64,000 nt of DNA from Streptococcus oralis (GTDB taxonomy: Bacteria > Bacillota > Bacilli > Lactobacillales > Streptococcaceae). The translations under genes were made by a program, and so were the position numbers. The stretch is from contig NZ_CP029257.1 in the NCBI RefSeq assembly GCF_024399415.1, forward strand, positions 643,501-707,500. The letters are read 5' to 3'. Shown here in pieces: positions 1 to 64,000 of the stretch (its first letter is position 1; every line of letters begins with the position of its first letter). Below the pieces are notes generated by a model. It saw nothing but the letters and a program-made list of their open reading frames with translations, made no database searches and was not told where the DNA came from.

Positions 1-863
1 ATCTCTTGGTGCAAGCCAAAGACCGTATCGGTATCGTTGGGGACAACGGTGTTGGGAAATCAACTCTGCTTAATCTCATCGCAGGAAGTCTTGAGCCGAC
101 TAAAGGTCAAGTGATCATCGGTGAGACGGTTCGCATCGCCTATTTTTCTCAACAAATTGAAGGTTTGGATGAAAGCAAACGGGTTATCAATTACCTGCAG
201 GAAGTAGCAGAAGAGGTTAAGACCAGTGGTGGTTCTACGACTTCCATTGCAGAGTTGCTAGAGCAGTTTCTCTTCCCACGTTCTACGCATGGAACCTTGA
301 TTGAGAAATTGTCTGGTGGAGAGAAAAAACGCCTTTATCTTCTCAAATTGCTCTTGGAAAAACCCAATGTTCTTCTTTTGGACGAGCCGACCAATGACCT
401 AGATATTGCGACTTTGACAGTCTTGGAAAATTTCTTACAGGGCTTTGCAGGTCCTGTCTTGACAGTTAGCCACGATCGTTATTTCTTGGATAAGGTAGCG
501 ACCAAGATTCTCGCCTTTGAGAATGGCAAGATTCGTACTTTCTTTGGTCATTATACCGACTATCTTGATGAAAAAAACTTTGAAACTGATATAGCCAATC
601 AAGTGCAAAAGGCAGAAAAGGAAAAAGTAGTCAAGGTCCGTGAAGACAAGAAACGCATGACCTACCAAGAAAAGCAGGAGTGGGCAAGCATTGAAGGCGA
701 TATTGAAGCCTTGGAAAATCGTATCGCTACCATTGAAGAAGAAATGCAGGCAAATGGCTCTGACTTTGGTAAACTAGCAATGCTTCAGAAAGAGCTAGAC
801 GAGAAAAACGAAGAACTTCTTGAAAAATACGAACGCTATGAATATTTAAGTGAGTTGGCATGA
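1..863 (+). CDS. ABC-F family ATPase, Uup-like, C-terminal part (5' end outside window)
   Basis: The frame is open to the left edge, so about 285 residues of the second half of a longer protein are visible (full-length family members have about 620 residues). Seen: Walker A GDNGVGKST, the ABC signature LSGGEKKRL, Walker B VLLLDEPTNDLD, an H-loop TVSHDRYF, and a charged C-terminal coiled coil from about residue 195 on. There are no membrane segments. Two ATPase domains plus a C-terminal coiled coil is the layout of Uup-type ABC-F proteins, soluble ribosome- or DNA-associated factors rather than transporters. The last codon overlaps the next gene (ATGA), so the two are translationally coupled. 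The apparent TTG at base 6 is an internal codon, not a start. Confidence 0.88.
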   Translation, partial: LLVQAKDRIGIVGDNGVGKSTLLNLIAGSLEPTKGQVIIGETVRIAYFSQQIEGLDESKRVINYLQEVAEEVKTSGGSTTSIAELLEQFLFPRSTHGTLIEKLSGGEKKRLYLLKLLLEKPNVLLLDEPTNDLDIATLTVLENFLQGFAGPVLTVSHDRYFLDKVATKILAFENGKIRTFFGHYTDYLDEKNFETDIANQVQKAEKEKVVKVREDKKRMTYQEKQEWASIEGDIEALENRIATIEEEMQANGSDFGKLAMLQKELDEKNEELLEKYERYEYLSELA

Positions 864-1471
864 TGGAAGAAAAAGTCATTAAACGTAGTCCCAAGAAAAT
901 CATTTGGAATGCCTTGTTTGGCCTCGCTTCAGTGCTTTTCTTCTTGCTACCTCTCTATTATCTCCATTCGTATTCGCAAAAGGGGACCAGACTTCATACG
1001 ATAAGTCTGTTATTAATACTGCTTGTCCTCTTTTGTGCTGGAGTAGTCATTTATCAGACTTACAGACTTTTAAGCTCGGATAAGGAATATTTGAGATGTA
1101 CTGTCGAGGGGTTTTACTACAAACCAAATCCAAAAAAAACCAGCCATTTCTACGCTTGGGCTGATGTAGAGGAATTTTCCTTCTCTCGGATTCGAGGGAA
1201 GTACAGGGACTCCTATCGGATTGAAGTTTTTTTTAAGAATAACGAAAATGTGAAATCCCAATCACCTCTAGCCCTACTGATGAAAAGGTGTTTCCCTTTT
1301 CATCCGTCAGCAGATTTAATTATTCCGATCTTTCTACTAGATGTAGGACTTCCTGAAAGAGTCTATGAGACCATGAAGTACTATGAAAGAGAATGGCGCA
1401 TCGAGCAAAATCGTCAATCAAGAAAAGAGGCAAAACAAGCTTCGAAAAGCAAATCTTCCAAACCGTCATAG
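860..1471 (+). CDS. conserved membrane protein of unknown function
   Basis: A 203-residue protein with two hydrophobic segments (about residues 14-33 and 46-66), followed by a soluble domain rich in aromatic and basic residues and a very basic Lys/Ser tail. The WADVEEFSF stretch after the second segment resembles the membrane-proximal PH-like domains of small Firmicute membrane proteins, but this is only a resemblance. It starts at ATG 860 inside the stop codon of the ABC-F gene, so both are in one transcript, ending before the hairpin near 1506-1524. I do not recognise a function. Confidence 0.7.
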   Translation: MMEEKVIKRSPKKIIWNALFGLASVLFFLLPLYYLHSYSQKGTRLHTISLLLILLVLFCAGVVIYQTYRLLSSDKEYLRCTVEGFYYKPNPKKTSHFYAWADVEEFSFSRIRGKYRDSYRIEVFFKNNENVKSQSPLALLMKRCFPFHPSADLIIPIFLLDVGLPERVYETMKYYEREWRIEQNRQSRKEAKQASKSKSSKPS

Positions 1472-1498
1472 TCTGTCTTTGCTTAAAGTAGAATAATC

Positions 1499-1524
1499 AA
1501 AAAGGCCCTATCCATTGGATAGGG
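1499..1524 (-). terminator. intrinsic terminator of mntE
   Basis: A stem of CCCTATCC paired with GGATAGGG, directly after the mntE stop and followed on the minus strand by five T. It also lies 30 bases after the rightward membrane-protein gene and may stop transcription from both sides. Confidence 0.75.
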
Positions 1525-2718
1525 TCATTGTTTGTCTTCTTTTTTAGTTTCCTGGTGGAAGATATTTTGCCAAGTTTCATGGCGACGCCAGATACTGGTG
1601 TGGACGATACCATCTAACTCATAGCAAATGAGCTTGGTTTTCTGACTAATGGAAGTGATTTGAATATCCTTAATAGTAGCTTTAAGTTCTTTTTCGGCTT
1701 GATAAGCGACTTTATCCATCTGCTCTCCATCTTGACGGATATAGAGAAAGTCCTCAGCAAGGAGTTCTTCTAGCTGATTTCCTTGGTCAATCAATTGCTC
1801 ACGCATGAGCAGTTTTTTGTAGACATTGTCTAAAATTTCGTCCTCAGGTATGGGAGCTGGCTCGATATGAACATCGGTATCAAAGACTCCAAAACGTTCT
1901 TCCAGCATGGATTCGACCTGGTCCGCAATCTCGTGACTTTCATAGACAGATAGGTCAGGATTCATCTCCAGGGTGATATCAAGGTAGATATTGCTACCGT
2001 AGGTACGCCCTCTTTGGGACTTGACCTTACTAATCTTTGGTATTTCCATGATGGCCTTTTGGTAGTCCTCTAGCAGACGGTCATCGAAGCCATCTGAAAG
2101 ACTAAAGGAAGACTCGATAAAGATATCATAGGCTGTCTTTAAGATAAAGAAAGTGATGATGATTGCAACCAGTTTATCCACAATTGGATAATTGAAACTG
2201 CTGGCTAGGATAGCAATGGTCGTCCCAAGCGAGGTGACAGCATCGGAAAGATTGTCCTTAGCAGCTGCTTTGAGAGCCTTGGATTTGGATTTCTTACTGA
2301 GACGAGTATTATAGAGATAAACGGCGAACATGACTGCTGCAGAGACGACTCCGAGAGTTGCACCCAATGGGTCGATAACTGTCTGTTCCCGACTGAGAAT
2401 TTTTTGAATGGTGTCCCGAAGAACATCAAAGCCAACGTAGAACATGATGATGGAAGTAATCAAACTAGCCAAATCTTCAATTTTCCAGTGACCGAAACGA
2501 TGGTCACGATCTGCGGGTTGGCGAGCCATCCGAATCCCAATCAAGAGAGCAACATTTCCAATAATATCTGATACGTTGTTGAAACCATCCGCTACCAAAC
2601 TGGAAGAATGCAGGAGGTGGCCAGTTGCCAATTTTGCTGCAGACAAGAGGAGGTAAGTCGAAATGCTGATAATGGCTCCACGTTCTGCCAATTTGAGATT
2701 TGACATGGATTGGTTCAT
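1525..2718 (-). CDS. mntE: manganese efflux protein MntE (cation diffusion facilitator)
   Basis: A 397-residue CDF exporter. The N-terminal half carries about six membrane helices; the metal-site motif SLVADGFNNVSD (HSSSLVADG, N and D ligands) and the paired DRDHRFGHWK motif are present. The C-terminal half is a cytoplasmic CDF dimerisation domain (DITLEMNPDLS, VHIEPAP) with an extra acidic tail. The sequence is very close to pneumococcal MntE as I remember it, which exports Mn2+ and affects Mn tolerance and virulence. The start at 2718 is preceded on the minus strand by GGAAG at good spacing. Its neighbour is the P-type ATPase caxP, whose leader is a Mn riboswitch, so this is a metal-export locus. 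Confidence 0.9.
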   Translation of the reverse strand: MNQSMSNLKLAERGAIISISTYLLLSAAKLATGHLLHSSSLVADGFNNVSDIIGNVALLIGIRMARQPADRDHRFGHWKIEDLASLITSIIMFYVGFDVLRDTIQKILSREQTVIDPLGATLGVVSAAVMFAVYLYNTRLSKKSKSKALKAAAKDNLSDAVTSLGTTIAILASSFNYPIVDKLVAIIITFFILKTAYDIFIESSFSLSDGFDDRLLEDYQKAIMEIPKISKVKSQRGRTYGSNIYLDITLEMNPDLSVYESHEIADQVESMLEERFGVFDTDVHIEPAPIPEDEILDNVYKKLLMREQLIDQGNQLEELLAEDFLYIRQDGEQMDKVAYQAEKELKATIKDIQITSISQKTKLICYELDGIVHTSIWRRHETWQNIFHQETKKEDKQ

Positions 2719-2810
2719 CGGGCTTCCTTTCTAGTCATATAGTATTCTACCATTATACTGGTTTTCAAAGGAAAATTCAAATTTAGTCTTGTTTCATCGG
2801 ATTTAAACCC

Positions 2811-2838
2811 TTGAAAATTGTTCAAATTTTGATATAAT
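2811..2838 (+). promoter_or_regulatory. promoter of the riboswitch-caxP transcript
   Basis: TTGAAA (2811-2816), a 16-base spacer and a perfect TATAAT (2833-2838). It places the transcript start just upstream of the riboswitch aptamer. Confidence 0.75.
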
Positions 2839-2841
2839 AGT

Positions 2842-2970
2842 ACTACTCAAGGGAGTAGCTGGCAGAAACCTGTGATAGTGTCGTCATTCCGAATTGTATA
2901 CTGAAAAGTATGTTTTCCGGCACTATCTTAAACAGCGAGACTTGTTATGATTAACAGGTCTCTTTTTGTT
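2842..2970 (+). promoter_or_regulatory. yybP-ykoY (manganese) riboswitch with expression-platform terminator
   Basis: The leader between promoter and caxP has the aptamer-like start CAAGGGAGTAGCTGG, a long paired arm (GATAGTG at about 2874 with CACTATC near 2921-2927), and then a strong intrinsic terminator: GAGACTTGTT (2937-2946) paired with AACAGGTCTC (2953-2962), followed by TTTTTG. A Mn-sensing yybP-ykoY riboswitch upstream of this ATPase gene (mgtA/caxP) is established in S. pneumoniae; Mn binding disfavours the terminator and switches the gene on. The assignment rests on position, remembered homology and this layout; a covariance-model search was not run. Confidence 0.75.
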
Positions 2971-3032
2971 TGTCGTGAAAAGATAGGACAGAAAGAGAGT
3001 CTGTTTTGCACACAATGTCAAGGAGGAGACAC

Positions 3033-5729
3033 ATGTCAAAAGAACAAAAACGCCAAGCGTTTTATACTCAAAGTCCTGAAGAGGTCTTGAAGTCAGTAGA
3101 AGCAAATGAGCAAGGTCTTTCGTCAAGCGAAGCGCAGAAACGCCTAGCTGAATATGGACGCAATGAACTTGAAGAGGGTGAGAAAAAATCACTCCTAGTC
3201 AAGTTTATCGAGCAATTTAAGGATTTGATGATTATCATCCTAGTTGCTGCGGCTATCTTGTCTGTCATCACTTCTGGTGGGGAAGATATCGCAGATGCTA
3301 TCATCATCCTAGCCGTGGTTATCATCAACGCTGCCTTTGGTGTTTACCAAGAAGGAAAAGCAGAAGAAGCCATCGAAGCCCTCAAGTCTATGTCTAGTCC
3401 AGCTGCTCGCGTTCTTCGTGATGGACACATGGCTGAGATTGACTCAAAAGAATTAGTGCCAGGTGATATCGTTGCCCTTGAAGCAGGTGATGTGGTGCCA
3501 GCAGACCTACGTTTGCTAGAAGCCAACTCTCTTAAAATCGAAGAAGCAGCTTTAACAGGCGAGTCTGTTCCAGTTGAAAAAGACTTGACAGTCGAGCTCG
3601 CTGCAGATGCTGGTATTGGTGACCGTGTCAATATGGCCTTTCAAAACTCAAATGTGACTTATGGTCGTGGTCTTGGTGTTGTTGTCAATACAGGTATGTA
3701 CACTGAAGTGGGTCATATCGCTGGCATGCTCCAAGATGCGGATGAGACGGATACACCTCTCAAACAAAACTTGAACAACCTTTCTAAGGTCTTGACGTAC
3801 GCTATCTTGGTCATTGCCCTTGTTACTTTTGTTGTTGGTGTCTTCATTCAAGGAAAAAATCCACTTGGTGAGTTGATGACCTCTGTTGCGCTTGCTGTTG
3901 CAGCCATTCCAGAAGGACTCCCAGCTATCGTAACCATCGTTCTTGCCCTTGGTACTCAAGTTTTGGCCAAACGAAACTCTATCGTTCGTAAGTTACCAGC
4001 AGTTGAAACGCTTGGTTCGACTGAAATCATCGCTTCTGATAAGACTGGTACGCTTACCATGAACAAGATGACAGTCGAGAAAGTCTTCTATGACGCAGTC
4101 CTACATGACTCAGCTGATGACATTGAACTTGGCTTGGACATGCCACTACTTCGTTCAGTTGTCTTGGCCAACGATACCAAGATTGATGCTGAAGGAAACC
4201 TGATCGGGGATCCAACGGAAACAGCCTTCATCCAGTATGCCTTGGACAAGGGTTACGATGTTAAAGGATTTTTAGAGCAATATCCTCGTGTAGCTGAGTT
4301 ACCATTTGACTCAGATCGTAAACTCATGTCAACGGTTCATCCATTACCAGATGGTAAATTCCTCGTAGCAGTCAAGGGGGCTCCAGATCAACTTTTGAAA
4401 CGTTGTGTTGCTCGTGATAAAGCTGGAGATGTTGCTCCGATTGATGAGAAAGTCACTGAATTAATCCATACAAACAACTCGGAAATGGCTCACCAAGCCT
4501 TGCGTGTCCTTGCAGGTGCTTATAAGATTATCGATAGTATTCCAGAAAATCTTACTTCTGAAGAGCTTGAAAACAACTTGATCTTCACTGGTTTGATCGG
4601 AATGATTGACCCTGAACGTCCTGAAGCCGCAGAAGCTGTTCGTGTGGCTAAGGAAGCTGGAATCCGTCCAATCATGATTACAGGTGACCACCAAGACACA
4701 GCAGAAGCTATTGCCAAACGTTTGGGAATCATTGATGCAAATGATACAGAAGGTCACGTTTTAACTGGTGCTGAACTCAACGAACTGTCTGATGAAGACT
4801 TTGAAAAAGTAGTTGGTCAATACTCTGTTTATGCCCGTGTGTCTCCAGAGCACAAGGTTCGTATCGTGAAAGCTTGGCAAAAACAAGGTAAAGTCGTTGC
4901 CATGACAGGTGACGGTGTCAATGACGCGCCAGCTCTGAAAACAGCCGATATCGGTATTGGTATGGGAATCACTGGTACAGAGGTTTCTAAGGGAGCTTCT
5001 GACATGATTCTTGCAGATGATAACTTTGCGACCATCATCGTTGCAGTTGAAGAAGGACGTAAGGTCTTCTCAAACATTCAAAAGACTATTCAGTACCTAC
5101 TTTCTGCCAATACTGCTGAAGTTTTAACCATCTTCCTATCAACCCTCTTTGGTTGGGACGTCTTGCAACCAGTTCATCTCTTGTGGATCAACTTGGTAAC
5201 AGATACCTTCCCAGCTATCGCTCTAGGTGTTGAGCCTGCTGAGCCTGGTGTCATGAACCATAAACCACGTGGACGCAAGGCAAGCTTCTTCTCAGGTGGT
5301 GTTTTGAGTTCTATCATTTATCAAGGTGTACTCCAAGCAGCTATTGTTATGAGTGTTTATGGCCTTGCGATTGCTTACCCAGTTCACGTGGGTGACAATC
5401 ATGCTATTCACGCAGATGCCCTCACTATGGCCTTTGCAACACTTGGTTTGATTCAGCTCTTCCATGCCTACAACGTCAAGTCTGTTTACCAATCCATCTT
5501 GACAGTCGGACCATTCAAGTCTAAGACCTTCAACTGGTCTATCTTGGTATCCTTCATCCTCTTGATGGCAACAATCGTTGTAGAACCGCTTGAAGGTATC
5601 TTCCACGTAACCAAACTAGACTTGTCTCAATGGGGTATTGTTCTAGCTGGAAGCTTCTCAATGATACTTATCGTCGAAATCGTTAAGTTTGTTCAACGTA
5701 AACTTGGTCTTGATAAGAACGCGATTTAA
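3033..5729 (+). CDS. caxP: P2A-type Ca2+/Mn2+-exporting ATPase CaxP (MgtA)
   Basis: An 898-residue P-type ATPase of the SERCA-like P2A group. Seen: actuator motif LTGESVP, the phosphorylation site SDKTGTLT, nucleotide-domain KGAPD, hinge GDGVNDAPALK, the PEGLP kink of helix M4 and NLVTDTFPA in M6, with about ten membrane helices. Known work in S. pneumoniae makes it a Ca2+ exporter, also linked to Mn homeostasis. ATG 3033 is chosen because AAGGAGGAG lies 5-7 bases upstream; the longer forms starting at 3006 (TTG) or 3015 would put that ribosome site inside the gene. It is controlled by the upstream riboswitch and is divergent from mntE. Confidence 0.92.
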   Translation: MSKEQKRQAFYTQSPEEVLKSVEANEQGLSSSEAQKRLAEYGRNELEEGEKKSLLVKFIEQFKDLMIIILVAAAILSVITSGGEDIADAIIILAVVIINAAFGVYQEGKAEEAIEALKSMSSPAARVLRDGHMAEIDSKELVPGDIVALEAGDVVPADLRLLEANSLKIEEAALTGESVPVEKDLTVELAADAGIGDRVNMAFQNSNVTYGRGLGVVVNTGMYTEVGHIAGMLQDADETDTPLKQNLNNLSKVLTYAILVIALVTFVVGVFIQGKNPLGELMTSVALAVAAIPEGLPAIVTIVLALGTQVLAKRNSIVRKLPAVETLGSTEIIASDKTGTLTMNKMTVEKVFYDAVLHDSADDIELGLDMPLLRSVVLANDTKIDAEGNLIGDPTETAFIQYALDKGYDVKGFLEQYPRVAELPFDSDRKLMSTVHPLPDGKFLVAVKGAPDQLLKRCVARDKAGDVAPIDEKVTELIHTNNSEMAHQALRVLAGAYKIIDSIPENLTSEELENNLIFTGLIGMIDPERPEAAEAVRVAKEAGIRPIMITGDHQDTAEAIAKRLGIIDANDTEGHVLTGAELNELSDEDFEKVVGQYSVYARVSPEHKVRIVKAWQKQGKVVAMTGDGVNDAPALKTADIGIGMGITGTEVSKGASDMILADDNFATIIVAVEEGRKVFSNIQKTIQYLLSANTAEVLTIFLSTLFGWDVLQPVHLLWINLVTDTFPAIALGVEPAEPGVMNHKPRGRKASFFSGGVLSSIIYQGVLQAAIVMSVYGLAIAYPVHVGDNHAIHADALTMAFATLGLIQLFHAYNVKSVYQSILTVGPFKSKTFNWSILVSFILLMATIVVEPLEGIFHVTKLDLSQWGIVLAGSFSMILIVEIVKFVQRKLGLDKNAI

Positions 5730-5733
5730 AAAG

Positions 5734-5759
5734 AAAGTCATCTTCGGATGGCTTTTTTT
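5734..5759 (+). terminator. intrinsic terminator of caxP
   Basis: Stem AGTCATC / GATGGCT around a TTCG tetraloop, followed by seven T. Confidence 0.85.
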
Positions 5760-5833
5760 GCATTTGAGAGAAAGGACTAGGAGTTGCTCCCTTTTGTGCT
5801 ATAATAAAGTAAAGTAGCAAGGAGTGAAAGAGA

Positions 5834-6244
5834 ATGGAAAAGAAAATTGTCCGAGATGTCTTATTCTTGTCGCAGGTCTCGAAACCTGCAAGTCAGGAAG
5901 ACCTTTATCTGGCTAAGGATTTGCAGGATACCCTGCTGGCTAATCGCGAGACCTGTGTCGGTCTGGCAGCCAATATGATTGGTGTGCAGAAGCGTGTCAT
6001 TATCTTTAATCTTGGCTTGGTTCCCATGGTCATGTTTAACCCCATTCTCCTTTCCTATAAAGGACCTTACGAGACAGAGGAAGGTTGTTTGTCTTTGACT
6101 GGGGTGCGACCAACAACTCGCTATGAAACGATTACGGTTTCCTATCGTGATAGTAAGTGGGAGGAACAGACCATTACGTTAACAGGTTTTCCAGCTCAGA
6201 TCTGCCAACATGAACTGGATCATTTGGAAGGACGGATTATTTAG
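5834..6244 (+). CDS. peptide deformylase-like protein with altered motif I
   Basis: A 136-residue protein of the polypeptide deformylase family, which removes the formyl group from nascent N-terminal Met. Motif II EGCLS and motif III QHELDHLEG (metal-binding His-His plus catalytic Glu) are intact. Motif I is normally GLAAPQ but reads GLAANM here (about residues 43-48), so the conserved Gln that stabilises the transition state is Met. It is also shorter than the housekeeping streptococcal Def (about 200 residues). A similar second deformylase-like gene lies next to caxP in S. pneumoniae. The enzyme may be inactive, slow, or act on another substrate. RBS AAGGAG is upstream, and the next gene follows 11 bases on. 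Confidence 0.82.
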   Translation: MEKKIVRDVLFLSQVSKPASQEDLYLAKDLQDTLLANRETCVGLAANMIGVQKRVIIFNLGLVPMVMFNPILLSYKGPYETEEGCLSLTGVRPTTRYETITVSYRDSKWEEQTITLTGFPAQICQHELDHLEGRII

Positions 6245-6255
6245 GAGGAACTCAG

Positions 6256-7851
6256 ATGAAACGCATACTTTTTGAACTTGTTTTTATCGCAACGACTTGG
6301 TATATCTTTTTGCCGCCCTTCAATCTGACTAGCTGGGAATTCATCTTCTTTCTCTGTGGGCATCTGGTGGTGATGGGGATTTTGTTTAGTTTCCGCAAGG
6401 ATACCAATCTCCTCAAAACTGTTCATGTACGTCATGGCAAGGCTGCCAAAGATCTCAATCTAGAAGGATTCCTTTTTACCAAACTTAGTAGAGGATTGTT
6501 TCTGACTGCAGGTATCATGTTTGCCCTTGCTGGTCTGGTAAGCCTAGTAACCTCTAGCTTTTTCCAAGCAAAAAATTATGCTAATGTGGTGTCTATCACA
6601 GAAAAAGATTTTAAAGATTTTCCTAAGAGTGATACCAGTAAGGTTCCAATCCTAGATCGGAGCACTGCAGAAAAGATTGGAGACCGTTATCTAGGCTCTC
6701 TGACGGATAAGGTCTCCCAGTATGTGGCAGCAGATACCTACACTCAGCTGACGGTTGATGGCAAACCTTATCGGGTGACACCTTTGGAGTATGCCGACTC
6801 GATCAAATGGTTTAATAATCAGTCCAAGGGAATTGGTGAGTATATCAAGGTTGATATGGTGACAGGAAATGCGGAATTGGTGGATTTAAAAACGCCAATG
6901 AAGTATTCAGACTCCGAGTACTTTAACCGCGATGTTAAACGTCATCTTCGGATTAAGTACCCAACCAAGATTTTTAAAAAGCCATCCTTTGAGGTGGATG
7001 ATGAAGGCAATCCTTTCTATGTAGCAACCGTTTATCAAAAGCAGTTTGGTCTAGGAGTTCCTCGCCCTTCGTCTGTTATTATCTTAGACGCCACCAATGG
7101 AGAAACCAAGGAATACAGCTTGGATGAAGTACCAGAATGGGTGGATCGTGTCTATCCAGCAGAAGAAACCATCCAGCAAATCAACTATAACGGCAAGTAT
7201 AAAGACGGCTTCTGGAATGCCTTGATTTCTAAGAAAAACGTTACCCAAACGACCGAGGGCTATAACTATCTTTCTATCGGAAATGACATTTATCTCTACA
7301 CTGGGGTGACTTCAGCCAACGCTGACGAAAGTAATCTAGGATTTATCCTTGAAAATATGCGCACTGGTGAAATCACCAAGTACAATCTAGCTTCAGCAAC
7401 CGAAGAATCAGCCCGTGCTTCCGCAGAAGGAGCAGTGCAGGAAAAAGCCTATAAGGCGACCTTCCCTATCCTTGTCAATCTCAATGACAAACCGCTCTAC
7501 ATCATGGGATTGAAGGACAATGCAGGCTTGGTTAAGGAGTACGCATTGGTCGATGCCGTGGAGTACCAAAACGTCATCGTAGCAACTACTGTAGATGAAC
7601 TCCTCAGCAAGTATGCCAATAAAAACGACCTCGAGCTGGATAATGAAACGGTAGAAAACATCAAGGGAGTGGTTTCAGACCTTAAATCAGCTGTTATCAA
7701 GGGTGACACCGTCTACTTTTTCAAAGTTGATGGCAAGATTTATAAGGTCAAGGCTTCCGTGTCAGACGACCTTCCTTACCTTGAAAATGGCCAATCTTTC
7801 GAAGGTCAAGTTGGAAAAGATAATTATCTCAAGACCTTTAAAGTACAATAA
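6256..7851 (+). CDS. large membrane-anchored protein of unknown function
   Basis: 531 residues. Three hydrophobic segments near the N-terminus (about 5-22, 27-47 and 74-97) are followed by a soluble region of roughly 430 residues, probably outside the cell. That region is rich in short beta-strand-like stretches such as FYVATVYQK and SVIILDATNGETKEY, in the style of YpeB/PepSY-like repeats, but I cannot assign a family. It starts 11 bases after the deformylase-like gene with GAGGA upstream, so they are likely co-transcribed. A BOX repeat begins directly at its stop codon, so the 3' end of the message contains repeat RNA. Confidence 0.75.
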   Translation: MKRILFELVFIATTWYIFLPPFNLTSWEFIFFLCGHLVVMGILFSFRKDTNLLKTVHVRHGKAAKDLNLEGFLFTKLSRGLFLTAGIMFALAGLVSLVTSSFFQAKNYANVVSITEKDFKDFPKSDTSKVPILDRSTAEKIGDRYLGSLTDKVSQYVAADTYTQLTVDGKPYRVTPLEYADSIKWFNNQSKGIGEYIKVDMVTGNAELVDLKTPMKYSDSEYFNRDVKRHLRIKYPTKIFKKPSFEVDDEGNPFYVATVYQKQFGLGVPRPSSVIILDATNGETKEYSLDEVPEWVDRVYPAEETIQQINYNGKYKDGFWNALISKKNVTQTTEGYNYLSIGNDIYLYTGVTSANADESNLGFILENMRTGEITKYNLASATEESARASAEGAVQEKAYKATFPILVNLNDKPLYIMGLKDNAGLVKEYALVDAVEYQNVIVATTVDELLSKYANKNDLELDNETVENIKGVVSDLKSAVIKGDTVYFFKVDGKIYKVKASVSDDLPYLENGQSFEGQVGKDNYLKTFKVQ

Positions 7852-7955
7852 TACTCTTCGAAAATCTCTTCAAACTACGTCAGCGTCGCCTTGCCGTACT
7901 CAAGTACAGCCTGCGGCTAGCTTCCTAGTTTGCTCTTTGATTTTCATTGAGTATA
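7851..7955 (+). repeat. BOX element (boxA-boxC form)
   Basis: About 105 bases from ATACTCTTCGAAAATCTCTT to ATTTTCATTGAGTAT. The first half contains the sequence matched by the standard BOX-PCR primer (GTCAGCGTCGCCTTGCCGTA); the second half is boxC (GCCTGCGGCTAGCTTCCTAG). No boxB copy lies between them. The ends form an imperfect inverted repeat (ATACTC-TTCGAAAATC / GATTTTCATTGAGTAT). BOX elements are dispersed repeats typical of S. pneumoniae and its close relatives. The left end is flush with the stop codon of the preceding gene. Confidence 0.88.
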
Positions 7956-8068
7956 AAAATAGGTTTTCTCAGTTCAAGGAGAAAAAAGATAAATTCTTAT
8001 CTATCTTAACAAGCTTAGCTGGCACAGCCCTTGTTCTCGTGGCTATCTGGTTAGGATGGCCAAAATAA
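7955..8068 (+). pseudogene. possible 3' remnant of a small membrane-protein gene
   Basis: Directly after the BOX element the frame reads about 37 codons with a charged stretch (QFKEKKDKF) and then a membrane-like stretch ending in VAIWLGWPK and a stop, followed by a good terminator. There is no start codon after the repeat. This looks like the C-terminal end of a small membrane protein whose 5' part was replaced by the BOX insertion. It could also be chance. Confidence 0.3.
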
Positions 8069-8074
8069 ACAGAG

Positions 8075-8100
8075 AAACCTCGGTATGAACCGAGGTTTTT
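8075..8100 (+). terminator. intrinsic terminator
   Basis: Stem AAACCTCGGT / ACCGAGGTTT with ATGA loop and T tract; ends the unit upstream of yaaA. Confidence 0.85.
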
Positions 8101-8112
8101 AAGATGAAATTC

Positions 8113-8147
8113 TTGGTAGTGGTTGAAAAATATGCTACACTAACAAT
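8113..8147 (+). promoter_or_regulatory. yaaA promoter, leaderless layout
   Basis: TTGGTA (8113-8118), 17-base spacer and extended -10 TGC-TACACT (8136-8141). Only six bases separate the -10 from the ATG at 8148 and there is no Shine-Dalgarno sequence, so the transcript should begin at the start codon. Confidence 0.65.
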
Positions 8148-8876
8148 ATGAAAATTTTAATCCCAACAGCAAAAGAAATGAACACAGACCATCCTTGTAT
8201 CGAAGCGCTCCCTTTGAGGGAAGAAAGTCAGGCAGTCCTTGAATCACTGGCGCATTACTCAGCTAGTGAATTAGAGACTTTTTATAAGGTATCTGTCGAG
8301 AAAGCAGAAGAAGAGTACGGCCATATTCAAGCTTTAAAAGATCACAGGGCTAAACATTATCCAGCCTTGAAACTTTTCGATGGTCTCATGTATCGTCACA
8401 TCAAACGAAATGGGTTAACCGAAGCTGAACAAACCTATCTTGAAAATCATGTCCTAATTACCTCGGCTTTATACGGTGTTGTCCCCGCCTTGTCGCCCAT
8501 GGCTCCTCACCGTTTGGACTTTCTGATGAAGTTAAAAGTAGCTGGTAAGACTTTAAAGAGTCATTGGAAGTCAGCCTACGATGAGGTCCTACAAGATGAG
8601 AACTTGATATTCTCACTCCTATCATCAGAGTTTGAAACCGTATTTTCTAAGGAAATTAGAGAAAAGATGGTGACCTTCAAATTTATGGAGGATAAGGCAA
8701 GTCAGTTGAAAATCCACTCAACTATTTCAAAAAAAGCCCGTGGCGCCTTTTTGACCGCCTTGATAGAGGGGCAAGTCCAAACAGTCGAACAAGCTCGCCA
8801 GCTCAGTTTTGCAGGTTTTGACTACCAACCTGATTTATCCAGTGACTTAGAACTCGTCTTTGTGAAACAAGCATAA
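8148..8876 (+). CDS. yaaA: peroxide-stress protein YaaA (DUF328)
   Basis: A 242-residue soluble protein with the YaaA family signatures: N-terminal MKILIPTAKEM, the KLFDGLMYRHI region and the LYGVVPALSPMAPHRLDF motif. In E. coli YaaA lowers intracellular free iron during peroxide stress; the role in peroxide-producing streptococci is inferred by analogy. No operon partner: it has its own promoter and ends in a terminator shared with the convergent flavin reductase. The start codon lies six bases after the -10 with no ribosome-binding site, which suggests a leaderless message. Confidence 0.9.
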   Translation: MKILIPTAKEMNTDHPCIEALPLREESQAVLESLAHYSASELETFYKVSVEKAEEEYGHIQALKDHRAKHYPALKLFDGLMYRHIKRNGLTEAEQTYLENHVLITSALYGVVPALSPMAPHRLDFLMKLKVAGKTLKSHWKSAYDEVLQDENLIFSLLSSEFETVFSKEIREKMVTFKFMEDKASQLKIHSTISKKARGAFLTALIEGQVQTVEQARQLSFAGFDYQPDLSSDLELVFVKQA

Positions 8877-8901
8877 AACCAGCTCATTCGAGCTGGTTTT
8901 T
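8876..8901. terminator. bidirectional intrinsic terminator
   Basis: AACCAGCT / AGCTGGTT stem with A and T runs on both sides, between convergent yaaA and the FMN reductase gene. Confidence 0.85.
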
Positions 8902-8907
8902 GCTGTA

Positions 8908-9456
8908 TTAGTTGATGGCTGCAAGAATGTCGTCCGCTTGTTTTGCAAGTGATGAAGCAGTTGCTTCTTCTAACACCAATTTTCCATCTGTCCAAGCAGA
9001 GTCATTGACACGAGCAGCTGTAAAATCACCAACGACTTGTGTACGGATAAATGGCAAGAGGTCTTTATAAATAGCAAAGAGTTGATCGTGACCGGCATTG
9101 GCTACAGATGAGACAGTAACAAACTTGTCTTGGAGGGCAGAAGCACCACGTGTATCAGACAAGTCAATGGCGCGAGAGAGCCAGTCAAGCAAGTTTTTCA
9201 CTGTTCCAGGGATAGAGAAGTTGTAGACTGGAGAGAAGATCCAGATAGCATCCGCAGCAAGGACTGCTTCACGAGTAGCAACTACAGCTGGATGAGTTGG
9301 ACCTTCCAAATCTTGGCTGAAGAGAGGAACAGCTGAGTAATCAAGATAGCTAACTTCTGCTTTTCCAGCAAGTGCTTTTTCAGCTTCAAGGGCCATTTGG
9401 TGGTTGAAAGAACCTTGGCGAAGTGAACCGACGATAAATAGTACTTTTTTAGACAT
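8908..9456 (-). CDS. NAD(P)H-dependent FMN reductase / flavodoxin-fold oxidoreductase
   Basis: 182 residues with a flavodoxin-like fold. The N-terminal GSLRQGSFNHQMA is the FMN phosphate-binding loop of the FMN_red family, and the SPVYNFSIPGTVKNLLDW motif follows at about residue 80. Such enzymes reduce flavins, quinones or azo compounds with NAD(P)H. It lies downstream of a MarR gene on the same strand with its own promoter overlapped by a palindrome, so regulation by that MarR protein in response to quinone or electrophile stress is likely. GGAG is placed before the start on the minus strand. Confidence 0.87.
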   Translation of the reverse strand: MSKKVLFIVGSLRQGSFNHQMALEAEKALAGKAEVSYLDYSAVPLFSQDLEGPTHPAVVATREAVLAADAIWIFSPVYNFSIPGTVKNLLDWLSRAIDLSDTRGASALQDKFVTVSSVANAGHDQLFAIYKDLLPFIRTQVVGDFTAARVNDSAWTDGKLVLEEATASSLAKQADDILAAIN

Positions 9457-9496
9457 GATGTGTCTCCTTTAGTTTAAAATTCAAAGAGCGAGCCCT

Positions 9497-9538
9497 TTTG
9501 TTACCATCTATGTTACAACAAATGATACTAATTAGCAA
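9497..9538 (-). promoter_or_regulatory. FMN reductase promoter with overlapping palindrome (candidate MarR operator)
   Basis: On the minus strand: TTGCTA (9538-9533), 17-base spacer, TAACAT (9515-9510). An imperfect inverted repeat with TTTGTT at one end and AACAAA at the other (9497-9522) covers the -10. MarR proteins bind such palindromes, and the regulator gene is immediately upstream. Confidence 0.5.
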
Positions 9539-9547
9539 TAATTTTGC

Positions 9548-9994
9548 TCACAAATTTTTAAATTTTTTTAAAATGCGGATTAAGTCTTCCTTTTCGCCAT
9601 CTTCCAAGATGCTGAGTGCTTCTACGATAGAATCGATATGGTCAGGAAGAACCTCTTCGATTTTTCTGCGTCCTGCAGGTGTTAATTTCAGGAAAAAGGA
9701 TCGACGATCTTTTGGGTCACAAGTTCTAGAAATCCACCCATCTCGAACCATATTTCGAATGACAACAGTCATGTTTCCAGAAGTGGCTAGCATTTTTTCA
9801 ATCAAATCCTGAATGCGTAGTTCCCCCTTGCTATAGAGGGTTTCCAAAACTGAAAATTGGGTGGGTGTTAGCCCGTGTTCTTTAGCAGCCTTAGCTTCAT
9901 ATGGTTTAAAAGTCCGTATGGCTTTATTGAGGATGATAGTTGTTTTTAAGTCTAGTTGATTATCGGAAATTTTCTCTTTCAAATATTGTTTCAT
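9548..9994 (-). CDS. MarR family transcriptional regulator
   Basis: 148 residues with the winged-helix layout of MarR proteins: an N-terminal dimerisation helix, LTPTQFSVLETLYSKGELRI (start of the DNA-binding domain), the recognition helix region ATSGNMTVVIRNM, and the wing DPKDRRSFFLKLTPAG with its conserved Asp-Arg-Arg. It is probably a repressor of the FMN reductase gene 91 bases downstream, whose promoter carries a palindrome. No ligand-sensing cysteine is obvious, so a small-molecule ligand is more likely than thiol switching. Confidence 0.88.
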   Translation of the reverse strand: MKQYLKEKISDNQLDLKTTIILNKAIRTFKPYEAKAAKEHGLTPTQFSVLETLYSKGELRIQDLIEKMLATSGNMTVVIRNMVRDGWISRTCDPKDRRSFFLKLTPAGRRKIEEVLPDHIDSIVEALSILEDGEKEDLIRILKKFKNL

Positions 9995-10077
9995 AAGGTT
10001 ATTTTATCAATAATGAGAGAGAAAAACAAGAACTTATATTTTATAGGAAAAGAATCTTAGAATGTTCCTGTATTCAC

Positions 10078-10112
10078 TTGTAATAAAGGAGGAGAGATGG
10101 TAAAATAGACGA
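10078..10112 (+). promoter_or_regulatory. promoter with leaderless GTG layout
   Basis: TTGTAA (10078-10083), exactly 17 bases, extended -10 TGG-TAAAAT (10101-10106), then six bases to the GTG at 10113. An AAAGGAGGAG with an ATG lies inside the promoter spacer, but that frame stops after three codons, so it is not the ribosome site of this gene. Confidence 0.6.
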
Positions 10113-10589
10113 GTGAAACTAAGACAGAAAAAAGCAAAAAACAAGCTACTTTTACAGTATGGAATCGGCATTGCTCTGGTAGTACTAGTCATGACGACTT
10201 CCTTCCTTTATCTGATATCACTCAGCATGAAACCCTATCAAGATGCTAGAGTTGAGGGAGAAAAACTAGCCAAGCAGTATGCAGAATTGGAAAAGGCAGA
10301 TCAGGTTGATTTTTATAATGGGCTAGAAGGTTATTACAGCGTTTTAGGACATAATAAAAAGCAAGAGGCCATTGCCGTACTGATTGAAAAGAATGACCAC
10401 AAGATTTATGTTTATCAGCTTGATAAGGGGATTTCTCAAGACAAGGCAGTGACGATTTCGAGGGAAAAAGGAGCTAGCGACATTGACAAGATTACTTTTG
10501 GTCGCTATCAGGACAAGCCGATTTGGGAAGTTAAGTCAGGAAACCAGGACTACCTGGTTGACTTTGAAACAGGAGCAGTGATCCAATAA
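10113..10589 (+). CDS. YpmB-like membrane-anchored protein (DUF5590 type)
   Basis: 158 residues: a short basic N-terminus, one membrane anchor (about residues 14-34), then an extracellular domain with two related beta-rich parts (VDFYNGLEGYYSVLG, YLVDFETGAVIQ at the very end) like the PepSY-type YpmB proteins of Firmicutes. YpmB genes usually sit beside an aspartate aminotransferase and asnS, exactly as here. Function unknown. The start is GTG; no ATG is in frame nearby, and the promoter position suggests a leaderless transcript. The aminotransferase follows after nine bases with its own RBS. Confidence 0.78.
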   Translation: MKLRQKKAKNKLLLQYGIGIALVVLVMTTSFLYLISLSMKPYQDARVEGEKLAKQYAELEKADQVDFYNGLEGYYSVLGHNKKQEAIAVLIEKNDHKIYVYQLDKGISQDKAVTISREKGASDIDKITFGRYQDKPIWEVKSGNQDYLVDFETGAVIQ

Positions 10590-10598
10590 GGAGGGCAT

Positions 10599-11777
10599 AT
10601 GAAACTATCCAAACGTGTACTAGAAATGGAAGAAAGCGTCACTCTAGCTAGTGATGCAAGAGCCAAAGCATTAAAAGCTCAGGGAAAGGATGTTCTTTTC
10701 TTAACCTTGGGACAGCCTGATTTTCATACTCCTGAAAACATTCAGGATGCAGCGGTAGAAGCGATTCGAGATGGACGAGCTTCCTTTTATACAGTTGCTT
10801 CAGGCCTACCAGAGTTAAAAGCGGCGGTTAATACCTATTTTGAACGCTATTATGGGTATTCTGTTGCAGCCAACGAGGTTACCTTTGCCACTGGTGCTAA
10901 GTTCTCTCTCTACACCTTCTTTATGGCTGTGGTCAATCCAGGTGATGAGGTCATCATTCCTACACCATACTGGGTCAGCTATGGAGATCAGGTCAAGATG
11001 GCAGAAGGTGTGCCAGTCTTTGTCCAGGCAAAGGAAGACAATCACTTTAAAGTAACAGTAGAGCAGCTAGAAGCAGCCCGAACAGATAAGACCAAAGTCT
11101 TGGTTCTCAATTCGCCATCGAATCCGACTGGTATGATTTACTCTCGTGAGGAACTCATGGCTATCGGAAATTGGGCTGTTGCGCATGATGTCCTTATCCT
11201 AGCAGATGATATTTATGGTCGTTTGGTTTATAACGGGAATGAGTTTGTTCCAATCTCTAGTCTGTCAGAAGACATTCGCAAGCAAACCATCGTGATTAAC
11301 GGTGTATCTAAGGCCTATGCCATGACTGGTTGGCGGGTAGGTTATGCTGTGGGAAATCCTGAAATTATCGCTGCCATGAGCAAGCTAACAGGACAAACGA
11401 CTTCCAATCTGACAGCAGTATCTCAATATGCAACGATTGAGGCGCTGACTGGACCGCAAGACTCTGTTGAAACCATGCGCCAGGCTTTTGAGGAGCGTTT
11501 GAATACCATTTATCCTCTCTTGTGCCAAGTGCCAGGATTTGAAGTTGTCAAGCCCCAAGGAGCTTTCTACCTCTTCCCAAATGTTAAAAAAGCGATGGAG
11601 ATGAAGGGGTATACCGATGTGACAGAGTTTACAACAGCTATCCTCGAAGAAGTCGGCCTTGCCTTGATTACAGGAGCTGGATTTGGAGCACCAGAAAATG
11701 TTCGTCTCAGCTATGCCACAGACTTGGATACCTTGAAAGAAGCTATTCGCCGTTTGCATCAATTTATGGAAAAATAA
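10599..11777 (+). CDS. aspB: aspartate aminotransferase family PLP enzyme
   Basis: 392 residues, class I/II aminotransferase of the AspB group. Seen: TLGQPDFHTPENI near the N-terminus, SPSNPTG for substrate and cofactor contacts, the ADDIYGRLVY stretch, and the PLP lysine in SKAYAMTGWRVGY (about residue 238), with the C-terminal arginine region ENVRLSYA. It probably interconverts aspartate and oxaloacetate, feeding asparagine and aspartate metabolism. It is co-transcribed with the YpmB-like gene, with AAGGAGG before the ATG, and precedes asnS, the standard Firmicute arrangement. Exact substrate range cannot be read from sequence. Confidence 0.88.
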   Translation: MKLSKRVLEMEESVTLASDARAKALKAQGKDVLFLTLGQPDFHTPENIQDAAVEAIRDGRASFYTVASGLPELKAAVNTYFERYYGYSVAANEVTFATGAKFSLYTFFMAVVNPGDEVIIPTPYWVSYGDQVKMAEGVPVFVQAKEDNHFKVTVEQLEAARTDKTKVLVLNSPSNPTGMIYSREELMAIGNWAVAHDVLILADDIYGRLVYNGNEFVPISSLSEDIRKQTIVINGVSKAYAMTGWRVGYAVGNPEIIAAMSKLTGQTTSNLTAVSQYATIEALTGPQDSVETMRQAFEERLNTIYPLLCQVPGFEVVKPQGAFYLFPNVKKAMEMKGYTDVTEFTTAILEEVGLALITGAGFGAPENVRLSYATDLDTLKEAIRRLHQFMEK

Positions 11778-11784
11778 AACTTAG

Positions 11785-11813
11785 AATCTTCGCCTTTTTA
11801 GCGAAGATTTTTT
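11785..11813 (+). terminator. intrinsic terminator after aspB
   Basis: AATCTTCGC / GCGAAGATT stem, followed by T tract. Confidence 0.85.
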
Positions 11814-11929
11814 GTAACGAAAATCTCACGATTTTTCTCTAGTAGAACCTAGCTATCACAGTCTATTTATGGTAAAATAGTGGGTAATGATGTCTTCGGA
11901 CAAGTTAAACTAAAAAAGGAAGATAGATT

Positions 11930-13273
11930 ATGACAAAACGTGTAACAATTATCGATGTAAAAGACTACGTTGGTCAAGAAGTGACCATCGGAGCCTGGGT
12001 TGCCAACAAATCTGGAAAAGGGAAAATTGCCTTCTTGCAATTGCGTGATGGAACAGCCTTCTTCCAAGGTGTAGCCTTTAAACCAAACTTTATTGAAAAG
12101 TTCGGTGAAGAAGTGGGACTTGAGAAGTTTGATGTCATCAAACGCCTAAGCCAAGAAACTTCTGTTTATGTGACAGGAATTGTCAAAGAAGACGAACGTT
12201 CTAAGTTTGGCTATGAGTTGGATATTACAGACATCGAAGTGATTGGTGAATCTCAAGACTACCCAATCACACCAAAAGAACACGGAACAGACTTCTTGAT
12301 GGACAACCGTCACTTGTGGCTCCGCTCTCGTAAGCAAGTAGCGGTTATGCAAATCCGTAACGCGATTATCTATGCGACTTATGAGTTTTTCGACAAGAAC
12401 GGCTTCATAAAATTTGATAGCCCTATTCTTTCAGGAAACGCAGCAGAAGATTCTACAGAACTCTTTGAAACAGACTACTTTGGAACACCAGCCTACTTGA
12501 GTCAATCAGGTCAGCTTTATCTAGAAGCAGGAGCTATGGCTCTTGGTCGTGTCTTTGACTTTGGTCCAGTATTCCGTGCTGAAAAATCAAAAACACGTCG
12601 TCACTTGACTGAGTTCTGGATGATGGATGCTGAGTACTCCTACTTGACACACGATGAGTCACTTGACTTGCAAGAAGCTTATGTAAAAGCTCTCCTTCAG
12701 GGTGTCCTTGACCGTGCTCCTCAAGCCCTGGAAACCTTGGAACGTGATACGGAGCTTTTGAAACGCTACATTGCGGAGCCGTTCAAACGCATCACTTACG
12801 ATCAAGCCATTGACCTCTTGCAAGAGCATGAGAATGATGAAGATGCTGACTACGAGCATTTGGAACATGGAGATGACTTTGGTTCACCACACGAAACCTG
12901 GATTTCAAACCACTTTGGTGTGCCAACATTTGTCATGAACTACCCAGCAGCTATCAAGGCCTTCTACATGAAACCAGTTCCTGGAAATCCAGAGCGCGTA
13001 CTTTGTGCAGACTTGCTTGCACCAGAAGGATATGGAGAAATCATCGGTGGTTCTATGCGTGAGGAAGACTACGATGCCCTTGTCGCTAAAATGGAAGAAC
13101 TTGGAATGGATCGTACAGAATATGAATTCTACCTTGACCTTCGTAAATACGGTACAGTACCACATGGTGGATTTGGTATCGGTATCGAGCGTATGGTAAC
13201 CTTCGCAGCTGGAACCAAACACATCCGTGAAGCTATTCCATTCCCACGTATGTTGCACCGTATCAAACCATAA
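11930..13273 (+). CDS. asnS: asparaginyl-tRNA synthetase
   Basis: 447 residues, class IIb aminoacyl-tRNA synthetase. The N-terminal OB fold (about residues 1-110, [20 protein letters not shown]) binds the anticodon. The catalytic domain shows motif 2 [21 protein letters not shown]... and motif 3 [11 protein letters not shown]. Absence of the extra insertion of bacterial AspRS and the length agree with AsnRS. It makes Asn-tRNA(Asn) directly. It has its own promoter (TATGGTAAAAT before base 11880) and RBS AAAAAGGAAG; no T-box leader is visible. Confidence 0.95.
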
Positions 13274-13280
13274 GCTAGTA

Positions 13281-13307
13281 AAAGAAGATAATTTTGTCTT
13301 CTTTTTT
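13281..13307 (+). terminator. intrinsic terminator after asnS
   Basis: AAGAAGA / TCTTCTT stem followed by T run. Confidence 0.8.
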
Positions 13308-13317
13308 CACTTTTATC

Positions 13318-13420
13318 TTGCTATCTATCAGTTTTTCTAGTATAATAGTTTATTGTGAGCAAACCTCACTTACCCCTTGCAACGACTGGGGGTCATTAGA
13401 CCAAAAGGAGGAACATATCA
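13318..13420 (+). promoter_or_regulatory. rpsF-ssb-rpsR promoter and structured leader (candidate S6:S18 autoregulation)
   Basis: TTGCTA (13318-13323), 17-base spacer, TATAAT (13341-13346). The leader of about 65 bases folds into two hairpins: GTGAG/CTCAC (13355-13369) and ACCCC/GGGGT (13372-13393), then AAAGGAGG. In many bacteria S6 and S18 bind such a leader and repress their own operon. The CCG bulge described for that motif is not obvious here, so the regulatory role is uncertain. Confidence 0.45.
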
Positions 13421-13711
13421 ATGGCTAAATACGAAATTCTTTATATCATTCGTCCAAACATTGAAGAAGAAGCGAAAAACGCTTTGGTAGCACGTTTTGA
13501 CTCTATCTTGACTGACAACGGTGCAACTGTTGTTGAATCAAAAGACTGGGAAAAACGTCGTCTTGCATACGAAATCCAAGATTTCCGTGAAGGACTTTAC
13601 CACATCGTTAACGTTGAAGCAAACGACGACGCAGCTCTTAAAGAGTTTGACCGTCTTTCAAAAATCAACGCTGACATTCTTCGTCACATGATCGTCAAAC
13701 TTGACGCGTAA
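13421..13711 (+). CDS. rpsF: 30S ribosomal protein S6
   Basis: 96 residues, matching bacterial S6: [13 protein letters not shown] start, the KRRLAYEI motif and the C-terminal [10 protein letters not shown]6 binds the central domain of 16S rRNA as a heterodimer with S18. First gene of the conserved rpsF-ssb-rpsR operon, with a strong AAAGGAGG ribosome site and codon use typical of highly expressed genes. Confidence 0.97.
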
Positions 13712-13722
13712 GAAGGTAAATT

Positions 13723-14193
13723 ATGATTAACAATGTTGTACTTGTAGGGCGTATGACACGTGATGCTGAGTTGCGTTATACCCCATCAAATGTAGCAGTT
13801 GCGACTTTTACTCTTGCAGTAAACCGTACATTTAAGAGTCAAAATGGCGAACGTGAGGCTGATTTCATCAATGTCGTTATGTGGCGCCAACAGGCTGAAA
13901 ATCTTGCTAACTGGGCTAAAAAAGGCTCTCTTATCGGGATCACAGGTCGTATCCAGACTCGTAGTTACGATAACCAGCAAGGACAACGTGTCTACGTAAC
14001 AGAAGTCGTGGCTGAGAATTTCCAAATGTTGGAAAGCCGCGGAGTGCGTGAAGGACATACAGGTGGAGCTTATTCTGCACCAACTGCTGGTCAATCAGCA
14101 CCTGCAAACCCAGTACCAGACTTTTCACGTTCTGAAAATCCATTTGGAGCAACAAATCCATTGGACATTTCAGATGATGATTTACCATTCTAA
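13723..14193 (+). CDS. ssb: single-stranded DNA-binding protein
   Basis: 156 residues. The N-terminal OB fold (about 1-105) opens with [20 protein letters not shown], and the C-terminus is the usual disordered linker ending in the acidic tip DISDDDLPF that docks partner proteins. It coats single-stranded DNA in replication, repair and competence. It lies between rpsF and rpsR, 11 bases after rpsF; this is the essential, housekeeping SSB rather than the shorter competence paralogue. Confidence 0.96.
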
Positions 14194-14224
14194 TGGACAA
14201 TTAATACTATAAAGGAGAAAAAAC

Positions 14225-14464
14225 ATGGCTCAACAACGTCGTGGCGGATTCAAACGCCGTAAAAAAGTTGATTACATCGCAGCAAACAAAATTGAATATG
14301 TTGATTACAAAGATACTGAGCTTCTTAGCCGTTTCGTTTCAGAACGTGGGAAAATCCTTCCTCGTCGTGTAACAGGAACTTCAGCTAAAAACCAACGTAA
14401 AGTAACAACAGCTATCAAACGCGCACGCGTAATGGCTTTGATGCCTTTCGTAAACGAAGATTAA
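14225..14464 (+). CDS. rpsR: 30S ribosomal protein S18
   Basis: 79 residues, basic, with typical S18 motifs: [37 protein letters not shown] and [14 protein letters not shown]. Last gene of the rpsF-ssb-rpsR operon; AAAGGAG is upstream. Followed at once by an unusual array of tandem terminators. Confidence 0.97.
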
Positions 14465-14465
14465 A

Positions 14466-14665
14466 AAAAAGACCCGGGTGGGTCTTTTTTTCAGGTCCAG
14501 TGGCCCTCTTTTACACGAGCATGGAAATGAGAGAGCGAGTTGAGGTCCAGTGGACCTCTTTTTCATGAGCTCGGAAATAAGAAAGCGAATTAAGATCCAT
14601 ATGGGTCTTTTTTTCACGAGCCTTGAAATGAGAGAGCGAATTGAGGTCCAGTGGACCTCTTTTTC
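14466..14665 (+). terminator. tandem array of about five intrinsic terminators in 50-base repeats
   Basis: First hairpin GACCC/GGGTC with T8 (14467-14491), a second GGTCC/GGCCC type (14493-14512), then three direct repeats of 50-51 bases (14515-14564, 14565-14615, 14616-14665). Each repeat has a linker (ACGAGC-x-TGGAAATGAGAGAG type) and a new terminator of the GAGGTCCA-GTGGACCTC-T5 type; the middle copy is AAGATCCATATGGGTCTT, changed but still paired. This fills the non-coding stretch after rpsR; from 14666 to 14796 I see one more hairpin (CTAGTAAGA/TCTTACTAG at about 14706-14732) and the promoter of the next gene. Confidence 0.8.
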
Positions 14666-14796
14666 AGATTTTTATAGGATTTTGTTAGAAAGGATTCCCT
14701 GTTGACCTAGTAAGATTCTTTTGTCTTACTAGGTTTTTTCTTTTAATCTTTATTATCGTGCTATAATGGTAGGAGAAAGCTATAAAGGAGCAGCTT

Positions 14797-15306
14797 ATGA
14801 AGACGACATGTTCAATTAGAAAAATGCAAGAATCTGACATACAAGAACTATCTCGAGGATTTATCAGCCAAGGTTGGCCAAGTAGAGAGGAGATTTTAAC
14901 TCGATACTTTAAGGAGCAAGAAAGTGGGGAGAGAGAAGTCTTAGTTGCAGAGGTTGAGGGTGCTTTAGCGGGTTATATCACAATTTTGTCCTGCGCTAAG
15001 CAGGGGCCTTTTGCAGAAATCTATCCAGAACTCTCAGATTTTAATGTCTTTGAACCTTTTCAAAATCAAGGTATTGGAAATCTCTTGCTGGAAGAAGCAG
15101 AAAAACAAGTTAGGCTCATATCGGATAAGGTGACCCTTGGTGTTGGGCTCCATTCAGGGTATGGACCTGCCCAGAGATTGTACATCAAACGAGGCTATAT
15201 TCCAGATGGGACGGGTGTTTGGTATCAGAACCATCAACCGGCCATGAATGCGGTTTGTGAAGATATCGGAGAATTGGTCTTGTATCTGTCGAAAAATTTG
15301 TTTTAA
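14797..15306 (+). CDS. GNAT family N-acetyltransferase
   Basis: 169 residues with the GNAT fold. The acetyl-CoA pyrophosphate loop is in the QNQGIGNLLLEEAEKQ segment (about residues 89-104), preceded by the beta-strand DFNVFEPF. The GYGPAQRLYIKRGYIPDGTGVWY segment is the C-terminal beta bulge common in this family. Substrate unknown. A TATAAT at 14761 and AAAGGAG before the ATG make it a single-gene unit; a terminator lies about 50 bases downstream. Confidence 0.85.
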   Translation: MKTTCSIRKMQESDIQELSRGFISQGWPSREEILTRYFKEQESGEREVLVAEVEGALAGYITILSCAKQGPFAEIYPELSDFNVFEPFQNQGIGNLLLEEAEKQVRLISDKVTLGVGLHSGYGPAQRLYIKRGYIPDGTGVWYQNHQPAMNAVCEDIGELVLYLSKNLF

Positions 15307-15355
15307 GACAGATTTTATAAGGTTTAAATTTTAAATATAGTAAACAACAATCACA

Positions 15356-15387
15356 GTCCCTTTTTCATTCGAAAAAGGAATTTTTTT
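15356..15387 (+). terminator. intrinsic terminator after the GNAT gene
   Basis: TCCCTTTTTC / GAAAAAGGA stem with ATTC loop and T7 tract. Confidence 0.8.
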
Positions 15388-15746
15388 GTTTGAAATTGTT
15401 TGATTTATTCCTCAAAGTGGTAAAATATAATTGTTTGAATTATCAAGATAAAAATAAATATCAAAAAAAACATATAAGGTTTAGTTTTTTTAAATACGGA
15501 TTCTTTTGAAAAGTCTTAAAATTTCCTAAAATAAGGCTTTTTAAAGGTTGTAAATAATATTGTTACAAAAAGGTTACAAATTGTTAAAATTAAATTAAAT
15601 GCAATAATATAATTTGGAAAAAATTTGACATATAAATTAATTGACGGTAAAATAATTAAGATAATCAAATTAATTGATTTGCGCAATAATTCGATATAAA
15701 GATTAATCTGATGTGTCAAATTTTATTATAGTAGAAGGATAGCGTA
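15388..15746 (+). promoter_or_regulatory. AT-rich control region and promoter of the exopolysaccharide operon
   Basis: About 360 bases without a gene, roughly 80 percent A+T. A near-consensus promoter TTGACA (15625-15630), exactly 17 bases, TAAAAT (15648-15653) predicts a start near 15660 and an 87-base leader. Upstream an inverted repeat TTGTAA (15548-15553) / TTACAA (15563-15568), with further TTACAA and TTGTTAAAA motifs, could be a regulator site. The region looks A+T-richer than the flanking genes. Confidence 0.6.
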
Positions 15747-16895
15747 ATGAAGAAACTGAAAGTGATGGTTGTTTTTGGAACACGACCAGAAGCTATTAAA
15801 ATGGCCCCTTTAGTGTTAGAATTGCAAAAACATAGTGACAGCATTGAGACGATCACAGTTGTGACAGCTCAGCACCGTCAAATGCTTGATCAAGTTCTTG
15901 AAACGTTTAGCATCGAGCCACATTATGACCTGGATATTATGGGGAAAAATCAATCCCTCTTAGACATTACTGGAAAAATTTTAGAAAAGTTTGATCCAGT
16001 TGTTAAGCAAGAACTTCCAGATATAATTCTTGTTCATGGAGATACAACAACAACTTTTGCAGCAAGTTTAGTTGCTTTCTATAATCAGGTACGAATCGGC
16101 CACGTTGAAGCTGGCCTAAGGACATTTGATAAGTATTCTCCTTTCCCAGAAGAAATGAATCGTCAGATGACTGATAACCTAGCGGATCTCTATTTTGCTC
16201 CAACTAGTGAGAGTAAAGAAAATCTCCTCAAGGAAAATCACCCTGAGTCTGCTATTGTCATTACGGGAAATACAGCCATTGATGCCTTGAAACTAACCGT
16301 TCAATCGGATTACTATCATGAAGTTTTAGATCAATTGGATCCAGATAAGAAACTTGTATTAGTAACCATGCATCGTCGTGAGAATCAAGGTCAACCAATG
16401 AGAAATGTCTTTGCAGCTTTACGTGAGATGGTCGATCTTCATCAGGAAATTGAAGTTGTTTATCCTGTTCACCTTAGCCCTGCTGTGCAAGAAGCAGCAA
16501 ACGATATCTTAGCTGGTCACGATCGTATTCACTTGATTGAGCCTTTAGATGTACTTGATTTTCATAATTTGGCTTCAAGAAGCTATTTTATCATGACTGA
16601 CTCTGGAGGTGTTCAGGAAGAGGCGCCTTCTCTCGGCAAACCTGTCCTTGTCCTTCGTGACACAACGGAACGTCCAGAAGGAGTAAGAGCAGGTACGTTG
16701 AAGCTAGTTGGTACGGATCCAGTACGTGTGAAAGAAGCGATGGCAGCACTCTTAACAGATGAAACTCTTTATAGACAAATGTCTCAGGCACCAAATCCTT
16801 ATGGAGATGGAAGAGCCTCTGAACGAATCGTACAATCCATTCAACAGTACTTTGGGGCAGCGACTTCTGTATCGGAATTCAAAGGGGGGAAATAA
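15747..16895 (+). CDS. wecB: UDP-N-acetylglucosamine 2-epimerase (non-hydrolysing)
   Basis: 382 residues, WecB/MnaA family. Seen: MVVFGTRPEAIKMAPL at the N-terminus, HGDTTT, HVEAGLRTFD, and the C-terminal TDSGGVQEEAPSLGKPVLVLRDTTERPEG, which forms the UDP site with its catalytic His/Glu set. It interconverts UDP-GlcNAc and UDP-ManNAc in the cytoplasm. As first gene of a five-gene operon with a processive glycosyltransferase and a GH8 hydrolase, it probably supplies the UDP-ManNAc (or balances UDP-GlcNAc) for the polymer. The ATG follows AGAAGGA; the next gene begins seven bases after the stop. Confidence 0.93.
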   Translation: MKKLKVMVVFGTRPEAIKMAPLVLELQKHSDSIETITVVTAQHRQMLDQVLETFSIEPHYDLDIMGKNQSLLDITGKILEKFDPVVKQELPDIILVHGDTTTTFAASLVAFYNQVRIGHVEAGLRTFDKYSPFPEEMNRQMTDNLADLYFAPTSESKENLLKENHPESAIVITGNTAIDALKLTVQSDYYHEVLDQLDPDKKLVLVTMHRRENQGQPMRNVFAALREMVDLHQEIEVVYPVHLSPAVQEAANDILAGHDRIHLIEPLDVLDFHNLASRSYFIMTDSGGVQEEAPSLGKPVLVLRDTTERPEGVRAGTLKLVGTDPVRVKEAMAALLTDETLYRQMSQAPNPYGDGRASERIVQSIQQYFGAATSVSEFKGGK

Positions 16896-16901
16896 GATAA
16901 A

Positions 16902-17681
16902 ATGAAAAATTGGAGTCAATTTAAAAACTGGCTTATGGCTTTGCTTGCTTGTGAGGTCATTCTTTTGGTGCTTTGTTTTTTGTATGCTCGAGCAATCATT
17001 TTAGAACAAATCTTTTTTTTAGCTTTAGCCTTGTTTGCAGTGTTGGTATTATCTGACCTTTTGCTTACTTGGACCCTTATCTTAGCATTTGGTTTTGGAC
17101 TTATCGTTTTGGTTGCGGGTGTGGTTTATATCCCGATCATTCAACTGGTCTTTTTATTAATCAGTTTTCCTCTTTTGATTGGGATTCTACTTAAGGTTCG
17201 TTATTATTTCTTCAAGGTGGCCTCAAAGGTACAAGAACAGGAAGACGAAGCGCGAGCAGATTACCAAGCGATGGTCACTGAACAAAGTGATGTTACGGTT
17301 CAATCTCTATTGATTCATTGGGCACATGAAGATTTGTTCTTCCAGATTAAACCGAAAGAACATAACCAGATGCTCAGTAGCATTCAAGAGGTAATTGCTC
17401 AGGAATTGAGCTACAATGATAAACTCTATTACGTTTCGGATGGTAATTTTCTCGTTCTATCCAGTAAAAGCCAACATTCTTTGAAGGAACTTTATTTGAA
17501 TGGTTTGCAGGAGAAACTGAGCAGTTTAGTTTTTCATGGAGAAGATGGCAATCAAGGAATTCAGTTCCAAACAGGCTATTTGGTGATTAACTCTGATAAT
17601 AAAGATAAATACCAAGACTACGCGGATGTCGCCAGTCATCTCAAACGTCAACTAGAGACAGATGTAATTGTGGAATATTAG
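16902..17681 (+). CDS. four-helix membrane protein with degenerate GGDEF-like domain, EPS operon
   Basis: 259 residues: four membrane helices (about 10-30, 33-55, 57-80, 83-100), a short coiled stretch, then a cytoplasmic domain. In that domain YYVSDGNFLVLS (residues 177-187) lines up with the RxGGDEFxxLL hallmark of diguanylate cyclases, with SDGNF (179-183) in place of GGDEF, so catalysis is excluded. Degenerate GGDEF membrane proteins regulate other synthase-type polymers (PelD; a similar protein in the Listeria Pss system). It may be an allosteric or scaffold subunit of the synthase. Streptococci mostly lack c-di-GMP, so the ligand, if any, is open. The homology is inferred by eye. Confidence 0.65.
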   Translation: MKNWSQFKNWLMALLACEVILLVLCFLYARAIILEQIFFLALALFAVLVLSDLLLTWTLILAFGFGLIVLVAGVVYIPIIQLVFLLISFPLLIGILLKVRYYFFKVASKVQEQEDEARADYQAMVTEQSDVTVQSLLIHWAHEDLFFQIKPKEHNQMLSSIQEVIAQELSYNDKLYYVSDGNFLVLSSKSQHSLKELYLNGLQEKLSSLVFHGEDGNQGIQFQTGYLVINSDNKDKYQDYADVASHLKRQLETDVIVEY

Positions 17682-17690
17682 GAGGGGAAC

Positions 17691-17831
17691 ATGACTTTAA
17701 CCGAACTATTTTTTGGTATTGCTTTGGGACTCAGTCTCGCCTTTGGCATTTGTTTTATCATACTATTTATTGCATACAATATTCTTTACCATCGAGTAAA
17801 CAAAAATTTTAAGGCGGTGAATCATGATTAG
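17691..17831 (+). CDS. 46-residue single-helix membrane peptide, EPS operon
   Basis: A small ORF starting at ATG 17691 with a strong AGGAGGGG eight bases upstream. It encodes one hydrophobic helix (about residues 6-32, LFFGIALGLSLAFGICF) and a basic C-terminal tail. The stop overlaps the start of the glycosyltransferase gene (ATG 17824) by eight bases, so translation is coupled. Position directly before a processive synthase is typical for small accessory subunits of polysaccharide synthases (comparable to PgaD-like or cellulose-synthase helper peptides). Function inferred from context only. Confidence 0.72.
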   Translation: MTLTELFFGIALGLSLAFGICFIILFIAYNILYHRVNKNFKAVNHD

Positions 17832-19134
17832 TCAAATGTTAATGATTTTTACCTTGCTTACAATTTGGATTTCTCTAGCATGGGGCTTGGTAATTCTCTT
17901 TTCGGCAGTACACTTTTGGTTTAAACACAGTGATTTTCGTGTAGACACTTCGCCTCTACCTTATTATCCTAAGGTAACGATTGTTGTTCCTGCCCATAAT
18001 GAGGATGTGGTTATTGCCCAAACGGCAAAAGCTATCTTGGATATGAACTATCCTCACGACCGTGTGGAGTTGCTCTTGTTTGCGGATAACTGTTCGGATA
18101 ACACCTATGCAGAATGTTTGTCTGTACAAGCCATGCCTGAATATGCAGGAAGAAATCTAACCATTATCGACCGTACTGGTACGGGAGGAAAAGCGGGCGT
18201 TCTAAACGATGCTTTGGAGATGGCAACAGGCGAATACATCTGTGTTTATGATGCAGATGCCATGCCTGAAAAAAATGCTCTTTATTTCCTTGTCAAAGAA
18301 GTTATGAAGGATCCAGAACGTCATGTGGCATCTTTTGGCCGCAACAAGACTCGAAACGCCAACCAAAATTTCTTGACTCGTTGTATCAACCAAGAGATCG
18401 TTGTTACTCAGCGCGTGCACCACGTTGGGATGTGGCATCTCTTTAAAATTGGGCGTATCCCAGGAACCAACTTTATCATTCAAACCGACTTTGTAAAGAG
18501 TATCGGTGGTTGGAAAAATGGTGCCTTAACTGAGGATACCGATATTTCCTTCAAAATCATGCAGAGTGGTAAATTGATTGCCCTTGCCTATAATTCAGAG
18601 GCTTTCCAACAAGAACCTGAGACCTTAAAGAGTTACTATATGCAGCGGAAACGTTGGGCGAAAGGAAATTATGAAGTTGTTCTCTCGAACTTTAAGCATT
18701 TATTTGGCAGAGCAAACTGGCGCGTTAAACTAGAAGTCTTTAACTATTCTTGTGTTTTCTTTTGGTTTAACTTTGCTATTGTTCTTTCGGATTTGATTTT
18801 CCTAGCGAATGTGCTAGCGATCTGTCTTAATCTTTTCTTCCCAGATGTCAGGGTTCCATTTGCTTTTGATGCGGACAATATCTACATCGCTCAGCTCATG
18901 CTCTTTAACTGGATTCTCATGATTGGTCTCTATTTGATGCAAATTATGACAGCATTGGCAAGTCAATTTGGACAAGCAACAACTAAACAAATCTGGTTAG
19001 CCCTGGCAGCCTATTTCTCTTATGCACAGATGTTTATCGTTGTATCCGTTGATTCCATTTCTTCAATCGTGCTGGATAAAGTACTCCGACGAAAAGAAAC
19101 CAAGTGGGTTAAAACCAAGCGATTTGCAGGATAG
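17824..19134 (+). CDS. processive GT2 polysaccharide synthase (cellulose/chitin-synthase-like)
   Basis: 436 residues. N-terminal helix (about 5-30), GT-A domain with VTIVVPAHNE (51-60), FADNCSDN, the metal-binding DAD (143-145), the catalytic-base TED (236-238) and the QRKRW motif (274-278) that marks processive beta-glycan synthases; three or four C-terminal helices follow. It should polymerise a nucleotide sugar at the inner face of the membrane and extrude the chain. With an epimerase that makes UDP-ManNAc and a GH8 enzyme, a HexNAc polymer (ManNAc or GlcNAc) is the best guess, as in the Listeria Pss exopolysaccharide. The ATG lies within the upstream small gene. Confidence 0.88.
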   Translation: MISQMLMIFTLLTIWISLAWGLVILFSAVHFWFKHSDFRVDTSPLPYYPKVTIVVPAHNEDVVIAQTAKAILDMNYPHDRVELLLFADNCSDNTYAECLSVQAMPEYAGRNLTIIDRTGTGGKAGVLNDALEMATGEYICVYDADAMPEKNALYFLVKEVMKDPERHVASFGRNKTRNANQNFLTRCINQEIVVTQRVHHVGMWHLFKIGRIPGTNFIIQTDFVKSIGGWKNGALTEDTDISFKIMQSGKLIALAYNSEAFQQEPETLKSYYMQRKRWAKGNYEVVLSNFKHLFGRANWRVKLEVFNYSCVFFWFNFAIVLSDLIFLANVLAICLNLFFPDVRVPFAFDADNIYIAQLMLFNWILMIGLYLMQIMTALASQFGQATTKQIWLALAAYFSYAQMFIVVSVDSISSIVLDKVLRRKETKWVKTKRFAG

Positions 19135-19142
19135 GAGGTTCT

Positions 19143-20246
19143 ATGAAAACGAATAAATTAAAATATGTCTGGTTTGTGCTCATTCTTTCTATCTTTTGTT
19201 TAGCCTTGTTTTTGGCAAGAGGAAGGACTAAAATCGAGATGCGTAATCGAATTTACAGCCAATGGAGCCAACAGTTCCTTGTTACAAAAGGCAATCAGTC
19301 TTATGTTCGTACGACGAGTGATTCGGAGGGAACAACAGTTCTATCTGAAGCCCAAAGTTACGGCATGCTCATAACGGTTTTAGCAGCCCAAAAAGGGCAA
19401 GCAAGTCAAGCAGATTATGAGAGTCTTTATCGCTATTATCAAAATCATCGTATTGAGGGAACGCAGTTGATGTCTTGGAAGCAAGTGATCAAAAATGATA
19501 GCGAAACGGTCGAGAAACAAAATGCAACTGATGGAGATCTCTATATCGCTTATTCTTTAATTGAAGCTGCCAAACAGTGGCCAGATAAGGCGCAGGAATA
19601 CCAAGAGCAAGCTAAAAAAATCTTGGATGATATCCTTAAGTACAACTACAATGAAGAGACAGGTGTTTTAACAGTAGGAAACTGGGCAAACAAGGATTCT
19701 GATTATTATTACTTGATGCGGACATCTGATACTCTTCCTCACTATTTCCAGTCTTTCTATGACCTGACTGGAAACAAACAGTGGTTAGATGTTAAGGATA
19801 AGATGCTTGGGCAATTGGAGCAAATCAGTTCTCATTCTGATACGGGTCTCTTGCCAGACTTTATCTGGGCTGAGAAGTCAGGGGCACGTCTTGTTGATGC
19901 CAACACTATCGAATCTCAATACGATGGGGCGTACTCTTATAACGCTTGCCGTTTGCCTTATCACTTGTCACAGAGCCAGGATGAAAGAAGCCAAAAACTC
20001 GTTCAAAAGATGATGGATTTCTTTATGAAAGAGCAACGCATTTATGCTGGCTATGACTTGAATGGAACGGCCCTCAATCAATACCAGGCAGGTAGTTTCT
20101 TGGCACCGATTACCTACGCGTCTGACAAGGGAGAAGGCTATCTGAAACTTCTTCAGCAAAATAAATACATTTTCACACAAGATTTACCTTCGGACAACTA
20201 CTATGATGCAACGATGATTACCATGATTGCTCTAGAGATGTTCTAG
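19143..20246 (+). CDS. membrane-anchored glycoside hydrolase family 8 enzyme
   Basis: 367 residues: one N-terminal membrane anchor (about 8-24) and an extracellular alpha/alpha-barrel of GH8. Seen: VLSEAQSYGM with the catalytic Glu69, NATDGDLYIAYSL with the conserved Asp130, and YSYNACRLPYH farther on. GH8 members encoded in bacterial cellulose (BcsZ), Pss and related operons cut the growing polymer and adjust chain length or export. Last gene of the EPS operon, nine bases after the synthase, with AGGAGG before the ATG and a terminator after. Confidence 0.87.
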   Translation: MKTNKLKYVWFVLILSIFCLALFLARGRTKIEMRNRIYSQWSQQFLVTKGNQSYVRTTSDSEGTTVLSEAQSYGMLITVLAAQKGQASQADYESLYRYYQNHRIEGTQLMSWKQVIKNDSETVEKQNATDGDLYIAYSLIEAAKQWPDKAQEYQEQAKKILDDILKYNYNEETGVLTVGNWANKDSDYYYLMRTSDTLPHYFQSFYDLTGNKQWLDVKDKMLGQLEQISSHSDTGLLPDFIWAEKSGARLVDANTIESQYDGAYSYNACRLPYHLSQSQDERSQKLVQKMMDFFMKEQRIYAGYDLNGTALNQYQAGSFLAPITYASDKGEGYLKLLQQNKYIFTQDLPSDNYYDATMITMIALEMF

Positions 20247-20252
20247 GATGAA

Positions 20253-20284
20253 AAGAGAGGGCTAGTTTTTCTGGCTCTCTTTTT
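20253..20284 (+). terminator. intrinsic terminator of the EPS operon
   Basis: AGAGAG / CTCTCT stem with internal G-C pairs and T5 tract. Confidence 0.75.
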
Positions 20285-20368
20285 GATAGGATTTTCATCT
20301 TTTTTCATAAAGGGAATTTCATCAGCTTTATGGTATAATGGAAAGAGTGATGGAAAAGAGGTAGAGAG

Positions 20369-21769
20369 ATGGATGCGAAATTAAAATACAAGGCAAAAAA
20401 GATTAAAATCGTCTTTTTTGATATTGATGATACCTTGCGTACGTCAAAGACAGGTTTTATTCCAGCTACAATTCCCACTGTCTTTAAACAGTTACGTGAA
20501 AAAGGAATTTTAACAGGAATTGCCTCTGGTCGTGGTATTTTCGGTGTCGTTCCAGAGATTCGTGAGCTCAAACCTGACTTTTTTGTAACTCTAAATGGGG
20601 CTTATATCGAAGATAAAAAAGGCCAGGTCATTTATCAGCATCAGATTGACAAGTCAGATGTTGAGGAGTTCATTTCTTGGACTAAGCGAGAGGAAATTGA
20701 GTACGGCTTGGTTGGTAGTCTTGACGCCAAACTTTCTACTCGAACAGAACTGATCAGTGAGGCTATTGACCCGATTTATCCGAACCTGGGTGTGGATCCT
20801 GACTTTCATGAAAAAGCAGATATTTACCAGATGTGGACCTTTGAGGATAAAGGGGATGACTTACGGTTACCAGATAGTCTCTCTGGTAAACTTCGCATGG
20901 TGCGTTGGCATGAACATTCATCAGATATCGTGCCTATTTCAGGTTCAAAAGCAACTGGTGTAGCCAAGGTGGTGGAACATCTAGGCTTGAAACCAGAAAA
21001 TGTTATGGTCTTTGGAGATGGGCTCAATGACTTGGAACTCTTTGGTTATGCTGGAATAAGTATTGCTATGGGTGTTTCCCATGATAAAATCAAAGAAAAA
21101 GCAGATTATATTACAAAAACAGTAGAAGAAGATGGCATTTTTGATGCCTTAGAAGGATTTGGTATGGTAGAAAAAGAATTGCATTTCCCACAAGTAGACA
21201 TTGAAGCAGTAGAAGGTCCGCTTGCGACCATTAAGACAAATCACGGAGACTTGCGTATCAAGCTTTTCCCTGAACATGCTCCTAAAACAGTGGCTAACTT
21301 TGTTGCTCTGTCAAAAGACGGTTACTATGATGGTGTGATTTTCCACCGAATTATCAAGGACTTTATGATCCAAGGTGGAGACCCAACTGGTACTGGTATG
21401 GGTGGTGAGTCAATCTACGGCGACTCTTTTGAAGATGAATTTTCAGAAGAACTCTACAATATCCGTGGTGCCCTTTCTATGGCCAATGCGGGTCCAAATA
21501 CCAATGGCAGCCAGTTCTTTATCGTTCAAAACCAACATTTGCCGTACTCTAAAAAAGAGATTGCGCGTGGTGGCTGGCCTGAACCAATCGCTGAGATTTA
21601 TGCAGAACAAGGTGGAACTCCTCACCTTGACCGTCGCCATACTGTTTTTGGGCAATTGGTGGACGCAGAATCGTTTGCGGTCTTGGATGCCATTGCAGCT
21701 GTTGAGACTGGTGCAATGGACAAACCAGTTGAAGATGTAGTAATTGAAACGATTGAAATTGAGGACTAG
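20369..21769 (+). CDS. fusion of Cof-type HAD phosphatase and cyclophilin peptidyl-prolyl isomerase
   Basis: 466 residues in two domains. Residues 1 to about 265: HAD-IIB (Cof) phosphatase with the nucleophile motif VFFDIDDTLR, the SGRG motif II, and GDGLNDLELF as metal-binding motif. Residues about 278-466: cyclophilin-type isomerase with IFHRIIKDFMIQGGDPTGTG, the RGALSMANAGPNTNGSQFFI core and HTVFGQ. The isomerase should speed prolyl bond rotation; the phosphatase substrate is unknown. The same fusion is standard in streptococci, so this is not an assembly artefact. No signal peptide, so cytoplasmic. The S1-domain gene starts one base after the stop. Confidence 0.92.
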   Translation: MDAKLKYKAKKIKIVFFDIDDTLRTSKTGFIPATIPTVFKQLREKGILTGIASGRGIFGVVPEIRELKPDFFVTLNGAYIEDKKGQVIYQHQIDKSDVEEFISWTKREEIEYGLVGSLDAKLSTRTELISEAIDPIYPNLGVDPDFHEKADIYQMWTFEDKGDDLRLPDSLSGKLRMVRWHEHSSDIVPISGSKATGVAKVVEHLGLKPENVMVFGDGLNDLELFGYAGISIAMGVSHDKIKEKADYITKTVEEDGIFDALEGFGMVEKELHFPQVDIEAVEGPLATIKTNHGDLRIKLFPEHAPKTVANFVALSKDGYYDGVIFHRIIKDFMIQGGDPTGTGMGGESIYGDSFEDEFSEELYNIRGALSMANAGPNTNGSQFFIVQNQHLPYSKKEIARGGWPEPIAEIYAEQGGTPHLDRRHTVFGQLVDAESFAVLDAIAAVETGAMDKPVEDVVIETIEIED

Positions 21770-21770
21770 A

Positions 21771-22130
21771 ATGAAAATTGGTGATAAGCTAACTGGGCGT
21801 ATTACAGGAATTCAGCCCTATGGTGCCTTTGTTGAGTTAGAGACAGGGGTGACAGGGCTGATTCACATCTCGGAGATTCGGACGGGATTTATTGAAAATA
21901 TCTATGACATTTTAAAAATTGGTGATGAAGTCCAAGTTCAGGTGGTGGATTTTGACGAATACACTGGGAAGGCTAGTCTTTCTATCCGTACCTTGGAAGA
22001 GGAAAAACATCAATTGCCAAGACGGAGACGTTTTTCAAATGATCGGATCAAGCACGGTTTTGCACCACTTGGGCGAATGATGCCTGTTTGGACGCGTGAG
22101 GCACTAGAGTATTTAAAGAAGAAGCCATAA
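21771..22130 (+). CDS. cvfD: S1 RNA-binding domain protein CvfD (general stress protein 13 type)
   Basis: 119 residues: one S1 domain in the first 75 residues (GDKLTGRITGIQPYGAFVELETG, TGLIHISEI) and a basic tail (QLPRRRRF). Pneumococcal CvfD is a post-transcriptional regulator that binds RNA or ribosomes. I take ATG 21771, directly after the upstream stop and with GAGG at 21761, over the in-frame codon at 21744, which would overlap the isomerase and add a non-conserved extension. Translation is probably coupled to the fusion gene. Confidence 0.85.
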   Translation: MKIGDKLTGRITGIQPYGAFVELETGVTGLIHISEIRTGFIENIYDILKIGDEVQVQVVDFDEYTGKASLSIRTLEEEKHQLPRRRRFSNDRIKHGFAPLGRMMPVWTREALEYLKKKP

Positions 22131-22149
22131 ATACGATTATTTAAATCGT

Positions 22150-22183
22150 TTGTAATATTAACATCATTTGTTATAATAAAAGT
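22150..22183 (+). promoter_or_regulatory. trmN6 promoter, leaderless layout
   Basis: TTGTAA (22150-22155), 16-base spacer, TATAAT (22172-22177), then exactly six bases to the ATG at 22184 with no Shine-Dalgarno sequence. Confidence 0.65.
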
Positions 22184-22933
22184 ATGAAAGAAGAACAATT
22201 ATTAAAACCAGGAGAGCGAATCAATCAGCTCTTTTCGACAGATATCAAAATCATCCAAAATAGAGAGGTGTTTAGCTATTCGGTGGATAGTGTTCTTTTA
22301 TCACGCTTTCCTCGCTTCCCTAAACGGGGTTTAATTGTGGACTTTTGTGCTGGAAATGGTGCAGTGGGACTTTTTGCTAGTTCACGTACTCAGGCGCGGA
22401 TAATATCTGTAGAGATTCAGGAGCGCTTGGCGGATATGGCAGAGCGTTCGGTTCAGTTGAATGGCTTGGAAGAGCAGATGCAGGTCATCTGTGATGATTT
22501 GAAAAATATGCCTGCCCACATTCAGGGAAGTAAGGTGGATATGATTTTGTGCAATCCGCCTTATTTTAAGGTGGATCCGCATTCCAATCTGAACGAGAGT
22601 GAACATTACCTTCTGGCCAGACACGAAATTACGACTAACCTAAAAGAAATTTGCCGTAGTGCTCAGAGTATTCTCAAGTCTAATGGCCGTTTGGCCATGG
22701 TTCATCGTCCAGATCGGCTCTTGGATATCTTAGACATGCTTCAACGCCATAATTTAGCACCCAAGCGCCTGCAATTTGTCTATCCTAAACGTGAGAAGGA
22801 GGCTAATATGCTCTTAATCGAAGCTATCAAGGATGGATCGACCAGTGGCTTTAAGGTCTTGCCACCACTCATCGTTCACAATGATGATGGTTCTTATACA
22901 CCAGAAATTCAAGAGATTTACTATGGATCATAA
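22184..22933 (+). CDS. trmN6: tRNA1(Val) adenine-37 N6-methyltransferase-like protein
   Basis: 249 residues, class I SAM-dependent methyltransferase. The SAM site is [13 protein letters not shown] (about residue 50), and the catalytic NPPYF motif of N6-adenine methyltransferases is at about residue 124. Bacterial members modify A37 of tRNA(Val). The gene overlaps the following GIY-YIG gene by 11 bases, a pairing that is conserved in Firmicutes. The promoter geometry suggests a leaderless message. Confidence 0.86.
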
Positions 22934-23207
22934 GGCCTATATGTATGTGGTGGAGTGTCGCGACGGTTCTTACTATACGGGCTATACAACGGATGTGAAG
23001 AGGCGCCTTGCCGTTCATAATAGTGGTAAGGGAGCCAAGTATACCCGAGCTCGCTTGCCAGTCAAACTCATCTATGTAGAGGGTTTTGCCAGTAAGGAAG
23101 AAGCCATGTCTGCCGAGGCTCTCCTCAAACGAAAGAAACGTCCTCAGAAAGAACGATTTTTATCTGAAAATCAAGAGAAAAATCTAGTCAACCATATTGA
23201 TGTCTAA
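22923..23207 (+). CDS. GIY-YIG nuclease superfamily protein (YhbQ/YazA type)
   Basis: 94 residues consisting of one GIY-YIG domain: [24 protein letters not shown] holds the paired Tyr motifs and the Arg, and the conserved Glu is in [14 protein letters not shown]. Single-domain members are of uncertain role in DNA processing. ATG 22923 is chosen because it starts the conserved domain and overlaps the methyltransferase end by 11 bases; the upstream in-frame ATG at 22833 would add a non-homologous 30 residues. Confidence 0.88.
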
Positions 23208-23237
23208 GGAGGAGTCTTTTGGCTCCTCTTACTTTTG
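23206..23237 (+). terminator. likely intrinsic terminator
   Basis: GAGGAG / CTCCTC stem around TCTTTTGG, with a broken T tract. Confidence 0.6.
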
Positions 23238-23292
23238 TCAAAAGAGGAAAAAAGTGCTACAATAAGATGAATAAATTTAAAGAGGTATTATC

Positions 23293-24228
23293 ATGTCTAA
23301 GATTCTAGTATTTGGTCACCAAAATCCAGACTCAGATGCCATCGGGTCATCTGTAGCCTTTGCTTACCTTGCAAAAGAGGCTTATGGATTGGACACAGAA
23401 GCAGTAGCACTTGGAACTCCTAATGAAGAAACAGCCTTCGTTTTGAACTATTTTGGTGTAGAAGCACCACGCGTCATCACATCTGCTAAAGCAGAAGGTG
23501 CAGAGCAAGTCATCTTGACTGACCACAATGAATTCCAACAGTCAGTGTCAGATATCGCTGAAGTAGAAGTTTACGGAGTTGTGGATCACCACCGTGTGGC
23601 TAATTTTGAAACTGCCAGCCCACTTTACATGCGTTTGGAACCAGTTGGATCAGCGTCTTCTATCGTTTATCGCATGTTCAAAGAGCATGGTGTAGCTGTT
23701 CCTAAAGAAATCGCAGGTTTGATGCTTTCAGGTTTGATTTCAGATACTCTTCTTTTGAAATCTCCAACAACTCACCCATCTGATAAAGTCATTGCGCCTG
23801 AATTGGCTGAATTAGCAGGCGTCAACTTGGAAGAGTACGGTCTTGCTATGTTGAAAGCTGGTACAAACTTGGCTAGTAAATCTGCTGAAGAATTGATTGA
23901 TATCGATGCTAAGACCTTTGAACTCAATGGAAATAAGGTTCGTGTTGCCCAAGTCAATACTGTTGATATTGCTGAAGTCTTGGAACGCCAAGCAGAAATC
24001 GAAGCAGCAATGCAAGCGGCTAATGCGGCAAACGGCTACTCAGATTTTGTCTTGATGATTACAGACATCGTCAACTCAAACTCTGAAATTCTGGCTCTTG
24101 GATCAAACATAGATAAGGTGGAAGCAGCTTTCAATTTCAAACTTGAAAACAACCACGCTTTCCTTCCAGGTGCTGTTTCACGTAAGAAACAAGTGGTGCC
24201 TCAGTTGACTGAAAGCTTTAATGGGTAA
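23293..24228 (+). CDS. ppaC: manganese-dependent inorganic pyrophosphatase (family II)
   Basis: 311 residues, DHH/DHHA2 family. Metal-binding motifs [13 protein letters not shown] at the N-terminus and VDHHRV at about residue 98 are intact; the C-terminal [10 protein letters not shown] loop binds pyrophosphate. It hydrolyses PPi to two phosphates, pulling biosynthetic reactions forward. Single gene, with AAAGAGG before the ATG. Confidence 0.95.
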
Positions 24229-24281
24229 TTCTTAAGGAATATTTGGAACTGTTAATTTGACTATTTATAGAAGGTGATAGC

Positions 24282-24608
24282 ATGATGCGATTGATTGAAG
24301 GACTGCGCTTTTTGGTTGAGGTGGTGGCAATCCTTGGTCTTTTCTCCGTATCTGTGATACAAATTTCTTGGCTGGAAAAATTCCTATTTTTTCTTCTAGC
24401 AGTTCTATTAATCTTATTTTGGGCGCGATACATGGCACCAAAATCTCCATATGCTTTTAAAAAATGGCATCGCCTCGTTGCTGAGACATCGATTTTTATT
24501 TTAGTTAGTGGTAGTTTTTGGCATTTGTATGGATTGCAAATAGGAATCCTATACTTAGCTCTGTCTTTTGGAAGTTTGGGTCTGCTTTATTATTTTCAGC
24601 TAGAGTGA
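24282..24608 (+). CDS. small four-helix membrane protein (YrdB / DUF2568 type)
   Basis: 108 residues, four predicted membrane helices and short loops; the FWARYMAPKSPYAF segment between helices 2 and 3 is the recognisable part of the YrdB-like family. Function unknown. GAAGGTGATAG precedes the double ATG; the first is used here. No close operon partner. Confidence 0.75.
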   Translation: MMRLIEGLRFLVEVVAILGLFSVSVIQISWLEKFLFFLLAVLLILFWARYMAPKSPYAFKKWHRLVAETSIFILVSGSFWHLYGLQIGILYLALSFGSLGLLYYFQLE

Positions 24609-24693
24609 TTCTTATAATATATTTAATGAATTATTTAAATGGTAATTATTTGACTGGAGATTGACACGAGAAAACGGTGTTTTCTATATAGCT

Positions 24694-24717
24694 AAAGGGG
24701 TTTCGGCTCCTTTTTTT
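24694..24717 (+). terminator. likely intrinsic terminator
   Basis: AAAGG / CCTTT short stem around GGTTTCGGCT with seven T, between the YrdB-like gene and the next gene. Confidence 0.55.
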
Positions 24718-24730
24718 CTAGGAGAGAAAG

Positions 24731-25243
24731 ATGTTAGAAAATGGTGATTTGATTTTTGTGAAGGATCTTTCAGATATGGGGCAGGCTATCCAGGCTTCTA
24801 CTGGGAACTATAGTCATGTAGCCATCTTTTTGGACGGTTTCATCTACCATGCTAGTGGGAAAGCTGGTGTCATTTGTCAAGAACCGGCTGAATTTTTTGA
24901 ACCAACTCATCTTTACGATCTTTATGTCTATCCAGAGCTGGAAGCTGACTTGGTAAAGGAGAGAGCTAGCAAACATTTGGGTGCACCCTATAATGCCTCT
25001 TTTTATCCAGATGGTTCTGGCTTTTATTGCTCCCAGTATATCGCTGAAATCCTCCCGATTTTTAAAACTATTCCCATGAAATTTGGGGACGGGGAGCAGG
25101 AGATCAGTGATTTTTGGAGGGAATACTACAGGAAACTCGAACTTCCAGTGCCTCTGAATCAACCAGGGACCAATCCTAGTCAACTAGCAGCATCCCCCCT
25201 TTTAGAATGTAAAGAAAGGAATCTTCATGATTCAGATTTTTAA
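24731..25243 (+). CDS. YiiX/YebB-like NlpC/P60-superfamily cysteine hydrolase
   Basis: 170 residues with the permuted papain-like fold of YiiX/YebB proteins: the first motif GDLIFVKD, catalytic His in GNYSHVAIFLDG (about residue 35) and catalytic Cys in GFYCSQYIAEIL (about residue 101). Substrates in the family include murein peptides or lipid amides; the one here is unknown. No signal peptide is seen. The gene overlaps the following DUF1803 gene by 17 bases, so the two are coupled. Confidence 0.8.
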   Translation: MLENGDLIFVKDLSDMGQAIQASTGNYSHVAIFLDGFIYHASGKAGVICQEPAEFFEPTHLYDLYVYPELEADLVKERASKHLGAPYNASFYPDGSGFYCSQYIAEILPIFKTIPMKFGDGEQEISDFWREYYRKLELPVPLNQPGTNPSQLAASPLLECKERNLHDSDF

Positions 25244-25877
25244 TCCATCTCGTTTGACTCGGCAGCCATTTTTTATAGATTTGGTGGACTATCTGGACCA
25301 GCATGACGATGTGATCCTCCGAGAAATCAAGGCCCAGTTTCCAGATGTGGCAGTTGATAAACTCATGGAAGAGTATATAAAGGCAGGATTGATCCGAAGG
25401 GAAAATAAACGCTATTCCCTCAATCTCCCTTTTCTAGAATCAATAGATAGTCTGGTCCTTGACCAAGAAATTTTTGTCAGAGAGGATAGTCCAGTTTATC
25501 AAGCCTTGCTGGAGAAAACTTTTGAGACGGAATTGTGCAATCAAACCAATGCTGCCATTTTAGTCGAATCTACAGATTTTGCTAGAGAAAAGATGACCCT
25601 GTCTAACTATTTCTACAAGGTCAAGAATCAATATCCTTTGACAGAAAAACAGCAGGAACTCTATGCCATTTTAGGAGATGTCAATCCTGAGTATGCTCTC
25701 AAGTATATGACGACCTTTTTACTGAAGTTTCTCAAAAAAGACCAGCTTATGCAGAAACGGCGTGATATCTTCGTTGAGAGTTTAGTCGTCTTGGGTTATA
25801 TTGTTCAAAACGAAGAAGGAAAGTATGAGTTGGCTGTTGATTTTAACAAGGAACGCTTGACTTTCTATTTACCTTAA
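25227..25877 (+). CDS. DUF1803 family protein
   Basis: 216 residues, soluble, no clear catalytic motif. The middle part around the PVYQALLEKTF and FYKVKNQYPLTEKQ segments and the position behind a YiiX-like hydrolase match a streptococcal DUF1803 gene that I remember from pneumococci. The N-terminal 80 residues look like a winged-helix (VIREIKAQFPDV, RRENKRYSLN), so DNA binding is possible but unproven. AAAGGAA precedes the start within the upstream gene. Confidence 0.7.
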   Translation: MIQIFNPSRLTRQPFFIDLVDYLDQHDDVILREIKAQFPDVAVDKLMEEYIKAGLIRRENKRYSLNLPFLESIDSLVLDQEIFVREDSPVYQALLEKTFETELCNQTNAAILVESTDFAREKMTLSNYFYKVKNQYPLTEKQQELYAILGDVNPEYALKYMTTFLLKFLKKDQLMQKRRDIFVESLVVLGYIVQNEEGKYELAVDFNKERLTFYLP

Positions 25878-25978
25878 TTGCTTGCTTTTGAGCAGATTAT
25901 TTGACTTTACTAAAGAATAAGCATAAACTAAATGTAAGCGATAACCATTATCGTATTAAAAGCAAAGGAGACAGAGCT

Positions 25979-26179
25979 ATGTCACTTGAAAATAAATTGG
26001 AACAAGCAACTGGTGCTATCAAAGAAGGATTTGGGAAAGTTACTGGTGATAGCAAAACTGAAGCAGAAGGTGCTGTAGAAAAAACAGTTGCGAAAGCAAA
26101 AGAAGTTGTAGAAGATGCTAAAGGTGCTGTAGAAGGTGCCGTTGAAGGTCTTAAAAATTCATTTAAGAAAGAAGACTAA
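25979..26179 (+). CDS. CsbD-family small stress protein
   Basis: 66 residues, alanine-, lysine- and glutamate-rich, low complexity helix: [19 protein letters not shown] is the CsbD signature, followed by repeats of the [11 protein letters not shown] type. CsbD-like proteins accumulate under stress in Firmicutes; the molecular role is unknown. ATG 25979 follows AAAGGAGACAGAG closely; the longer in-frame form from 25901 has no ribosome site and non-conserved sequence. Confidence 0.88.
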
Positions 26180-26181
26180 AA

Positions 26182-26213
26182 AAATCAAGGGAATGCTTCC
26201 CTTGATTTTTTTA
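26182..26213. terminator. bidirectional intrinsic terminator
   Basis: AAATCAAGGGA / TCCCTTGATTT stem between the convergent CsbD-like gene and murE, with A and T runs on both sides. Confidence 0.88.
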
Positions 26214-27656
26214 TAGATAACGTTCTGCGATAGCTGCATCTCCAGGATAATCTTCTTTCTTTCCTTGGACGATCTGGTAACAATCAGCTCCCTTACCAGC
26301 AATAATCACGGCATCGAGTTCTTGATTTGTGATGGCCATCGCCGCCTTGATGGCTTGTTCACGATTGGCAATCTTTTCAACAGGATGACTGATATAGCTA
26401 CTGATTTCCTCTGCAATGGCCATTGGATCTTCATAGTTGGGGTCATCCGCAGTTAGAAAGACTTGAATCTCAGGATGTTGATTGAGAAGGAGTCCAAAGT
26501 CTTTGCGACGACTTTCACCCTTGTTTCCAGTCGAACCGAGAACCAGAGCGATCTTTCCAGTTTGATGGGTTTCAACAACAGAAATCAGTTTTTTCAGACT
26601 ATCGCCATTGTGGGCATAGTCGATGAAGATCTTGGCTCCATTTTTCTGAGTGAGAACTTCCATACGTCCAGGAACCCGGGTTGCAGCAATCCCTTTTTTG
26701 ATGTCCTCTAGACTGGCACCTAGACGAAGACAGGCAAGTCCTGCAGCAACTGCATTTTCTTGGTTAAAGTGGCCGATGAGTTGGATATCATAATCACCAG
26801 CGAGTTTACCTGTAGCTGAAAAGCTAAAGGCTTTGGAGTTCGCGATTTGGTTGCTTGACTGGCTACCATAGAAGTCATGTTCTTGATCTTCTACTTGTTC
26901 TTTCAATACAGAAAAGTGGTCCATGTCGCTATTAATGACAACTGCTCGGCTATTTTTCATCAAGAGACGTTTGTGGTAGAAGTAGTCTTCAAAGCTAGGA
27001 TGCTCAATCGGACCGATATGGTCAGGAGTGATGTTAAGAAAGACACCTACATCAAAGGTTAGACCATAGACTCGATGAACAAGATAGGCTTGGCTAGAGA
27101 CTTCCATTACAAGATGGGTTCTTCCATTCTTAACAGCCTGAGCCATCATGTCGAAAAGATCGATATTTTCGGGTGTTGAGAAGGAAGATTTAAAGAAGGT
27201 CTCGCCATCCAGAGTTGTGTTCATAGTTGACAAGAGAGCTGTTGGGTAGCGTTGAGATAGGATGTGGTAAGCAAAGTACGCTGCTGTTGTCTTTCCTTTT
27301 GTCCCTGTGAAAGCGAGAATTTTGAGTTTCTCTTGTGGATTGCCATAAAATTCCATAGCAATCAAACTCATGGCTTTTTTGATATCGTTCACAATGATGA
27401 CGGGGATACCGACTTCGTAGTCCTTTTCAGCTACATACCAACCTAACCCCTGCGAGATAGCTGAGAGCAGATATTCTTTTTTAAAGGCAACACCTTTTGC
27501 AAAAAAAAGAGTCCCTTCTTTTACTTTTCGACTGTCGTAACTGATGCTGTCAAAAACAACTTCACTGTAGTTGTAGTGGTAATGTCCTTGGTCAATAATC
27601 TCGCGAAAAAGGCCATCTTTCTTTAAAATATCTAATACGGTTTCAATCTTAATCAT
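26211..27656 (-). CDS. murE: UDP-MurNAc-tripeptide synthetase MurE (L-lysine adding)
   Basis: 481 residues. ATP site TGTKGKTT (about residue 110), the Mur-ligase central domain with [13 protein letters not shown], and the C-terminal domain with DDPNYEDP, the variant of the DNPR motif that selects L-lysine over diaminopimelate in Gram-positive cocci. It adds the third stem-peptide residue in the cytoplasm. I use the start at 27656 (MIKIETVLD), which gives the known pneumococcal length; the earlier in-frame Met at 27677 lies within the promoter. The -10 TATAAT is seven bases before the start codon, so the message is probably leaderless. Confidence 0.94.
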
Positions 27657-27692
27657 ACTTTCTATTATAAACTTCAAGCCCGAATTTTACAA
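27657..27692 (-). promoter_or_regulatory. murE promoter, leaderless layout
   Basis: On the minus strand: TTGTAA (27692-27687), 17-base spacer, TATAAT (27669-27664), then seven bases (27663-27657) to the ATG. Only a weak AGAAAG lies between. A divergent rightward TATAAT at about 27709 serves murJ. Confidence 0.65.
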
Positions 27693-27761
27693 GTAACAAG
27701 GAAAAGTTTATAATGGAAGATAAGGAACCTTTCCTAGTTATCAAAATTGAATGAGGAAGCT

Positions 27762-29384
27762 ATGTCTAACGAAAACAATCACCAGCAAGCCCAGATGTTG
27801 CGAGGGACTGCTTGGCTAACAGCTAGTAACTTTATTAGTCGCCTCCTTGGTGCTATCTACATTATTCCCTGGTATATCTGGATGGGGACCTATGCTGCCA
27901 AGGCAAATGGACTCTTTACCATGGGCTACAATATTTACGCCTGGTTCTTGCTGATTTCGACAGCGGGTATCCCAGTTGCGGTCGCCAAACAAGTGGCTAA
28001 GTACAATACCATGCGAGAAGAAGAGCATAGCTTTGCCTTGATTCGGAGTTTCCTAAGCTTTATGACGGGCTTAGGCATAGTCTTTGCTTTGGTCTTGTAT
28101 CTCTTTTCTCCTTGGTTAGCAGATTTGTCAGGTGTGGGGAAAGACCTGATTCCCATCATGCAGAGCTTGGCTTGGGCGGTCTTGATTTTCCCGTCTATGA
28201 GTGTCATCCGAGGTTTCTTCCAAGGGATGAATAACCTCAAACCCTATGCTATGAGTCAAATCGCCGAGCAGGTGATCCGTGTTATCTGGATGTTGATGGC
28301 AACCTTCTTCATTATGAAGATGGGTTCTGGTGACTACTTATCAGCCGTTACTCAATCGACATTTGCGGCCTTTGTGGGGATGGTGGCGAGTTTTGCAGTT
28401 TTGATTTATTTCCTTGCCCAAGAAGGTTTACTCAAAAGAGTATTTGAAACACGGGATAGGATCAATAGTAAGCGACTCTTAGTCGATACCATCAAGGAAG
28501 CCATTCCCTTTATCCTGACAGGATCAGCCATCCAGCTCTTCCAGATTTTAGACCAGATGACCTTTATCAATAGTATGAAGTGGTTTACCAACTACAGTAA
28601 TGAAGACTTGGTTGTCATGTTTTCTTATTTCTCTGCCAATCCTAATAAAATTACCATGATTTTAATCTCTGTAGGGGTTTCCATTGGTAGTGTCGGCTTG
28701 CCGCTTTTGACGGAAAACTATGTAAAAGGTGACTTGCCAGCTGCGGCTCGCCTAGTCCAAGATAGCCTCACCATGCTCTTCTTATTTTTACTGCCGGCAA
28801 CGGTTGGAGTGGTCATGGTAGGGGAGCCTCTTTATACAGTCTTTTACGGTAAGCCAGATAGTCTGGCCATGGGCTTGTTTGTCTTTGCAGTTTTGCAGTC
28901 TACTATCCTAGGCTTGTATATGGTCTTGTCTCCTATGCTTCAGGCCATGTTCCGAAACCGCAAGGCAGTTCTATACTTCATCTATGGTTCCATTGCTAAG
29001 ATTGTCTTGCAATTGCCAACCATTGCTATTTTCCATAGCTATGGTCCCTTGATTTCAACGACTATCGGACTAATCATTCCGAATGTCCTGATGTACCGAG
29101 ACATCTGCCAGGTAACGGGTGCTCGTCGAAAGATAATCTTGAAGCGAACCATTTTGATTACCATCTTGACCCTTGTCATGTTTATCCTAGTTGGCTTCTT
29201 GCAGTGGCTACTCGGTTTTGTCTTCCAACCAAGTGGACGTTTTTGGAGTTTCCTTTATGTGGCTCTCATCGGAGGGCTTGGAGGAGGCCTTTATGGTTTG
29301 ATGAGCCTACGGACACGACTCTTGGACAAGATAATTGGAAAGGCTCAAGCAGACCGACTACGTACACGATTGAAAATATCGTAA
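27762..29384 (+). CDS. murJ: lipid II flippase MurJ (YtgP-type MATE/MOP exporter)
   Basis: 540 residues, about 14 membrane helices, of the polysaccharide-exporter/MOP superfamily. The N-terminal RGTAWLTASNFISRLLGAIY and the SYFSANPNKITMILISVGVSIGS region are typical of YtgP proteins. Streptococcal YtgP replaces E. coli MurJ, so it moves lipid II to the outer face. ATG 27762 follows GAGGAAGC; the TTG at 27747 has no site. Divergent from murE, so two steps of wall synthesis share one control region. Confidence 0.88.
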   Translation: MSNENNHQQAQMLRGTAWLTASNFISRLLGAIYIIPWYIWMGTYAAKANGLFTMGYNIYAWFLLISTAGIPVAVAKQVAKYNTMREEEHSFALIRSFLSFMTGLGIVFALVLYLFSPWLADLSGVGKDLIPIMQSLAWAVLIFPSMSVIRGFFQGMNNLKPYAMSQIAEQVIRVIWMLMATFFIMKMGSGDYLSAVTQSTFAAFVGMVASFAVLIYFLAQEGLLKRVFETRDRINSKRLLVDTIKEAIPFILTGSAIQLFQILDQMTFINSMKWFTNYSNEDLVVMFSYFSANPNKITMILISVGVSIGSVGLPLLTENYVKGDLPAAARLVQDSLTMLFLFLLPATVGVVMVGEPLYTVFYGKPDSLAMGLFVFAVLQSTILGLYMVLSPMLQAMFRNRKAVLYFIYGSIAKIVLQLPTIAIFHSYGPLISTTIGLIIPNVLMYRDICQVTGARRKIILKRTILITILTLVMFILVGFLQWLLGFVFQPSGRFWSFLYVALIGGLGGGLYGLMSLRTRLLDKIIGKAQADRLRTRLKIS

Positions 29385-29411
29385 AAAGATTTATAAATAA
29401 AAGTAATAAAT

Positions 29412-29440
29412 TTAACCTTTCTTTAACAGAAAGGTTTTTA
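29412..29440 (+). terminator. intrinsic terminator of murJ
   Basis: AACCTTTCT / AGAAAGGTT stem and T tract. Confidence 0.85.
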
Positions 29441-29525
29441 TACTACATTTTTCTAAAAAAAAGAGAACTTTTTCTAAAATCAAGAGCAAAAAATATGCTT
29501 TTTTAAGGTTTTCTTCAGAAATCGC

Positions 29526-29554
29526 TTGACTAAATAAAACCAAAGCTGTATAAT
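29526..29554 (+). promoter_or_regulatory. aliB promoter
   Basis: TTGACT (29526-29531), 17-base spacer, TATAAT (29549-29554); start expected near 29561, leader about 25 bases with AGGAGG. Confidence 0.7.
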
Positions 29555-29586
29555 AAGACAAAACTTTTAAACAGGAGGTTCTGGAA

Positions 29587-31545
29587 ATGAAAAAGTCTAA
29601 GGCCAAGTATCTGACACTTGCAAGTGTCGTGTTAAGCGCAGGTATCTTACTGAGCGCATGTGGAAATTCAAGTAGCGCTACTAAAACATATAACTATGTT
29701 TATTCGAACGATCCATCTAGTTTGAACTATCTTGCAGAAAACCGTGCAACAACCAATGACATCGTGACCAATTTGGTGGATGGGTTAATGGAAAATGACC
29801 AATATGGTAACTATGTTCCATCATTGGCAGAGGATTGGACTGTTTCTCAGGACGGTTTGACCTATACTTACAAATTGCGTAAGGATGCAAAATGGTATAC
29901 TTATGAGGGTGAAGAATACGCCCCTGTAACGGCCCAAGACTTTGTGACAGGTTTGAAATATGCTGCTGATAAAAAATCCGAAGCTTTGTACCTTGTTCAA
30001 GACTCGGTAGCAGGTTTGGATGACTATATCAACGGGAAAACAACTGACTTTTCAACTGTCGGTGTTAAGGCGATTGACGACCAAACGGTTCAGTACACTT
30101 TGACACGTCCAGAATCTTATTGGAATTCTAAAACAACTTCAACCATTCTCTTCCCTGTCAATGCAGATTTCTTAAAATCAAAAGGGGATGACTTTGGTAA
30201 GGTAGATCCTTCTAGTATTTTGTACAATGGACCTTTCTTAATGAAATCTTTTGTTTCAAAATCTGTTATCGAATTCAAGAAAAATCCCAACTACTGGGAT
30301 GAAAAGAATGTCTTTGTGGATGATGTGAAATTGGCCTATTATGATGGTAGTGACCAAGATGCACTAGCACGTAACTTTGTAGAAGGAGTCTATAGCTACG
30401 CGCGTCTCTATCCAAATAGCTCAAGCTTTGAAGGCATTAAAGAGAAGAACAAGGATAACATCATCTATAGTATGCAAAATGCAACTTCTTATTACTTGAA
30501 CTTCAACTTGGACAGAAAATCTTATAACTTCACTTCTAAGTCCTCTGATATCGAAAAGAAATCAACCCAAGAAGCAGTTCTTAATAAAAACTTCCGTCAA
30601 GCCTTCAACTATGCTTATAATCGTACAGCCTATGGAGCACAATCTCAAGGGGAGGACGGAGCAACGAAGATTATTCGTAACTTGGTTGTACCTCCAACAT
30701 TTGTAAGTATCAACGGAAAAGACTTTGGCGATGTTGTTTCAGAAAAGATGGTCAACTATGGCCAAGAATGGCAAGGAATCAACTTTGCAGATGCACAAGA
30801 TCCATACTACAATCCTGACAAGGCTAAAGCTAAATTTGCAGAAGCTAAGAAAGAATTGGAAGCTAAGGGTGTGCAATTCCCAATCCACTTGGATGTATCT
30901 GTAGACCAATCAGCTAAAAAAGGTGTACTTGAAGCAAGCTCTTTGAAACAATCCATCGAATCTGTTCTAGGAGCTGAGAATGTGGTTATCGATATCCAAC
31001 AGCTATCAACAGATGACTTTGACAACTCTAGCTACCTAGCTCAAACTGCAGCTCAAAAAGACTTTGATATCTATAATGGCGGTTGGAGTGCGGACTACTT
31101 GGATCCATCAAGTTATCTTGATATCTTAAATGTCAATAACGGTGGTATGTTGCAAAACATTGGTCTAGAACCAGGTGAGGTCAATGACAAGGCTAAGGCA
31201 GTTGGTCTGGATACTTACACTCAAATGTTAGAAGAAGCGAACAAGGAGCAAGATCCAGCAAAACGTTATGAAAAATATGCTGAAATTCAAGCTTGGCTCG
31301 TTGATAGCGCCCTTGCAATTCCAAACGTTTCTCAGGGTGGAACACCGACCTTGAGAAAGACAGTTCCATTCTCATCACCATTCTCACAAGCTGGAAATAA
31401 GGGTGTCGAATCATACAAGTATCTCAAGTTACAAGATAAGACTGTAACGGCTGATGAGTATGAAAAAGCTAAAGAAAAATGGCTAAAAGAAAAAGAAGAA
31501 TCAAATAAAAAAGCCCAAGAAGAACTGGCAAAACACGTTAAATAA
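29587..31545 (+). CDS. aliB: oligopeptide-binding lipoprotein AliB
   Basis: 652 residues, the same length as pneumococcal AliB. Signal peptide with lipobox LSAC (lipid-bearing Cys at about residue 25), then an SBP-5 (OppA-like) substrate-binding fold: SNDPSSLNYL, VTAQDFVTGLKYA, and the NGGWSADYLDPSSYLDI hinge. It captures peptides for the Ami oligopeptide permease; no permease genes are nearby, as for the pneumococcal orphan binding proteins. AliB-type proteins recognise foreign peptides and affect competence and colonisation. It has its own promoter and terminator. Confidence 0.93.
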   Translation: MKKSKAKYLTLASVVLSAGILLSACGNSSSATKTYNYVYSNDPSSLNYLAENRATTNDIVTNLVDGLMENDQYGNYVPSLAEDWTVSQDGLTYTYKLRKDAKWYTYEGEEYAPVTAQDFVTGLKYAADKKSEALYLVQDSVAGLDDYINGKTTDFSTVGVKAIDDQTVQYTLTRPESYWNSKTTSTILFPVNADFLKSKGDDFGKVDPSSILYNGPFLMKSFVSKSVIEFKKNPNYWDEKNVFVDDVKLAYYDGSDQDALARNFVEGVYSYARLYPNSSSFEGIKEKNKDNIIYSMQNATSYYLNFNLDRKSYNFTSKSSDIEKKSTQEAVLNKNFRQAFNYAYNRTAYGAQSQGEDGATKIIRNLVVPPTFVSINGKDFGDVVSEKMVNYGQEWQGINFADAQDPYYNPDKAKAKFAEAKKELEAKGVQFPIHLDVSVDQSAKKGVLEASSLKQSIESVLGAENVVIDIQQLSTDDFDNSSYLAQTAAQKDFDIYNGGWSADYLDPSSYLDILNVNNGGMLQNIGLEPGEVNDKAKAVGLDTYTQMLEEANKEQDPAKRYEKYAEIQAWLVDSALAIPNVSQGGTPTLRKTVPFSSPFSQAGNKGVESYKYLKLQDKTVTADEYEKAKEKWLKEKEESNKKAQEELAKHVK

Positions 31546-31562
31546 CCAGTCTATTCAACAGG

Positions 31563-31597
31563 AAAAACGATAGTTTCTCAAGGAACTATCGTTTTTA
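31563..31597 (+). terminator. intrinsic terminator of aliB
   Basis: AAACGATAGTTTC / GAACTATCGTTT stem with TCAAG loop and T tract. Confidence 0.88.
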
Positions 31598-31690
31598 TAT
31601 AGTTTGAAACTATAACTAGCTCTTGAAAACAAGAAAATGAGTTAGTAAAAATAAGTGGTACAATAGTTACTATAGATTTGGAGGTATTGT

Positions 31691-32785
31691 ATGAGCAAAG
31701 AACTACACATCAACACAATTTTGGCCCAGGCTGGGATCAAGTCAGATGAGGCTACAGGTGCCTTGGTAACACCGCTTCATTTTTCAACCACTTATCAGCA
31801 TCCGGAGTTCGGTCAGTCTACGGGATTTGACTATACTCGGACTAAAAACCCAACTCGCAGTAAAGCGGAGGAGGTCTTGGCGGCTATTGAGTCAGCAGAC
31901 TATGCCCTAGCGACAAGCTCAGGAATGGCTGCGATTGTACTGGCCTTTAGTGTTTTTCCAGTAGGAAGTAAAGTCTTGGCTGTGCGTGATCTGTATGGGG
32001 GTTCTTTCCGTTGGTTCAACCAAGTGGAGCAAGAAGGCCGTTTCCATTTTACCTATGCCAATACAGAAGAAGAGCTAATTGCTGAGTTAGAGAAAGATGT
32101 GGATGTTCTCTATATCGAAACACCAACCAATCCCTTGATGTTGGAATTTGATATTGCCAAACTAGCCAAACTAGCTCATGCCAAGGGTGCCAAGGTAGTG
32201 GTGGACAATACCTTCTACAGTCCGATTTATCAACGTCCGATTGAAGACGGTGCGGATATCGTTCTTCATTCTGCCACCAAGTACTTAGCAGGGCACAATG
32301 ATGTCTTAGCTGGGGTGGTTGTGACTAATAGTTTAGAACTATATGAGCAATTGTTCTACAATTTGAATACGACTGGTGCGGTCTTGTCACCATTTGATAG
32401 TTATCAGTTGATTCGTGGTCTCAAAACCCTGCCTCTTCGTATGGAGCGTTCTACAGCCAATGCCCAAGAAGTGGTTGCCTTTTTGAAGGCTTCACCTGCT
32501 GTCAAGGAAGTGCTCTATACAGGACGTGGAGGCATGATTTCCTTTAAAGTAGTGGATGAAAAACGTATTCCTCATATTTTAAATAGCCTCAAGGTCTTCT
32601 CTTTTGCGGAAAGTTTGGGTGGGGTGGAGAGTCTGATCACCTATCCGACGACTCAAACCCATGCGGATATTCCAGCAGAAGTGCGCCATTCCTATGGCTT
32701 AACAGATGACCTCTTGCGCTTGTCAATTGGGATTGAAGATGCTAGAGATTTGATTGCGGACTTGCGCCAAGCTTTGGAAGGATAA
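31691..32785 (+). CDS. metB: trans-sulfuration PLP enzyme (cystathionine gamma-synthase / beta-lyase family)
   Basis: 364 residues of the Cys/Met metabolism PLP family. Seen: DYTRTKNPTRSKAEE, SSGMAAIVLAFS for the phosphate cradle, YIETPTNPL, VVDNTFYSPIYQRP and the PLP lysine in LHSATKYLAGHNDVLAG (about residue 196). It either joins O-acylhomoserine with cysteine (MetB) or cleaves cystathionine (MetC); sequence alone does not settle this. The next gene, seven bases on, encodes a MalY/PatB-type lyase, so together they could run both steps from cysteine to homocysteine. Confidence 0.85.
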   Translation: MSKELHINTILAQAGIKSDEATGALVTPLHFSTTYQHPEFGQSTGFDYTRTKNPTRSKAEEVLAAIESADYALATSSGMAAIVLAFSVFPVGSKVLAVRDLYGGSFRWFNQVEQEGRFHFTYANTEEELIAELEKDVDVLYIETPTNPLMLEFDIAKLAKLAHAKGAKVVVDNTFYSPIYQRPIEDGADIVLHSATKYLAGHNDVLAGVVVTNSLELYEQLFYNLNTTGAVLSPFDSYQLIRGLKTLPLRMERSTANAQEVVAFLKASPAVKEVLYTGRGGMISFKVVDEKRIPHILNSLKVFSFAESLGGVESLITYPTTQTHADIPAEVRHSYGLTDDLLRLSIGIEDARDLIADLRQALEG

Positions 32786-32792
32786 GATAGAT

Positions 32793-33959
32793 ATGGGAAA
32801 ATATGATTTTACAAGCCTGCCCAATCGTTTTGGGCACCATACCTATAAATGGAAAGAAGCAGAAGCTGATCGAGAAGTTCTACCAGCCTGGATAGCAGAT
32901 ATGGACTTTGTGGTTTTGCCTGAAGTTCGACAAGCTGTACAAGCCTACGCAGATCAGTTGGTCTATGGCTATACTTATGCTAGTGATGCTTTGATTGAGT
33001 CGGTTCAGGACTGGGAAGCCAGTCAACACGGGTATCACTTTGACAAGGATGCCCTCGTCTTTATAGAGGGAGTGGTACCAGCTATTTCAACAGCTATTCA
33101 AGCCTTTACAAAAGAAGGAGAGGCGGTTCTGATTAACACACCGGTCTATCCACCTTTTGCCCGCAGTGTCAAACTCAACAATCGCAGATTGATTACCAAT
33201 TCTTTGGTGGAAAAGGATGGGCTGTTTGAGATTGACTTTGACCAGTTGGAGAATCAATTGGTAGAAGAGGATGTGAAGCTTTATATCCTTTGCAATCCCC
33301 ACAATCCTGGTGGACGTGTTTGGGAAAAGGAAGTGTTAGAAAAGATTGGGCATCTCTGCCAAAAACATGGTGTTTTGTTGGTTTCAGATGAGATTCACCA
33401 AGATTTGGCTCTCTTTGGTCGCAAACACCAGTCTTTTAACACCATTGATCCCGCCTTTAAAGATTTTGCCCTTATCTTGAGTAGTGCCACTAAGACCTTT
33501 AATATTGCTGGGACCAAGAATTCCTATGCAGTTATTGAAAATCCAAAGCTTCGTGTGGCTTTCCAAAAACGTCAGTTGGCCAATAACCAACATGAAATCT
33601 CAGGCTTGGGGTATTTGGCGACAGAAGCTGCCTACCGTTATGGTAAGGACTGGTTAGGAGAGTTGAAAGAAGTCATCGAGGACCACATTAACTATGTAGT
33701 AGATATTTTGGGCAACGAAACCAAGATTAAGGTCATGAAACCACAAGGTACCTACTTGATCTGGCTTGATTTTTCAGCCTATGACCTAACAGATGACCGC
33801 TTGCAAGAGCTTTTGAAGAATGAAGCCAAGGTTATCTTGAACCGAGGTTTGGACTTTGGTGAGGAAGGAACTCTTCATGCCCGTCTCAATGTAGCTATGC
33901 CGAAGTCAGTACTGGAAGAGGTTTGTCAACGCATCGTGACCACTTTTGCTACCCTTTAA
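32793..33959 (+). CDS. MalY/PatB family C-S lyase (aminotransferase fold)
   Basis: 388 residues, fold-type I PLP enzyme. N-terminal NRFGHHTYKW and LPAWIADMDF are the MalY/PatB signature; CNPHNPGGRVW, SDEIHQDL, and the PLP lysine in SSATKTFNIAGTKNSYA follow. Members cleave cystathionine or cysteine conjugates at the beta C-S bond, yielding homocysteine or H2S. ATG 32793 is placed after GGAAGGAT; the in-frame codon at 32754 lies inside the upstream gene. It forms a two-gene operon with the trans-sulfuration enzyme. Confidence 0.86.
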   Translation: MGKYDFTSLPNRFGHHTYKWKEAEADREVLPAWIADMDFVVLPEVRQAVQAYADQLVYGYTYASDALIESVQDWEASQHGYHFDKDALVFIEGVVPAISTAIQAFTKEGEAVLINTPVYPPFARSVKLNNRRLITNSLVEKDGLFEIDFDQLENQLVEEDVKLYILCNPHNPGGRVWEKEVLEKIGHLCQKHGVLLVSDEIHQDLALFGRKHQSFNTIDPAFKDFALILSSATKTFNIAGTKNSYAVIENPKLRVAFQKRQLANNQHEISGLGYLATEAAYRYGKDWLGELKEVIEDHINYVVDILGNETKIKVMKPQGTYLIWLDFSAYDLTDDRLQELLKNEAKVILNRGLDFGEEGTLHARLNVAMPKSVLEEVCQRIVTTFATL

Positions 33960-33965
33960 AAATCG

Positions 33966-34003
33966 AGCCTTCTAGGAGAAAAGTCTTCCTAAAAGGCTAT
34001 TTT
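33966..34003 (+). terminator. probable intrinsic terminator
   Basis: AGCCTTCTAGGAG / CTTCCTAAAAGGCT imperfect stem, short T tract. Confidence 0.55.
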
Positions 34004-34051
34004 CATAGGGGAAAATGTGGTATAATGAAAAGATAAGATAAAGGGGTAACT

Positions 34052-37000
34052 ATGGCTAAATTGATTCCAGGGAAGTTGCGCATGGAGGGTGTTTCCCTCT
34101 ATGAGAAGGGCAAGATTGAGATCATCAAGGAAAAAGGGAATCGCCTCTATACTCGTGTGTCGGGAGAAGACTTGCGCTACAGTTTAGAGGATGATCTGGT
34201 TTTTTGTGCTTGCGATTTTTTCCAAAAAAGAGGTTACTGTGTTCACCTCGCAGCGCTCGAGCATTATCTGAAGAACGACGAAGAAGGCCAGGTGATTTTA
34301 CAAGCCTTAGAAAAAGGACATGAAGAGCAAGAAGAGGTCGAAACCAAGGTTGGTTTTGGTGGTAGTTTTTTGGAGCGTATCCAACCTCAGAAGAGAGAGA
34401 AAATCTACACTTTGTCGGCTCAAGGCCAGGTAGAAGCTGGAACCAATCGCCTCCTTTGGACTCTCCGAATCGGTTTAGTTGATAGTCAAAAATATTATGT
34501 CATTCGTGACATCCCTCTCTTTTTGAAGGTCTTGGTCCATCGAAAGCCATATATGATTGGGAAGCACTATGAAAATGACTTGTCTTGGGATGCTTTTGAT
34601 ACAGCTAGTCAAGAAGTTCTTACTTTTTTATGTGGCTTGATTGAGGAGGGACTGAGTCAAGACCTCTTTTTCCCCAATCAAGGCCGTCACCTCTTTTTCC
34701 CTCTGACCTTTTTTGAGCAGGGAGTGGAGTTGCTGATGAACTTGGAGGATTTTCATTTTGAACACCAGATTACAAGTTATGAAAATCTTCTCTTTCATGA
34801 TTTAGATCCAGATGCAGAACTGTTCTCTTTTTCCGTGCAGGAGTATCCCGATTATTTTGAGATGGAAATTTCTGAGACTGAGCGAGTTAACGTATTCTAT
34901 GGAGGGGCAGTTCTCTTTCGTAAGGGGAATCTTTATCTCTTAAACCCTAAACAAATCAGCCTCCTAAAGGAAGTCAAGAAGCTTCCTCAGGAGGAAAGAG
35001 GGAGGAAATGTCTCCAGTTTGACAACAGTGATCGCGACCGTCTGGCCGCCTGTCTTCCCTTGTTTGGACAGCTAGGAACAGTGTCTGCCCCCGAGCGCTT
35101 GCAAATCAGACCCTTTTCACCAATCTTTTGCTTTGATAGGGAGGATGACGGCCGCATTCGCTTAGATATCCAGTTTGACTATGGAGATGTTAAGGTGACT
35201 AGTCGTCAACAGCTGGAACAATTACCTTTTTCAAGTGATGCCGTCTTGGAAAACCAGCTATTTCAGGTTTGTTTAGGGGCTGGTTTTGAGGCTGATTTTC
35301 AGTCTTGGAGACAGGCTTTGAAGCCAGAGGCAGTTTATTCTTTCTTTCACCATACGATTCCAGCTTTTGAGAAGTTGGGCCAGGTTTTCTTGTCTGATGA
35401 GATGAATCAGCTCTACAGTGTCCAAGCTCCTCAGGTTCAGATTGAGCCCAAGGGAGGACTGTTGGAGATTCAATTTGATTTCCAAGGGATTGCCCAAGAA
35501 GAGATTGATCAAGCTCTTAAAGCCCTGACCAGCAATCAGGATTTCTATATCAGTTCTTCTGACCAAGTGTACTTTTTTGATGAGGAAACCAAGCAGATTC
35601 GTCAAAATTTGCAGGAACTGGGGGTTGAGCTAAAAGATGGTTCTTTCCAAGCGCGAAAATCTCTGGCTTATAGCCTTTCTCAGCTTTTTGAAGGTCGAGA
35701 TCGGATCTCCTTCTCGGAAGAATTTCAGCATTTAGCTCATGATTTGACCCATCCAGAGGACTTTCCTTTGGGAGATATACAGGTTCAGGCGAGTTTGAGA
35801 GATTATCAGGAAAAGGGTGTTCGTTGGCTCCAGATGCTTCATCACTATGGCTTTGGTGGCATCCTAGCCGATGATATGGGACTGGGAAAAACATTGCAAA
35901 CCATTGCTTTTTTGACTAGTCAGGTGACAGAAGATAGTCGGGTCTTGATTTTAGCGCCGTCAGGTTTAATCTACAACTGGGCAGATGAATTCAGGAAATT
36001 TGCCCCACAGTTGGATTTGGCTGTCGTTCATGGTTTGAAAGCGAATCGAGAAGCGATTCTTTCTGAAAATCACCAAATCTATGTGACTAGCTATGCCACC
36101 TTTCGTCAAGACAGCGAGCTTTATCAAGAGATGGCTTTTGATTTTCTCTTCTTAGATGAAGCCCAGGTCATGAAAAATGCCCAAACCAAGATTGCTCAGA
36201 GTTTGCGCCAGTTTGTGGTGCCGGCAGTCTTTGCTTTGTCAGGTACGCCTATTGAAAACCATTTAGGAGAGTTGTGGTCTATCTTTCAAATTGTGCTTCC
36301 AGGACTCTTACCAAGTAAAAAGGAGTTTATGAAATTACCGGCTGATCGAGTCGCGCAGTTTATCAAGCCCTTTGTCATGAGGCGTAAGAAAGAAGAAGTT
36401 CTTACAGAACTGCCTGATCTGATCGAAGTCGTCTATAAAAATGAACTGGAAGACCAACAGAAGGCTATCTATCTAGCCCAGTTGCAACAGATGAGAGACC
36501 GCCTAGCGCAAGTGACCGATCAAGAATTCCAGAGAAGTCGGGTAGAAATCTTATCTGGACTCATGCGTTTGCGTCAAATCTGCGATACGCCAGCTCTCTT
36601 CATGGACGATTACCAGGGAGCTAGTGGTAAACTCGATAGTCTCCGAGATTTATTGCTACAAGTGGCTGATGGTGGGCATCGGGTCTTGATTTTCTCCCAG
36701 TTCAAAGGAATGTTGGAAAAAATCGAGCAAGAACTCCCAGACTTGGGCTTGACCTCCTTCAAAATCACAGGTTCAACTCCTGCTCATGACAGACAAGAGA
36801 TGACCAAGGCCTTTAATCAGGGAGAAAGAGACGCCTTTCTCATCTCTCTGAAGGCAGGTGGTGTTGGTCTCAATCTAACGGGAGCTGATACGGTTATTTT
36901 GGTTGACCTTTGGTGGAATCCCGCTGTCGAAGCCCAGGCTATCGGACGTGCCCATCGTATGGGACAGGAGCAGAAGGTAGAGGTTTATCGCTTAATTACA

Positions 37001-37147
37001 AAAGGAACCATTGAAGAGAAAATCCAAGAACTTCAAGAACAAAAGAAACATTTGGTTTCCCAAGTTTTAGATGGTACGGAGTCGCGTGCGAGTCTCAGCC
37101 TGGCAGAAATTCGTGAAATTTTGGGAATTTCTGAAGCCAGCACTTGA
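34052..37147 (+). CDS. SNF2-family helicase-like ATPase with SWIM zinc finger
   Basis: 1031 residues. N-terminal SWIM motif CACDFFQKRGYCVHL (about residues 52-66, CxC...CxH), a long middle region, then a Swi2/Snf2 motor in the last 450 residues: ADDMGLGKTLQTIAF (motif I), LDEAQVMKN (motif II, DEAQ in place of DEAH), LSGTPIENH (III), and in the second half VLIFSQFKGML, LKAGGVGLNLTGAD and AIGRAHRMGQ (VI). Such proteins translocate on double-stranded DNA to remodel protein-DNA complexes; the bacterial role is poorly known. It is upstream of a small unknown gene and murC, in the same order as in pneumococci. Confidence 0.9.
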   Translation: MAKLIPGKLRMEGVSLYEKGKIEIIKEKGNRLYTRVSGEDLRYSLEDDLVFCACDFFQKRGYCVHLAALEHYLKNDEEGQVILQALEKGHEEQEEVETKVGFGGSFLERIQPQKREKIYTLSAQGQVEAGTNRLLWTLRIGLVDSQKYYVIRDIPLFLKVLVHRKPYMIGKHYENDLSWDAFDTASQEVLTFLCGLIEEGLSQDLFFPNQGRHLFFPLTFFEQGVELLMNLEDFHFEHQITSYENLLFHDLDPDAELFSFSVQEYPDYFEMEISETERVNVFYGGAVLFRKGNLYLLNPKQISLLKEVKKLPQEERGRKCLQFDNSDRDRLAACLPLFGQLGTVSAPERLQIRPFSPIFCFDREDDGRIRLDIQFDYGDVKVTSRQQLEQLPFSSDAVLENQLFQVCLGAGFEADFQSWRQALKPEAVYSFFHHTIPAFEKLGQVFLSDEMNQLYSVQAPQVQIEPKGGLLEIQFDFQGIAQEEIDQALKALTSNQDFYISSSDQVYFFDEETKQIRQNLQELGVELKDGSFQARKSLAYSLSQLFEGRDRISFSEEFQHLAHDLTHPEDFPLGDIQVQASLRDYQEKGVRWLQMLHHYGFGGILADDMGLGKTLQTIAFLTSQVTEDSRVLILAPSGLIYNWADEFRKFAPQLDLAVVHGLKANREAILSENHQIYVTSYATFRQDSELYQEMAFDFLFLDEAQVMKNAQTKIAQSLRQFVVPAVFALSGTPIENHLGELWSIFQIVLPGLLPSKKEFMKLPADRVAQFIKPFVMRRKKEEVLTELPDLIEVVYKNELEDQQKAIYLAQLQQMRDRLAQVTDQEFQRSRVEILSGLMRLRQICDTPALFMDDYQGASGKLDSLRDLLLQVADGGHRVLIFSQFKGMLEKIEQELPDLGLTSFKITGSTPAHDRQEMTKAFNQGERDAFLISLKAGGVGLNLTGADTVILVDLWWNPAVEAQAIGRAHRMGQEQKVEVYRLITKGTIEEKIQELQEQKKHLVSQVLDGTESRASLSLAEIREILGISEAST

Positions 37148-37194
37148 AAAATCAAGACAATACGCTATAATGAAGTGTTGAAAGGAAATACAAA

Positions 37195-37806
37195 ATGAAA
37201 CAAGATCGATTTCCATTGGTGTCAGATGATGAGATCATGCTGACCAAAATGCCAGTCATGGACTTGTACGATGAGTCAGACTTTATTAGCAATATCAAAG
37301 GTGATTACCGCGATAAGAACTATTTGGAATGGTCTCCTATTAATGAAGAAGAAACCGTAGTTTCTCCAGTGGTTAATAAGGAGTCAAAACCAAGTCCAGA
37401 ACCTAAAAAAGTTGAAAAAACCTATGCTGAATTGGCTCGAGAAGAGGCGCGTGCGGACTTGAAGAAGAAACGTTCAGCCAAGTATTTGACTCAGGATGTT
37501 AGTCATACCAGACGACACAATGGTTCCACACTTGTTCGTCAAGGAAACCAACCAACAGCACCATTTCAAAAGGAAAATCCAGGTGAGTTTGCCAAATTTA
37601 GCAAAAACTTGAGCCAGTCTCACTATATCTTAGCTGAGGAGGTTGGCCAAGTGGCGAACCCAACTCCGAAAGTCCAAACGGGAAAAGCTAACAAGAACAA
37701 CTATGATTTTCTAAAGAAGAGTCAAATCTATAATAAAAAGAATAAGCAAACGGAACAGGAACGTCAGGTTGCCCAAGAGTTGAATCTGACAAGAATTACT
37801 GAGTAG
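37195..37806 (+). CDS. conserved hydrophilic protein of unknown function, upstream of murC
   Basis: 203 residues, no membrane segment or signal peptide. An acidic N-terminal third with [30 protein letters not shown] looks structured; the rest is basic, rich in K, Q and N, and probably disordered ([26 protein letters not shown] may be a helix). It has its own promoter (ACGCTATAATG near 37161) and lies 11 bases before murC, so it is probably in one operon. I recognise it only as a streptococcal gene found at this position. Confidence 0.72.
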
Positions 37807-37817
37807 GGGAGAAAAGC

Positions 37818-39152
37818 ATGTCAAAAACATATCATTTTATTGGAATCAAGGGATCAGGGATGAGTGCCTTGGCCTTGATGTTGCACCAAATGGGACACAA
37901 GGTTCAAGGTTCAGACGTTGAAAAATACTACTTTACTCAACGTGGACTAGAGCAGGCAGGGATTGCCATTCTTCCTTTTGATGAAAAGAACCTACAAGGT
38001 GATGTGGAGATTATCGCGGGGAATGCCTTCCGTCCAGATAACAACGTTGAAATCGCCTATGCAGATCAAAATGGCATCAGCTACAAACGTTACCACGAAT
38101 TCCTAGGTAGCTTTATGCGCGACTTTGTCAGCATGGGAGTAGCAGGAGCTCATGGAAAAACTTCAACGACAGGTATGCTGTCACACGTCTTGTCTCACAT
38201 CACAGACACCAGCTTCTTGATTGGTGATGGGACAGGTCGTGGTTCAGCCAATGCCAAATATTTTGTCTTTGAATCAGACGAATATGAGCGCCATTTCATG
38301 CCTTACCACCCAGAATACTCTATCATCACCAACATTGACTTTGACCATCCAGACTACTTTACAAGTCTAGAGGATGTTTTCAATGCCTTTAACGACTATG
38401 CCAAACAAATTACCAAAGGTTTGTTTGTATACGGTGAAGATCCTGAGTTGCGTAAGATCACAGCCAATGCGCCAATCTATTACTATGGTTTTGAAGCAGA
38501 AGGCAATGACTTTGTAGCTAGCGATCTTCTTCGTTCTACGACTGGTTCGACATTCACCGTTCATTTCCGTGGTCAAGAGTTGGGTCAATTCCACATTCCA
38601 ACCTTTGGTCGTCACAATATCATGAATGCGACAGCTGTTATAGGTCTTCTTTACACAGCAGGTTTTGATTTGAACTTGGTCCGTGAACACTTGAAAACTT
38701 TTGCAGGTGTTAAGCGTCGTTTCACTGAAAAAATCGTCAATGATACAGTGATCATTGATGACTTTGCCCACCATCCAACAGAAATCATTGCAACCTTGGA
38801 TGCAGCTCGTCAGAAATATCCAAGCAAGGAAATCGTGGCAGTCTTCCAACCGCATACCTTTACAAGAACCATTGCCTTGTTGGACGAATTTGCCCATGCA
38901 TTGAATCAAGCAGACGCCGTCTACCTAGCGCAAATCTATGGATCAGCTCGTGAAGTGGACCATGGTGATGTCAAGGTAGAAGACCTAGCTAATAAAATCA
39001 ACAAGAAACATCAGGTTATCACTGTTGAAAATGTTTCTCCACTCCTAGACCATGACAATGCTGTTTACGTCTTTATGGGTGCAGGAGACATCCAAACCTA
39101 TGAATATTCATTTGAACGTCTCTTGTCTAACTTGACAAGCAACGTCCAATAA
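37818..39152 (+). CDS. murC: UDP-N-acetylmuramate--L-alanine ligase
   Basis: 444 residues, Mur ligase. N-terminal Rossmann part with [20 protein letters not shown] loop [11 protein letters not shown] (about residue 111), central [11 protein letters not shown], and C-terminal FQPHTFTRT. It adds the first amino acid of the stem peptide to UDP-MurNAc. The start follows GGGGAG; two acetyltransferase genes follow at 9 bases and by overlap, making a likely operon from 37195 to 40123. Confidence 0.95.
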
Positions 39153-39161
39153 GGAAAACAG

Positions 39162-39629
39162 ATGGAAATTCCAATCACTATAAGGCAAGCTACCCTATCA
39201 GATTTAGAAGAAATGTTGGCGATTGAAGAAGCCAATCCTTCGTTAGAAGAGGCATTTAGCCGCCAATCCTTAGAAGAGAGTATCCGCAAGACTGCGGGTA
39301 CCTTTCTTGTAGCTGGGGATGAAAATCAGCTCCTAGGCTATGTTTTAGGAGAAGCTCAGTATCTTCATCCCAAGTGGATAGAAATAAAATCATTGACCAT
39401 TCTTCCTGACCATTGGGGACAGGGGTTGGGAACTCTTCTTCTTGCGGCCTTGAAACAGGTGACAGTCGAACTAGATTACCAAGGTATTCTTTTACAAAGT
39501 CCTGATGAACTACTATCTTATTTTGAAATGAATGGCTTTGTTGAAGAAGAAATGACAGAAAGTCATTATGGCAGTGGTTCTGAATGGTATCTGATTTGGG
39601 AAAATCCCTTTTATCAGGAGGAAATATGA
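39162..39629 (+). CDS. GNAT family N-acetyltransferase
   Basis: 155 residues with the GNAT fold: ITIRQATLSDLEEMLAIEEAN at the N-terminus, the acetyl-CoA loop in DHWGQGLGTLLLAALK (about residues 86-101), and a C-terminal YFEMNGFVEEEM. It starts nine bases after murC and overlaps the next GNAT gene (stop in ATATGA). The two share their first 30 residues in pattern (IRQA-x-x-SDL, AIE/EIE), so they look like a tandem duplication. Substrate unknown. Confidence 0.84.
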   Translation: MEIPITIRQATLSDLEEMLAIEEANPSLEEAFSRQSLEESIRKTAGTFLVAGDENQLLGYVLGEAQYLHPKWIEIKSLTILPDHWGQGLGTLLLAALKQVTVELDYQGILLQSPDELLSYFEMNGFVEEEMTESHYGSGSEWYLIWENPFYQEEI

Positions 39630-40123
39630 AAATCAGACAAGCAAGATTTTCGGATTTGGATCGGATTATAGAGATAGAGCTGGAGAATTTTTCACTGGAG
39701 GAAGCCATTCCTCGTTCGGTCTTTGAGGCCCATTTGCAGGAAATTCAGACCAGTTTTCTGGTAGCTGAAAAAGAGGGGAATATTCTTGGTTATATCGAAG
39801 GTCCAGTCGTCCCACACCGCCATCTACATGATCAGTCATTTACAGAAGAAATAAAAGACTATAGCCATCAACCTGGAGGTTATATTTCTGTGACTTGCCT
39901 ATCTATTGCCAAGGAAGCACAAGCTTTGGGGGTAGGGAAAAGACTATTAAGGGCTTTGAAAGAAGTCGCTTTAGAACATGAGCGAGAGGGCATTAATCTG
40001 ACATGTCATGATTACCTTATCGCCTATTATGAAAAGCACGGCTTTGTTAATGAAGGAATATCCCAGTCAAACTTTGCTGGGGAAACATGGTATGATATGG
40101 TCTGGCAGCCTGAAAATCAATAA
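39626..40123 (+). CDS. GNAT family N-acetyltransferase, paralogue of the preceding gene
   Basis: 165 residues, GNAT fold: KIRQARFSDLDRIIEIELENF, the loop EAQALGVGKRLLRALKEVA for acetyl-CoA, and YYEKHGFVNEGISQSNF. ATG 39626 overlaps the upstream stop and follows AGGAGG, clearly better than the in-frame codon at 39584 inside the previous gene. It resembles the streptococcal GNATs encoded between murC and mltG. Substrate unknown. Confidence 0.85.
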   Translation: MKIRQARFSDLDRIIEIELENFSLEEAIPRSVFEAHLQEIQTSFLVAEKEGNILGYIEGPVVPHRHLHDQSFTEEIKDYSHQPGGYISVTCLSIAKEAQALGVGKRLLRALKEVALEHEREGINLTCHDYLIAYYEKHGFVNEGISQSNFAGETWYDMVWQPENQ

Positions 40124-40160
40124 AACTAGCTAGGGAATGCCCTAGTTGGTTGCTTTTCTA
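40124..40160 (+). terminator. intrinsic terminator of the murC-GNAT unit
   Basis: CTAGGG / CCCTAG stem with AATG loop, extended by outer pairs, then GGTTGCTTTT. Confidence 0.65.
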
Positions 40161-40209
40161 CGACTTTTAAGATATAATATTATGGATTGTCAACAAGGAG
40201 GTAATGCTT

Positions 40210-41955
40210 TTGACTGAAAAATCAAGAGAAGAAGAAAAATTAAGCTTTAAAGAGCAGATTCTACGTGATTTAGAAAGAGTAAAAGAACAAGATAGAAGAG
40301 AGAAAGAAGTAGAGATTCCAAATCTGACGGCTTCATCATCTCAAGCTAGTTCAGCAACTCCTTCAGATCTTGAACCAGAAACATCAACAGAAGAGTTGAT
40401 GGCTGATTCCCTGTCTGTTGTCGATAAAATTCTAAAGAATGCACCAAGTGTTCCTCCACTTTCAAGTGCTAGAACTGATGAAACGGATGACCAAGAAGAG
40501 AAAGAGATTAGACAGCCAATCATCGACAAGATTGAAGTTGTAGAATCTGAAGAACCTCTAGTAGAGCCGATTCATCTGGCTGAAGAACCTGTAGTGGAAC
40601 CCGTTCAACCTAAGGTAGAACCAGTTGAGCTTAAACCCGAAGAAAAAGAATTTAACGATACTCCGACTAAGGTTGCCGTAACCTATAAAACAGAAGACAA
40701 GAAAGAGGAAATCACTCCAGGAATGCCTGAAAGAGTTGAGCCTGTTTCTACAGAATCTAGCAGTGGATTAGCTGATGCTCCACGTCGTAGTCGTCGTCAA
40801 GGTGCAACATCAACTAAGAAAAAGAATAAATCAAAAGCTAAAGGTTGCCTAGTAACAGTTCTAGTTCTCCTAGTACTCGTTACAGTTGGTGGTTACTTTG
40901 GTTATGGTTACGTTCAAGATTCCTTGAAACCTGTGGATGCAAGCTCTAAGGATTACGTAACGGTTCAAATCCCAGACGGTGCAAATGTTCAAGAAATTGG
41001 AAGCACCTTGGAAAAATCTGGTTTGGTTAAACATGGACTGATCTTTAGCCTTTATGCTAAATACTATAGCCATGCTAACTTGAAGTCAGGTTATTACAAC
41101 TTGAAGAAGAGTATGAGTACGGATGAGTTGATTCAAGAATTGGAAAAAGGTGGGACTCCTGAAGCTCAGGCACCTGTTCTTGCAAACTTGACAATTCCAG
41201 AAGGCTATACATTAGAGCAAATCGCTCAAACAGTAGGACAACTTCAAGGTGAATTTAAAGAACCTCTTACTGCGGATGCTTTCTTGGCAAAAGCTCAAGA
41301 TGAGACCTTTATCTCACAATTAGTAGCCAAGTATCCAAACCTACTTGGAAGTCTTCCAACAAAAGACAGTGGCGTTCGTTATCGTCTTGAAGGCTACCTT
41401 TTCCCAGCCACCTATACGATCAAAGACGGCACAACTGTTGAAAGTTTGATTGATGAGATGGTGGCTGCTATGGATAAGGCTATGTCGCCATATTACGCTA
41501 CGATCAAAGAAAAGAATCTGACAGTTAATGAATTGCTCAGCATTGCTTCTCTTGTCGAAAAAGAAGGTGCTAAGACCGAAGACCGCAAGAAAATCGCAGG
41601 TGTCTTCTATAACCGCTTGAATGTTGGTATGCCACTTCAAAGTAATATCGCTATCCTATATGCTCAAGGAAAACTTGGTCAAAAGATTAGTTTAGCAGAT
41701 GACGCTGGAATTGATACAACGATTGATTCACCATACAATGTTTACACACACCTTGGTCTCATGCCTGGACCGGTTGATAGCCCAAGTTCGGATGCGATTG
41801 AAGCAAGTGTAAACCAGACAAAGAGTGAGTACTTGTACTTTGTAGCAAATGTTGAAGACGGTAAAGTATACTTTGCAACAACAAAAGAAGAACATGATCA
41901 AAACGTTGCAGAGCATATCAATAGCAAGTTACCTCAAGCAAGTAGTTCAAACTAA
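40210..41955 (+). CDS. mltG: endolytic murein transglycosylase MltG
   Basis: 581 residues from a TTG start. Long acidic cytoplasmic region (1 to about 210, E/P-rich), one membrane helix (about 217-237, CLVTVLVLLVLVTVGGYFGYG), a LysM-like subdomain (DYVTVQIPDGANVQEIG) and the YceG/MltG catalytic domain with the Glu in SLVEKEGAKTEDRKKIAGVF and the FYNRLNVGMPLQSN motif. It cuts nascent glycan during peripheral wall growth and is essential or near-essential in pneumococci. The TTG at 40210 is chosen because AAGGAGG (40195-40201) is eight bases upstream; the ATG at 40204 would be only two bases from it. Confidence 0.9.
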   Translation: MTEKSREEEKLSFKEQILRDLERVKEQDRREKEVEIPNLTASSSQASSATPSDLEPETSTEELMADSLSVVDKILKNAPSVPPLSSARTDETDDQEEKEIRQPIIDKIEVVESEEPLVEPIHLAEEPVVEPVQPKVEPVELKPEEKEFNDTPTKVAVTYKTEDKKEEITPGMPERVEPVSTESSSGLADAPRRSRRQGATSTKKKNKSKAKGCLVTVLVLLVLVTVGGYFGYGYVQDSLKPVDASSKDYVTVQIPDGANVQEIGSTLEKSGLVKHGLIFSLYAKYYSHANLKSGYYNLKKSMSTDELIQELEKGGTPEAQAPVLANLTIPEGYTLEQIAQTVGQLQGEFKEPLTADAFLAKAQDETFISQLVAKYPNLLGSLPTKDSGVRYRLEGYLFPATYTIKDGTTVESLIDEMVAAMDKAMSPYYATIKEKNLTVNELLSIASLVEKEGAKTEDRKKIAGVFYNRLNVGMPLQSNIAILYAQGKLGQKISLADDAGIDTTIDSPYNVYTHLGLMPGPVDSPSSDAIEASVNQTKSEYLYFVANVEDGKVYFATTKEEHDQNVAEHINSKLPQASSSN

Positions 41956-41986
41956 AATTATGTGGTTTTCCACATAATTTTGTTTT
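41954..41986 (+). terminator. intrinsic terminator of mltG
   Basis: AAAATTATGTGG / CCACATAATTTT stem, TTTT C loop, T tract. Confidence 0.85.
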
Positions 41987-42017
41987 AAAAAAGTAAATAG
42001 AAAAGAAAGTTAAAAAA

Positions 42018-42500
42018 ATGGCAGAAAAAACTTACCCAATGACCCTTGAAGAAAAGGAAAAACTAGAAAAAGAATTAGAGGAATTGAAACTCGTTCGTCG
42101 TCCTGAAGTCGTAGAGCGTATCAAGATTGCTCGTTCTTATGGAGACCTTTCAGAAAATAGTGAGTATGAAGCAGCGAAAGATGAACAAGCTTTTGTTGAA
42201 GGTCAAATTTCAAGTCTAGAAACAAAAATTCGCTATGCTGAAATTGTTAATAGCGATGCAGTTGCCCAAGATGAGGTAGCAATCGGTAAAACAGTAACAA
42301 TCCAAGAAGTCGGTGAAGACGAAGAAGAGGTCTACATCATCGTCGGTTCCGCTGGTGCAGATGCTTTTGCTGGTAAAGTCTCAAATGAAAGTCCGATTGG
42401 CCGTGCTTTGATTGGCAAGAAGACTGGTGATACTGCAACGATTGAAACACCAGTTGGTAGCTATGATGTCAAAATCTTAAAGGTTGAAAAAACAGCTTAA
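42018..42500 (+). CDS. greA: transcription elongation factor GreA
   Basis: 160 residues: N-terminal antiparallel coiled coil (about 5-78) with the tip [18 protein letters not shown] (acidic tip that enters the polymerase channel), and C-terminal FKBP-like domain ([30 protein letters not shown]). It rescues backtracked RNA polymerase by stimulating transcript cleavage. It sits behind mltG, as in other streptococci, with AAAGAAAG as a modest ribosome site. Confidence 0.95.
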
Positions 42501-42508
42501 ATAGAATG

Positions 42509-42559
42509 AAAAAGGAGTAGTGAAGGTTTTGCCTTGCTCAACTCCTTTTTGGTTTTTTA
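42509..42559 (+). terminator. intrinsic terminator of greA
   Basis: AAAAAGGAGT / ACTCCTTTTT outer stem and an inner AAGG/CCTT pairing, T tract. Confidence 0.8.
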
Positions 42560-42576
42560 GATAAAAAGGAGACTAT

Positions 42577-43941
42577 ATGAGTGAAAATAAGAAGAAAAAC
42601 AAAATGGAGCGTGGTTTAACCAATCGCCATGTTCAGGTGATGGCCATTGCGGGGACAATCGGAACAGGACTTTTCCTAGGTGCTGGTCGCTCTATCAGCC
42701 TTACAGGACCTTCTATCATTCTGATTTACATGATTACTGGAGCCTTTATGTTTTTGATGATGAGGGCTGTTGGGGAGATGCTGTATCAGGATCCAGAACA
42801 ACATACCTTTATCAACTTTATCACCCGTCATTTGGGGAAAGGCTGGGGATATTTCTCAGTTTGGTCTTATTGGTTGTCAGTTGTCTTTATCGGTATGGCA
42901 GAAATCACTGCCATCTCAGACTATGTCCGCTTCTGGTTTCCCACCTGGCCTAGCTGGATGATTCAGCTTGTCTTTTTAACGATTTTGGCTTTGGTCAATC
43001 TGATTGCGGTTAAGCTCTTTGGAGAAGTCGAGTTTTGGTTTGCTATGGTCAAGATTGTGGCGATTTTAGCCATGATTGCCACTGGGGTCTTTATGGTTTT
43101 GACGGGCTTTAAGACACCGCATGGTGTTGCAAGTTTGGCAAATATCAGTGACCAATTCTCTCTTTTTCCAAACGGAGTTATGAACTTTGTCATGGCCTTT
43201 CAAATGGTATTTTTTGCCTATCTGATGATTGAGTTTATCGGGGTAACAACTTCTGAAACAAAGAACCCTCGTCAGGTCTTGCCCAAAGCTGTTAAGGAAA
43301 TTCCTCTCAGAATTATCTTCTTCTATGGGGGAGCTCTTATTGCGATTATGGCCATTATTCCTTGGTCTTATCTTAATTCTTCTGATTCTCCATTTGTAAC
43401 AGTCTTTGAACTGGCAGGGATCAAGTGGGCGGCGGCTCTAATCAATTTTGTTGTCTTGACCTCAGCAGCTTCTGCTCTTAACTCAACTCTCTACTCAACA
43501 GGGAGACACCTATATCAGATTGCCCATGATTCGCCCAATCGTTTCTTAAAGGCCATCAAGGTCGATACCCTTTCTCGCCACAATGTTCCACAAAATGCCA
43601 TCATCGCCTCAGCGATCTTGATTGCTCTGGCTGCCTTTATCAATGTGTTGCCAGGTGTTTCAGATGCCTTTGCTTTAATCACCGCATCCTCATCAGGTGT
43701 ATACATCGCGATTTATATCTTGATTATGGTGGCTCATCTCAAATACCGCAAGTCACAAGACTTCATGGCTGATGGCTACCTCATGCCTCAGTATCGCTTG
43801 CTTAATCCCCTAACCATTCTCTTTTTTGTCTTTGTTTTCGTGACTCTCTTTTTGCAAGAGTCTACCTTCATGGGGGCAGTTGGTTCTGCTATCTGGATCC
43901 TTATTTTTGGGATTTATAGTCAGTGGAAATTTAGAAAATAA
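42577..43941 (+). CDS. amino-acid permease (APC superfamily, AAT family)
   Basis: 454 residues, 12 membrane helices. Seen: GLTNRHVQVMAIAGTIGTGLFLG (helix 1 with the unwound GTIGTG substrate site), GEMLYQDPEQHTF, and FIGVTTSETKNPRQVLPKA, which mark the AAT group (GabP, CycA, AapA relatives). A proton-coupled importer for a neutral amino acid such as alanine, serine or glycine is likely; specificity cannot be read. Single gene with AAAAGGAG upstream. Confidence 0.88.
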   Translation: MSENKKKNKMERGLTNRHVQVMAIAGTIGTGLFLGAGRSISLTGPSIILIYMITGAFMFLMMRAVGEMLYQDPEQHTFINFITRHLGKGWGYFSVWSYWLSVVFIGMAEITAISDYVRFWFPTWPSWMIQLVFLTILALVNLIAVKLFGEVEFWFAMVKIVAILAMIATGVFMVLTGFKTPHGVASLANISDQFSLFPNGVMNFVMAFQMVFFAYLMIEFIGVTTSETKNPRQVLPKAVKEIPLRIIFFYGGALIAIMAIIPWSYLNSSDSPFVTVFELAGIKWAAALINFVVLTSAASALNSTLYSTGRHLYQIAHDSPNRFLKAIKVDTLSRHNVPQNAIIASAILIALAAFINVLPGVSDAFALITASSSGVYIAIYILIMVAHLKYRKSQDFMADGYLMPQYRLLNPLTILFFVFVFVTLFLQESTFMGAVGSAIWILIFGIYSQWKFRK

Positions 43942-44040
43942 ATCATGAACTCATCAACTCTGCTTGGTGAGTTTTTCTAGTTTGACAGTCTATTGAAATA
44001 GGATTATAATCAAGCTGTAGCAGTTTATTAGGAGGTTTGA

Positions 44041-44451
44041 ATGCACGTTAGATTGGAAAATAAGGAATCACATAAAGCGCAAGAAATCGCGAATCAAATT
44101 CGTGCTTATAATCGTTCCAAAAGAGAAGAGGCTGAAAGCGAGCCACTGAATCTTTATGTTGAAGACGAAATGGGCAATCTCATGGCGGGCTTAGTAGCTG
44201 AGACTTTCGGAAATTGGTTGGAAATCGAATATTTATTTGTGAAAGAGGAATTGAGGGGACAAGGAATTGGTTCAAAACTATTGGAGCGAGCAGAAAATGA
44301 AGCCAAGAATCGAAACTGTCGTTTTGCTTTTGTCAACACTTACCAGTTTCAAGCGCCAGATTTTTATCTAAGTCATGGCTACAAGGAAGTTTTTGCCTTG
44401 CAAGACTATCCCTACACAGGACAAAGATACTATTACCAAAAGGATTTGTGA
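44041..44451 (+). CDS. GNAT family N-acetyltransferase
   Basis: 136 residues: LVAETFGNWLEIEYLFVKEELRGQGIGSKLLERAENEAKNRNCRF holds the central strand and the acetyl-CoA loop RGQGIG (about residues 79-84); QAPDFYLSHGYKEVF is the C-terminal part. It is close to small GNATs annotated as acting on amino acids or antibiotics, but the substrate is unknown. AGGAGG is upstream; own promoter near 43990-44015; terminator at 44506-44543. Confidence 0.85.
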   Translation: MHVRLENKESHKAQEIANQIRAYNRSKREEAESEPLNLYVEDEMGNLMAGLVAETFGNWLEIEYLFVKEELRGQGIGSKLLERAENEAKNRNCRFAFVNTYQFQAPDFYLSHGYKEVFALQDYPYTGQRYYYQKDL

Positions 44452-44505
44452 TCTAGACTTCTTTCCTTTGAAGAGGAGCTTAGCTAAGTAGCAAAAAAGA
44501 ACGAA

Positions 44506-44543
44506 TACTCTTTATCATGTAAGATGGTAGAGAGTTTTTTTGT
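44506..44543 (+). terminator. intrinsic terminator
   Basis: ACTCTTTATCAT / ATGGTAGAGAGT imperfect stem with GTAAG loop and T7 tract. Confidence 0.75.
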
Positions 44544-44574
44544 TAATAAAATATTACAAAATGACATTTATATA

Positions 44575-44602
44575 TTGCATTAAGTTAGATATATGGTATA
44601 AT
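44575..44602 (+). promoter_or_regulatory. promoter of the XRE-membrane protein operon
   Basis: TTGCAT (44575-44580), 16-base spacer, extended -10 TGG-TATAAT (44597-44602). Confidence 0.65.
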
Positions 44603-44652
44603 GTATTTGAGAAAAGGAGCGCAACTTTTTAAAAATTATAAGGAGGAATCAA

Positions 44653-44862
44653 GTGGCTAAAAATTTAAAGCTAAAACTAGCTCGTGTGGAACTTGATATG
44701 ACACAGGGGGATTTGGCAGAGGCTGTTGGTGTTACTAGGCAGACTATAGGCTTGATAGAAGCAGGGAAATATAATCCTAGTCTTTCCCTTTGCCAGTCTA
44801 TTTGCAGATGCTTAGGCAAAACTTTGGATCAATTATTTTGGGAGGAAGAAGATGAAAAATAG
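44653..44862 (+). CDS. small XRE-family transcriptional regulator
   Basis: 69 residues, essentially a lone HTH_3 domain: ARVELDMTQGDLAEAVGVTRQTIGLIEAGKYNPSLSLC, with the recognition helix near residues 27-36. GTG start with AGGAGG seven bases upstream. Streptococci often encode such mini-regulators with integral membrane proteins in one operon; the regulator usually controls its own operon. The stop overlaps the start of the next gene by 11 bases. Confidence 0.85.
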   Translation: MAKNLKLKLARVELDMTQGDLAEAVGVTRQTIGLIEAGKYNPSLSLCQSICRCLGKTLDQLFWEEEDEK

Positions 44863-45325
44863 AAAAAAACTTGTGATCAAAGATGAACGTACGGAAAAAT
44901 TGGACGGAAACATTTCAGGAGAAATTCTCTTGGGAATGTGCTTATTTTTGGCACTGGAAATTTTTGCCAAAGTTTATATTTTCAATTTAACACTTTTGTC
45001 CTATTTATCAGAATTACTTTTATTGATTGGAGTCGGTTTGTATGCTATTATTCGCCGCATGTATGTAGGAATTGACATTCGAGATATTGTTGAGAATACT
45101 GGAAAAGAAAGAATTTTATCTGCTTTGGGATTTTCTATAGTGATTTTATTGATTGATATCGTAGGCAATCGCGAGGAACTGGTCAATCTATTGACTTGGA
45201 AGTACTCCCTAAAAGTGGTTCTAGCAGTTATCATCTATCTCGTTGGGAGTTTTTCTATGGATAGAGTTATCCTATACTTGAATCGCAGAAATCAGCAAGT
45301 TTGGGAGGAAGAAGATGAAAAATAG
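44852..45325 (+). CDS. integral membrane protein A of the XRE operon (DUF6773-like)
   Basis: 157 residues, four membrane helices (about 27-46, 48-66, 84-102, 113-134). The N-terminal VIKDERTEKLDGNISGE pattern (DER-x-E-x-L) recurs in the next protein, so the two are paralogues. It ends in the same residues WEEEDEK as the upstream regulator, and the DNA of both junctions is nearly identical. No known transporter motif. Possibly an immunity or membrane-stress protein; inferred from operon type only. Confidence 0.7.
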   Translation: MKNRKKLVIKDERTEKLDGNISGEILLGMCLFLALEIFAKVYIFNLTLLSYLSELLLLIGVGLYAIIRRMYVGIDIRDIVENTGKERILSALGFSIVILLIDIVGNREELVNLLTWKYSLKVVLAVIIYLVGSFSMDRVILYLNRRNQQVWEEEDEK

Positions 45326-45803
45326 ATTTTTTTATTATCAATTACTAGACGAAAGAGAAGAACAACTGATTAACAAAGCTGGGACAGAGTCTTTTAATGT
45401 GTTTATCGGGCTCATTCTGCTAAGTTATTTGGTGGCTGTATTAGCACCTGCTCTTTTTAATTCTAATATTCTTCTGGTTACCCTTCTTTTAGGAATTTCC
45501 TTCTTTTTCAATCGTGCACGACAACTTGGAGTGACCTACTATAGTCGTTTTCATTTTACGATTGTAGGGTGTTTGCTGGTAACTCTCGCTATTACGACTC
45601 TCTTGATGTTGGAGAATTATCAATTCAATATCGAAATTTATCAGCACAATCCTTTGAACGTTAAATACTTGTCTGCTTGGGTCATTACTTATCTGATTTA
45701 CCTTCCTTGGGTTTTTATCGGCAATCTCGGCCTTAAAAGTTATGGTGAATGGGCTCAAAAAAAGTTTGAGCAAGATATGGATGAACTGGAGAATGGAGAA
45801 TAG
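45315..45803 (+). CDS. integral membrane protein B of the XRE operon
   Basis: 162 residues, four membrane helices (about 29-49, 52-68, 78-98, 117-137). Its N-terminal YQLLDEREEQLINKAGTESF matches the opening of protein A. It starts inside the end of protein A by the same 11-base overlap as the upstream junction. Function unknown; may form a heteromeric membrane complex with protein A. Confidence 0.7.
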   Translation: MKNRFFYYQLLDEREEQLINKAGTESFNVFIGLILLSYLVAVLAPALFNSNILLVTLLLGISFFFNRARQLGVTYYSRFHFTIVGCLLVTLAITTLLMLENYQFNIEIYQHNPLNVKYLSAWVITYLIYLPWVFIGNLGLKSYGEWAQKKFEQDMDELENGE

Positions 45804-45919
45804 CTTGTTAGCTTTTTATCAATCTCAGTAAAATGTGTTATAATAGTACTAATTTATCGGATGGTGTGAAAGTGGTAGAATACGTTCATACCTTTGTAAA
45901 GTAGGAAGAAGGAAAACAG

Positions 45920-47380
45920 ATGTATCCAGATGATAGTTTGACATTGCACACGGACTTGTACCAGATTAACATGATGCAAGTTTACTTTGACCAAGGAATT
46001 CACAATAAAAAGGCGGTCTTTGAAGTTTATTTCCGTCAGCAACCTTTTCAGAACGGTTATGCAGTTTTTGCTGGCTTGGAAAGAATTGTACATTATCTTG
46101 AAGACTTACGCTTTTCTGATAGCGATATTGCCTACTTGGAGACGCTTGGGTATCATGGAGAATTCTTGGACTACCTACGAAATCTCAAGTTAGAACTAAC
46201 GGTTCGTTCTGCTCAGGAAGGGGACTTGGTTTTTGCTAATGAGCCGATTGTGCAGGTTGAAGGACCTCTAGCCCAATGTCAATTGGTCGAAACGGCTCTC
46301 TTAAACATCGTTAACTTTCAAACCTTGATAGCGACCAAGGCAGCACGTATTCGTTCAGTCATTGAAGATGAACCCTTGATGGAATTCGGTACACGTCGTG
46401 CGCAAGAAATGGATGCAGCTATCTGGGGAACACGCGCAGCCGTGATTGGAGGAGCCAACGGAACTAGCAATGTGCGAGCAGGGAAGCTCTTTGGCATTCC
46501 TGTCTTGGGTACTCATGCCCATGCCTTGGTACAGGTTTATGGAAACGACTATGAGGCCTTCAAGGCTTATGCGTCAACCCATCGTGACTGTGTCTTTCTA
46601 GTAGATACATATGATACGCTTCGCATCGGTGTGCCAGCTGCCATTCAGGTTGCTCGTGAACTGGGAGACAAGATTAATTTTAAAGGCGTTCGTATCGACT
46701 CAGGGGATATAGCCTATATTTCCAAGAAAGTTCGCCAACAGTTAGATGAGGCTGGATATCCAGATGCCAAAATTTACGCTTCCAATGACCTCGATGAAAA
46801 TACTATCCTTAACCTCAAAATGCAACACGCTAAGATTGACGTTTGGGGGGTGGGTACCAAGCTGATTACAGCCTATGACCAGCCAGCTCTTGGGGCAGTT
46901 TATAAGATTGTGGCTATCGAAGATGAAACTGGTAAGATGCGCAATACCATCAAGCTTTCAAGCAATGCTGAAAAAGTATCGACACCAGGTAAGAAGCAAG
47001 TATGGCGCATTACTAGTCGTGAAAAAGGTAAGTCAGAAGGTGACTACATCACCTATGACGGTGTGGATGTTGCCAGCATGACAGAAATCAAAATGTTCCA
47101 TCCAACTTATACCTACATCAAGAAGACCGTTCGAAATTTTGATGCTGTTCCTCTCTTGGTGGACATCTTCAAAGCAGGAACATTAGTTTACAACTTGCCT
47201 AGTTTAACAGAAATTCAGGCCTATGCTCGCAAGGAATTTGACAAGCTATGGGATGAGTACAAGCGTGTGCTCAATCCGCAGCACTATCCAGTAGATTTGG
47301 CGCGTGATATTTGGCAAGATAAGATGGACTTGATTGATAAGATGCGCAAAGAAGCCCTTGGTGAAGGAGAAGAAGAATGA
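45920..47380 (+). CDS. pncB: nicotinate phosphoribosyltransferase
   Basis: 486 residues, type II NAPRTase. Seen: [20 protein letters not shown] at the N-terminus, the phosphate-binding [24 protein letters not shown], and the [15 protein letters not shown] sheet with the PRPP site. It joins nicotinate and PRPP to nicotinate mononucleotide in NAD salvage, with ATP hydrolysis. The next gene, nadE, overlaps by four bases (ATGA), so the last and first steps of the salvage route are coupled. Confidence 0.94.
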
Positions 47381-48201
47381 GTTTGCAAGAGACCATTATC
47401 CAGCAACTGGGCGTCAAACCAGTGATTGACGCCCAAGAAGAAATTCGTCGTTCGATTGATTTCTTAAAGAGATACTTGAAAAAACACCCCTTCCTTAAAA
47501 CATTTGTACTAGGGATTTCTGGAGGACAAGACTCAACCTTAGCAGGGCGTTTGGCGCAATTAGCTATGGAAGAAATGCGAGCTGAGACAGGAGATGACAG
47601 CTACCAATTTATCGCTGTCCGCCTGCCATACGGAGTGCAAGCTGATGAAGCAGATGCTCAAAAAGCTCTTGCTTTCATCCAGCCAGATGTCAGCTTGGTT
47701 GTGAATATCAAGGAATCAGCTGATGCTATGACAGCTGCAGTCGAAGCGACAGGAAGTCCTGTTTCAGACTTTAACAAGGGAAATATCAAGGCTCGTAGTC
47801 GTATGATTGCCCAATATGCCCTTGCGGGTGCCCATAGCGGAGCGGTCATTGGAACAGACCATGCTGCGGAAAATATCACAGGCTTTTTTACTAAGTTTGG
47901 TGACGGTGGTGCAGATATTCTCCCACTTTATCGCCTCAATAAACGTCAAGGGAAACAACTCTTGAAGGAACTTGGTGCAGACCCAGCTCTTTATGAAAAA
48001 ATCCCAACAGCAGATTTGGAAGAAGAAAAACCTGGACTTGCTGACGAAGTTGCACTTGGAGTCACTTACAATGAAATTGATGATTACCTTGAAGGCAAAA
48101 CAATCAGCCCAGAAGCTCAAGCGACTATCGAAAACTGGTGGTACAAAGGCCAACACAAACGCCACCTACCAATCACCGTATTTGATGACTTTTGGGAGTA
48201 A
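47377..48201 (+). CDS. nadE: NH3-dependent NAD+ synthetase
   Basis: 274 residues of the adenine-nucleotide alpha-hydrolase-like family: P-loop [14 protein letters not shown] (about residue 46), [35 protein letters not shown], and the KKP-like [15 protein letters not shown] motif. It lacks a glutaminase domain, so it uses ammonia. It amidates nicotinate adenine dinucleotide. It is the second gene of the pncB-nadE operon and ends at a strong palindromic terminator. Confidence 0.95.
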
Positions 48202-48224
48202 AAACCTCCAGTGGAGGTTTTTAG
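48200..48224. terminator. intrinsic terminator of nadE
   Basis: Perfect palindrome AAAACCTCCA-GTGGAGGTTTT with T tract. Confidence 0.85.
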
Positions 48225-48255
48225 CCTCTCACCTTGAAATAAAAAAGTGAGAGTT

Positions 48256-48495
48256 AGTCCAGTGGACCTTTTTAGCCCGAGTCTAGAAACGAGAAAGCGA
48301 GGCAGATTCGGTAACTCGTAGAGTTCGATTTTCCTTGTCTCACCCCCGCAACGATGACTAGGTTTGAAAAAGCTTGATAAAGCGCATTTCAAACCAGACA
48401 GCGACTGCGTCAAGTAACTAGATGAAAAACTTGTTTTCTAGCTGTTACTGAGTATAGTCTTTTTACCCTGAGCCTAGAAATGAGAAAGCGAGGAA
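48256..48495 (+). repeat. 240-base direct repeat, copy 1
   Basis: First of two adjacent copies, head to tail, period exactly 240 (CCTTTTTAGCCCGAGTCTAG at 48267 and 48507). Each copy starts with a terminator-like hairpin (GTCCA-GTGGAC and T5 in copy 1), then the linker GAGTCTAGAAACGAGAAAGC, then about 165 bases with a hairpin GGTTTGAAA/TTTCAAACC (48360-48394) and a second one AGTAACTAG/CTAG-TGTTACT before AGTATAGTCTTTTTA, and ends with a second linker. No ORF of note. Confidence 0.85.
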
Positions 48496-48735
48496 GGTCC
48501 GGGGGACCTTTTTAGCCCGAGTCTAGAAACAGGAAAACGAGGCAGATTCGGTAACTCGAAAAGTTCGATTTTCCTTATCTCACCCCCGCAACGATGACTA
48601 GGTTTGAAGAAGCTTGGTAAAGTGCATTTCAAACCAGACAGCGACTGCGTCAAGTAACTAGATGAAAAACTTGTTTTCTAGCTGTTACTGAGTATAGTCT
48701 TTTTATCTTGAGCCTTAAGCTTAGAAAGCGAGGTA
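48496..48735 (+). repeat. 240-base direct repeat, copy 2
   Basis: Second copy, differing from copy 1 at scattered bases. The first hairpin reads GGTCCGGGGGACC; in the stem GGTTTGAAG/TTTCAAACC the change leaves a G-U pair. The final linker (GAGCCTTAAGCTTAGAAAGC-GAGG) supplies the ribosome-binding site of the acetyltransferase gene at 48741. Confidence 0.85.
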
Positions 48736-48740
48736 ACATT

Positions 48741-49292
48741 ATGAAAGCAATCGGTACGCAAATATTACAGACAGAACGTTTAATTTTGAGAAGATTTGTG
48801 GAGAGTGATGCAGAAGCCATGTTTCAAAATTGGGCTTCGTCTGCTGAGAATCTGACCTATGTCACCTGGGATCCTCATCCTGATGTTGAAGCGACTCGGA
48901 ACTCGATTCGAAATTGGGTTGCATCCTATACTAATCCCAACTATTACAAATGGGCCATTTGTCTCAAAGAGAACCCAGAGCATGTGATAGGAGATATCAG
49001 CATCATTGAAATGCACGAGGAAGATTTAAGTTGTGAAATTGGGTATGTTTTAGGAAAAAACTTTTGGGGCCGAGGTATGATGACAGAGGCCTTGAAAGCT
49101 GTGTTAGACTTTTGTTTTACTCAAGCAGGCTTTCAAAAGGTCAGAGCTCGTTACGCCAGTCTTAACCCAGCTTCAGGCCGTGTGATGGAGAAAGCTGGAA
49201 TGTCCTATCTAAAAACTATTGCCAATGGTGTGGAGAGAAAAGACTACGTTGCGGATCTTATTTATTACCAGATAAGTAGGGAAGACAGGTGA
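48741..49292 (+). CDS. RimJ/RimL-type GNAT N-acetyltransferase
   Basis: 183 residues: LQTERLILRRFVESDAEAMFQNWASSAE at the N-terminus, CEIGYVLGKNFWGRGMMTEALKAVLDFCF (acetyl-CoA loop WGRGMMTEA), and ARYASLNPASGRVMEKAGM, all typical of the Acetyltransf_3 group that acylates protein N-termini or small amines. Substrate unknown. ATG 48741 has AGCGAGG 6-7 bases upstream, provided by the end of the 240-base repeat; the in-frame codon at 48708 lies inside the repeat and adds non-conserved residues. Confidence 0.86.
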   Translation: MKAIGTQILQTERLILRRFVESDAEAMFQNWASSAENLTYVTWDPHPDVEATRNSIRNWVASYTNPNYYKWAICLKENPEHVIGDISIIEMHEEDLSCEIGYVLGKNFWGRGMMTEALKAVLDFCFTQAGFQKVRARYASLNPASGRVMEKAGMSYLKTIANGVERKDYVADLIYYQISREDR

Positions 49293-49311
49293 TTTCTTTT
49301 CTGTTTCTATC

Positions 49312-49339
49312 AAAGTCAGACCTTGTCTGGCTTTTTTTG
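49312..49339 (+). terminator. intrinsic terminator
   Basis: AGTCAGAC / GTCTGGCT stem with CTT loop and T7 tract. Confidence 0.85.
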
Positions 49340-49454
49340 TGCCAGATTTCTGAATAAACTGATTAAATTCCTATTTTTCCCTATCATTGTCCCTGTTTTT
49401 TCTGGAGTTTTGGAGCTATAATAGTCCTATCAAATCAAAGAATGGAGGAAGGCA

Positions 49455-50165
49455 ATGGACAATATAATCTTTTTTATCAGTGTTTTTCTTGCTGGAATTC
49501 TTTCCTTCTTTTCTCCTTGTATCTTACCCTTGTTACCGGTCTATGCAGGGGTCTTGTTGGATGACAAAGATGGTGCTCAGGCTTCTAGCGGAAAAATTTC
49601 AATCTCACTTGTTAGTTTAGTGAGAACTCTGGCCTTTATAGCGGGGATTTCTTTTATCTTTATCTTACTGGGCTATGGAGCTGGTTTTTTAGGCAATTTG
49701 CTTTATGCTTCTTGGTTTCAGTATGTGACGGGTGCGGTCATCATTCTCTTGGGCTTGCACCAGATGGAAGTTTTACATTTGCAGGGGCTCTACAAGGAAA
49801 GAAGGCTACAATTAAAGAGACAGGGGCAAAAGGGTAACGGATATAGTCAGGCATTTTTACTGGGGTTGACCTTTAGTTTTGCTTGGACGCCATGTGTAGG
49901 GCCAGTTCTGGGGTCTGTTTTAGCCTTGGCGGCTTCAGGTGGTTCAGGAGCTTGGCAGGGTGCTGGTTTCATGTTGGTTTACACGCTGGGTTTAGCGCTG
50001 CCATTTTTGGTTCTAGCTCTCGCCTCCAGCTATGTTTTGAAACATTTTCGAAAACTCCATCCCTACCTCGGAACTCTCAAAAAAGTGGGTGGTTTCCTCA
50101 TTATCGTGATGGGAATCTTGGTGCTTTTGGGGAATGCTTCCATTTTAACTACATTATTTGAATAG
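49455..50165 (+). CDS. ccdA: thiol-disulfide transporter CcdA
   Basis: 236 residues, six membrane helices. Redox cysteines Cys22 in FFSPCILPLLP and Cys147 in FAWTPCVGPVLG sit in the two symmetry-related helices, as in CcdA/DsbD. It carries electrons from cytoplasmic thioredoxin to extracellular thioredoxin-like proteins. It heads the ccdA-thioredoxin-msrAB operon known from pneumococci as ccdA1-etrx1-msrAB1, which repairs oxidised surface methionines. Own promoter (AGCTATAATAG near 49418), AATGGAGG before the ATG. Confidence 0.93.
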   Translation: MDNIIFFISVFLAGILSFFSPCILPLLPVYAGVLLDDKDGAQASSGKISISLVSLVRTLAFIAGISFIFILLGYGAGFLGNLLYASWFQYVTGAVIILLGLHQMEVLHLQGLYKERRLQLKRQGQKGNGYSQAFLLGLTFSFAWTPCVGPVLGSVLALAASGGSGAWQGAGFMLVYTLGLALPFLVLALASSYVLKHFRKLHPYLGTLKKVGGFLIIVMGILVLLGNASILTTLFE

Positions 50166-50178
50166 AGAGGAAAAAGAA

Positions 50179-50742
50179 ATGAAAAAATGGCAAACATGTC
50201 TCCTTGGAGTAGGCTCAATCTGTTGCTTGGCAGCCTGTTCGGCTAAAAATATGACAGAGGAATCTACTATGAAGGAGCAAACGAAAACAGAACAAGTCAG
50301 TTCGCAAACTGCGACTAAAGGTCAGGCGGTTGGTGATTTTGAACTGATGGGAGTAGATGGTAAGACCTATCGTTTATCTGACTACAAAGGCAAGAAAGTC
50401 TATCTTAAATTCTGGGCTTCTTGGTGTTCCATCTGTCTGGCTAGCCTTCCAGATACGGACGAAATTGCTAAAGAAGCTGGTGATGACTATGTGGTATTGA
50501 CAGTGGTCTCTCCTGGGCACAAGGGAGAACAATCTGAAGCTGACTTTAAGAACTGGTATAAGGGCTTAGATTATAAAAATTTACCGGTTTTAATTGATCC
50601 ATCAGGCAAACTTTTGGAAAGTTATGGTGTTCGTTCTTACCCGACTCAAGCCTTTATAGACAGGGAAGGCAAGCTGGTCAAAACGCAACCAGGTTTTCTG
50701 GATAAGGATATGATTTTAAAAACATTGAAAGAAATGGGGTAG
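50179..50742 (+). CDS. etrx1: extracellular thioredoxin-family lipoprotein (Etrx1-like)
   Basis: 187 residues: signal peptide with lipobox LAAC (Cys20), a short Thr/Gln-rich spacer, then an AhpC/TSA-TlpA-like thioredoxin fold with FWASWCSICLASLPD, active-site CSIC (Cys83, Cys86), and the cis-Pro loop VRSYPTQAFID. It relays electrons from CcdA to the MsrAB repair enzyme on the cell surface. ATG 50179 gives a normal signal peptide; the ATG at 50158 overlaps ccdA and would add seven charged residues before it. Confidence 0.9.
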   Translation: MKKWQTCLLGVGSICCLAACSAKNMTEESTMKEQTKTEQVSSQTATKGQAVGDFELMGVDGKTYRLSDYKGKKVYLKFWASWCSICLASLPDTDEIAKEAGDDYVVLTVVSPGHKGEQSEADFKNWYKGLDYKNLPVLIDPSGKLLESYGVRSYPTQAFIDREGKLVKTQPGFLDKDMILKTLKEMG

Positions 50743-50751
50743 AGAAAGGCT

Positions 50752-51864
50752 ATGAATGATAAAGTAAAACTTTTTGTCTTGGCAGGGGTCATTCTCCTAG
50801 CCCTAACCGGTTTCTATTTTCTATTGATGCGAAATGCAGGGCAGACAGATAGCTCGCAAATTGAGAAAGCGTCAGTTAGCCAAGGAGGAAAAACAGTGAA
50901 AAAAACAGAAGTGAGTAAAGACGCAGACTTGCACGAAATTTATCTAGCTGGGGGATGTTTCTGGGGAGTGGAGGAATACTTCTCACGCGTTCCCGGAGTG
51001 ACAGATGCCGTTTCAGGCTATGCAAATGGTAGAGGGGAAACAACCAAGTACGAATTGATTAACCAAACAGGACATGCAGAGACTGTCCATGTTACCTATG
51101 ATGCCAATCAAATTTCCCTCAAAGAAATCCTGCTTCATTACTTCCGCATTATCAATCCAACCAGCAAAAATAAACAAGGAAATGATGTGGGAACCCAGTA
51201 CCGTACTGGCGTTTATTACACAGATGACAAGGATTTGGAGGTAATCAACCAAGTCTTTGATGAAGTTGCTAAGAAATATGACCAACCTCTGGCAGTTGAA
51301 AAGGAAAACTTGAAGAATTTTGTGGTGGCGGAGGATTATCACCAAGACTACCTCAAGAAAAATCCAAATGGTTACTGCCATATCAATGTTAATCAGGCGG
51401 CCTATCCCGTCATTGATGCCAGCAAATATCCCAAACCAAGTGATGAAGAATTGAAAAAGACCTTGTCAGCTGAGGAGTATGCAGTTACCCAGAAAAATCA
51501 AACAGAACGAGCTTTTTCAAACCGTTACTGGGATAAATTTGAATCTGGTATCTATGTAGATGTAGCTACTGGCGAACCTCTCTTTTCATCAAAGGACAAG
51601 TTTGAGTCTGGTTGTGGCTGGCCTAGTTTCACCCAACCCATCAGCCCAGATGTTGCTACCTACAAGGAAGATAAGTCCTACAATATGACGCGCATGGAAG
51701 TGAGAAGCCGAGTTGGAGATTCTCACCTTGGCCATGTCTTTACAGATGGGCCTCAGGACAAGGGTGGCTTACGCTACTGTATCAATAGTCTCTCTATCCG
51801 CTTTATTCCCAAAAACCAAATGGCAGAAAAAGGCTATGCCTATTTACTAGATTATGTTGATTAA
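50752..51864 (+). CDS. msrAB: membrane-anchored methionine sulfoxide reductase MsrA-MsrB fusion
   Basis: 370 residues. N-terminal signal anchor (about 5-26), MsrA domain with the catalytic Cys69 in [11 protein letters not shown], and C-terminal MsrB domain with ESGCGWPSF (structural part) and the catalytic Cys343 in [12 protein letters not shown]. It reduces both the S and R forms of methionine sulfoxide in exported proteins. The MsrB part lacks the two CxxC zinc pairs of some family members. It is the last gene of the ccdA operon, nine bases after the thioredoxin. Confidence 0.94.
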
Positions 51865-51934
51865 GAAGGCTTTCCTAAGCAGTTAGAGGAAAATTTTGCT
51901 ATACTGATACTAGTAAGTGACAAAGGAGCAGAGC

Positions 51935-52672
51935 ATGACCTACACAATCTTAATCGTAGAAGATGAGTATCTGGTTAGACAAGGCTTGACTAAGCTGGTC
52001 AATGTAGCAGCCTACGATATGGAAATCATCGGTCAGGCTGAAAATGGAAGGCAGGCTTGGGACTTAATTCAAAGGCAGGTGCCAGATATCATTTTAACCG
52101 ATATCAACATGCCTCAGCTGAATGGCATCCAGTTGGCCAGTCTGGTACGAGAAACCTATCCTCAGGTGCATCTGGTATTTTTGACAGGTTACGATGATTT
52201 TGATTATGCCTTGTCTGCTGTTAAACTCGGTGTAGATGATTACCTGCTCAAACCCTTTTCTCGTCAGGATATTGAGGAAATGTTGGAGAAAATCAAGCAA
52301 AAACTAGACAAGGAAGAAAAAGAAGAGCAGTTACAAGATTTATTAACCGATAAGTTTGAGGGAAATATTGCTCAGAAGATCCAGTCTCATCTGGCTGATA
52401 GTCAATTTAGTTTAAAGTCTTTAGCCAGTGAATTGGGCTTTAGTCCGACTTATTTGAGTTCCTTGATTAAGAAAGAGTTGGGCCTGCCTTTTCAGGATTA
52501 TTTGGTGAGAGAGCGTGTCAAACAAGCCAAGCTCTTGCTTCTGACTACGGATTTAAAGATTTATGAGATAGCCGAAAAGGTTGGTTTTGAGGATATGAAC
52601 TATTTTACCCAACGTTTTAAACAGATTGCAGGTGTGACACCTCGTCAGTTTAAGAAAGGGGAAGGCCGATGA
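51935..52672 (+). CDS. AraC-type response regulator of a two-component system (TCS09-like)
   Basis: 245 residues: receiver domain (1-120; phosphoacceptor Asp56 in IILTDINMPQL, Lys in LLKPFSRQD), a short linker and an AraC-type double HTH (about 150-243; SLKSLASELGFSPTYLSSLIKKE and IYEIAEKVGFEDMNYFTQRFKQ). Pairs with the histidine kinase that overlaps it by four bases. In S. pneumoniae the pair downstream of msrAB1 is TCS09 (ZmpR/ZmpS). ATG 51935 follows AAAGGAG; the longer in-frame form from 51917 includes that site. Confidence 0.9.
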   Translation: MTYTILIVEDEYLVRQGLTKLVNVAAYDMEIIGQAENGRQAWDLIQRQVPDIILTDINMPQLNGIQLASLVRETYPQVHLVFLTGYDDFDYALSAVKLGVDDYLLKPFSRQDIEEMLEKIKQKLDKEEKEEQLQDLLTDKFEGNIAQKIQSHLADSQFSLKSLASELGFSPTYLSSLIKKELGLPFQDYLVRERVKQAKLLLLTTDLKIYEIAEKVGFEDMNYFTQRFKQIAGVTPRQFKKGEGR

Positions 52673-54360
52673 AGCGTTCTTCTCTCTTAGTCAGAATGGT
52701 TATTTCCATCTTTCTGGTCTTTCTCATTCTACTAGCTGTTGTTGGGACTTTCTACTATCAATCTAGTTCAGCAGCCATTGAGGCTACTATTGAGGGCAAT
52801 AGTCAAACGACCATTAGCCAAACTAGCCACTTTATTCAGTCTTATATCAAAAAATTAGAAACCACCTCTACCAGTTTGACCCAGCAGAAGGATGTCTTGG
52901 CCTATGCTGAGAATCCTAACCAAGACCAAGCCAAGGGAATCCGAGATCTGTTTTTGACTATCTTAAAGGCAGACCAGGACTTGAAAACGGTGGTACTGGT
53001 CACCAAATCCGGTCAGGTTATTTCTACAGATGATAGTGTGCAGATGAAAACTTCCTCAGATATGATGGCTGAGGATTGGTACCAAAAGGCCATTCATCAG
53101 GGAGCTAAGCCAGTTTTAACCCCAGCTCGTAAATCAGATAGTCAGTGGGTTATTTCTGTCACTCAGGAACTTGTTGATGCAAAGGGAGCCAATCTTGGTG
53201 TGCTTCGCTTGGATATTTCCTATGAAACTCTGGAAGCCTATCTTAACCAACTCCAGTTGGGCCAGCAGGGTTTTGCCTTTATCATCAATGAAAATCATGA
53301 ATTTGTCTACCATCCTAAACATACAGTTTATAGTTCATCTAGCGAAATGGAGGCTATGAAACCCTACATCGAGACAGGACAGGGCTATACGCTGGACCAT
53401 CAATCCTACGTTAGTCAGGAAAAGATTGCAGGAACAGATTGGACGGTTATAGGAGTGTCTTCGCTGGAGAAGTTAGACCAAGTTCGGAGTCATCTCTTGT
53501 GGACCTTGCTTGGAGCAAGTGTCACATCTCTTCTTGCCTGTCTCTGCTTGGTGTGGTTCAGTCTCAAGCGCTGGATTGCCCCTTTGAAGGATTTGAGAGA
53601 AACCATGCTGGAAATTGCTTCTGGTGCTCAAAATCTGCGTGCTAAGGAAGCTGGCGCCTATGAACTGAGAGAAGTGACTCGCCAGTTTAATGCCATGTTG
53701 GATCAGATTGATCAGCTGATGGCAGATGTGCGCAGGCAGGAAGAAGCGACCCGGCAGTATGAACTTCAAGCCCTGTCGAGCCAGATTAATCCGCATTTTC
53801 TCTATAACACCTTGGATACCATCATCTGGATGGCTGAATTTCAGGATAGTCAGCGAGTGGTTCAGGTGACTAAGTCCTTGGCAACCTATTTCCGCTTGGC
53901 GCTCAATCAAGGAAAGGATTTGATTTCTCTTTCTGATGAAATCAATCATGTCCGCCAGTATCTCTTTATCCAAAAACAACGTTATGGGGATAAGCTGGAA
54001 TATGAAATTGATGAAAATTCTGCCTTTGATAACCTAGTCTTACCCAAGTTGGTGCTACAACCCCTTGTAGAAAATGCCCTTTATCACGGCATCAAGGAGA
54101 AGGAAGGTCAGGGCCATATTAAAGTTTCCGTCCAGAAAAAGGATTCAGGGCTTGTCATCCGCATTGAGGATGATGGTGTTGGTTTCCAAAATCCTGGCGA
54201 TAGCAGTCAAAGTCAGCTCAAACGTGGGGGAGTTGGTCTGCAAAATGTCAACCAACGCCTCAAACTTCATTTTAGAGAAAACTATCAGATGAAGATTGAT
54301 TCTGTACCTGAAAAAGGGACGACAGTTGAAATATGCATCAATAAAAAAGCAATTAGCTAA
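52669..54360 (+). CDS. LytS/YesM-type sensor histidine kinase (TCS09-like)
   Basis: 563 residues: two membrane helices (about 8-28 and 275-297) flanking a large extracellular Cache-type sensor, then a HAMP domain, the His_kinase domain with LSSQINPHFLYNTLDTIIWM (phospho-His around residue 375) and an ATPase domain (VLQPLVENALYHGI as N box, IRIEDDGVGF as G1). This sensor class pairs with AraC-type regulators, as here. Signals of such Cache sensors are often sugars or metabolites; the one here is unknown. Confidence 0.91.
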   Translation: MKRSSLLVRMVISIFLVFLILLAVVGTFYYQSSSAAIEATIEGNSQTTISQTSHFIQSYIKKLETTSTSLTQQKDVLAYAENPNQDQAKGIRDLFLTILKADQDLKTVVLVTKSGQVISTDDSVQMKTSSDMMAEDWYQKAIHQGAKPVLTPARKSDSQWVISVTQELVDAKGANLGVLRLDISYETLEAYLNQLQLGQQGFAFIINENHEFVYHPKHTVYSSSSEMEAMKPYIETGQGYTLDHQSYVSQEKIAGTDWTVIGVSSLEKLDQVRSHLLWTLLGASVTSLLACLCLVWFSLKRWIAPLKDLRETMLEIASGAQNLRAKEAGAYELREVTRQFNAMLDQIDQLMADVRRQEEATRQYELQALSSQINPHFLYNTLDTIIWMAEFQDSQRVVQVTKSLATYFRLALNQGKDLISLSDEINHVRQYLFIQKQRYGDKLEYEIDENSAFDNLVLPKLVLQPLVENALYHGIKEKEGQGHIKVSVQKKDSGLVIRIEDDGVGFQNPGDSSQSQLKRGGVGLQNVNQRLKLHFRENYQMKIDSVPEKGTTVEICINKKAIS

Positions 54361-54390
54361 CTCCCAGTATATTCTGGGAGTTTTGCTTTT
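54361..54390 (+). terminator. intrinsic terminator of the two-component operon
   Basis: CTCCCAG / CTGGGAG stem around TATATT with T tract; it starts directly after the kinase stop. Confidence 0.9.
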
Positions 54391-54469
54391 AAAAATCAGA
54401 ATGATTAGTTGGCCTTGATAAAATCAGTAAAAAAAGATATGATAGATAGTGACAAAAGAGGTATCAAGT

Positions 54470-55033
54470 ATGAAGGAAAAAGATATTCAAAGAGCAACAA
54501 GCCAGATTGTTGAAGATGTATTAGAAAAGGCCAATTTGAAGCAGGGATCCATCTTTGTTTTGGGCCTTTCTTCTAGTGAGGTGATAGGTGGTCAGATTGG
54601 CAAGGAATCCAGTCAAGAAATTGGGGAAATTATTGTGAAGACCATCCTAGATATCCTAGAGGGAAAAGCAATTCATCTAGCCGTTCAAGGTTGTGAACAT
54701 GTCAATCGAGCCCTCGTTGTTGAACGCCAGGTGGCAGAGCAGTTTGGTCTGGAAATGGTCAGCGTCCTTCCGACTCTTCATGCAGGAGGTTCAGGTCAGT
54801 TGGCAGCCTTCAAGTTTATGAAGGATCCAGTTGAGGTTGAATTTATCAAGGCCCATGCTGGGTTGGATATCGGAGATACTGCAATTGGCATGCATGTCAA
54901 GCACGTTCAGGTTCCGATTCGCCCTGTACTGCGTGAAATTGTGCATGCCCATGTAACGGCTCTAGCTAGTCGTCCAAAATTAATCGGAGGTGCGCGTGCG
55001 CATTATCCGCAAGATTCTATTAGAAAGTCGTAA
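54470..55033 (+). CDS. TIGR01440 / DUF436 family protein (YwlG-like)
   Basis: 187 residues, soluble: [22 protein letters not shown] near residue 25, [14 protein letters not shown] with a conserved Cys-Glu-His at about residue 76, and [24 protein letters not shown]. These match the YwlG/DUF436 family, whose role is unknown. The start at 54470 follows AAAGAGG; the TG-type in-frame codon at 54449 lies in the promoter region. Single gene followed by a strong terminator. Confidence 0.82.
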
Positions 55034-55065
55034 AATCATTCTGTAGCAACAGAAGAAAAGCAAGA

Positions 55066-55115
55066 GACAGAGGAAACAATGGTATAGATACCATGACTTC
55101 CTCTGTTCTTTTTTG
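55066..55115 (+). terminator. intrinsic terminator with nested hairpin
   Basis: ACAGAGGAA / TTCCTCTGT outer stem and an inner ATGGTAT/ATACCAT hairpin, then TTCTTTTTTG. From 55116 to 55280 I see only AT-rich sequence with a short 18-codon frame and no clear feature. Confidence 0.8.
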
Positions 55116-55280
55116 TTGTATTTTTGTGTAAAGTGCTCCAAATAAGACCAGTTTTTACAAGAAGAAGGGGTGCTATCTGATGGAGAATTGCCAAAAAGTA
55201 GAAAAAAAGAAACTTAGAGAAGATTTTCCGTTATAGAAATCAGTAAACAAAGCTGGATTTAGCTGTTCTAGGTCGGCTAT

Positions 55281-55299
55281 TTTGTGCTATACTTAAGAT
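55281..55299 (+). promoter_or_regulatory. pabB promoter, leaderless layout
   Basis: Extended -10 TGTGC-TATACT (55288-55293) six bases before the ATG at 55300, no clear -35 and no Shine-Dalgarno sequence. Confidence 0.6.
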
Positions 55300-57015
55300 A
55301 TGCATAGAAAAACAGTGATTGATTTTAGGGCTTTGGGGGAGAGATACACCTTTACCCAGCCGATCAGAGAGTTAAAAACGAGAGATTTAGCAGAAGTAGC
55401 AGACTTGCTGGCACAAGTGGAAAGCTACCAAGAGCAAGGCTACTATGTAGTGGGCTATGTCAGCTACGAGGCTGCACCTGCATTTGAGGAGAAATTAGCA
55501 GTTCATAAAGCTCCTTTACTGGCAGAGTATCTGCTATATTTCACAGTTCATGATAGGGTAGAAACATCGCCTATTCCTTTGACTTATGAGGAAGTAGATC
55601 TGCCTTCAAAGTGGCGAGAACAAACATCTGCAGAGGACTATAAAAAAGCTATTTCCCAGATTCACCATCATTTGCGTCAGGGGGACACCTACCAGGTAAA
55701 TTACACTGTCCAACTCAAGCAAGACTTGAGTGTCAATCCTTTTGCCATTTACAATCGTATGGTGGTAGAGCAGGAGGCGGGCTACAATGCCTATGTTGAA
55801 CATGATGAGATGGCAGTGATTTCCATGAGCCCAGAGCTCTTTTTTGAGCAAAAAGACCGTGAGTTGACAACGCGACCAATGAAGGGAACGACTCAGCGGG
55901 GAGTGGCTGACCAAGATGATCTGGACCAGGCTAGTTGGTTGGAGCAGGATCCCAAAAATCGTTCTGAAAATATGATGATTGTGGACCTCTTGCGCAATGA
56001 TATGAACCGTATTTCCGAAGTGGGTAGTGAACATGTGGAGCGTCTCTGTCAAGTGGAGCAGTATTCAACCGTTTGGCAAATGACTTCGACCATCAAGAGT
56101 CAGTTACGATCGGATGTTGACCTAGTTGAAATCTTCCGTTCGCTCTTTCCATGTGGTTCCATAACGGGAGCTCCAAAAATTGCGACCATGGAAATCATCA
56201 AGAACTTGGAGCCCCAACCCAGAGGAGTTTACTGCGGAACGATTGGTCTCTTGCTTCCAAATGGACGACGGATTTTCAATGTCGCCATTCGGACCATTCA
56301 ACTGCATCAAGGGAAAGCCATCTATGGAGTTGGAGGCGGGATTACTTGGGATAGCACCTGGGAATCTGAATACCGAGAGGTTCATCAAAAGGCGGCTGTA
56401 CTCTATCGTAAACAAGCACGTTTCCAATTGATTACAACTGGGAAAATCAGCCAGAAAAACTTGTTATTTGAAGAACAACATCTGGAAAGACTGACAAAGG
56501 CTAGTCGATATTTTGCCTATCCTTTTAATCCGGAAGAACTGAGACAAAAGATAGAGAAAGAGTGCCAAGTTTGTGATGCTAATCAAGACTACCGCTTGCG
56601 AATCATCCTCAGCAAATCTGGAGAGATAGAACTCAGTAGCCAAATCTTAACACCCCTTAGTCCAAGTTTCTGTCAGGCTCAACTTTGTCTGCAAGAAGCA
56701 GATTTGAATCAAGCGTTTACCTACTTTAAAACAACTAATAGACCACACTTAAGTCTAGGGGAACAGGAAATCATTTACCATAATGCAACAGGAGAACTAC
56801 TTGAGACCTCTATTGGAAATCTGGTCTTAAAAATTAATGGTAAACTCTACACACCGCCTACCAGTCTAGGAATTTTACCAGGAATCTACCGCCAGCATTT
56901 GCTGGAAAGAGGACTGGTAGATGAAAAAGTCTTGACTTTAAAAGACCTAGCTCAGGCGGAGGCTATCTATGGCTGTAACGCAGTCAGAGGTTTGTATGAG
57001 TTGGAAGTGATATAA
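55300..57015 (+). CDS. pabB: aminodeoxychorismate synthase component I fused to 4-amino-4-deoxychorismate lyase (PabB-PabC)
   Basis: 571 residues. N-terminal two thirds: chorismate-binding domain with DTYQVNYTVQL, TTRPMKGTTQRG, NRSENMMIVDLLRND and GSITGAPKIATMEII. The last 200 or so residues (from about FQLITTGKISQKN) form a class IV aminotransferase-like domain (PabC type) with TTNRPHLS, ETSIGNLVLKINGK and PGIYRQHLLERGL. Together they convert chorismate to p-aminobenzoate for folate, given an amidotransferase subunit encoded elsewhere. The start has no ribosome site and lies six bases after the -10. Confidence 0.9.
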   Translation: MHRKTVIDFRALGERYTFTQPIRELKTRDLAEVADLLAQVESYQEQGYYVVGYVSYEAAPAFEEKLAVHKAPLLAEYLLYFTVHDRVETSPIPLTYEEVDLPSKWREQTSAEDYKKAISQIHHHLRQGDTYQVNYTVQLKQDLSVNPFAIYNRMVVEQEAGYNAYVEHDEMAVISMSPELFFEQKDRELTTRPMKGTTQRGVADQDDLDQASWLEQDPKNRSENMMIVDLLRNDMNRISEVGSEHVERLCQVEQYSTVWQMTSTIKSQLRSDVDLVEIFRSLFPCGSITGAPKIATMEIIKNLEPQPRGVYCGTIGLLLPNGRRIFNVAIRTIQLHQGKAIYGVGGGITWDSTWESEYREVHQKAAVLYRKQARFQLITTGKISQKNLLFEEQHLERLTKASRYFAYPFNPEELRQKIEKECQVCDANQDYRLRIILSKSGEIELSSQILTPLSPSFCQAQLCLQEADLNQAFTYFKTTNRPHLSLGEQEIIYHNATGELLETSIGNLVLKINGKLYTPPTSLGILPGIYRQHLLERGLVDEKVLTLKDLAQAEAIYGCNAVRGLYELEVI

Positions 57016-57127
57016 CTATGGATTTTTCAATTAAGTTTTAGATTTATTTGTTAATATTTGATTTGAAAGCAAAATTAAATATATGGTATACTATAAGTAT
57101 AAATCAATAAAAATAATGGAGATTTTT

Positions 57128-59650
57128 ATGAAAAAATCAAAAAAAATTTTAGTAACCAGCTTAGCAACTGCAACACTGGGACTTATTGCATTATCAGATA
57201 CAACTGGAGACTTTCCTTTTTCGGCTCAGCATGTTTCTGCTCAAGAAAAGGATGCATCTAAAAATGGTAAGGTTGTAAAAGAGAATACAACTTCGGCGTC
57301 AAATCAAGCTGAGAAATCAAAAACACCAGCGCAAAAACCTGCTGAGAAATCAAAAACACCAGCGCAAAAACCTGCTGAGAAACCAAAAACACCAGCGCAA
57401 AAACCTGCTGAGAAACCGAAAACACCAGCACAAAAACCTGCTGAGAAACCTAAAAATACAAGTCCTAAAGAGGATAAGTCCAAATCTACAGCTCAGTCTG
57501 GTTGGGTAGGCTCATCGTACTATGAAAATGGTACTAAAGTTACTAATAAGTGGATTTTTGATAAAAAAGCTAATTCTTATTTCTATCTAAATGCTTCGGG
57601 AAACTATGTCCAAAATACTTGGGAAGGCAATTACTATCTCAAATCAGATGGAAAGATGGCCAAGAATGAATGGATTTATGATAAGAAATACTCTGCTCAT
57701 TATTATTTAACAGGAGAAGGCAGCTACGCTCGTAATACATGGGTAGGTAATTACTATCTAAAATCAGATGGGAAGAGAGCTAAAAATGAATGGATTTATG
57801 ATACGAAATCGAGTTCATATTTTTATCTAACATCAGAAGGAAGTTCTGCTCGTAACACTTGGGTAGGAAATTACTACCTCAAATCAGATGGAAAGATGGC
57901 TAAGAATGAATGGATTTATGACAAAAACTACGGGTCATACTATTATCTAACAGCAGAAGGCAGCTACGCACGTAACAAATGGGTAGGTAATTACTATCTA
58001 AAATCAGATGGTAAGATGGCCAAAAATGAATGGGTAGATGGTGGCCGGTATTATGTTGATTCTGACGGAAAGATAGTAAAAAGTGAATGGATTTATGACA
58101 AAAACTATGGTTCCTATTATTATCTAACAGCAGAAGGCAGCTATGCTCGAAGCAAATGGGTCGGAAATTATTATCTCAAATCAGATGGTAGGATGGCTAA
58201 AAGTCAGTGGGTAGATGGTGGCCGTTATTATGTAGGAGACGATGGTTTGTGGCAACCAAAACCAGCGCCAAAGCCAGCACCAAAACCAGCTGAGAAACCA
58301 AAAACGCCAGCACCAAAACCAGCTGAGAAACCGAAAACGCCAGCACAAAAACCAGCTGAGAAACCGAAAACGCCAGCACAAAAACCTGCTGAGAAACCGA
58401 AAACACCAGCACAAAAACCTGCTGAGAAACCAAAAACACCAGCACCAAAACCGGCTGAAAAAACTAAAGAAACAACTCCTAAACAGGATAAATCACAATC
58501 TAAAGTTCAGTCTGTCTGGGTAGGAAATTACTACCTCAAATCAGATGGAAAGAGAGCTAAAAATGAATGGGTAGATGGTGGTCGTTATTATGTTGATTCT
58601 GATGGAAAAAAGGTTAAAAGTGACTGGATTTATGATAAAAACTATGGTTCATATTATTATCTAACAGCAGAAGGAAGCTCTGCTCGCAATAAATGGGTAG
58701 GAAATTATTACCTCAAATCAGATGGAAAGATGGCCAAGAATGAATGGGTAGATGGTGGCCGTTATTATGTTGAATCAGATGGTAAAATGGCTAGGGATAA
58801 ATGGGTAGATGGTGGCCGTCACTATGTAGACTACGATGGTGTGCGGCAACCAAAACTAGATGGGAAGCAGTACAATGCTGCTTTAAATAAAGCGAAAAGC
58901 TATAATTCGGTTTTACATATGTCAAAAAAAGATCTCTATAACCAATTAACGTGGAATGGTTTTTCAAGTTCAGTAGCGCAGTATGCCATCGATCACTTGA
59001 ATGCAGATTACAAAGCAAATGCCTTAATTACAGCAAGAGCATACCGAAAGAATAACCATTTATCAAAGACAGAGATTTATGAGTGGCTAACTTCTTCTTA
59101 TGTTGGAAAATTTACAAAAGAAGAAGCAAACTATGCAATTCAAAAACTTAATCTACCATCAGAAGGCAGCCAAGCTCGCAATAAATGGGTAGGAAATTAT
59201 TATTTCAAATCAGATGGAAAGATGGCCAAGAATGAATGGGTAGATGGTGGCCGTTACTATGTTGATTCTGAAGGCAAAATGGTAAGGGGCAAATGGGTAG
59301 ATGGTGGCCGTCACTATGTAGACTACGATGGTGTGCGGCAACCAAAACTAGATGGGAAGCAGTACAATGCTGCTTTAAATAAAGCGAAAAGCTATAATTC
59401 GGTTTTACATATGTCAAAAAAAGATCTCTATAACCAATTAACGTGGAATGGTTTTTCAAGTTCAGCAGCGCAGTATGCCATCGATCACTTGAATGCAGAT
59501 TACAAAGCAAATGCCTTAATTACAGCAAGAGCATACCGAAAGAATAACCATTTATCAAAGACAGAGATTTATGAGTGGCTAACTTCTTCTTATGTTGGAA
59601 AATTTACAAAAGAAGAAGCAAACTATGCAATTCAACATTTAGGTGACTAA
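57128..59650 (+). CDS. cbpL: CbpL-like choline-binding surface protein with duplicated Ltp domain
   Basis: 840 residues. Signal peptide (MKKSKKILVTSLATATLGLIAL, cut near VSAQE), two proline-rich spacers of PAEKPKTPAQ repeats (about 65-112 and 378-448), two blocks of choline-binding repeats of the GNYYLKSDGKMAKNEW type (about 125-375 and 450-575), and two copies of the Ltp domain (about 578-675 and 742-838; YNAALNKAKSYNS, SAVAQYAIDHL-like, KTEIYEWLTS). Pneumococcal CbpL at this position (upstream of gki) has Excalibur, choline repeats and one Ltp domain; no Excalibur domain is seen here. It should bind phosphocholine on teichoic acids. ATG 57128 has GGAG six bases upstream; earlier in-frame codons are not credible. 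Confidence 0.88.
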   Translation: MKKSKKILVTSLATATLGLIALSDTTGDFPFSAQHVSAQEKDASKNGKVVKENTTSASNQAEKSKTPAQKPAEKSKTPAQKPAEKPKTPAQKPAEKPKTPAQKPAEKPKNTSPKEDKSKSTAQSGWVGSSYYENGTKVTNKWIFDKKANSYFYLNASGNYVQNTWEGNYYLKSDGKMAKNEWIYDKKYSAHYYLTGEGSYARNTWVGNYYLKSDGKRAKNEWIYDTKSSSYFYLTSEGSSARNTWVGNYYLKSDGKMAKNEWIYDKNYGSYYYLTAEGSYARNKWVGNYYLKSDGKMAKNEWVDGGRYYVDSDGKIVKSEWIYDKNYGSYYYLTAEGSYARSKWVGNYYLKSDGRMAKSQWVDGGRYYVGDDGLWQPKPAPKPAPKPAEKPKTPAPKPAEKPKTPAQKPAEKPKTPAQKPAEKPKTPAQKPAEKPKTPAPKPAEKTKETTPKQDKSQSKVQSVWVGNYYLKSDGKRAKNEWVDGGRYYVDSDGKKVKSDWIYDKNYGSYYYLTAEGSSARNKWVGNYYLKSDGKMAKNEWVDGGRYYVESDGKMARDKWVDGGRHYVDYDGVRQPKLDGKQYNAALNKAKSYNSVLHMSKKDLYNQLTWNGFSSSVAQYAIDHLNADYKANALITARAYRKNNHLSKTEIYEWLTSSYVGKFTKEEANYAIQKLNLPSEGSQARNKWVGNYYFKSDGKMAKNEWVDGGRYYVDSEGKMVRGKWVDGGRHYVDYDGVRQPKLDGKQYNAALNKAKSYNSVLHMSKKDLYNQLTWNGFSSSAAQYAIDHLNADYKANALITARAYRKNNHLSKTEIYEWLTSSYVGKFTKEEANYAIQHLGD
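58799..59143 (+). repeat. 345-base internal duplication in cbpL, copy 1
   Basis: Covers the last choline-type unit and the first Ltp domain. Identical to copy 2, 492 bases downstream, except for one base I could find (Val codon GTA against Ala GCA). Confidence 0.9.
59291..59635 (+). repeat. 345-base internal duplication in cbpL, copy 2
   Basis: Second copy, ending five codons before the stop. Near-identity at the DNA level, including silent positions, indicates a recent duplication or gene conversion. Confidence 0.9.
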
Positions 59651-59775
59651 TTTTTACAAATAGTGAAGCAAATGAGATGTTTTAATTTTGGCTTGTGGCC
59701 TGCAAACCTTTGCACAAAAGAGACGATTTTGTTATACTATATCTGTAAGCATTTTCAATTAAAAAGGAGAAGACG

Positions 59776-60735
59776 ATGAGTCAAAAGATTATTGGGATTG
59801 ACCTTGGTGGAACATCTATCAAGTTTGCAATTTTAACTCAAGAGGGAGAAATCCAAGAAAAATGGTCTATCAAGACTAATATTTTGGATGAAGGAAGCCA
59901 TATCGTAGATGATATGATTGAGTCTATTCAACATCGTTTGGACTTGCTTGGATTGTCAGCTACGGATTTTCGAGGTATTGGAATGGGATCACCAGGTGTG
60001 GTTGACCGTGAGAAAGGGACTGTTATCGGTGCCTACAACCTAAACTGGAAAACCCTTCAACCGATTAAAGAAAAGATTGAAAAAGCCTTGGGGATTCCAT
60101 TCTTTATCGATAATGATGCCAACGTAGCTGCTCTTGGTGAGCGTTGGATGGGTGCTGGTGAAAACCAACCAGACGTTGTCTTTATGACACTTGGTACAGG
60201 TGTTGGTGGCGGTATCGTGGCAGAAGGCAAATTGCTTCACGGTGTTGCTGGTGCAGCAGGAGAGCTTGGTCATATCACTGTTGACTTTGACCAACCGATC
60301 GCATGTACCTGTGGTAAAAAAGGCTGTCTTGAGACAGTTGCTTCAGCAACAGGGATTGTTAACTTGACTCGTCGCTATGCAGATGAATACGAAGGCGATG
60401 CAGCCTTGAAACGCTTGATTGACGACGGTGAAGAAGTAACTGCTAAAACTGTCTTCGACCTTGCAAAAGAAGGGGACGACCTTGCCTTGATCGTTTATCG
60501 TAACTTCTCACGTTACTTGGGAATCGCTTGTGCCAACATCGGCTCAATCCTCAACCCATCAACAATCGTTATCGGTGGTGGTGTATCAGCTGCGGGAGAA
60601 TTCCTTCTACAAGGTGTTCAAAAAGTCTACGACGAAAACACCTTCCCACAAGTACGTACATCAACAAAATTAGCTCTTGCAACTCTAGGAAATGACGCTG
60701 GAGTTATCGGTGCGGCATCACTTGTATTGCAATAA
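59776..60735 (+). CDS. gki: glucokinase (ROK family)
   Basis: 319 residues: phosphate loop GIDLGGTSIKFAIL, DNDANVAALGERWMGAG with the catalytic Asp, GTGVGGGIVAEGKL, and the ROK zinc motif GHITVDFDQPIACTCGKKGCLETVAS (His with three Cys). It phosphorylates glucose in the cytoplasm. Single gene with AAAAAGGAG before the ATG; cbpL is upstream and thyA downstream, the pneumococcal order. Confidence 0.95.
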   Translation: MSQKIIGIDLGGTSIKFAILTQEGEIQEKWSIKTNILDEGSHIVDDMIESIQHRLDLLGLSATDFRGIGMGSPGVVDREKGTVIGAYNLNWKTLQPIKEKIEKALGIPFFIDNDANVAALGERWMGAGENQPDVVFMTLGTGVGGGIVAEGKLLHGVAGAAGELGHITVDFDQPIACTCGKKGCLETVASATGIVNLTRRYADEYEGDAALKRLIDDGEEVTAKTVFDLAKEGDDLALIVYRNFSRYLGIACANIGSILNPSTIVIGGGVSAAGEFLLQGVQKVYDENTFPQVRTSTKLALATLGNDAGVIGAASLVLQ

Positions 60736-60739
60736 GATA

Positions 60740-60790
60740 AAAAAGGGGGAAAAACACTACTTTAAAGCTAGTGATTTTCCTCCTTTCTTT
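60740..60790 (+). terminator. intrinsic terminator of gki
   Basis: Long stem: AAAGGGGGAAAAACACTA paired with TAGTGATTTTCCTCCTTT around CTTTAAAGC, then T run. Confidence 0.85.
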
Positions 60791-60833
60791 TTTTATGCTA
60801 TACTAGTTAAGACTATAAATGAGGTGAGAGTAA

Positions 60834-61673
60834 ATGACAAAAGCTGATACGATTTTTAAAAAAAATATTGAACGAATCCTCAAAGACGGTGTCTTTTCTG
60901 AGCAGGCTCGTCCCAAGTACAAGGATGGGACTGTTGCCAACTCCAAGTACGTAACGGGTGCCTTTGCCGAGTATGATTTGTCTAAGGGCGAATTTCCCAT
61001 CACAACCTTGCGGCCCATTGCAATCAAATCCGCCATCAAGGAAGTGCTCTGGATCTACCAAGATCAGTCTAATAGTCTAGAAGTTCTCAATGACAAGTAC
61101 AATGTTCATTACTGGAATGATTGGGAAGTGGGAGACACGGGAACCATTGGTGAGCGCTATGGGGCGGTCGTTAAGAAACACGACATCATCAATAAGATTC
61201 TCAAACAGTTGGAAGCCAATCCTTGGAATCGTCGCAATATCATCTCACTCTGGGATTACCAAGCATTTGAGGAGACAGACGGCCTCCTTCCATGCGCCTT
61301 TCAGACCATGTTTGATGTCCGTCGCGTTGATGGGGAAATCTATCTGGATGCGACCTTGACCCAGCGTTCTAACGATATGTTGGTGGCCCACCACATTAAC
61401 GCTATGCAGTACGTGGCTCTTCAAATGATGATTGCCAAGCATTTTGGATGGAAGGTTGGGAAGTTTTTCTATTTTATCAACAACCTTCATATCTATGATA
61501 ATCAGTTTGAACAAGCTGAGGAATTGCTCCGTCGTGAGCCGTCAAACTGCCAACCACGCTTGGTTTTAAATGTTCCTGATGGGACCAATTTCTTTGATAT
61601 CAAAGCAGAAGACTTTGAGTTGGTTGACTATGATCCGGTTAAGCCACAGCTGAAGTTTGATTTGGCTATTTAA
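60834..61673 (+). CDS. thyA: thymidylate synthase
   Basis: 279 residues: [34 protein letters not shown] (phosphate-binding Arg), catalytic Cys in [10 protein letters not shown] (about residue 153), [35 protein letters not shown] and NNLHIYDNQ. It methylates dUMP with methylene-tetrahydrofolate. It starts with GAGGTGAGAG upstream, 98 bases after gki. It is the last housekeeping gene before the RiPP region. Confidence 0.96.
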
Positions 61674-61702
61674 GAAAAATGTAAATATCCTTCTATGACT
61701 AG

Positions 61703-61748
61703 CACCTCATAAGTTAGACAGAAAAATCTAACTTATGAGGTGTTTTCT
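61703..61748 (+). terminator. perfect 16-bp inverted repeat after thyA
   Basis: CACCTCATAAGTTAGA (61703-61718) and its exact complement (61727-61742) around an eight-base loop, then TTTTCTTA. It works as a terminator on paper, but the arms also resemble ends of streptococcal IS3-type elements, so it may be a remnant of an insertion sequence. Confidence 0.65.
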
Positions 61749-62035
61749 TATGTTGTAATTTATGAGGATAAAGTTCAAATTTATAATCTGCAAAAGCAGG
61801 CTTTTCGTCAACTGTAGTGGTCTAGCGAAAATCCTTTTTAAGACAGGTATAGGAGTTATTGTGCTGACTATAGTTAAACTTTTTCGGACTAAGCATATCC
61901 TTCTGTCTGCTAGGACGAGTGTAAGGAGAGATAGGAGTGATGTCTTAATTCAGTAAGAACTTAAGTTTAATGGGAGTTTTGTAACTGGAATTCGCGATAA
62001 TGTAAGAAAGTTTGATGTTTTCTATCTAGCTAAAG
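61749..62035. other. non-coding stretch between thyA and the RiPP locus
   Basis: About 290 bases with no convincing gene. A 64-codon frame (61762-61956) has no ribosome site and no recognisable domain. Bases 62013-62035 share 21 of 23 bases with 24678-24700 (TGTTTTCTAT-x-TAGCTAAAG). It looks like degenerate, rearranged sequence at the edge of an acquired island. Confidence 0.5.
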
Positions 62036-62078
62036 AGGGCAGGCAATACCTGACTGTTACGTACATTACCTGCCTCCA
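62036..62078 (-). terminator. probable terminator of the shp transcript
   Basis: GAGGCAGGTAAT pairs with ATTGCCTGCCCTC (one bulge), followed on the minus strand by TTTAGC. A second hairpin GCTCAGC/GCTGAGC (62092-62115) lies between it and the shp stop. Confidence 0.55.
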
Positions 62079-62147
62079 AACTATAGCCGGCGCTCAGCAG
62101 TACTTATCGCTGAGCAGTCTAGGCAAAACTCTCCTTAGAAATTAAGA

Positions 62148-62219
62148 TTATCCAACTCCGATAATAATAATTCCTTCTAGTAAAAAGAGTAGGAGTGGTA
62201 ATATTTTTTGTTTTTTCAT
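62148..62219 (-). CDS. short hydrophobic peptide pheromone precursor (SHP)
   Basis: A 23-codon gene divergent from the rgg gene. It encodes a basic start (MKKQK), a hydrophobic middle, an acidic residue Glu15 and the C-terminus EGIIIIGVG. This is the standard layout of SHP pheromones of Rgg regulators; the mature peptide is expected to be the last eight or nine residues from Glu15, after export by PptAB, cleavage by Eep-type protease and re-import by the Ami permease (established for other SHPs). GAGGA is seven bases before the ATG on the minus strand; TATAAT lies at 62252-62247 without a good -35, as expected for an Rgg-activated promoter. Confidence 0.88.
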   Translation of the reverse strand: MKKQKILPLLLFLLEGIIIIGVG

Positions 62220-62308
62220 GTGTAATCCTCACTTTTGTTTTTTTTTATTATATGTTATTATTGGGGTGAATAAAATATATTCCCATATATGCGTGATGGA
62301 GGTTCAGA
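62220..62308. promoter_or_regulatory. shp-rgg intergenic control region
   Basis: 89 bases between two divergent starts. Leftward: TATAAT (62252-62247) and GAGGA for shp. Rightward: TAAAAT (62271-62276) as a possible -10 and GGAGG (62298-62302) for rgg. A T-run of nine (62238-62246) and the stretch GGGGTGAATAAAATATATTCCC (imperfect dyad GGGtGAATA / TATATTCCC, 62264-62283) may be the Rgg-binding site. Confidence 0.5.
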
Positions 62309-63199
62309 ATGAAAAATTTTGGAGAAATTTTTAAAAAGTTTAGAGAATCAAGAGGATTGCGGTTAAAGGATCTCACGAAGGATGGTATATCAACATCTCA
62401 GCTTTCACGTTTCGAAAAAGGAGAAACGGATTTAACCATTTCAAAGTTTATACATATTCTAAATGAAATTAATATGCCAATTGATGAATTTATGTATGCC
62501 GTTCATGATTTTCATCGTGATGAACTAAATGAACTATTAGCTCAGGTTAGGAAATATGTAACGACTCGCGACATTGAAGGGATGAAGAGATTGTTGATAT
62601 CTCAAATGGAAAATGAAGGAAAACGAGAGAAATTTCATCATATAAATACCATTTTAGTTAAAATTCGTCTTCAGGATTTATCGGGAGAAAAATACTATAA
62701 TGAAACAGATTTGAATGATTTAACCGATTATCTATTTGGTGTTGAATATTGGGGATATTATGAATTGTTGATTTTCATGAATACTTTGGATGTTCTAAAA
62801 CATGATGTTTTTATGGTTTTAGCAAGAGAAATGTCTAGACGATCAGATTTTTATAAAGAAATTCCTATTAATCGACGCCTGATTTCAACCATGTTGCTTA
62901 ATGCTTATATTACCTGTATTGAAAAGAAAAAGTTTATGGATGCTTTGTATTTTGAAAAACAATTGAAACAATGCTTTTTTATCGAGATAGAAATTTATGA
63001 AAGACTCATTTTTCTCTATGCTCAAAACCTTTATCGCTATCAAAAAAACGGAAATAAGATTGCAATTATTGAAATGAAAAAATGTATTGGAGCAATAAAA
63101 TTAGCAGGCAGTAACCACTTAGCAAAGATTTATGAAGGACATTTAAAAAAAGTTTTAGGGGAGGACAGTCATCAAGCAGATATGGGAAAGAAATTTTGA
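62309..63199 (+). CDS. rgg: Rgg-family transcriptional regulator (SHP-responsive)
   Basis: 296 residues, normal for Rgg. N-terminal HTH (about 5-60): FKKFRESRGLRLKDLTKDGISTSQLSRFEKGETDLT, and the rest is an all-helical TPR-like peptide-binding domain, as in Rgg/RNPP regulators. The divergent shp gene and the RiPP precursor downstream (51 bases after the stop) make it the pheromone-controlled switch of this cluster. In known pairs the re-imported SHP binds the C-terminal domain and turns on both shp and the target operon. The base composition is A+T-richer than that of the upstream housekeeping genes. Confidence 0.92.
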   Translation: MKNFGEIFKKFRESRGLRLKDLTKDGISTSQLSRFEKGETDLTISKFIHILNEINMPIDEFMYAVHDFHRDELNELLAQVRKYVTTRDIEGMKRLLISQMENEGKREKFHHINTILVKIRLQDLSGEKYYNETDLNDLTDYLFGVEYWGYYELLIFMNTLDVLKHDVFMVLAREMSRRSDFYKEIPINRRLISTMLLNAYITCIEKKKFMDALYFEKQLKQCFFIEIEIYERLIFLYAQNLYRYQKNGNKIAIIEMKKCIGAIKLAGSNHLAKIYEGHLKKVLGEDSHQADMGKKF

Positions 63200-63212
63200 C
63201 TGAACTATTGAA

Positions 63213-63250
63213 TGATATAATCATATCATCAAATAAAGGAGGATAATAAA
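63213..63250 (+). promoter_or_regulatory. promoter and ribosome site of the RiPP precursor
   Basis: Extended -10 TGA-TATAAT (63213-63221). The only TTGACT upstream (63196-63201) is at 14 bases, too short for a normal -35, which fits activation by Rgg. AAAGGAGG (63236-63243) is a strong ribosome site seven bases before the ATG. Confidence 0.65.
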
Positions 63251-63355
63251 ATGGATAATCTCAAAATTATCGATTTGGAAGAATTACTAGCCAATAAATC
63301 AGCCTATGTTATTCATGATTGCGGCCCTAGTCATTCTTGTGGTGGAGGTCGGTAA
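63251..63355 (+). CDS. sactipeptide-type RiPP precursor (GGG / streptosactin-like)
   Basis: 34 codons: acidic, hydrophobic leader (MDNLKIIDLEELLANKSAYV) and a C-terminal core with DCGPSHSCGGGR. Cys24 and Cys30 each start a four-residue unit, C-G-P-S (24-27) and C-G-G-G (30-33), then Arg34. Streptosactin, described from streptococcal GGG-type clusters, has two consecutive, non-nested four-residue Cys-to-alpha-carbon rings, so Cys24-Ser27 and Cys30-Gly33 are the predicted links. It sits directly between rgg and a radical SAM gene. Too short for usual gene callers. Precise product, cleavage site and activity are inferred. Confidence 0.9.
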   Translation: MDNLKIIDLEELLANKSAYVIHDCGPSHSCGGGR

Positions 63356-63376
63356 CGACTATCTTATTTTTATTGT

Positions 63377-63399
63377 GAGAGGGATTTTTATTCCCTCTC
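63377..63399 (+). promoter_or_regulatory. hairpin between precursor and radical SAM gene
   Basis: GAGAGGGA / TCCCTCTC, eight perfect pairs, seven-base T-rich loop, no T tract after it. Probably a partial terminator or 3' stabiliser that yields much precursor mRNA and less enzyme mRNA. Confidence 0.6.
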
Positions 63400-63422
63400 T
63401 ATGTTATATAGGGGGAATAATT

Positions 63423-64000
63423 ATGTTAAAAGCATTTATTACAGAATCTGATACTCTTTATTTTAATTCTGAAACCTTTACTTTATCAACTTCAATAGAT
63501 GATTTGAATAATAATATCAAAAAAGAAAACGATTATAATATTTTAAAAAAAGTAGTAATCAATATTTCAAATAACTGTAATCTTTCATGTACATACTGCT
63601 ATGCTGATGGTGGTAATTACGGAATGATGAATCAACTGATGAATATTGATACAGCAGATAAAATTATTGATCAGCTAGTCTCTCGCAGAATTCAATGTAT
63701 CAAGAGATTAATCCTTTTTGGAGGCGAGCCGTTTTTAAATATTGATTTGTTTGTTTATATTATTGAAAAGCTATCTAAAAATATTGAGATTCAAAAAATT
63801 GAAACTGTGACAAATGGTACCATCTTAAATAAGAAAGTTGAAATGATGATTAACAATTATCATCCTTTTTTAACAGTTAGCCTTGATGGCCCACAATTGA
63901 TTCACGATAAGTTAAGAGGCAAGGGAAGTCATAGACGAACATTGAATTTTATTCAGTATTTAAAAGAAATAGATTACGAAAATTTTGAAGTCGCTTCTAC
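63423..64000 (+). CDS. radical SAM RiPP maturase (sactisynthase type), 3' end outside window
   Basis: 192 codons are visible. N-terminal 45 residues could hold a leader-recognition part. The radical SAM cluster motif is CNLSCTYCY (Cys52, Cys56, Cys59), the SAM-binding LILFGGEPFL is at 97-106, and TVTNGTIL and TVSLDGPQ are the typical strand 4 and 5 motifs of the SPASM/Twitch-type peptide maturases. It should install the thioether links in the preceding precursor. It starts with TAGGGGGAATAATT before the ATG, 67 bases after the precursor stop. Auxiliary cluster cysteines should be in the missing C-terminal half, as should protease and exporter genes downstream. Confidence 0.9.
   Translation, partial: MLKAFITESDTLYFNSETFTLSTSIDDLNNNIKKENDYNILKKVVINISNNCNLSCTYCYADGGNYGMMNQLMNIDTADKIIDQLVSRRIQCIKRLILFGGEPFLNIDLFVYIIEKLSKNIEIQKIETVTNGTILNKKVEMMINNYHPFLTVSLDGPQLIHDKLRGKGSHRRTLNFIQYLKEIDYENFEVAS

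Follow-up and report, generated by a model that had tools for sequence, protein, structure and literature searches.

Streptosactin is an already known streptococcal growth inhibitor, a small ring-shaped peptide encoded in Streptococcus thermophilus JIM8232 by the ggg genes and an shp/rgg pair listed as 'Sthermo_13'. Its mature form, NASCGPSHSCGGGR, is reported with a mass shift of -4.0313 (PMC12445099), and the published links join Cys25 to Ser28 and Cys31 to Gly34 (one passage of the same paper prints Cys15; PMC8172795). In S. thermophilus, streptosactin inhibits both its producer and close kin of the producer (PMC13361665, PMC8172795). Further GGG clusters, of the same class as the one described here, are listed as 'other streptosactins' for S. 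oralis, S. gordonii, S. parasanguinis, and S. constellatus in a table of PMC13361665, where they carry the entry 'function not characterized'. A pneumococcal sactipeptide cluster that received the name 'streptosactin' in 2018 was reported from 1 of 571 genomes, with a G+C content of 25.5% (PMC6120550). It has in common with the present cluster the name, the predicted sactipeptide product, and the low G+C content, a likeness by description only.

The window analyzed here is a stretch of 64,000 nucleotides from S. oralis (G000:C1:643501-707500 of a single-contig genome of 2,002,022 bases). At its 3' end begins what is, with very little doubt, a complete streptosactin (GGG-class) cluster located between thyA and miaA, which is predicted to be switched by SHP/Rgg and to yield a peptide modified by GggB and exported by GggC.

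Gene content, insertion site, and conservation of the cluster

The cluster starts with two divergent genes: shp (positions 62148-62219, minus strand), an open reading frame (ORF) whose translation is the 23-aa pheromone precursor MKKQKILPLLLFLLEGIIIIGVG, and rgg (62309-63199, plus strand), which encodes a 296-aa SHP-responsive regulator with matches to Rgg_C (PF21259, 206.2 bits) and TIGR01716 (159.9 bits). The two genes are separated by 89 bases, an intergenic promoter region common to both. The streptosactin precursor gene gggA (63251-63355, plus strand), coding for the 34-residue peptide MDNLKIIDLEELLANKSAYVIHDCGPSHSCGGGR, is found 51 bases past rgg. It is followed by the 5' part of gggB (63423..64000, plus strand), the gene for a radical SAM maturase (NF050038; Radical_SAM, PF04055) that starts with the ATG at 63423 and is interrupted by the end of the window. 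The first-pass annotation had named a divergent shp and rgg, a 34-codon precursor gene 51 bases behind rgg, and a radical SAM gene after it; the ORFs bear this out, and the last of these genes is complete in the genome. There it encodes 398 aa from the ATG and extends, stop included, to G000:C1:708119, overlapping by 8 bases with gggC (G000:C1:708112-709656, beyond the window; NF050039), which encodes a 514-aa ABC transporter.

Past position 64000, the first-pass annotation had suggested looking for the rest of the maturase, an ABC exporter, and a protease. The first two are present, but the ORF list holds no protease gene downstream of gggC, where a small minus-strand ORF and then miaA are found. 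Pfam searches show membrane and ATPase domains in GggC and no peptidase domain. A figure legend of PMC8172795 names GggC a protease; contrary to that legend, its sequence points to a transporter.

All three ggg products score above the cut-offs of the curated NCBIfam equivalog models for streptosactin, GggB, and GggC: the precursor with 79.9 bits (NF050037, cut-off 50), GggB with 785.9 bits (NF050038, cut-off 650), and GggC with 918.8 bits (NF050039, cut-off 750). GggB contains a CxxxCxxC motif at residues 53-60 of its 399-residue frame and a Cys-rich C terminus, and Pfam searches find no SPASM match in it. The earlier observation of the cluster was thus real and its assignment to an SHP/Rgg-linked GGG class right, with a promoter box (see below) joining shp to gggA; the cluster is one more variant of the published streptosactin family.

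The divergent shp/rgg arrangement is the one seen in S. thermophilus JIM8232. The comparison with S. thermophilus can be anchored on the G142 locus (L035), since this locus encodes both the published streptosactin 14-mer and the exact published SHP precursor. Its gene order is that of the cluster in the window, whose GggB and GggC are, respectively, 65% and 53% identical to their counterparts there. Unlike the cluster in the window, the G142 locus has no adjoining thyA or miaA match.

The upstream flank of the cluster is thyA (60834..61673, plus strand). In three other genomes (G001, G002, and G003), thyA and miaA nearly adjoin, with a gap of 315 to 484 bases and no cluster, so the cluster represents an insertion. 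Among the 19 thyA stretches examined, the window's own included, rgg follows thyA in 2 (the window's genome and G007), miaA follows it in 3, and neither is found within about 1.5 kb in 14. The G+C content of the cluster is 30.7%, versus 41.1% for the window. The same thyA-miaA site is occupied by the four closest copies (G048, G007, G266, and G115), whose precursors are 97 to 100% identical, and the one named locus among the near-identical ones retrieved is from 'Streptococcus sp. Marseille-Q5986', which does not by itself support the first-pass assignment to the mitis group. Elsewhere in the window, an 855-aa ORF (57083-59650) contains many W/Y/G repeats that we take to be choline-binding-like, along with PAEKPKTPA repeats rich in proline and a C-terminal module that is itself repeated.

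Among the 284 Streptococcus species genomes searched, 16 have gggB and 15 the gggA precursor. Each of the 16 clusters shows the same 8-base overlap of gggB and gggC. GggB relatives at E <= 1e-60 make up 28 protein clusters among 5.8 billion proteins, and those named by organism are streptococcal. The sequence CGPSHSCGGG is invariant in all 15 precursors, followed by a final Arg in 14 and a Gly in one (L029, from G219, which ends in GGGG instead of GGGR). The leaders vary, with a mean identity of 57% over the first 16 residues and 8 distinct sequences.

Promoter boxes, pheromone, and predicted peptide

Alignment of the shp-rgg gap and of the rgg 3' end before gggA across the clusters reveals a single element at both places, i.e., before shp and before gggA. 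In the window, the shp promoter (62247..62292, minus strand) contains the box GCATATATGGGAA at 62280-62292, and the gggA promoter (63176..63221, plus strand) contains the box GCAGATATGGGAA at 63176-63188, within the 3' end of rgg; each box precedes a TATAAT by exactly 27 bases. A genome search that allowed 24 to 30 bases between box and TATAAT finds the GCANATATGGGAA box followed by TATAAT, at a distance of 27 bases, at exactly two sites in 2.0 Mb, those before shp and gggA, and the same pattern read backwards has zero matches in the genome. This count is not independent evidence, since the pattern was written from those two sites, and conservation across the clusters is therefore the stronger support. 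The -10 element was taken as the best hexamer within a 12-position range, with 5 or 6 of its 6 positions matching. It stands 26 to 27 bases from GGGAA in every one of the 15 gggA promoters and in 13 of the 16 shp promoters. For the remaining three shp promoters, the first-choice hexamer is 21 to 22 bases away, and a second hexamer of equal quality lies at 26 or 27. In shuffled versions of the window, at least two copies of the box with no more than one mismatch are found in 6 of 100, which means that the box alone is not a rare sequence. Four loci from four species (L031 to L034) carry the same altered box, GTGTATAAGGGAA, in both their shp and gggA promoters, which is expected if one regulator reads both sites. 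At L036, the two boxes agree little beyond GGGAA.

The predicted mature SHP, EGIIIIGVG, is one residue apart from the published SHP of the S. thermophilus streptosactin locus, EGIIVIGVG (PMC12445099). The 23-mer encoded by shp is identical in all four near-identical loci (L025 to L028). The loci L031, L032, L033, and L034 (G189, G226, G225, and G100, respectively) encode the SHP MNKKLFFYLSLVILGGIIVIGVG, in which Gly replaces the Glu of the other SHPs in this set, and the SHP of L029 (G219), MKNQKLLPLLFLLFEGIIIIVVG, is the one listed for another S. thermophilus Rgg, Sthermo_14 (PMC12445099). Also encoded in the window's genome are an M50 protease, a member of the family of Eep (418-aa frame), four SBP_bac_5 oligopeptide-binding proteins, and four Rgg_C proteins above the cut-off, among which the Rgg of the window scores highest. 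An SBP_bac_5 protein encoded at positions 29812-31140 of the window is a possible part of an SHP importer.

The precursor core fits the pattern CxxSxxCxxG. The first-pass annotation had proposed a comparison with published GGG-type sequences, and the C-terminal 11 residues, CGPSHSCGGGR, turn out to be those of S. thermophilus streptosactin. Ahead of the rings, the window's precursor has the tripeptide IHD where S. thermophilus has NAS, and cleavage may therefore occur at a different site. From the published spacing, the links in GggA are predicted to be Cys24-Ser27 and Cys30-Gly33. If cleavage is similar to that in S. thermophilus, the product would be about 14 residues long and consist of the precursor C terminus, IHDCGPSHSCGGGR, minus 4 H, with a predicted [M+H]+ of 1378.54 and a computed [M+2H]2+ of 689.77; the two thioether links would account for -4.03 Da.

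The proposed course of events is as follows. In the strain of the window, the SHP would leave the cell, be trimmed, probably by a protease of the Eep type, and be taken up again to bind Rgg. Rgg would then act at the box before shp, producing positive feedback, and also at the box before gggA-gggB-gggC. GggB would then form the two thioether rings with loss of four hydrogens, the leader would be removed by an unlinked protease, and the product would be exported by GggC, which lacks a peptidase domain. Judging from the published S. thermophilus work, the -4 Da peptide may have antibacterial or fratricidal activity, as the first-pass annotation had supposed.

Stand-alone gggC genes and their origin

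At E <= 1e-100, gggC is found in 65 of the 284 genomes, with 66 genes in all, of which the window's genome has two; scoring was limited to the top five candidates of each genome, so further copies could be missed. Sixteen of these genes accompany gggB and 50 do not; all 50 stand-alone copies were taken with their flanks. One of the 50, L102 (G040), is rejected as GggC proper (44% identity, 497.7 bits, below the cut-off of 750) and was left out of the set of 49, which includes 48 genes in other species and one in the window's genome. The latter gene (locus L085; G000:C1:525025-526569, minus strand) lies between a GntR/ABC operon and lrgBA and is 56 to 57% identical to the gggC of the cluster. 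A protein cluster 87% identical to the L085 product, named from S. mitis, includes 6,764 sequences, not all of which are necessarily stand-alone.

Intact reading frames are found in 45 of the 49 copies; the genes at L088, L101, L133, and L134 are not open (nor is L102). All 45 intact copies match NF050039 at E <= 1e-150, and the scores read for 18 of them range from 840 to 909 bits, above 750. Across the 45, there is no variation in the LSGGE and ILADE-type residues or in most of the ATP-binding loop. For pairs with dS between 0.05 and 1.5 (others were omitted), the median dN/dS is 0.103 among the stand-alone copies (358 of 990 pairs) and 0.107 among the cluster copies (7 of 120 pairs). Such low values, about 0.10, indicate that stand-alone gggC is kept by selection. 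Because NF050039 scores stand-alone copies above its cut-off, the name 'streptosactin export ABC transporter' overcalls producers, and this annotation is no proof that a species makes streptosactin.

The flanks retrieved for the 50 stand-alone copies contain no radical SAM ORF (at least 250 codons, with CxxxCxxC); they are unequal in length, with only 153 bases downstream at L115. A similar scan of the clusters (gggC strand, 2.5 kb) detects such an ORF in 15 of 16, missing only the decayed L039. The idea that stand-alone gggC belongs to another radical SAM RiPP cluster was therefore rejected, and these genes appear to have no local substrate.

In 18 of the 50 stand-alone loci, the end of gggB, e.g., KERLSKLVNNFRRFIRYA followed by a stop, directly precedes gggC. 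These tails score 54 to 90, whereas 200 control stretches taken from the same loci score 28 at most. Their offset is the same in 17 of the 18 and differs by one base at L088, where the start of gggC had to be extrapolated past a break. The match at L098 is weak (33, in another register, against the control maximum of 28) and is not among the 18. Some of the tails (L086, L087, and L131) contain stop codons, and the tail may survive by overlapping the translation start of gggC. At L088, gggC is broken and an intact shp lies close upstream of it; rgg and gggA are gone, as is the greater part of gggB. At another site, L039 is a half-decayed cluster and L087 consists of only gggC and the gggB tail. 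In a protein tree, the cluster and stand-alone copies are intermixed, with 8 changes of state; the tree was built with a quick method and SH-aLRT only, has 25 weak inner branches out of 60, and is rooted on the long branch of L102. Taken together, the gggB tails, the mixed tree, and the matches to the equivalog model indicate that the stand-alone copies descend from ggg clusters: the cluster was lost and the transporter retained.

A similar state has been described for the ryptide locus of S. thermophilus, of which only the transporter is kept in 264 of 265 strains (PMC12445099); like stand-alone gggC, this is a transporter without a precursor and radical SAM gene. Ryptide represents another RiPP class in a single species, and shp/rgg is present there, whereas ggg loci usually keep gggC alone.

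Possible functions of the retained transporter

Being often kept alone after cluster loss, the exporter may be the self-protection gene that has been missing. It is proposed that a retained GggC most simply pumps out streptosactin arriving from neighbors. GggC could then also be a streptosactin protection gene, with streptococci repeatedly dropping the pheromone, precursor, and maturase and keeping gggC, a reading that is tentative and possible rather than probable. The contrasting view, that stand-alone GggC is kept for an unrelated job, such as export of another peptide, and that the GggC of the cluster is only an exporter, comes close to an even chance. At 1 uM, streptosactin inhibits its S. 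thermophilus producer completely (PMC13361665), which is strong evidence against protection, since the producing locus class carries gggC. For the related peptide tryglysin, self-inhibition was termed paradoxical and a test for SHP-induced immunity was negative (PMC8092268). An unrelated job would also agree with the presence of 28 of the 50 stand-alone copies at one fixed site, like a housekeeping gene. It is harder to reconcile with the gggB tail in 18 of the 50, the mixing of both kinds of copies in the tree, the matches of all 45 intact copies to the GggC model (above 750 bits in the 18 with scores read), and flanks free of radical SAM ORFs at all 50, although all of this leaves room for a second, older substrate. 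Protection that is weak, protection confined to cells expressing gggC, and an unrelated substrate are all conceivable.

Gene numbering had suggested, as an assumption of ours, that SP_1717 (qsrA) might be a stand-alone gggC. A competence link of stand-alone gggC was rejected: in the 350 bases upstream of the 50 copies, the best match to the ComE repeat is 15 of 18, with four positions free. SP_1717 itself appears in published lists as an ABC transporter that has a ComE box (PMC6001120, PMC5295010).

The fixed site also allows for a different history. The full cluster is found at this nrdR-gntR-ABC-lrgAB site in only two species (L037 and L038), and none of the 28 stand-alone copies there, which include that of the window's genome and have at least one of the same neighbors, is preceded by a gggB tail. 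Stand-alone gggC might be ancestral at lrgAB, the clusters having arisen there by capture of shp-rgg-gggA-gggB. Such an origin is unlikely in view of the 8-base gggB/gggC overlap, which is the same in all 16 clusters, both of those at lrgAB included. Other sites show loss directly (L088 with its remaining shp; L087 beside L039), and the 8 changes of state in the tree are more simply explained by recurrent loss than by the same assembly having taken place several times. Loss of the cluster with retention of the transporter is the preferred reading for this site, too.

Full clusters show decay as well. G130 retains only rgg 1-95 and gggB 194-399, and its precursor was not found; in G128, rgg is broken and the gggB match begins at residue 40; and G115, one of the four closest copies, is possibly damaged, as its gggB match begins only at residue 25-26. 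That the cluster in the window is silent or a decaying remnant like these, a notion also in line with the detection of S. thermophilus streptosactin only after 250-fold concentration (PMC12445099), is improbable, given that all its genes are open, both promoter boxes are exact, and the four closest copies share its site and have nearly the same precursor.

The review that describes streptosactin as a putative fratricidal agent names no immunity gene in that context (PMC13361665). Searches by title and abstract found no publication on stand-alone gggC or streptosactin immunity, which is no proof of absence. The transporter-only pattern is what a specialist might not expect. If GggC does protect the cell, immune nonproducers would exceed producers by about three to one among species (48 versus 15 with a precursor). 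In the window's strain, a stand-alone gggC is present at another site in addition to the full acquired cluster. The transporter-only loci bear on self-inhibition by pheromone-controlled RaS-RiPPs and on where protection against them is encoded.
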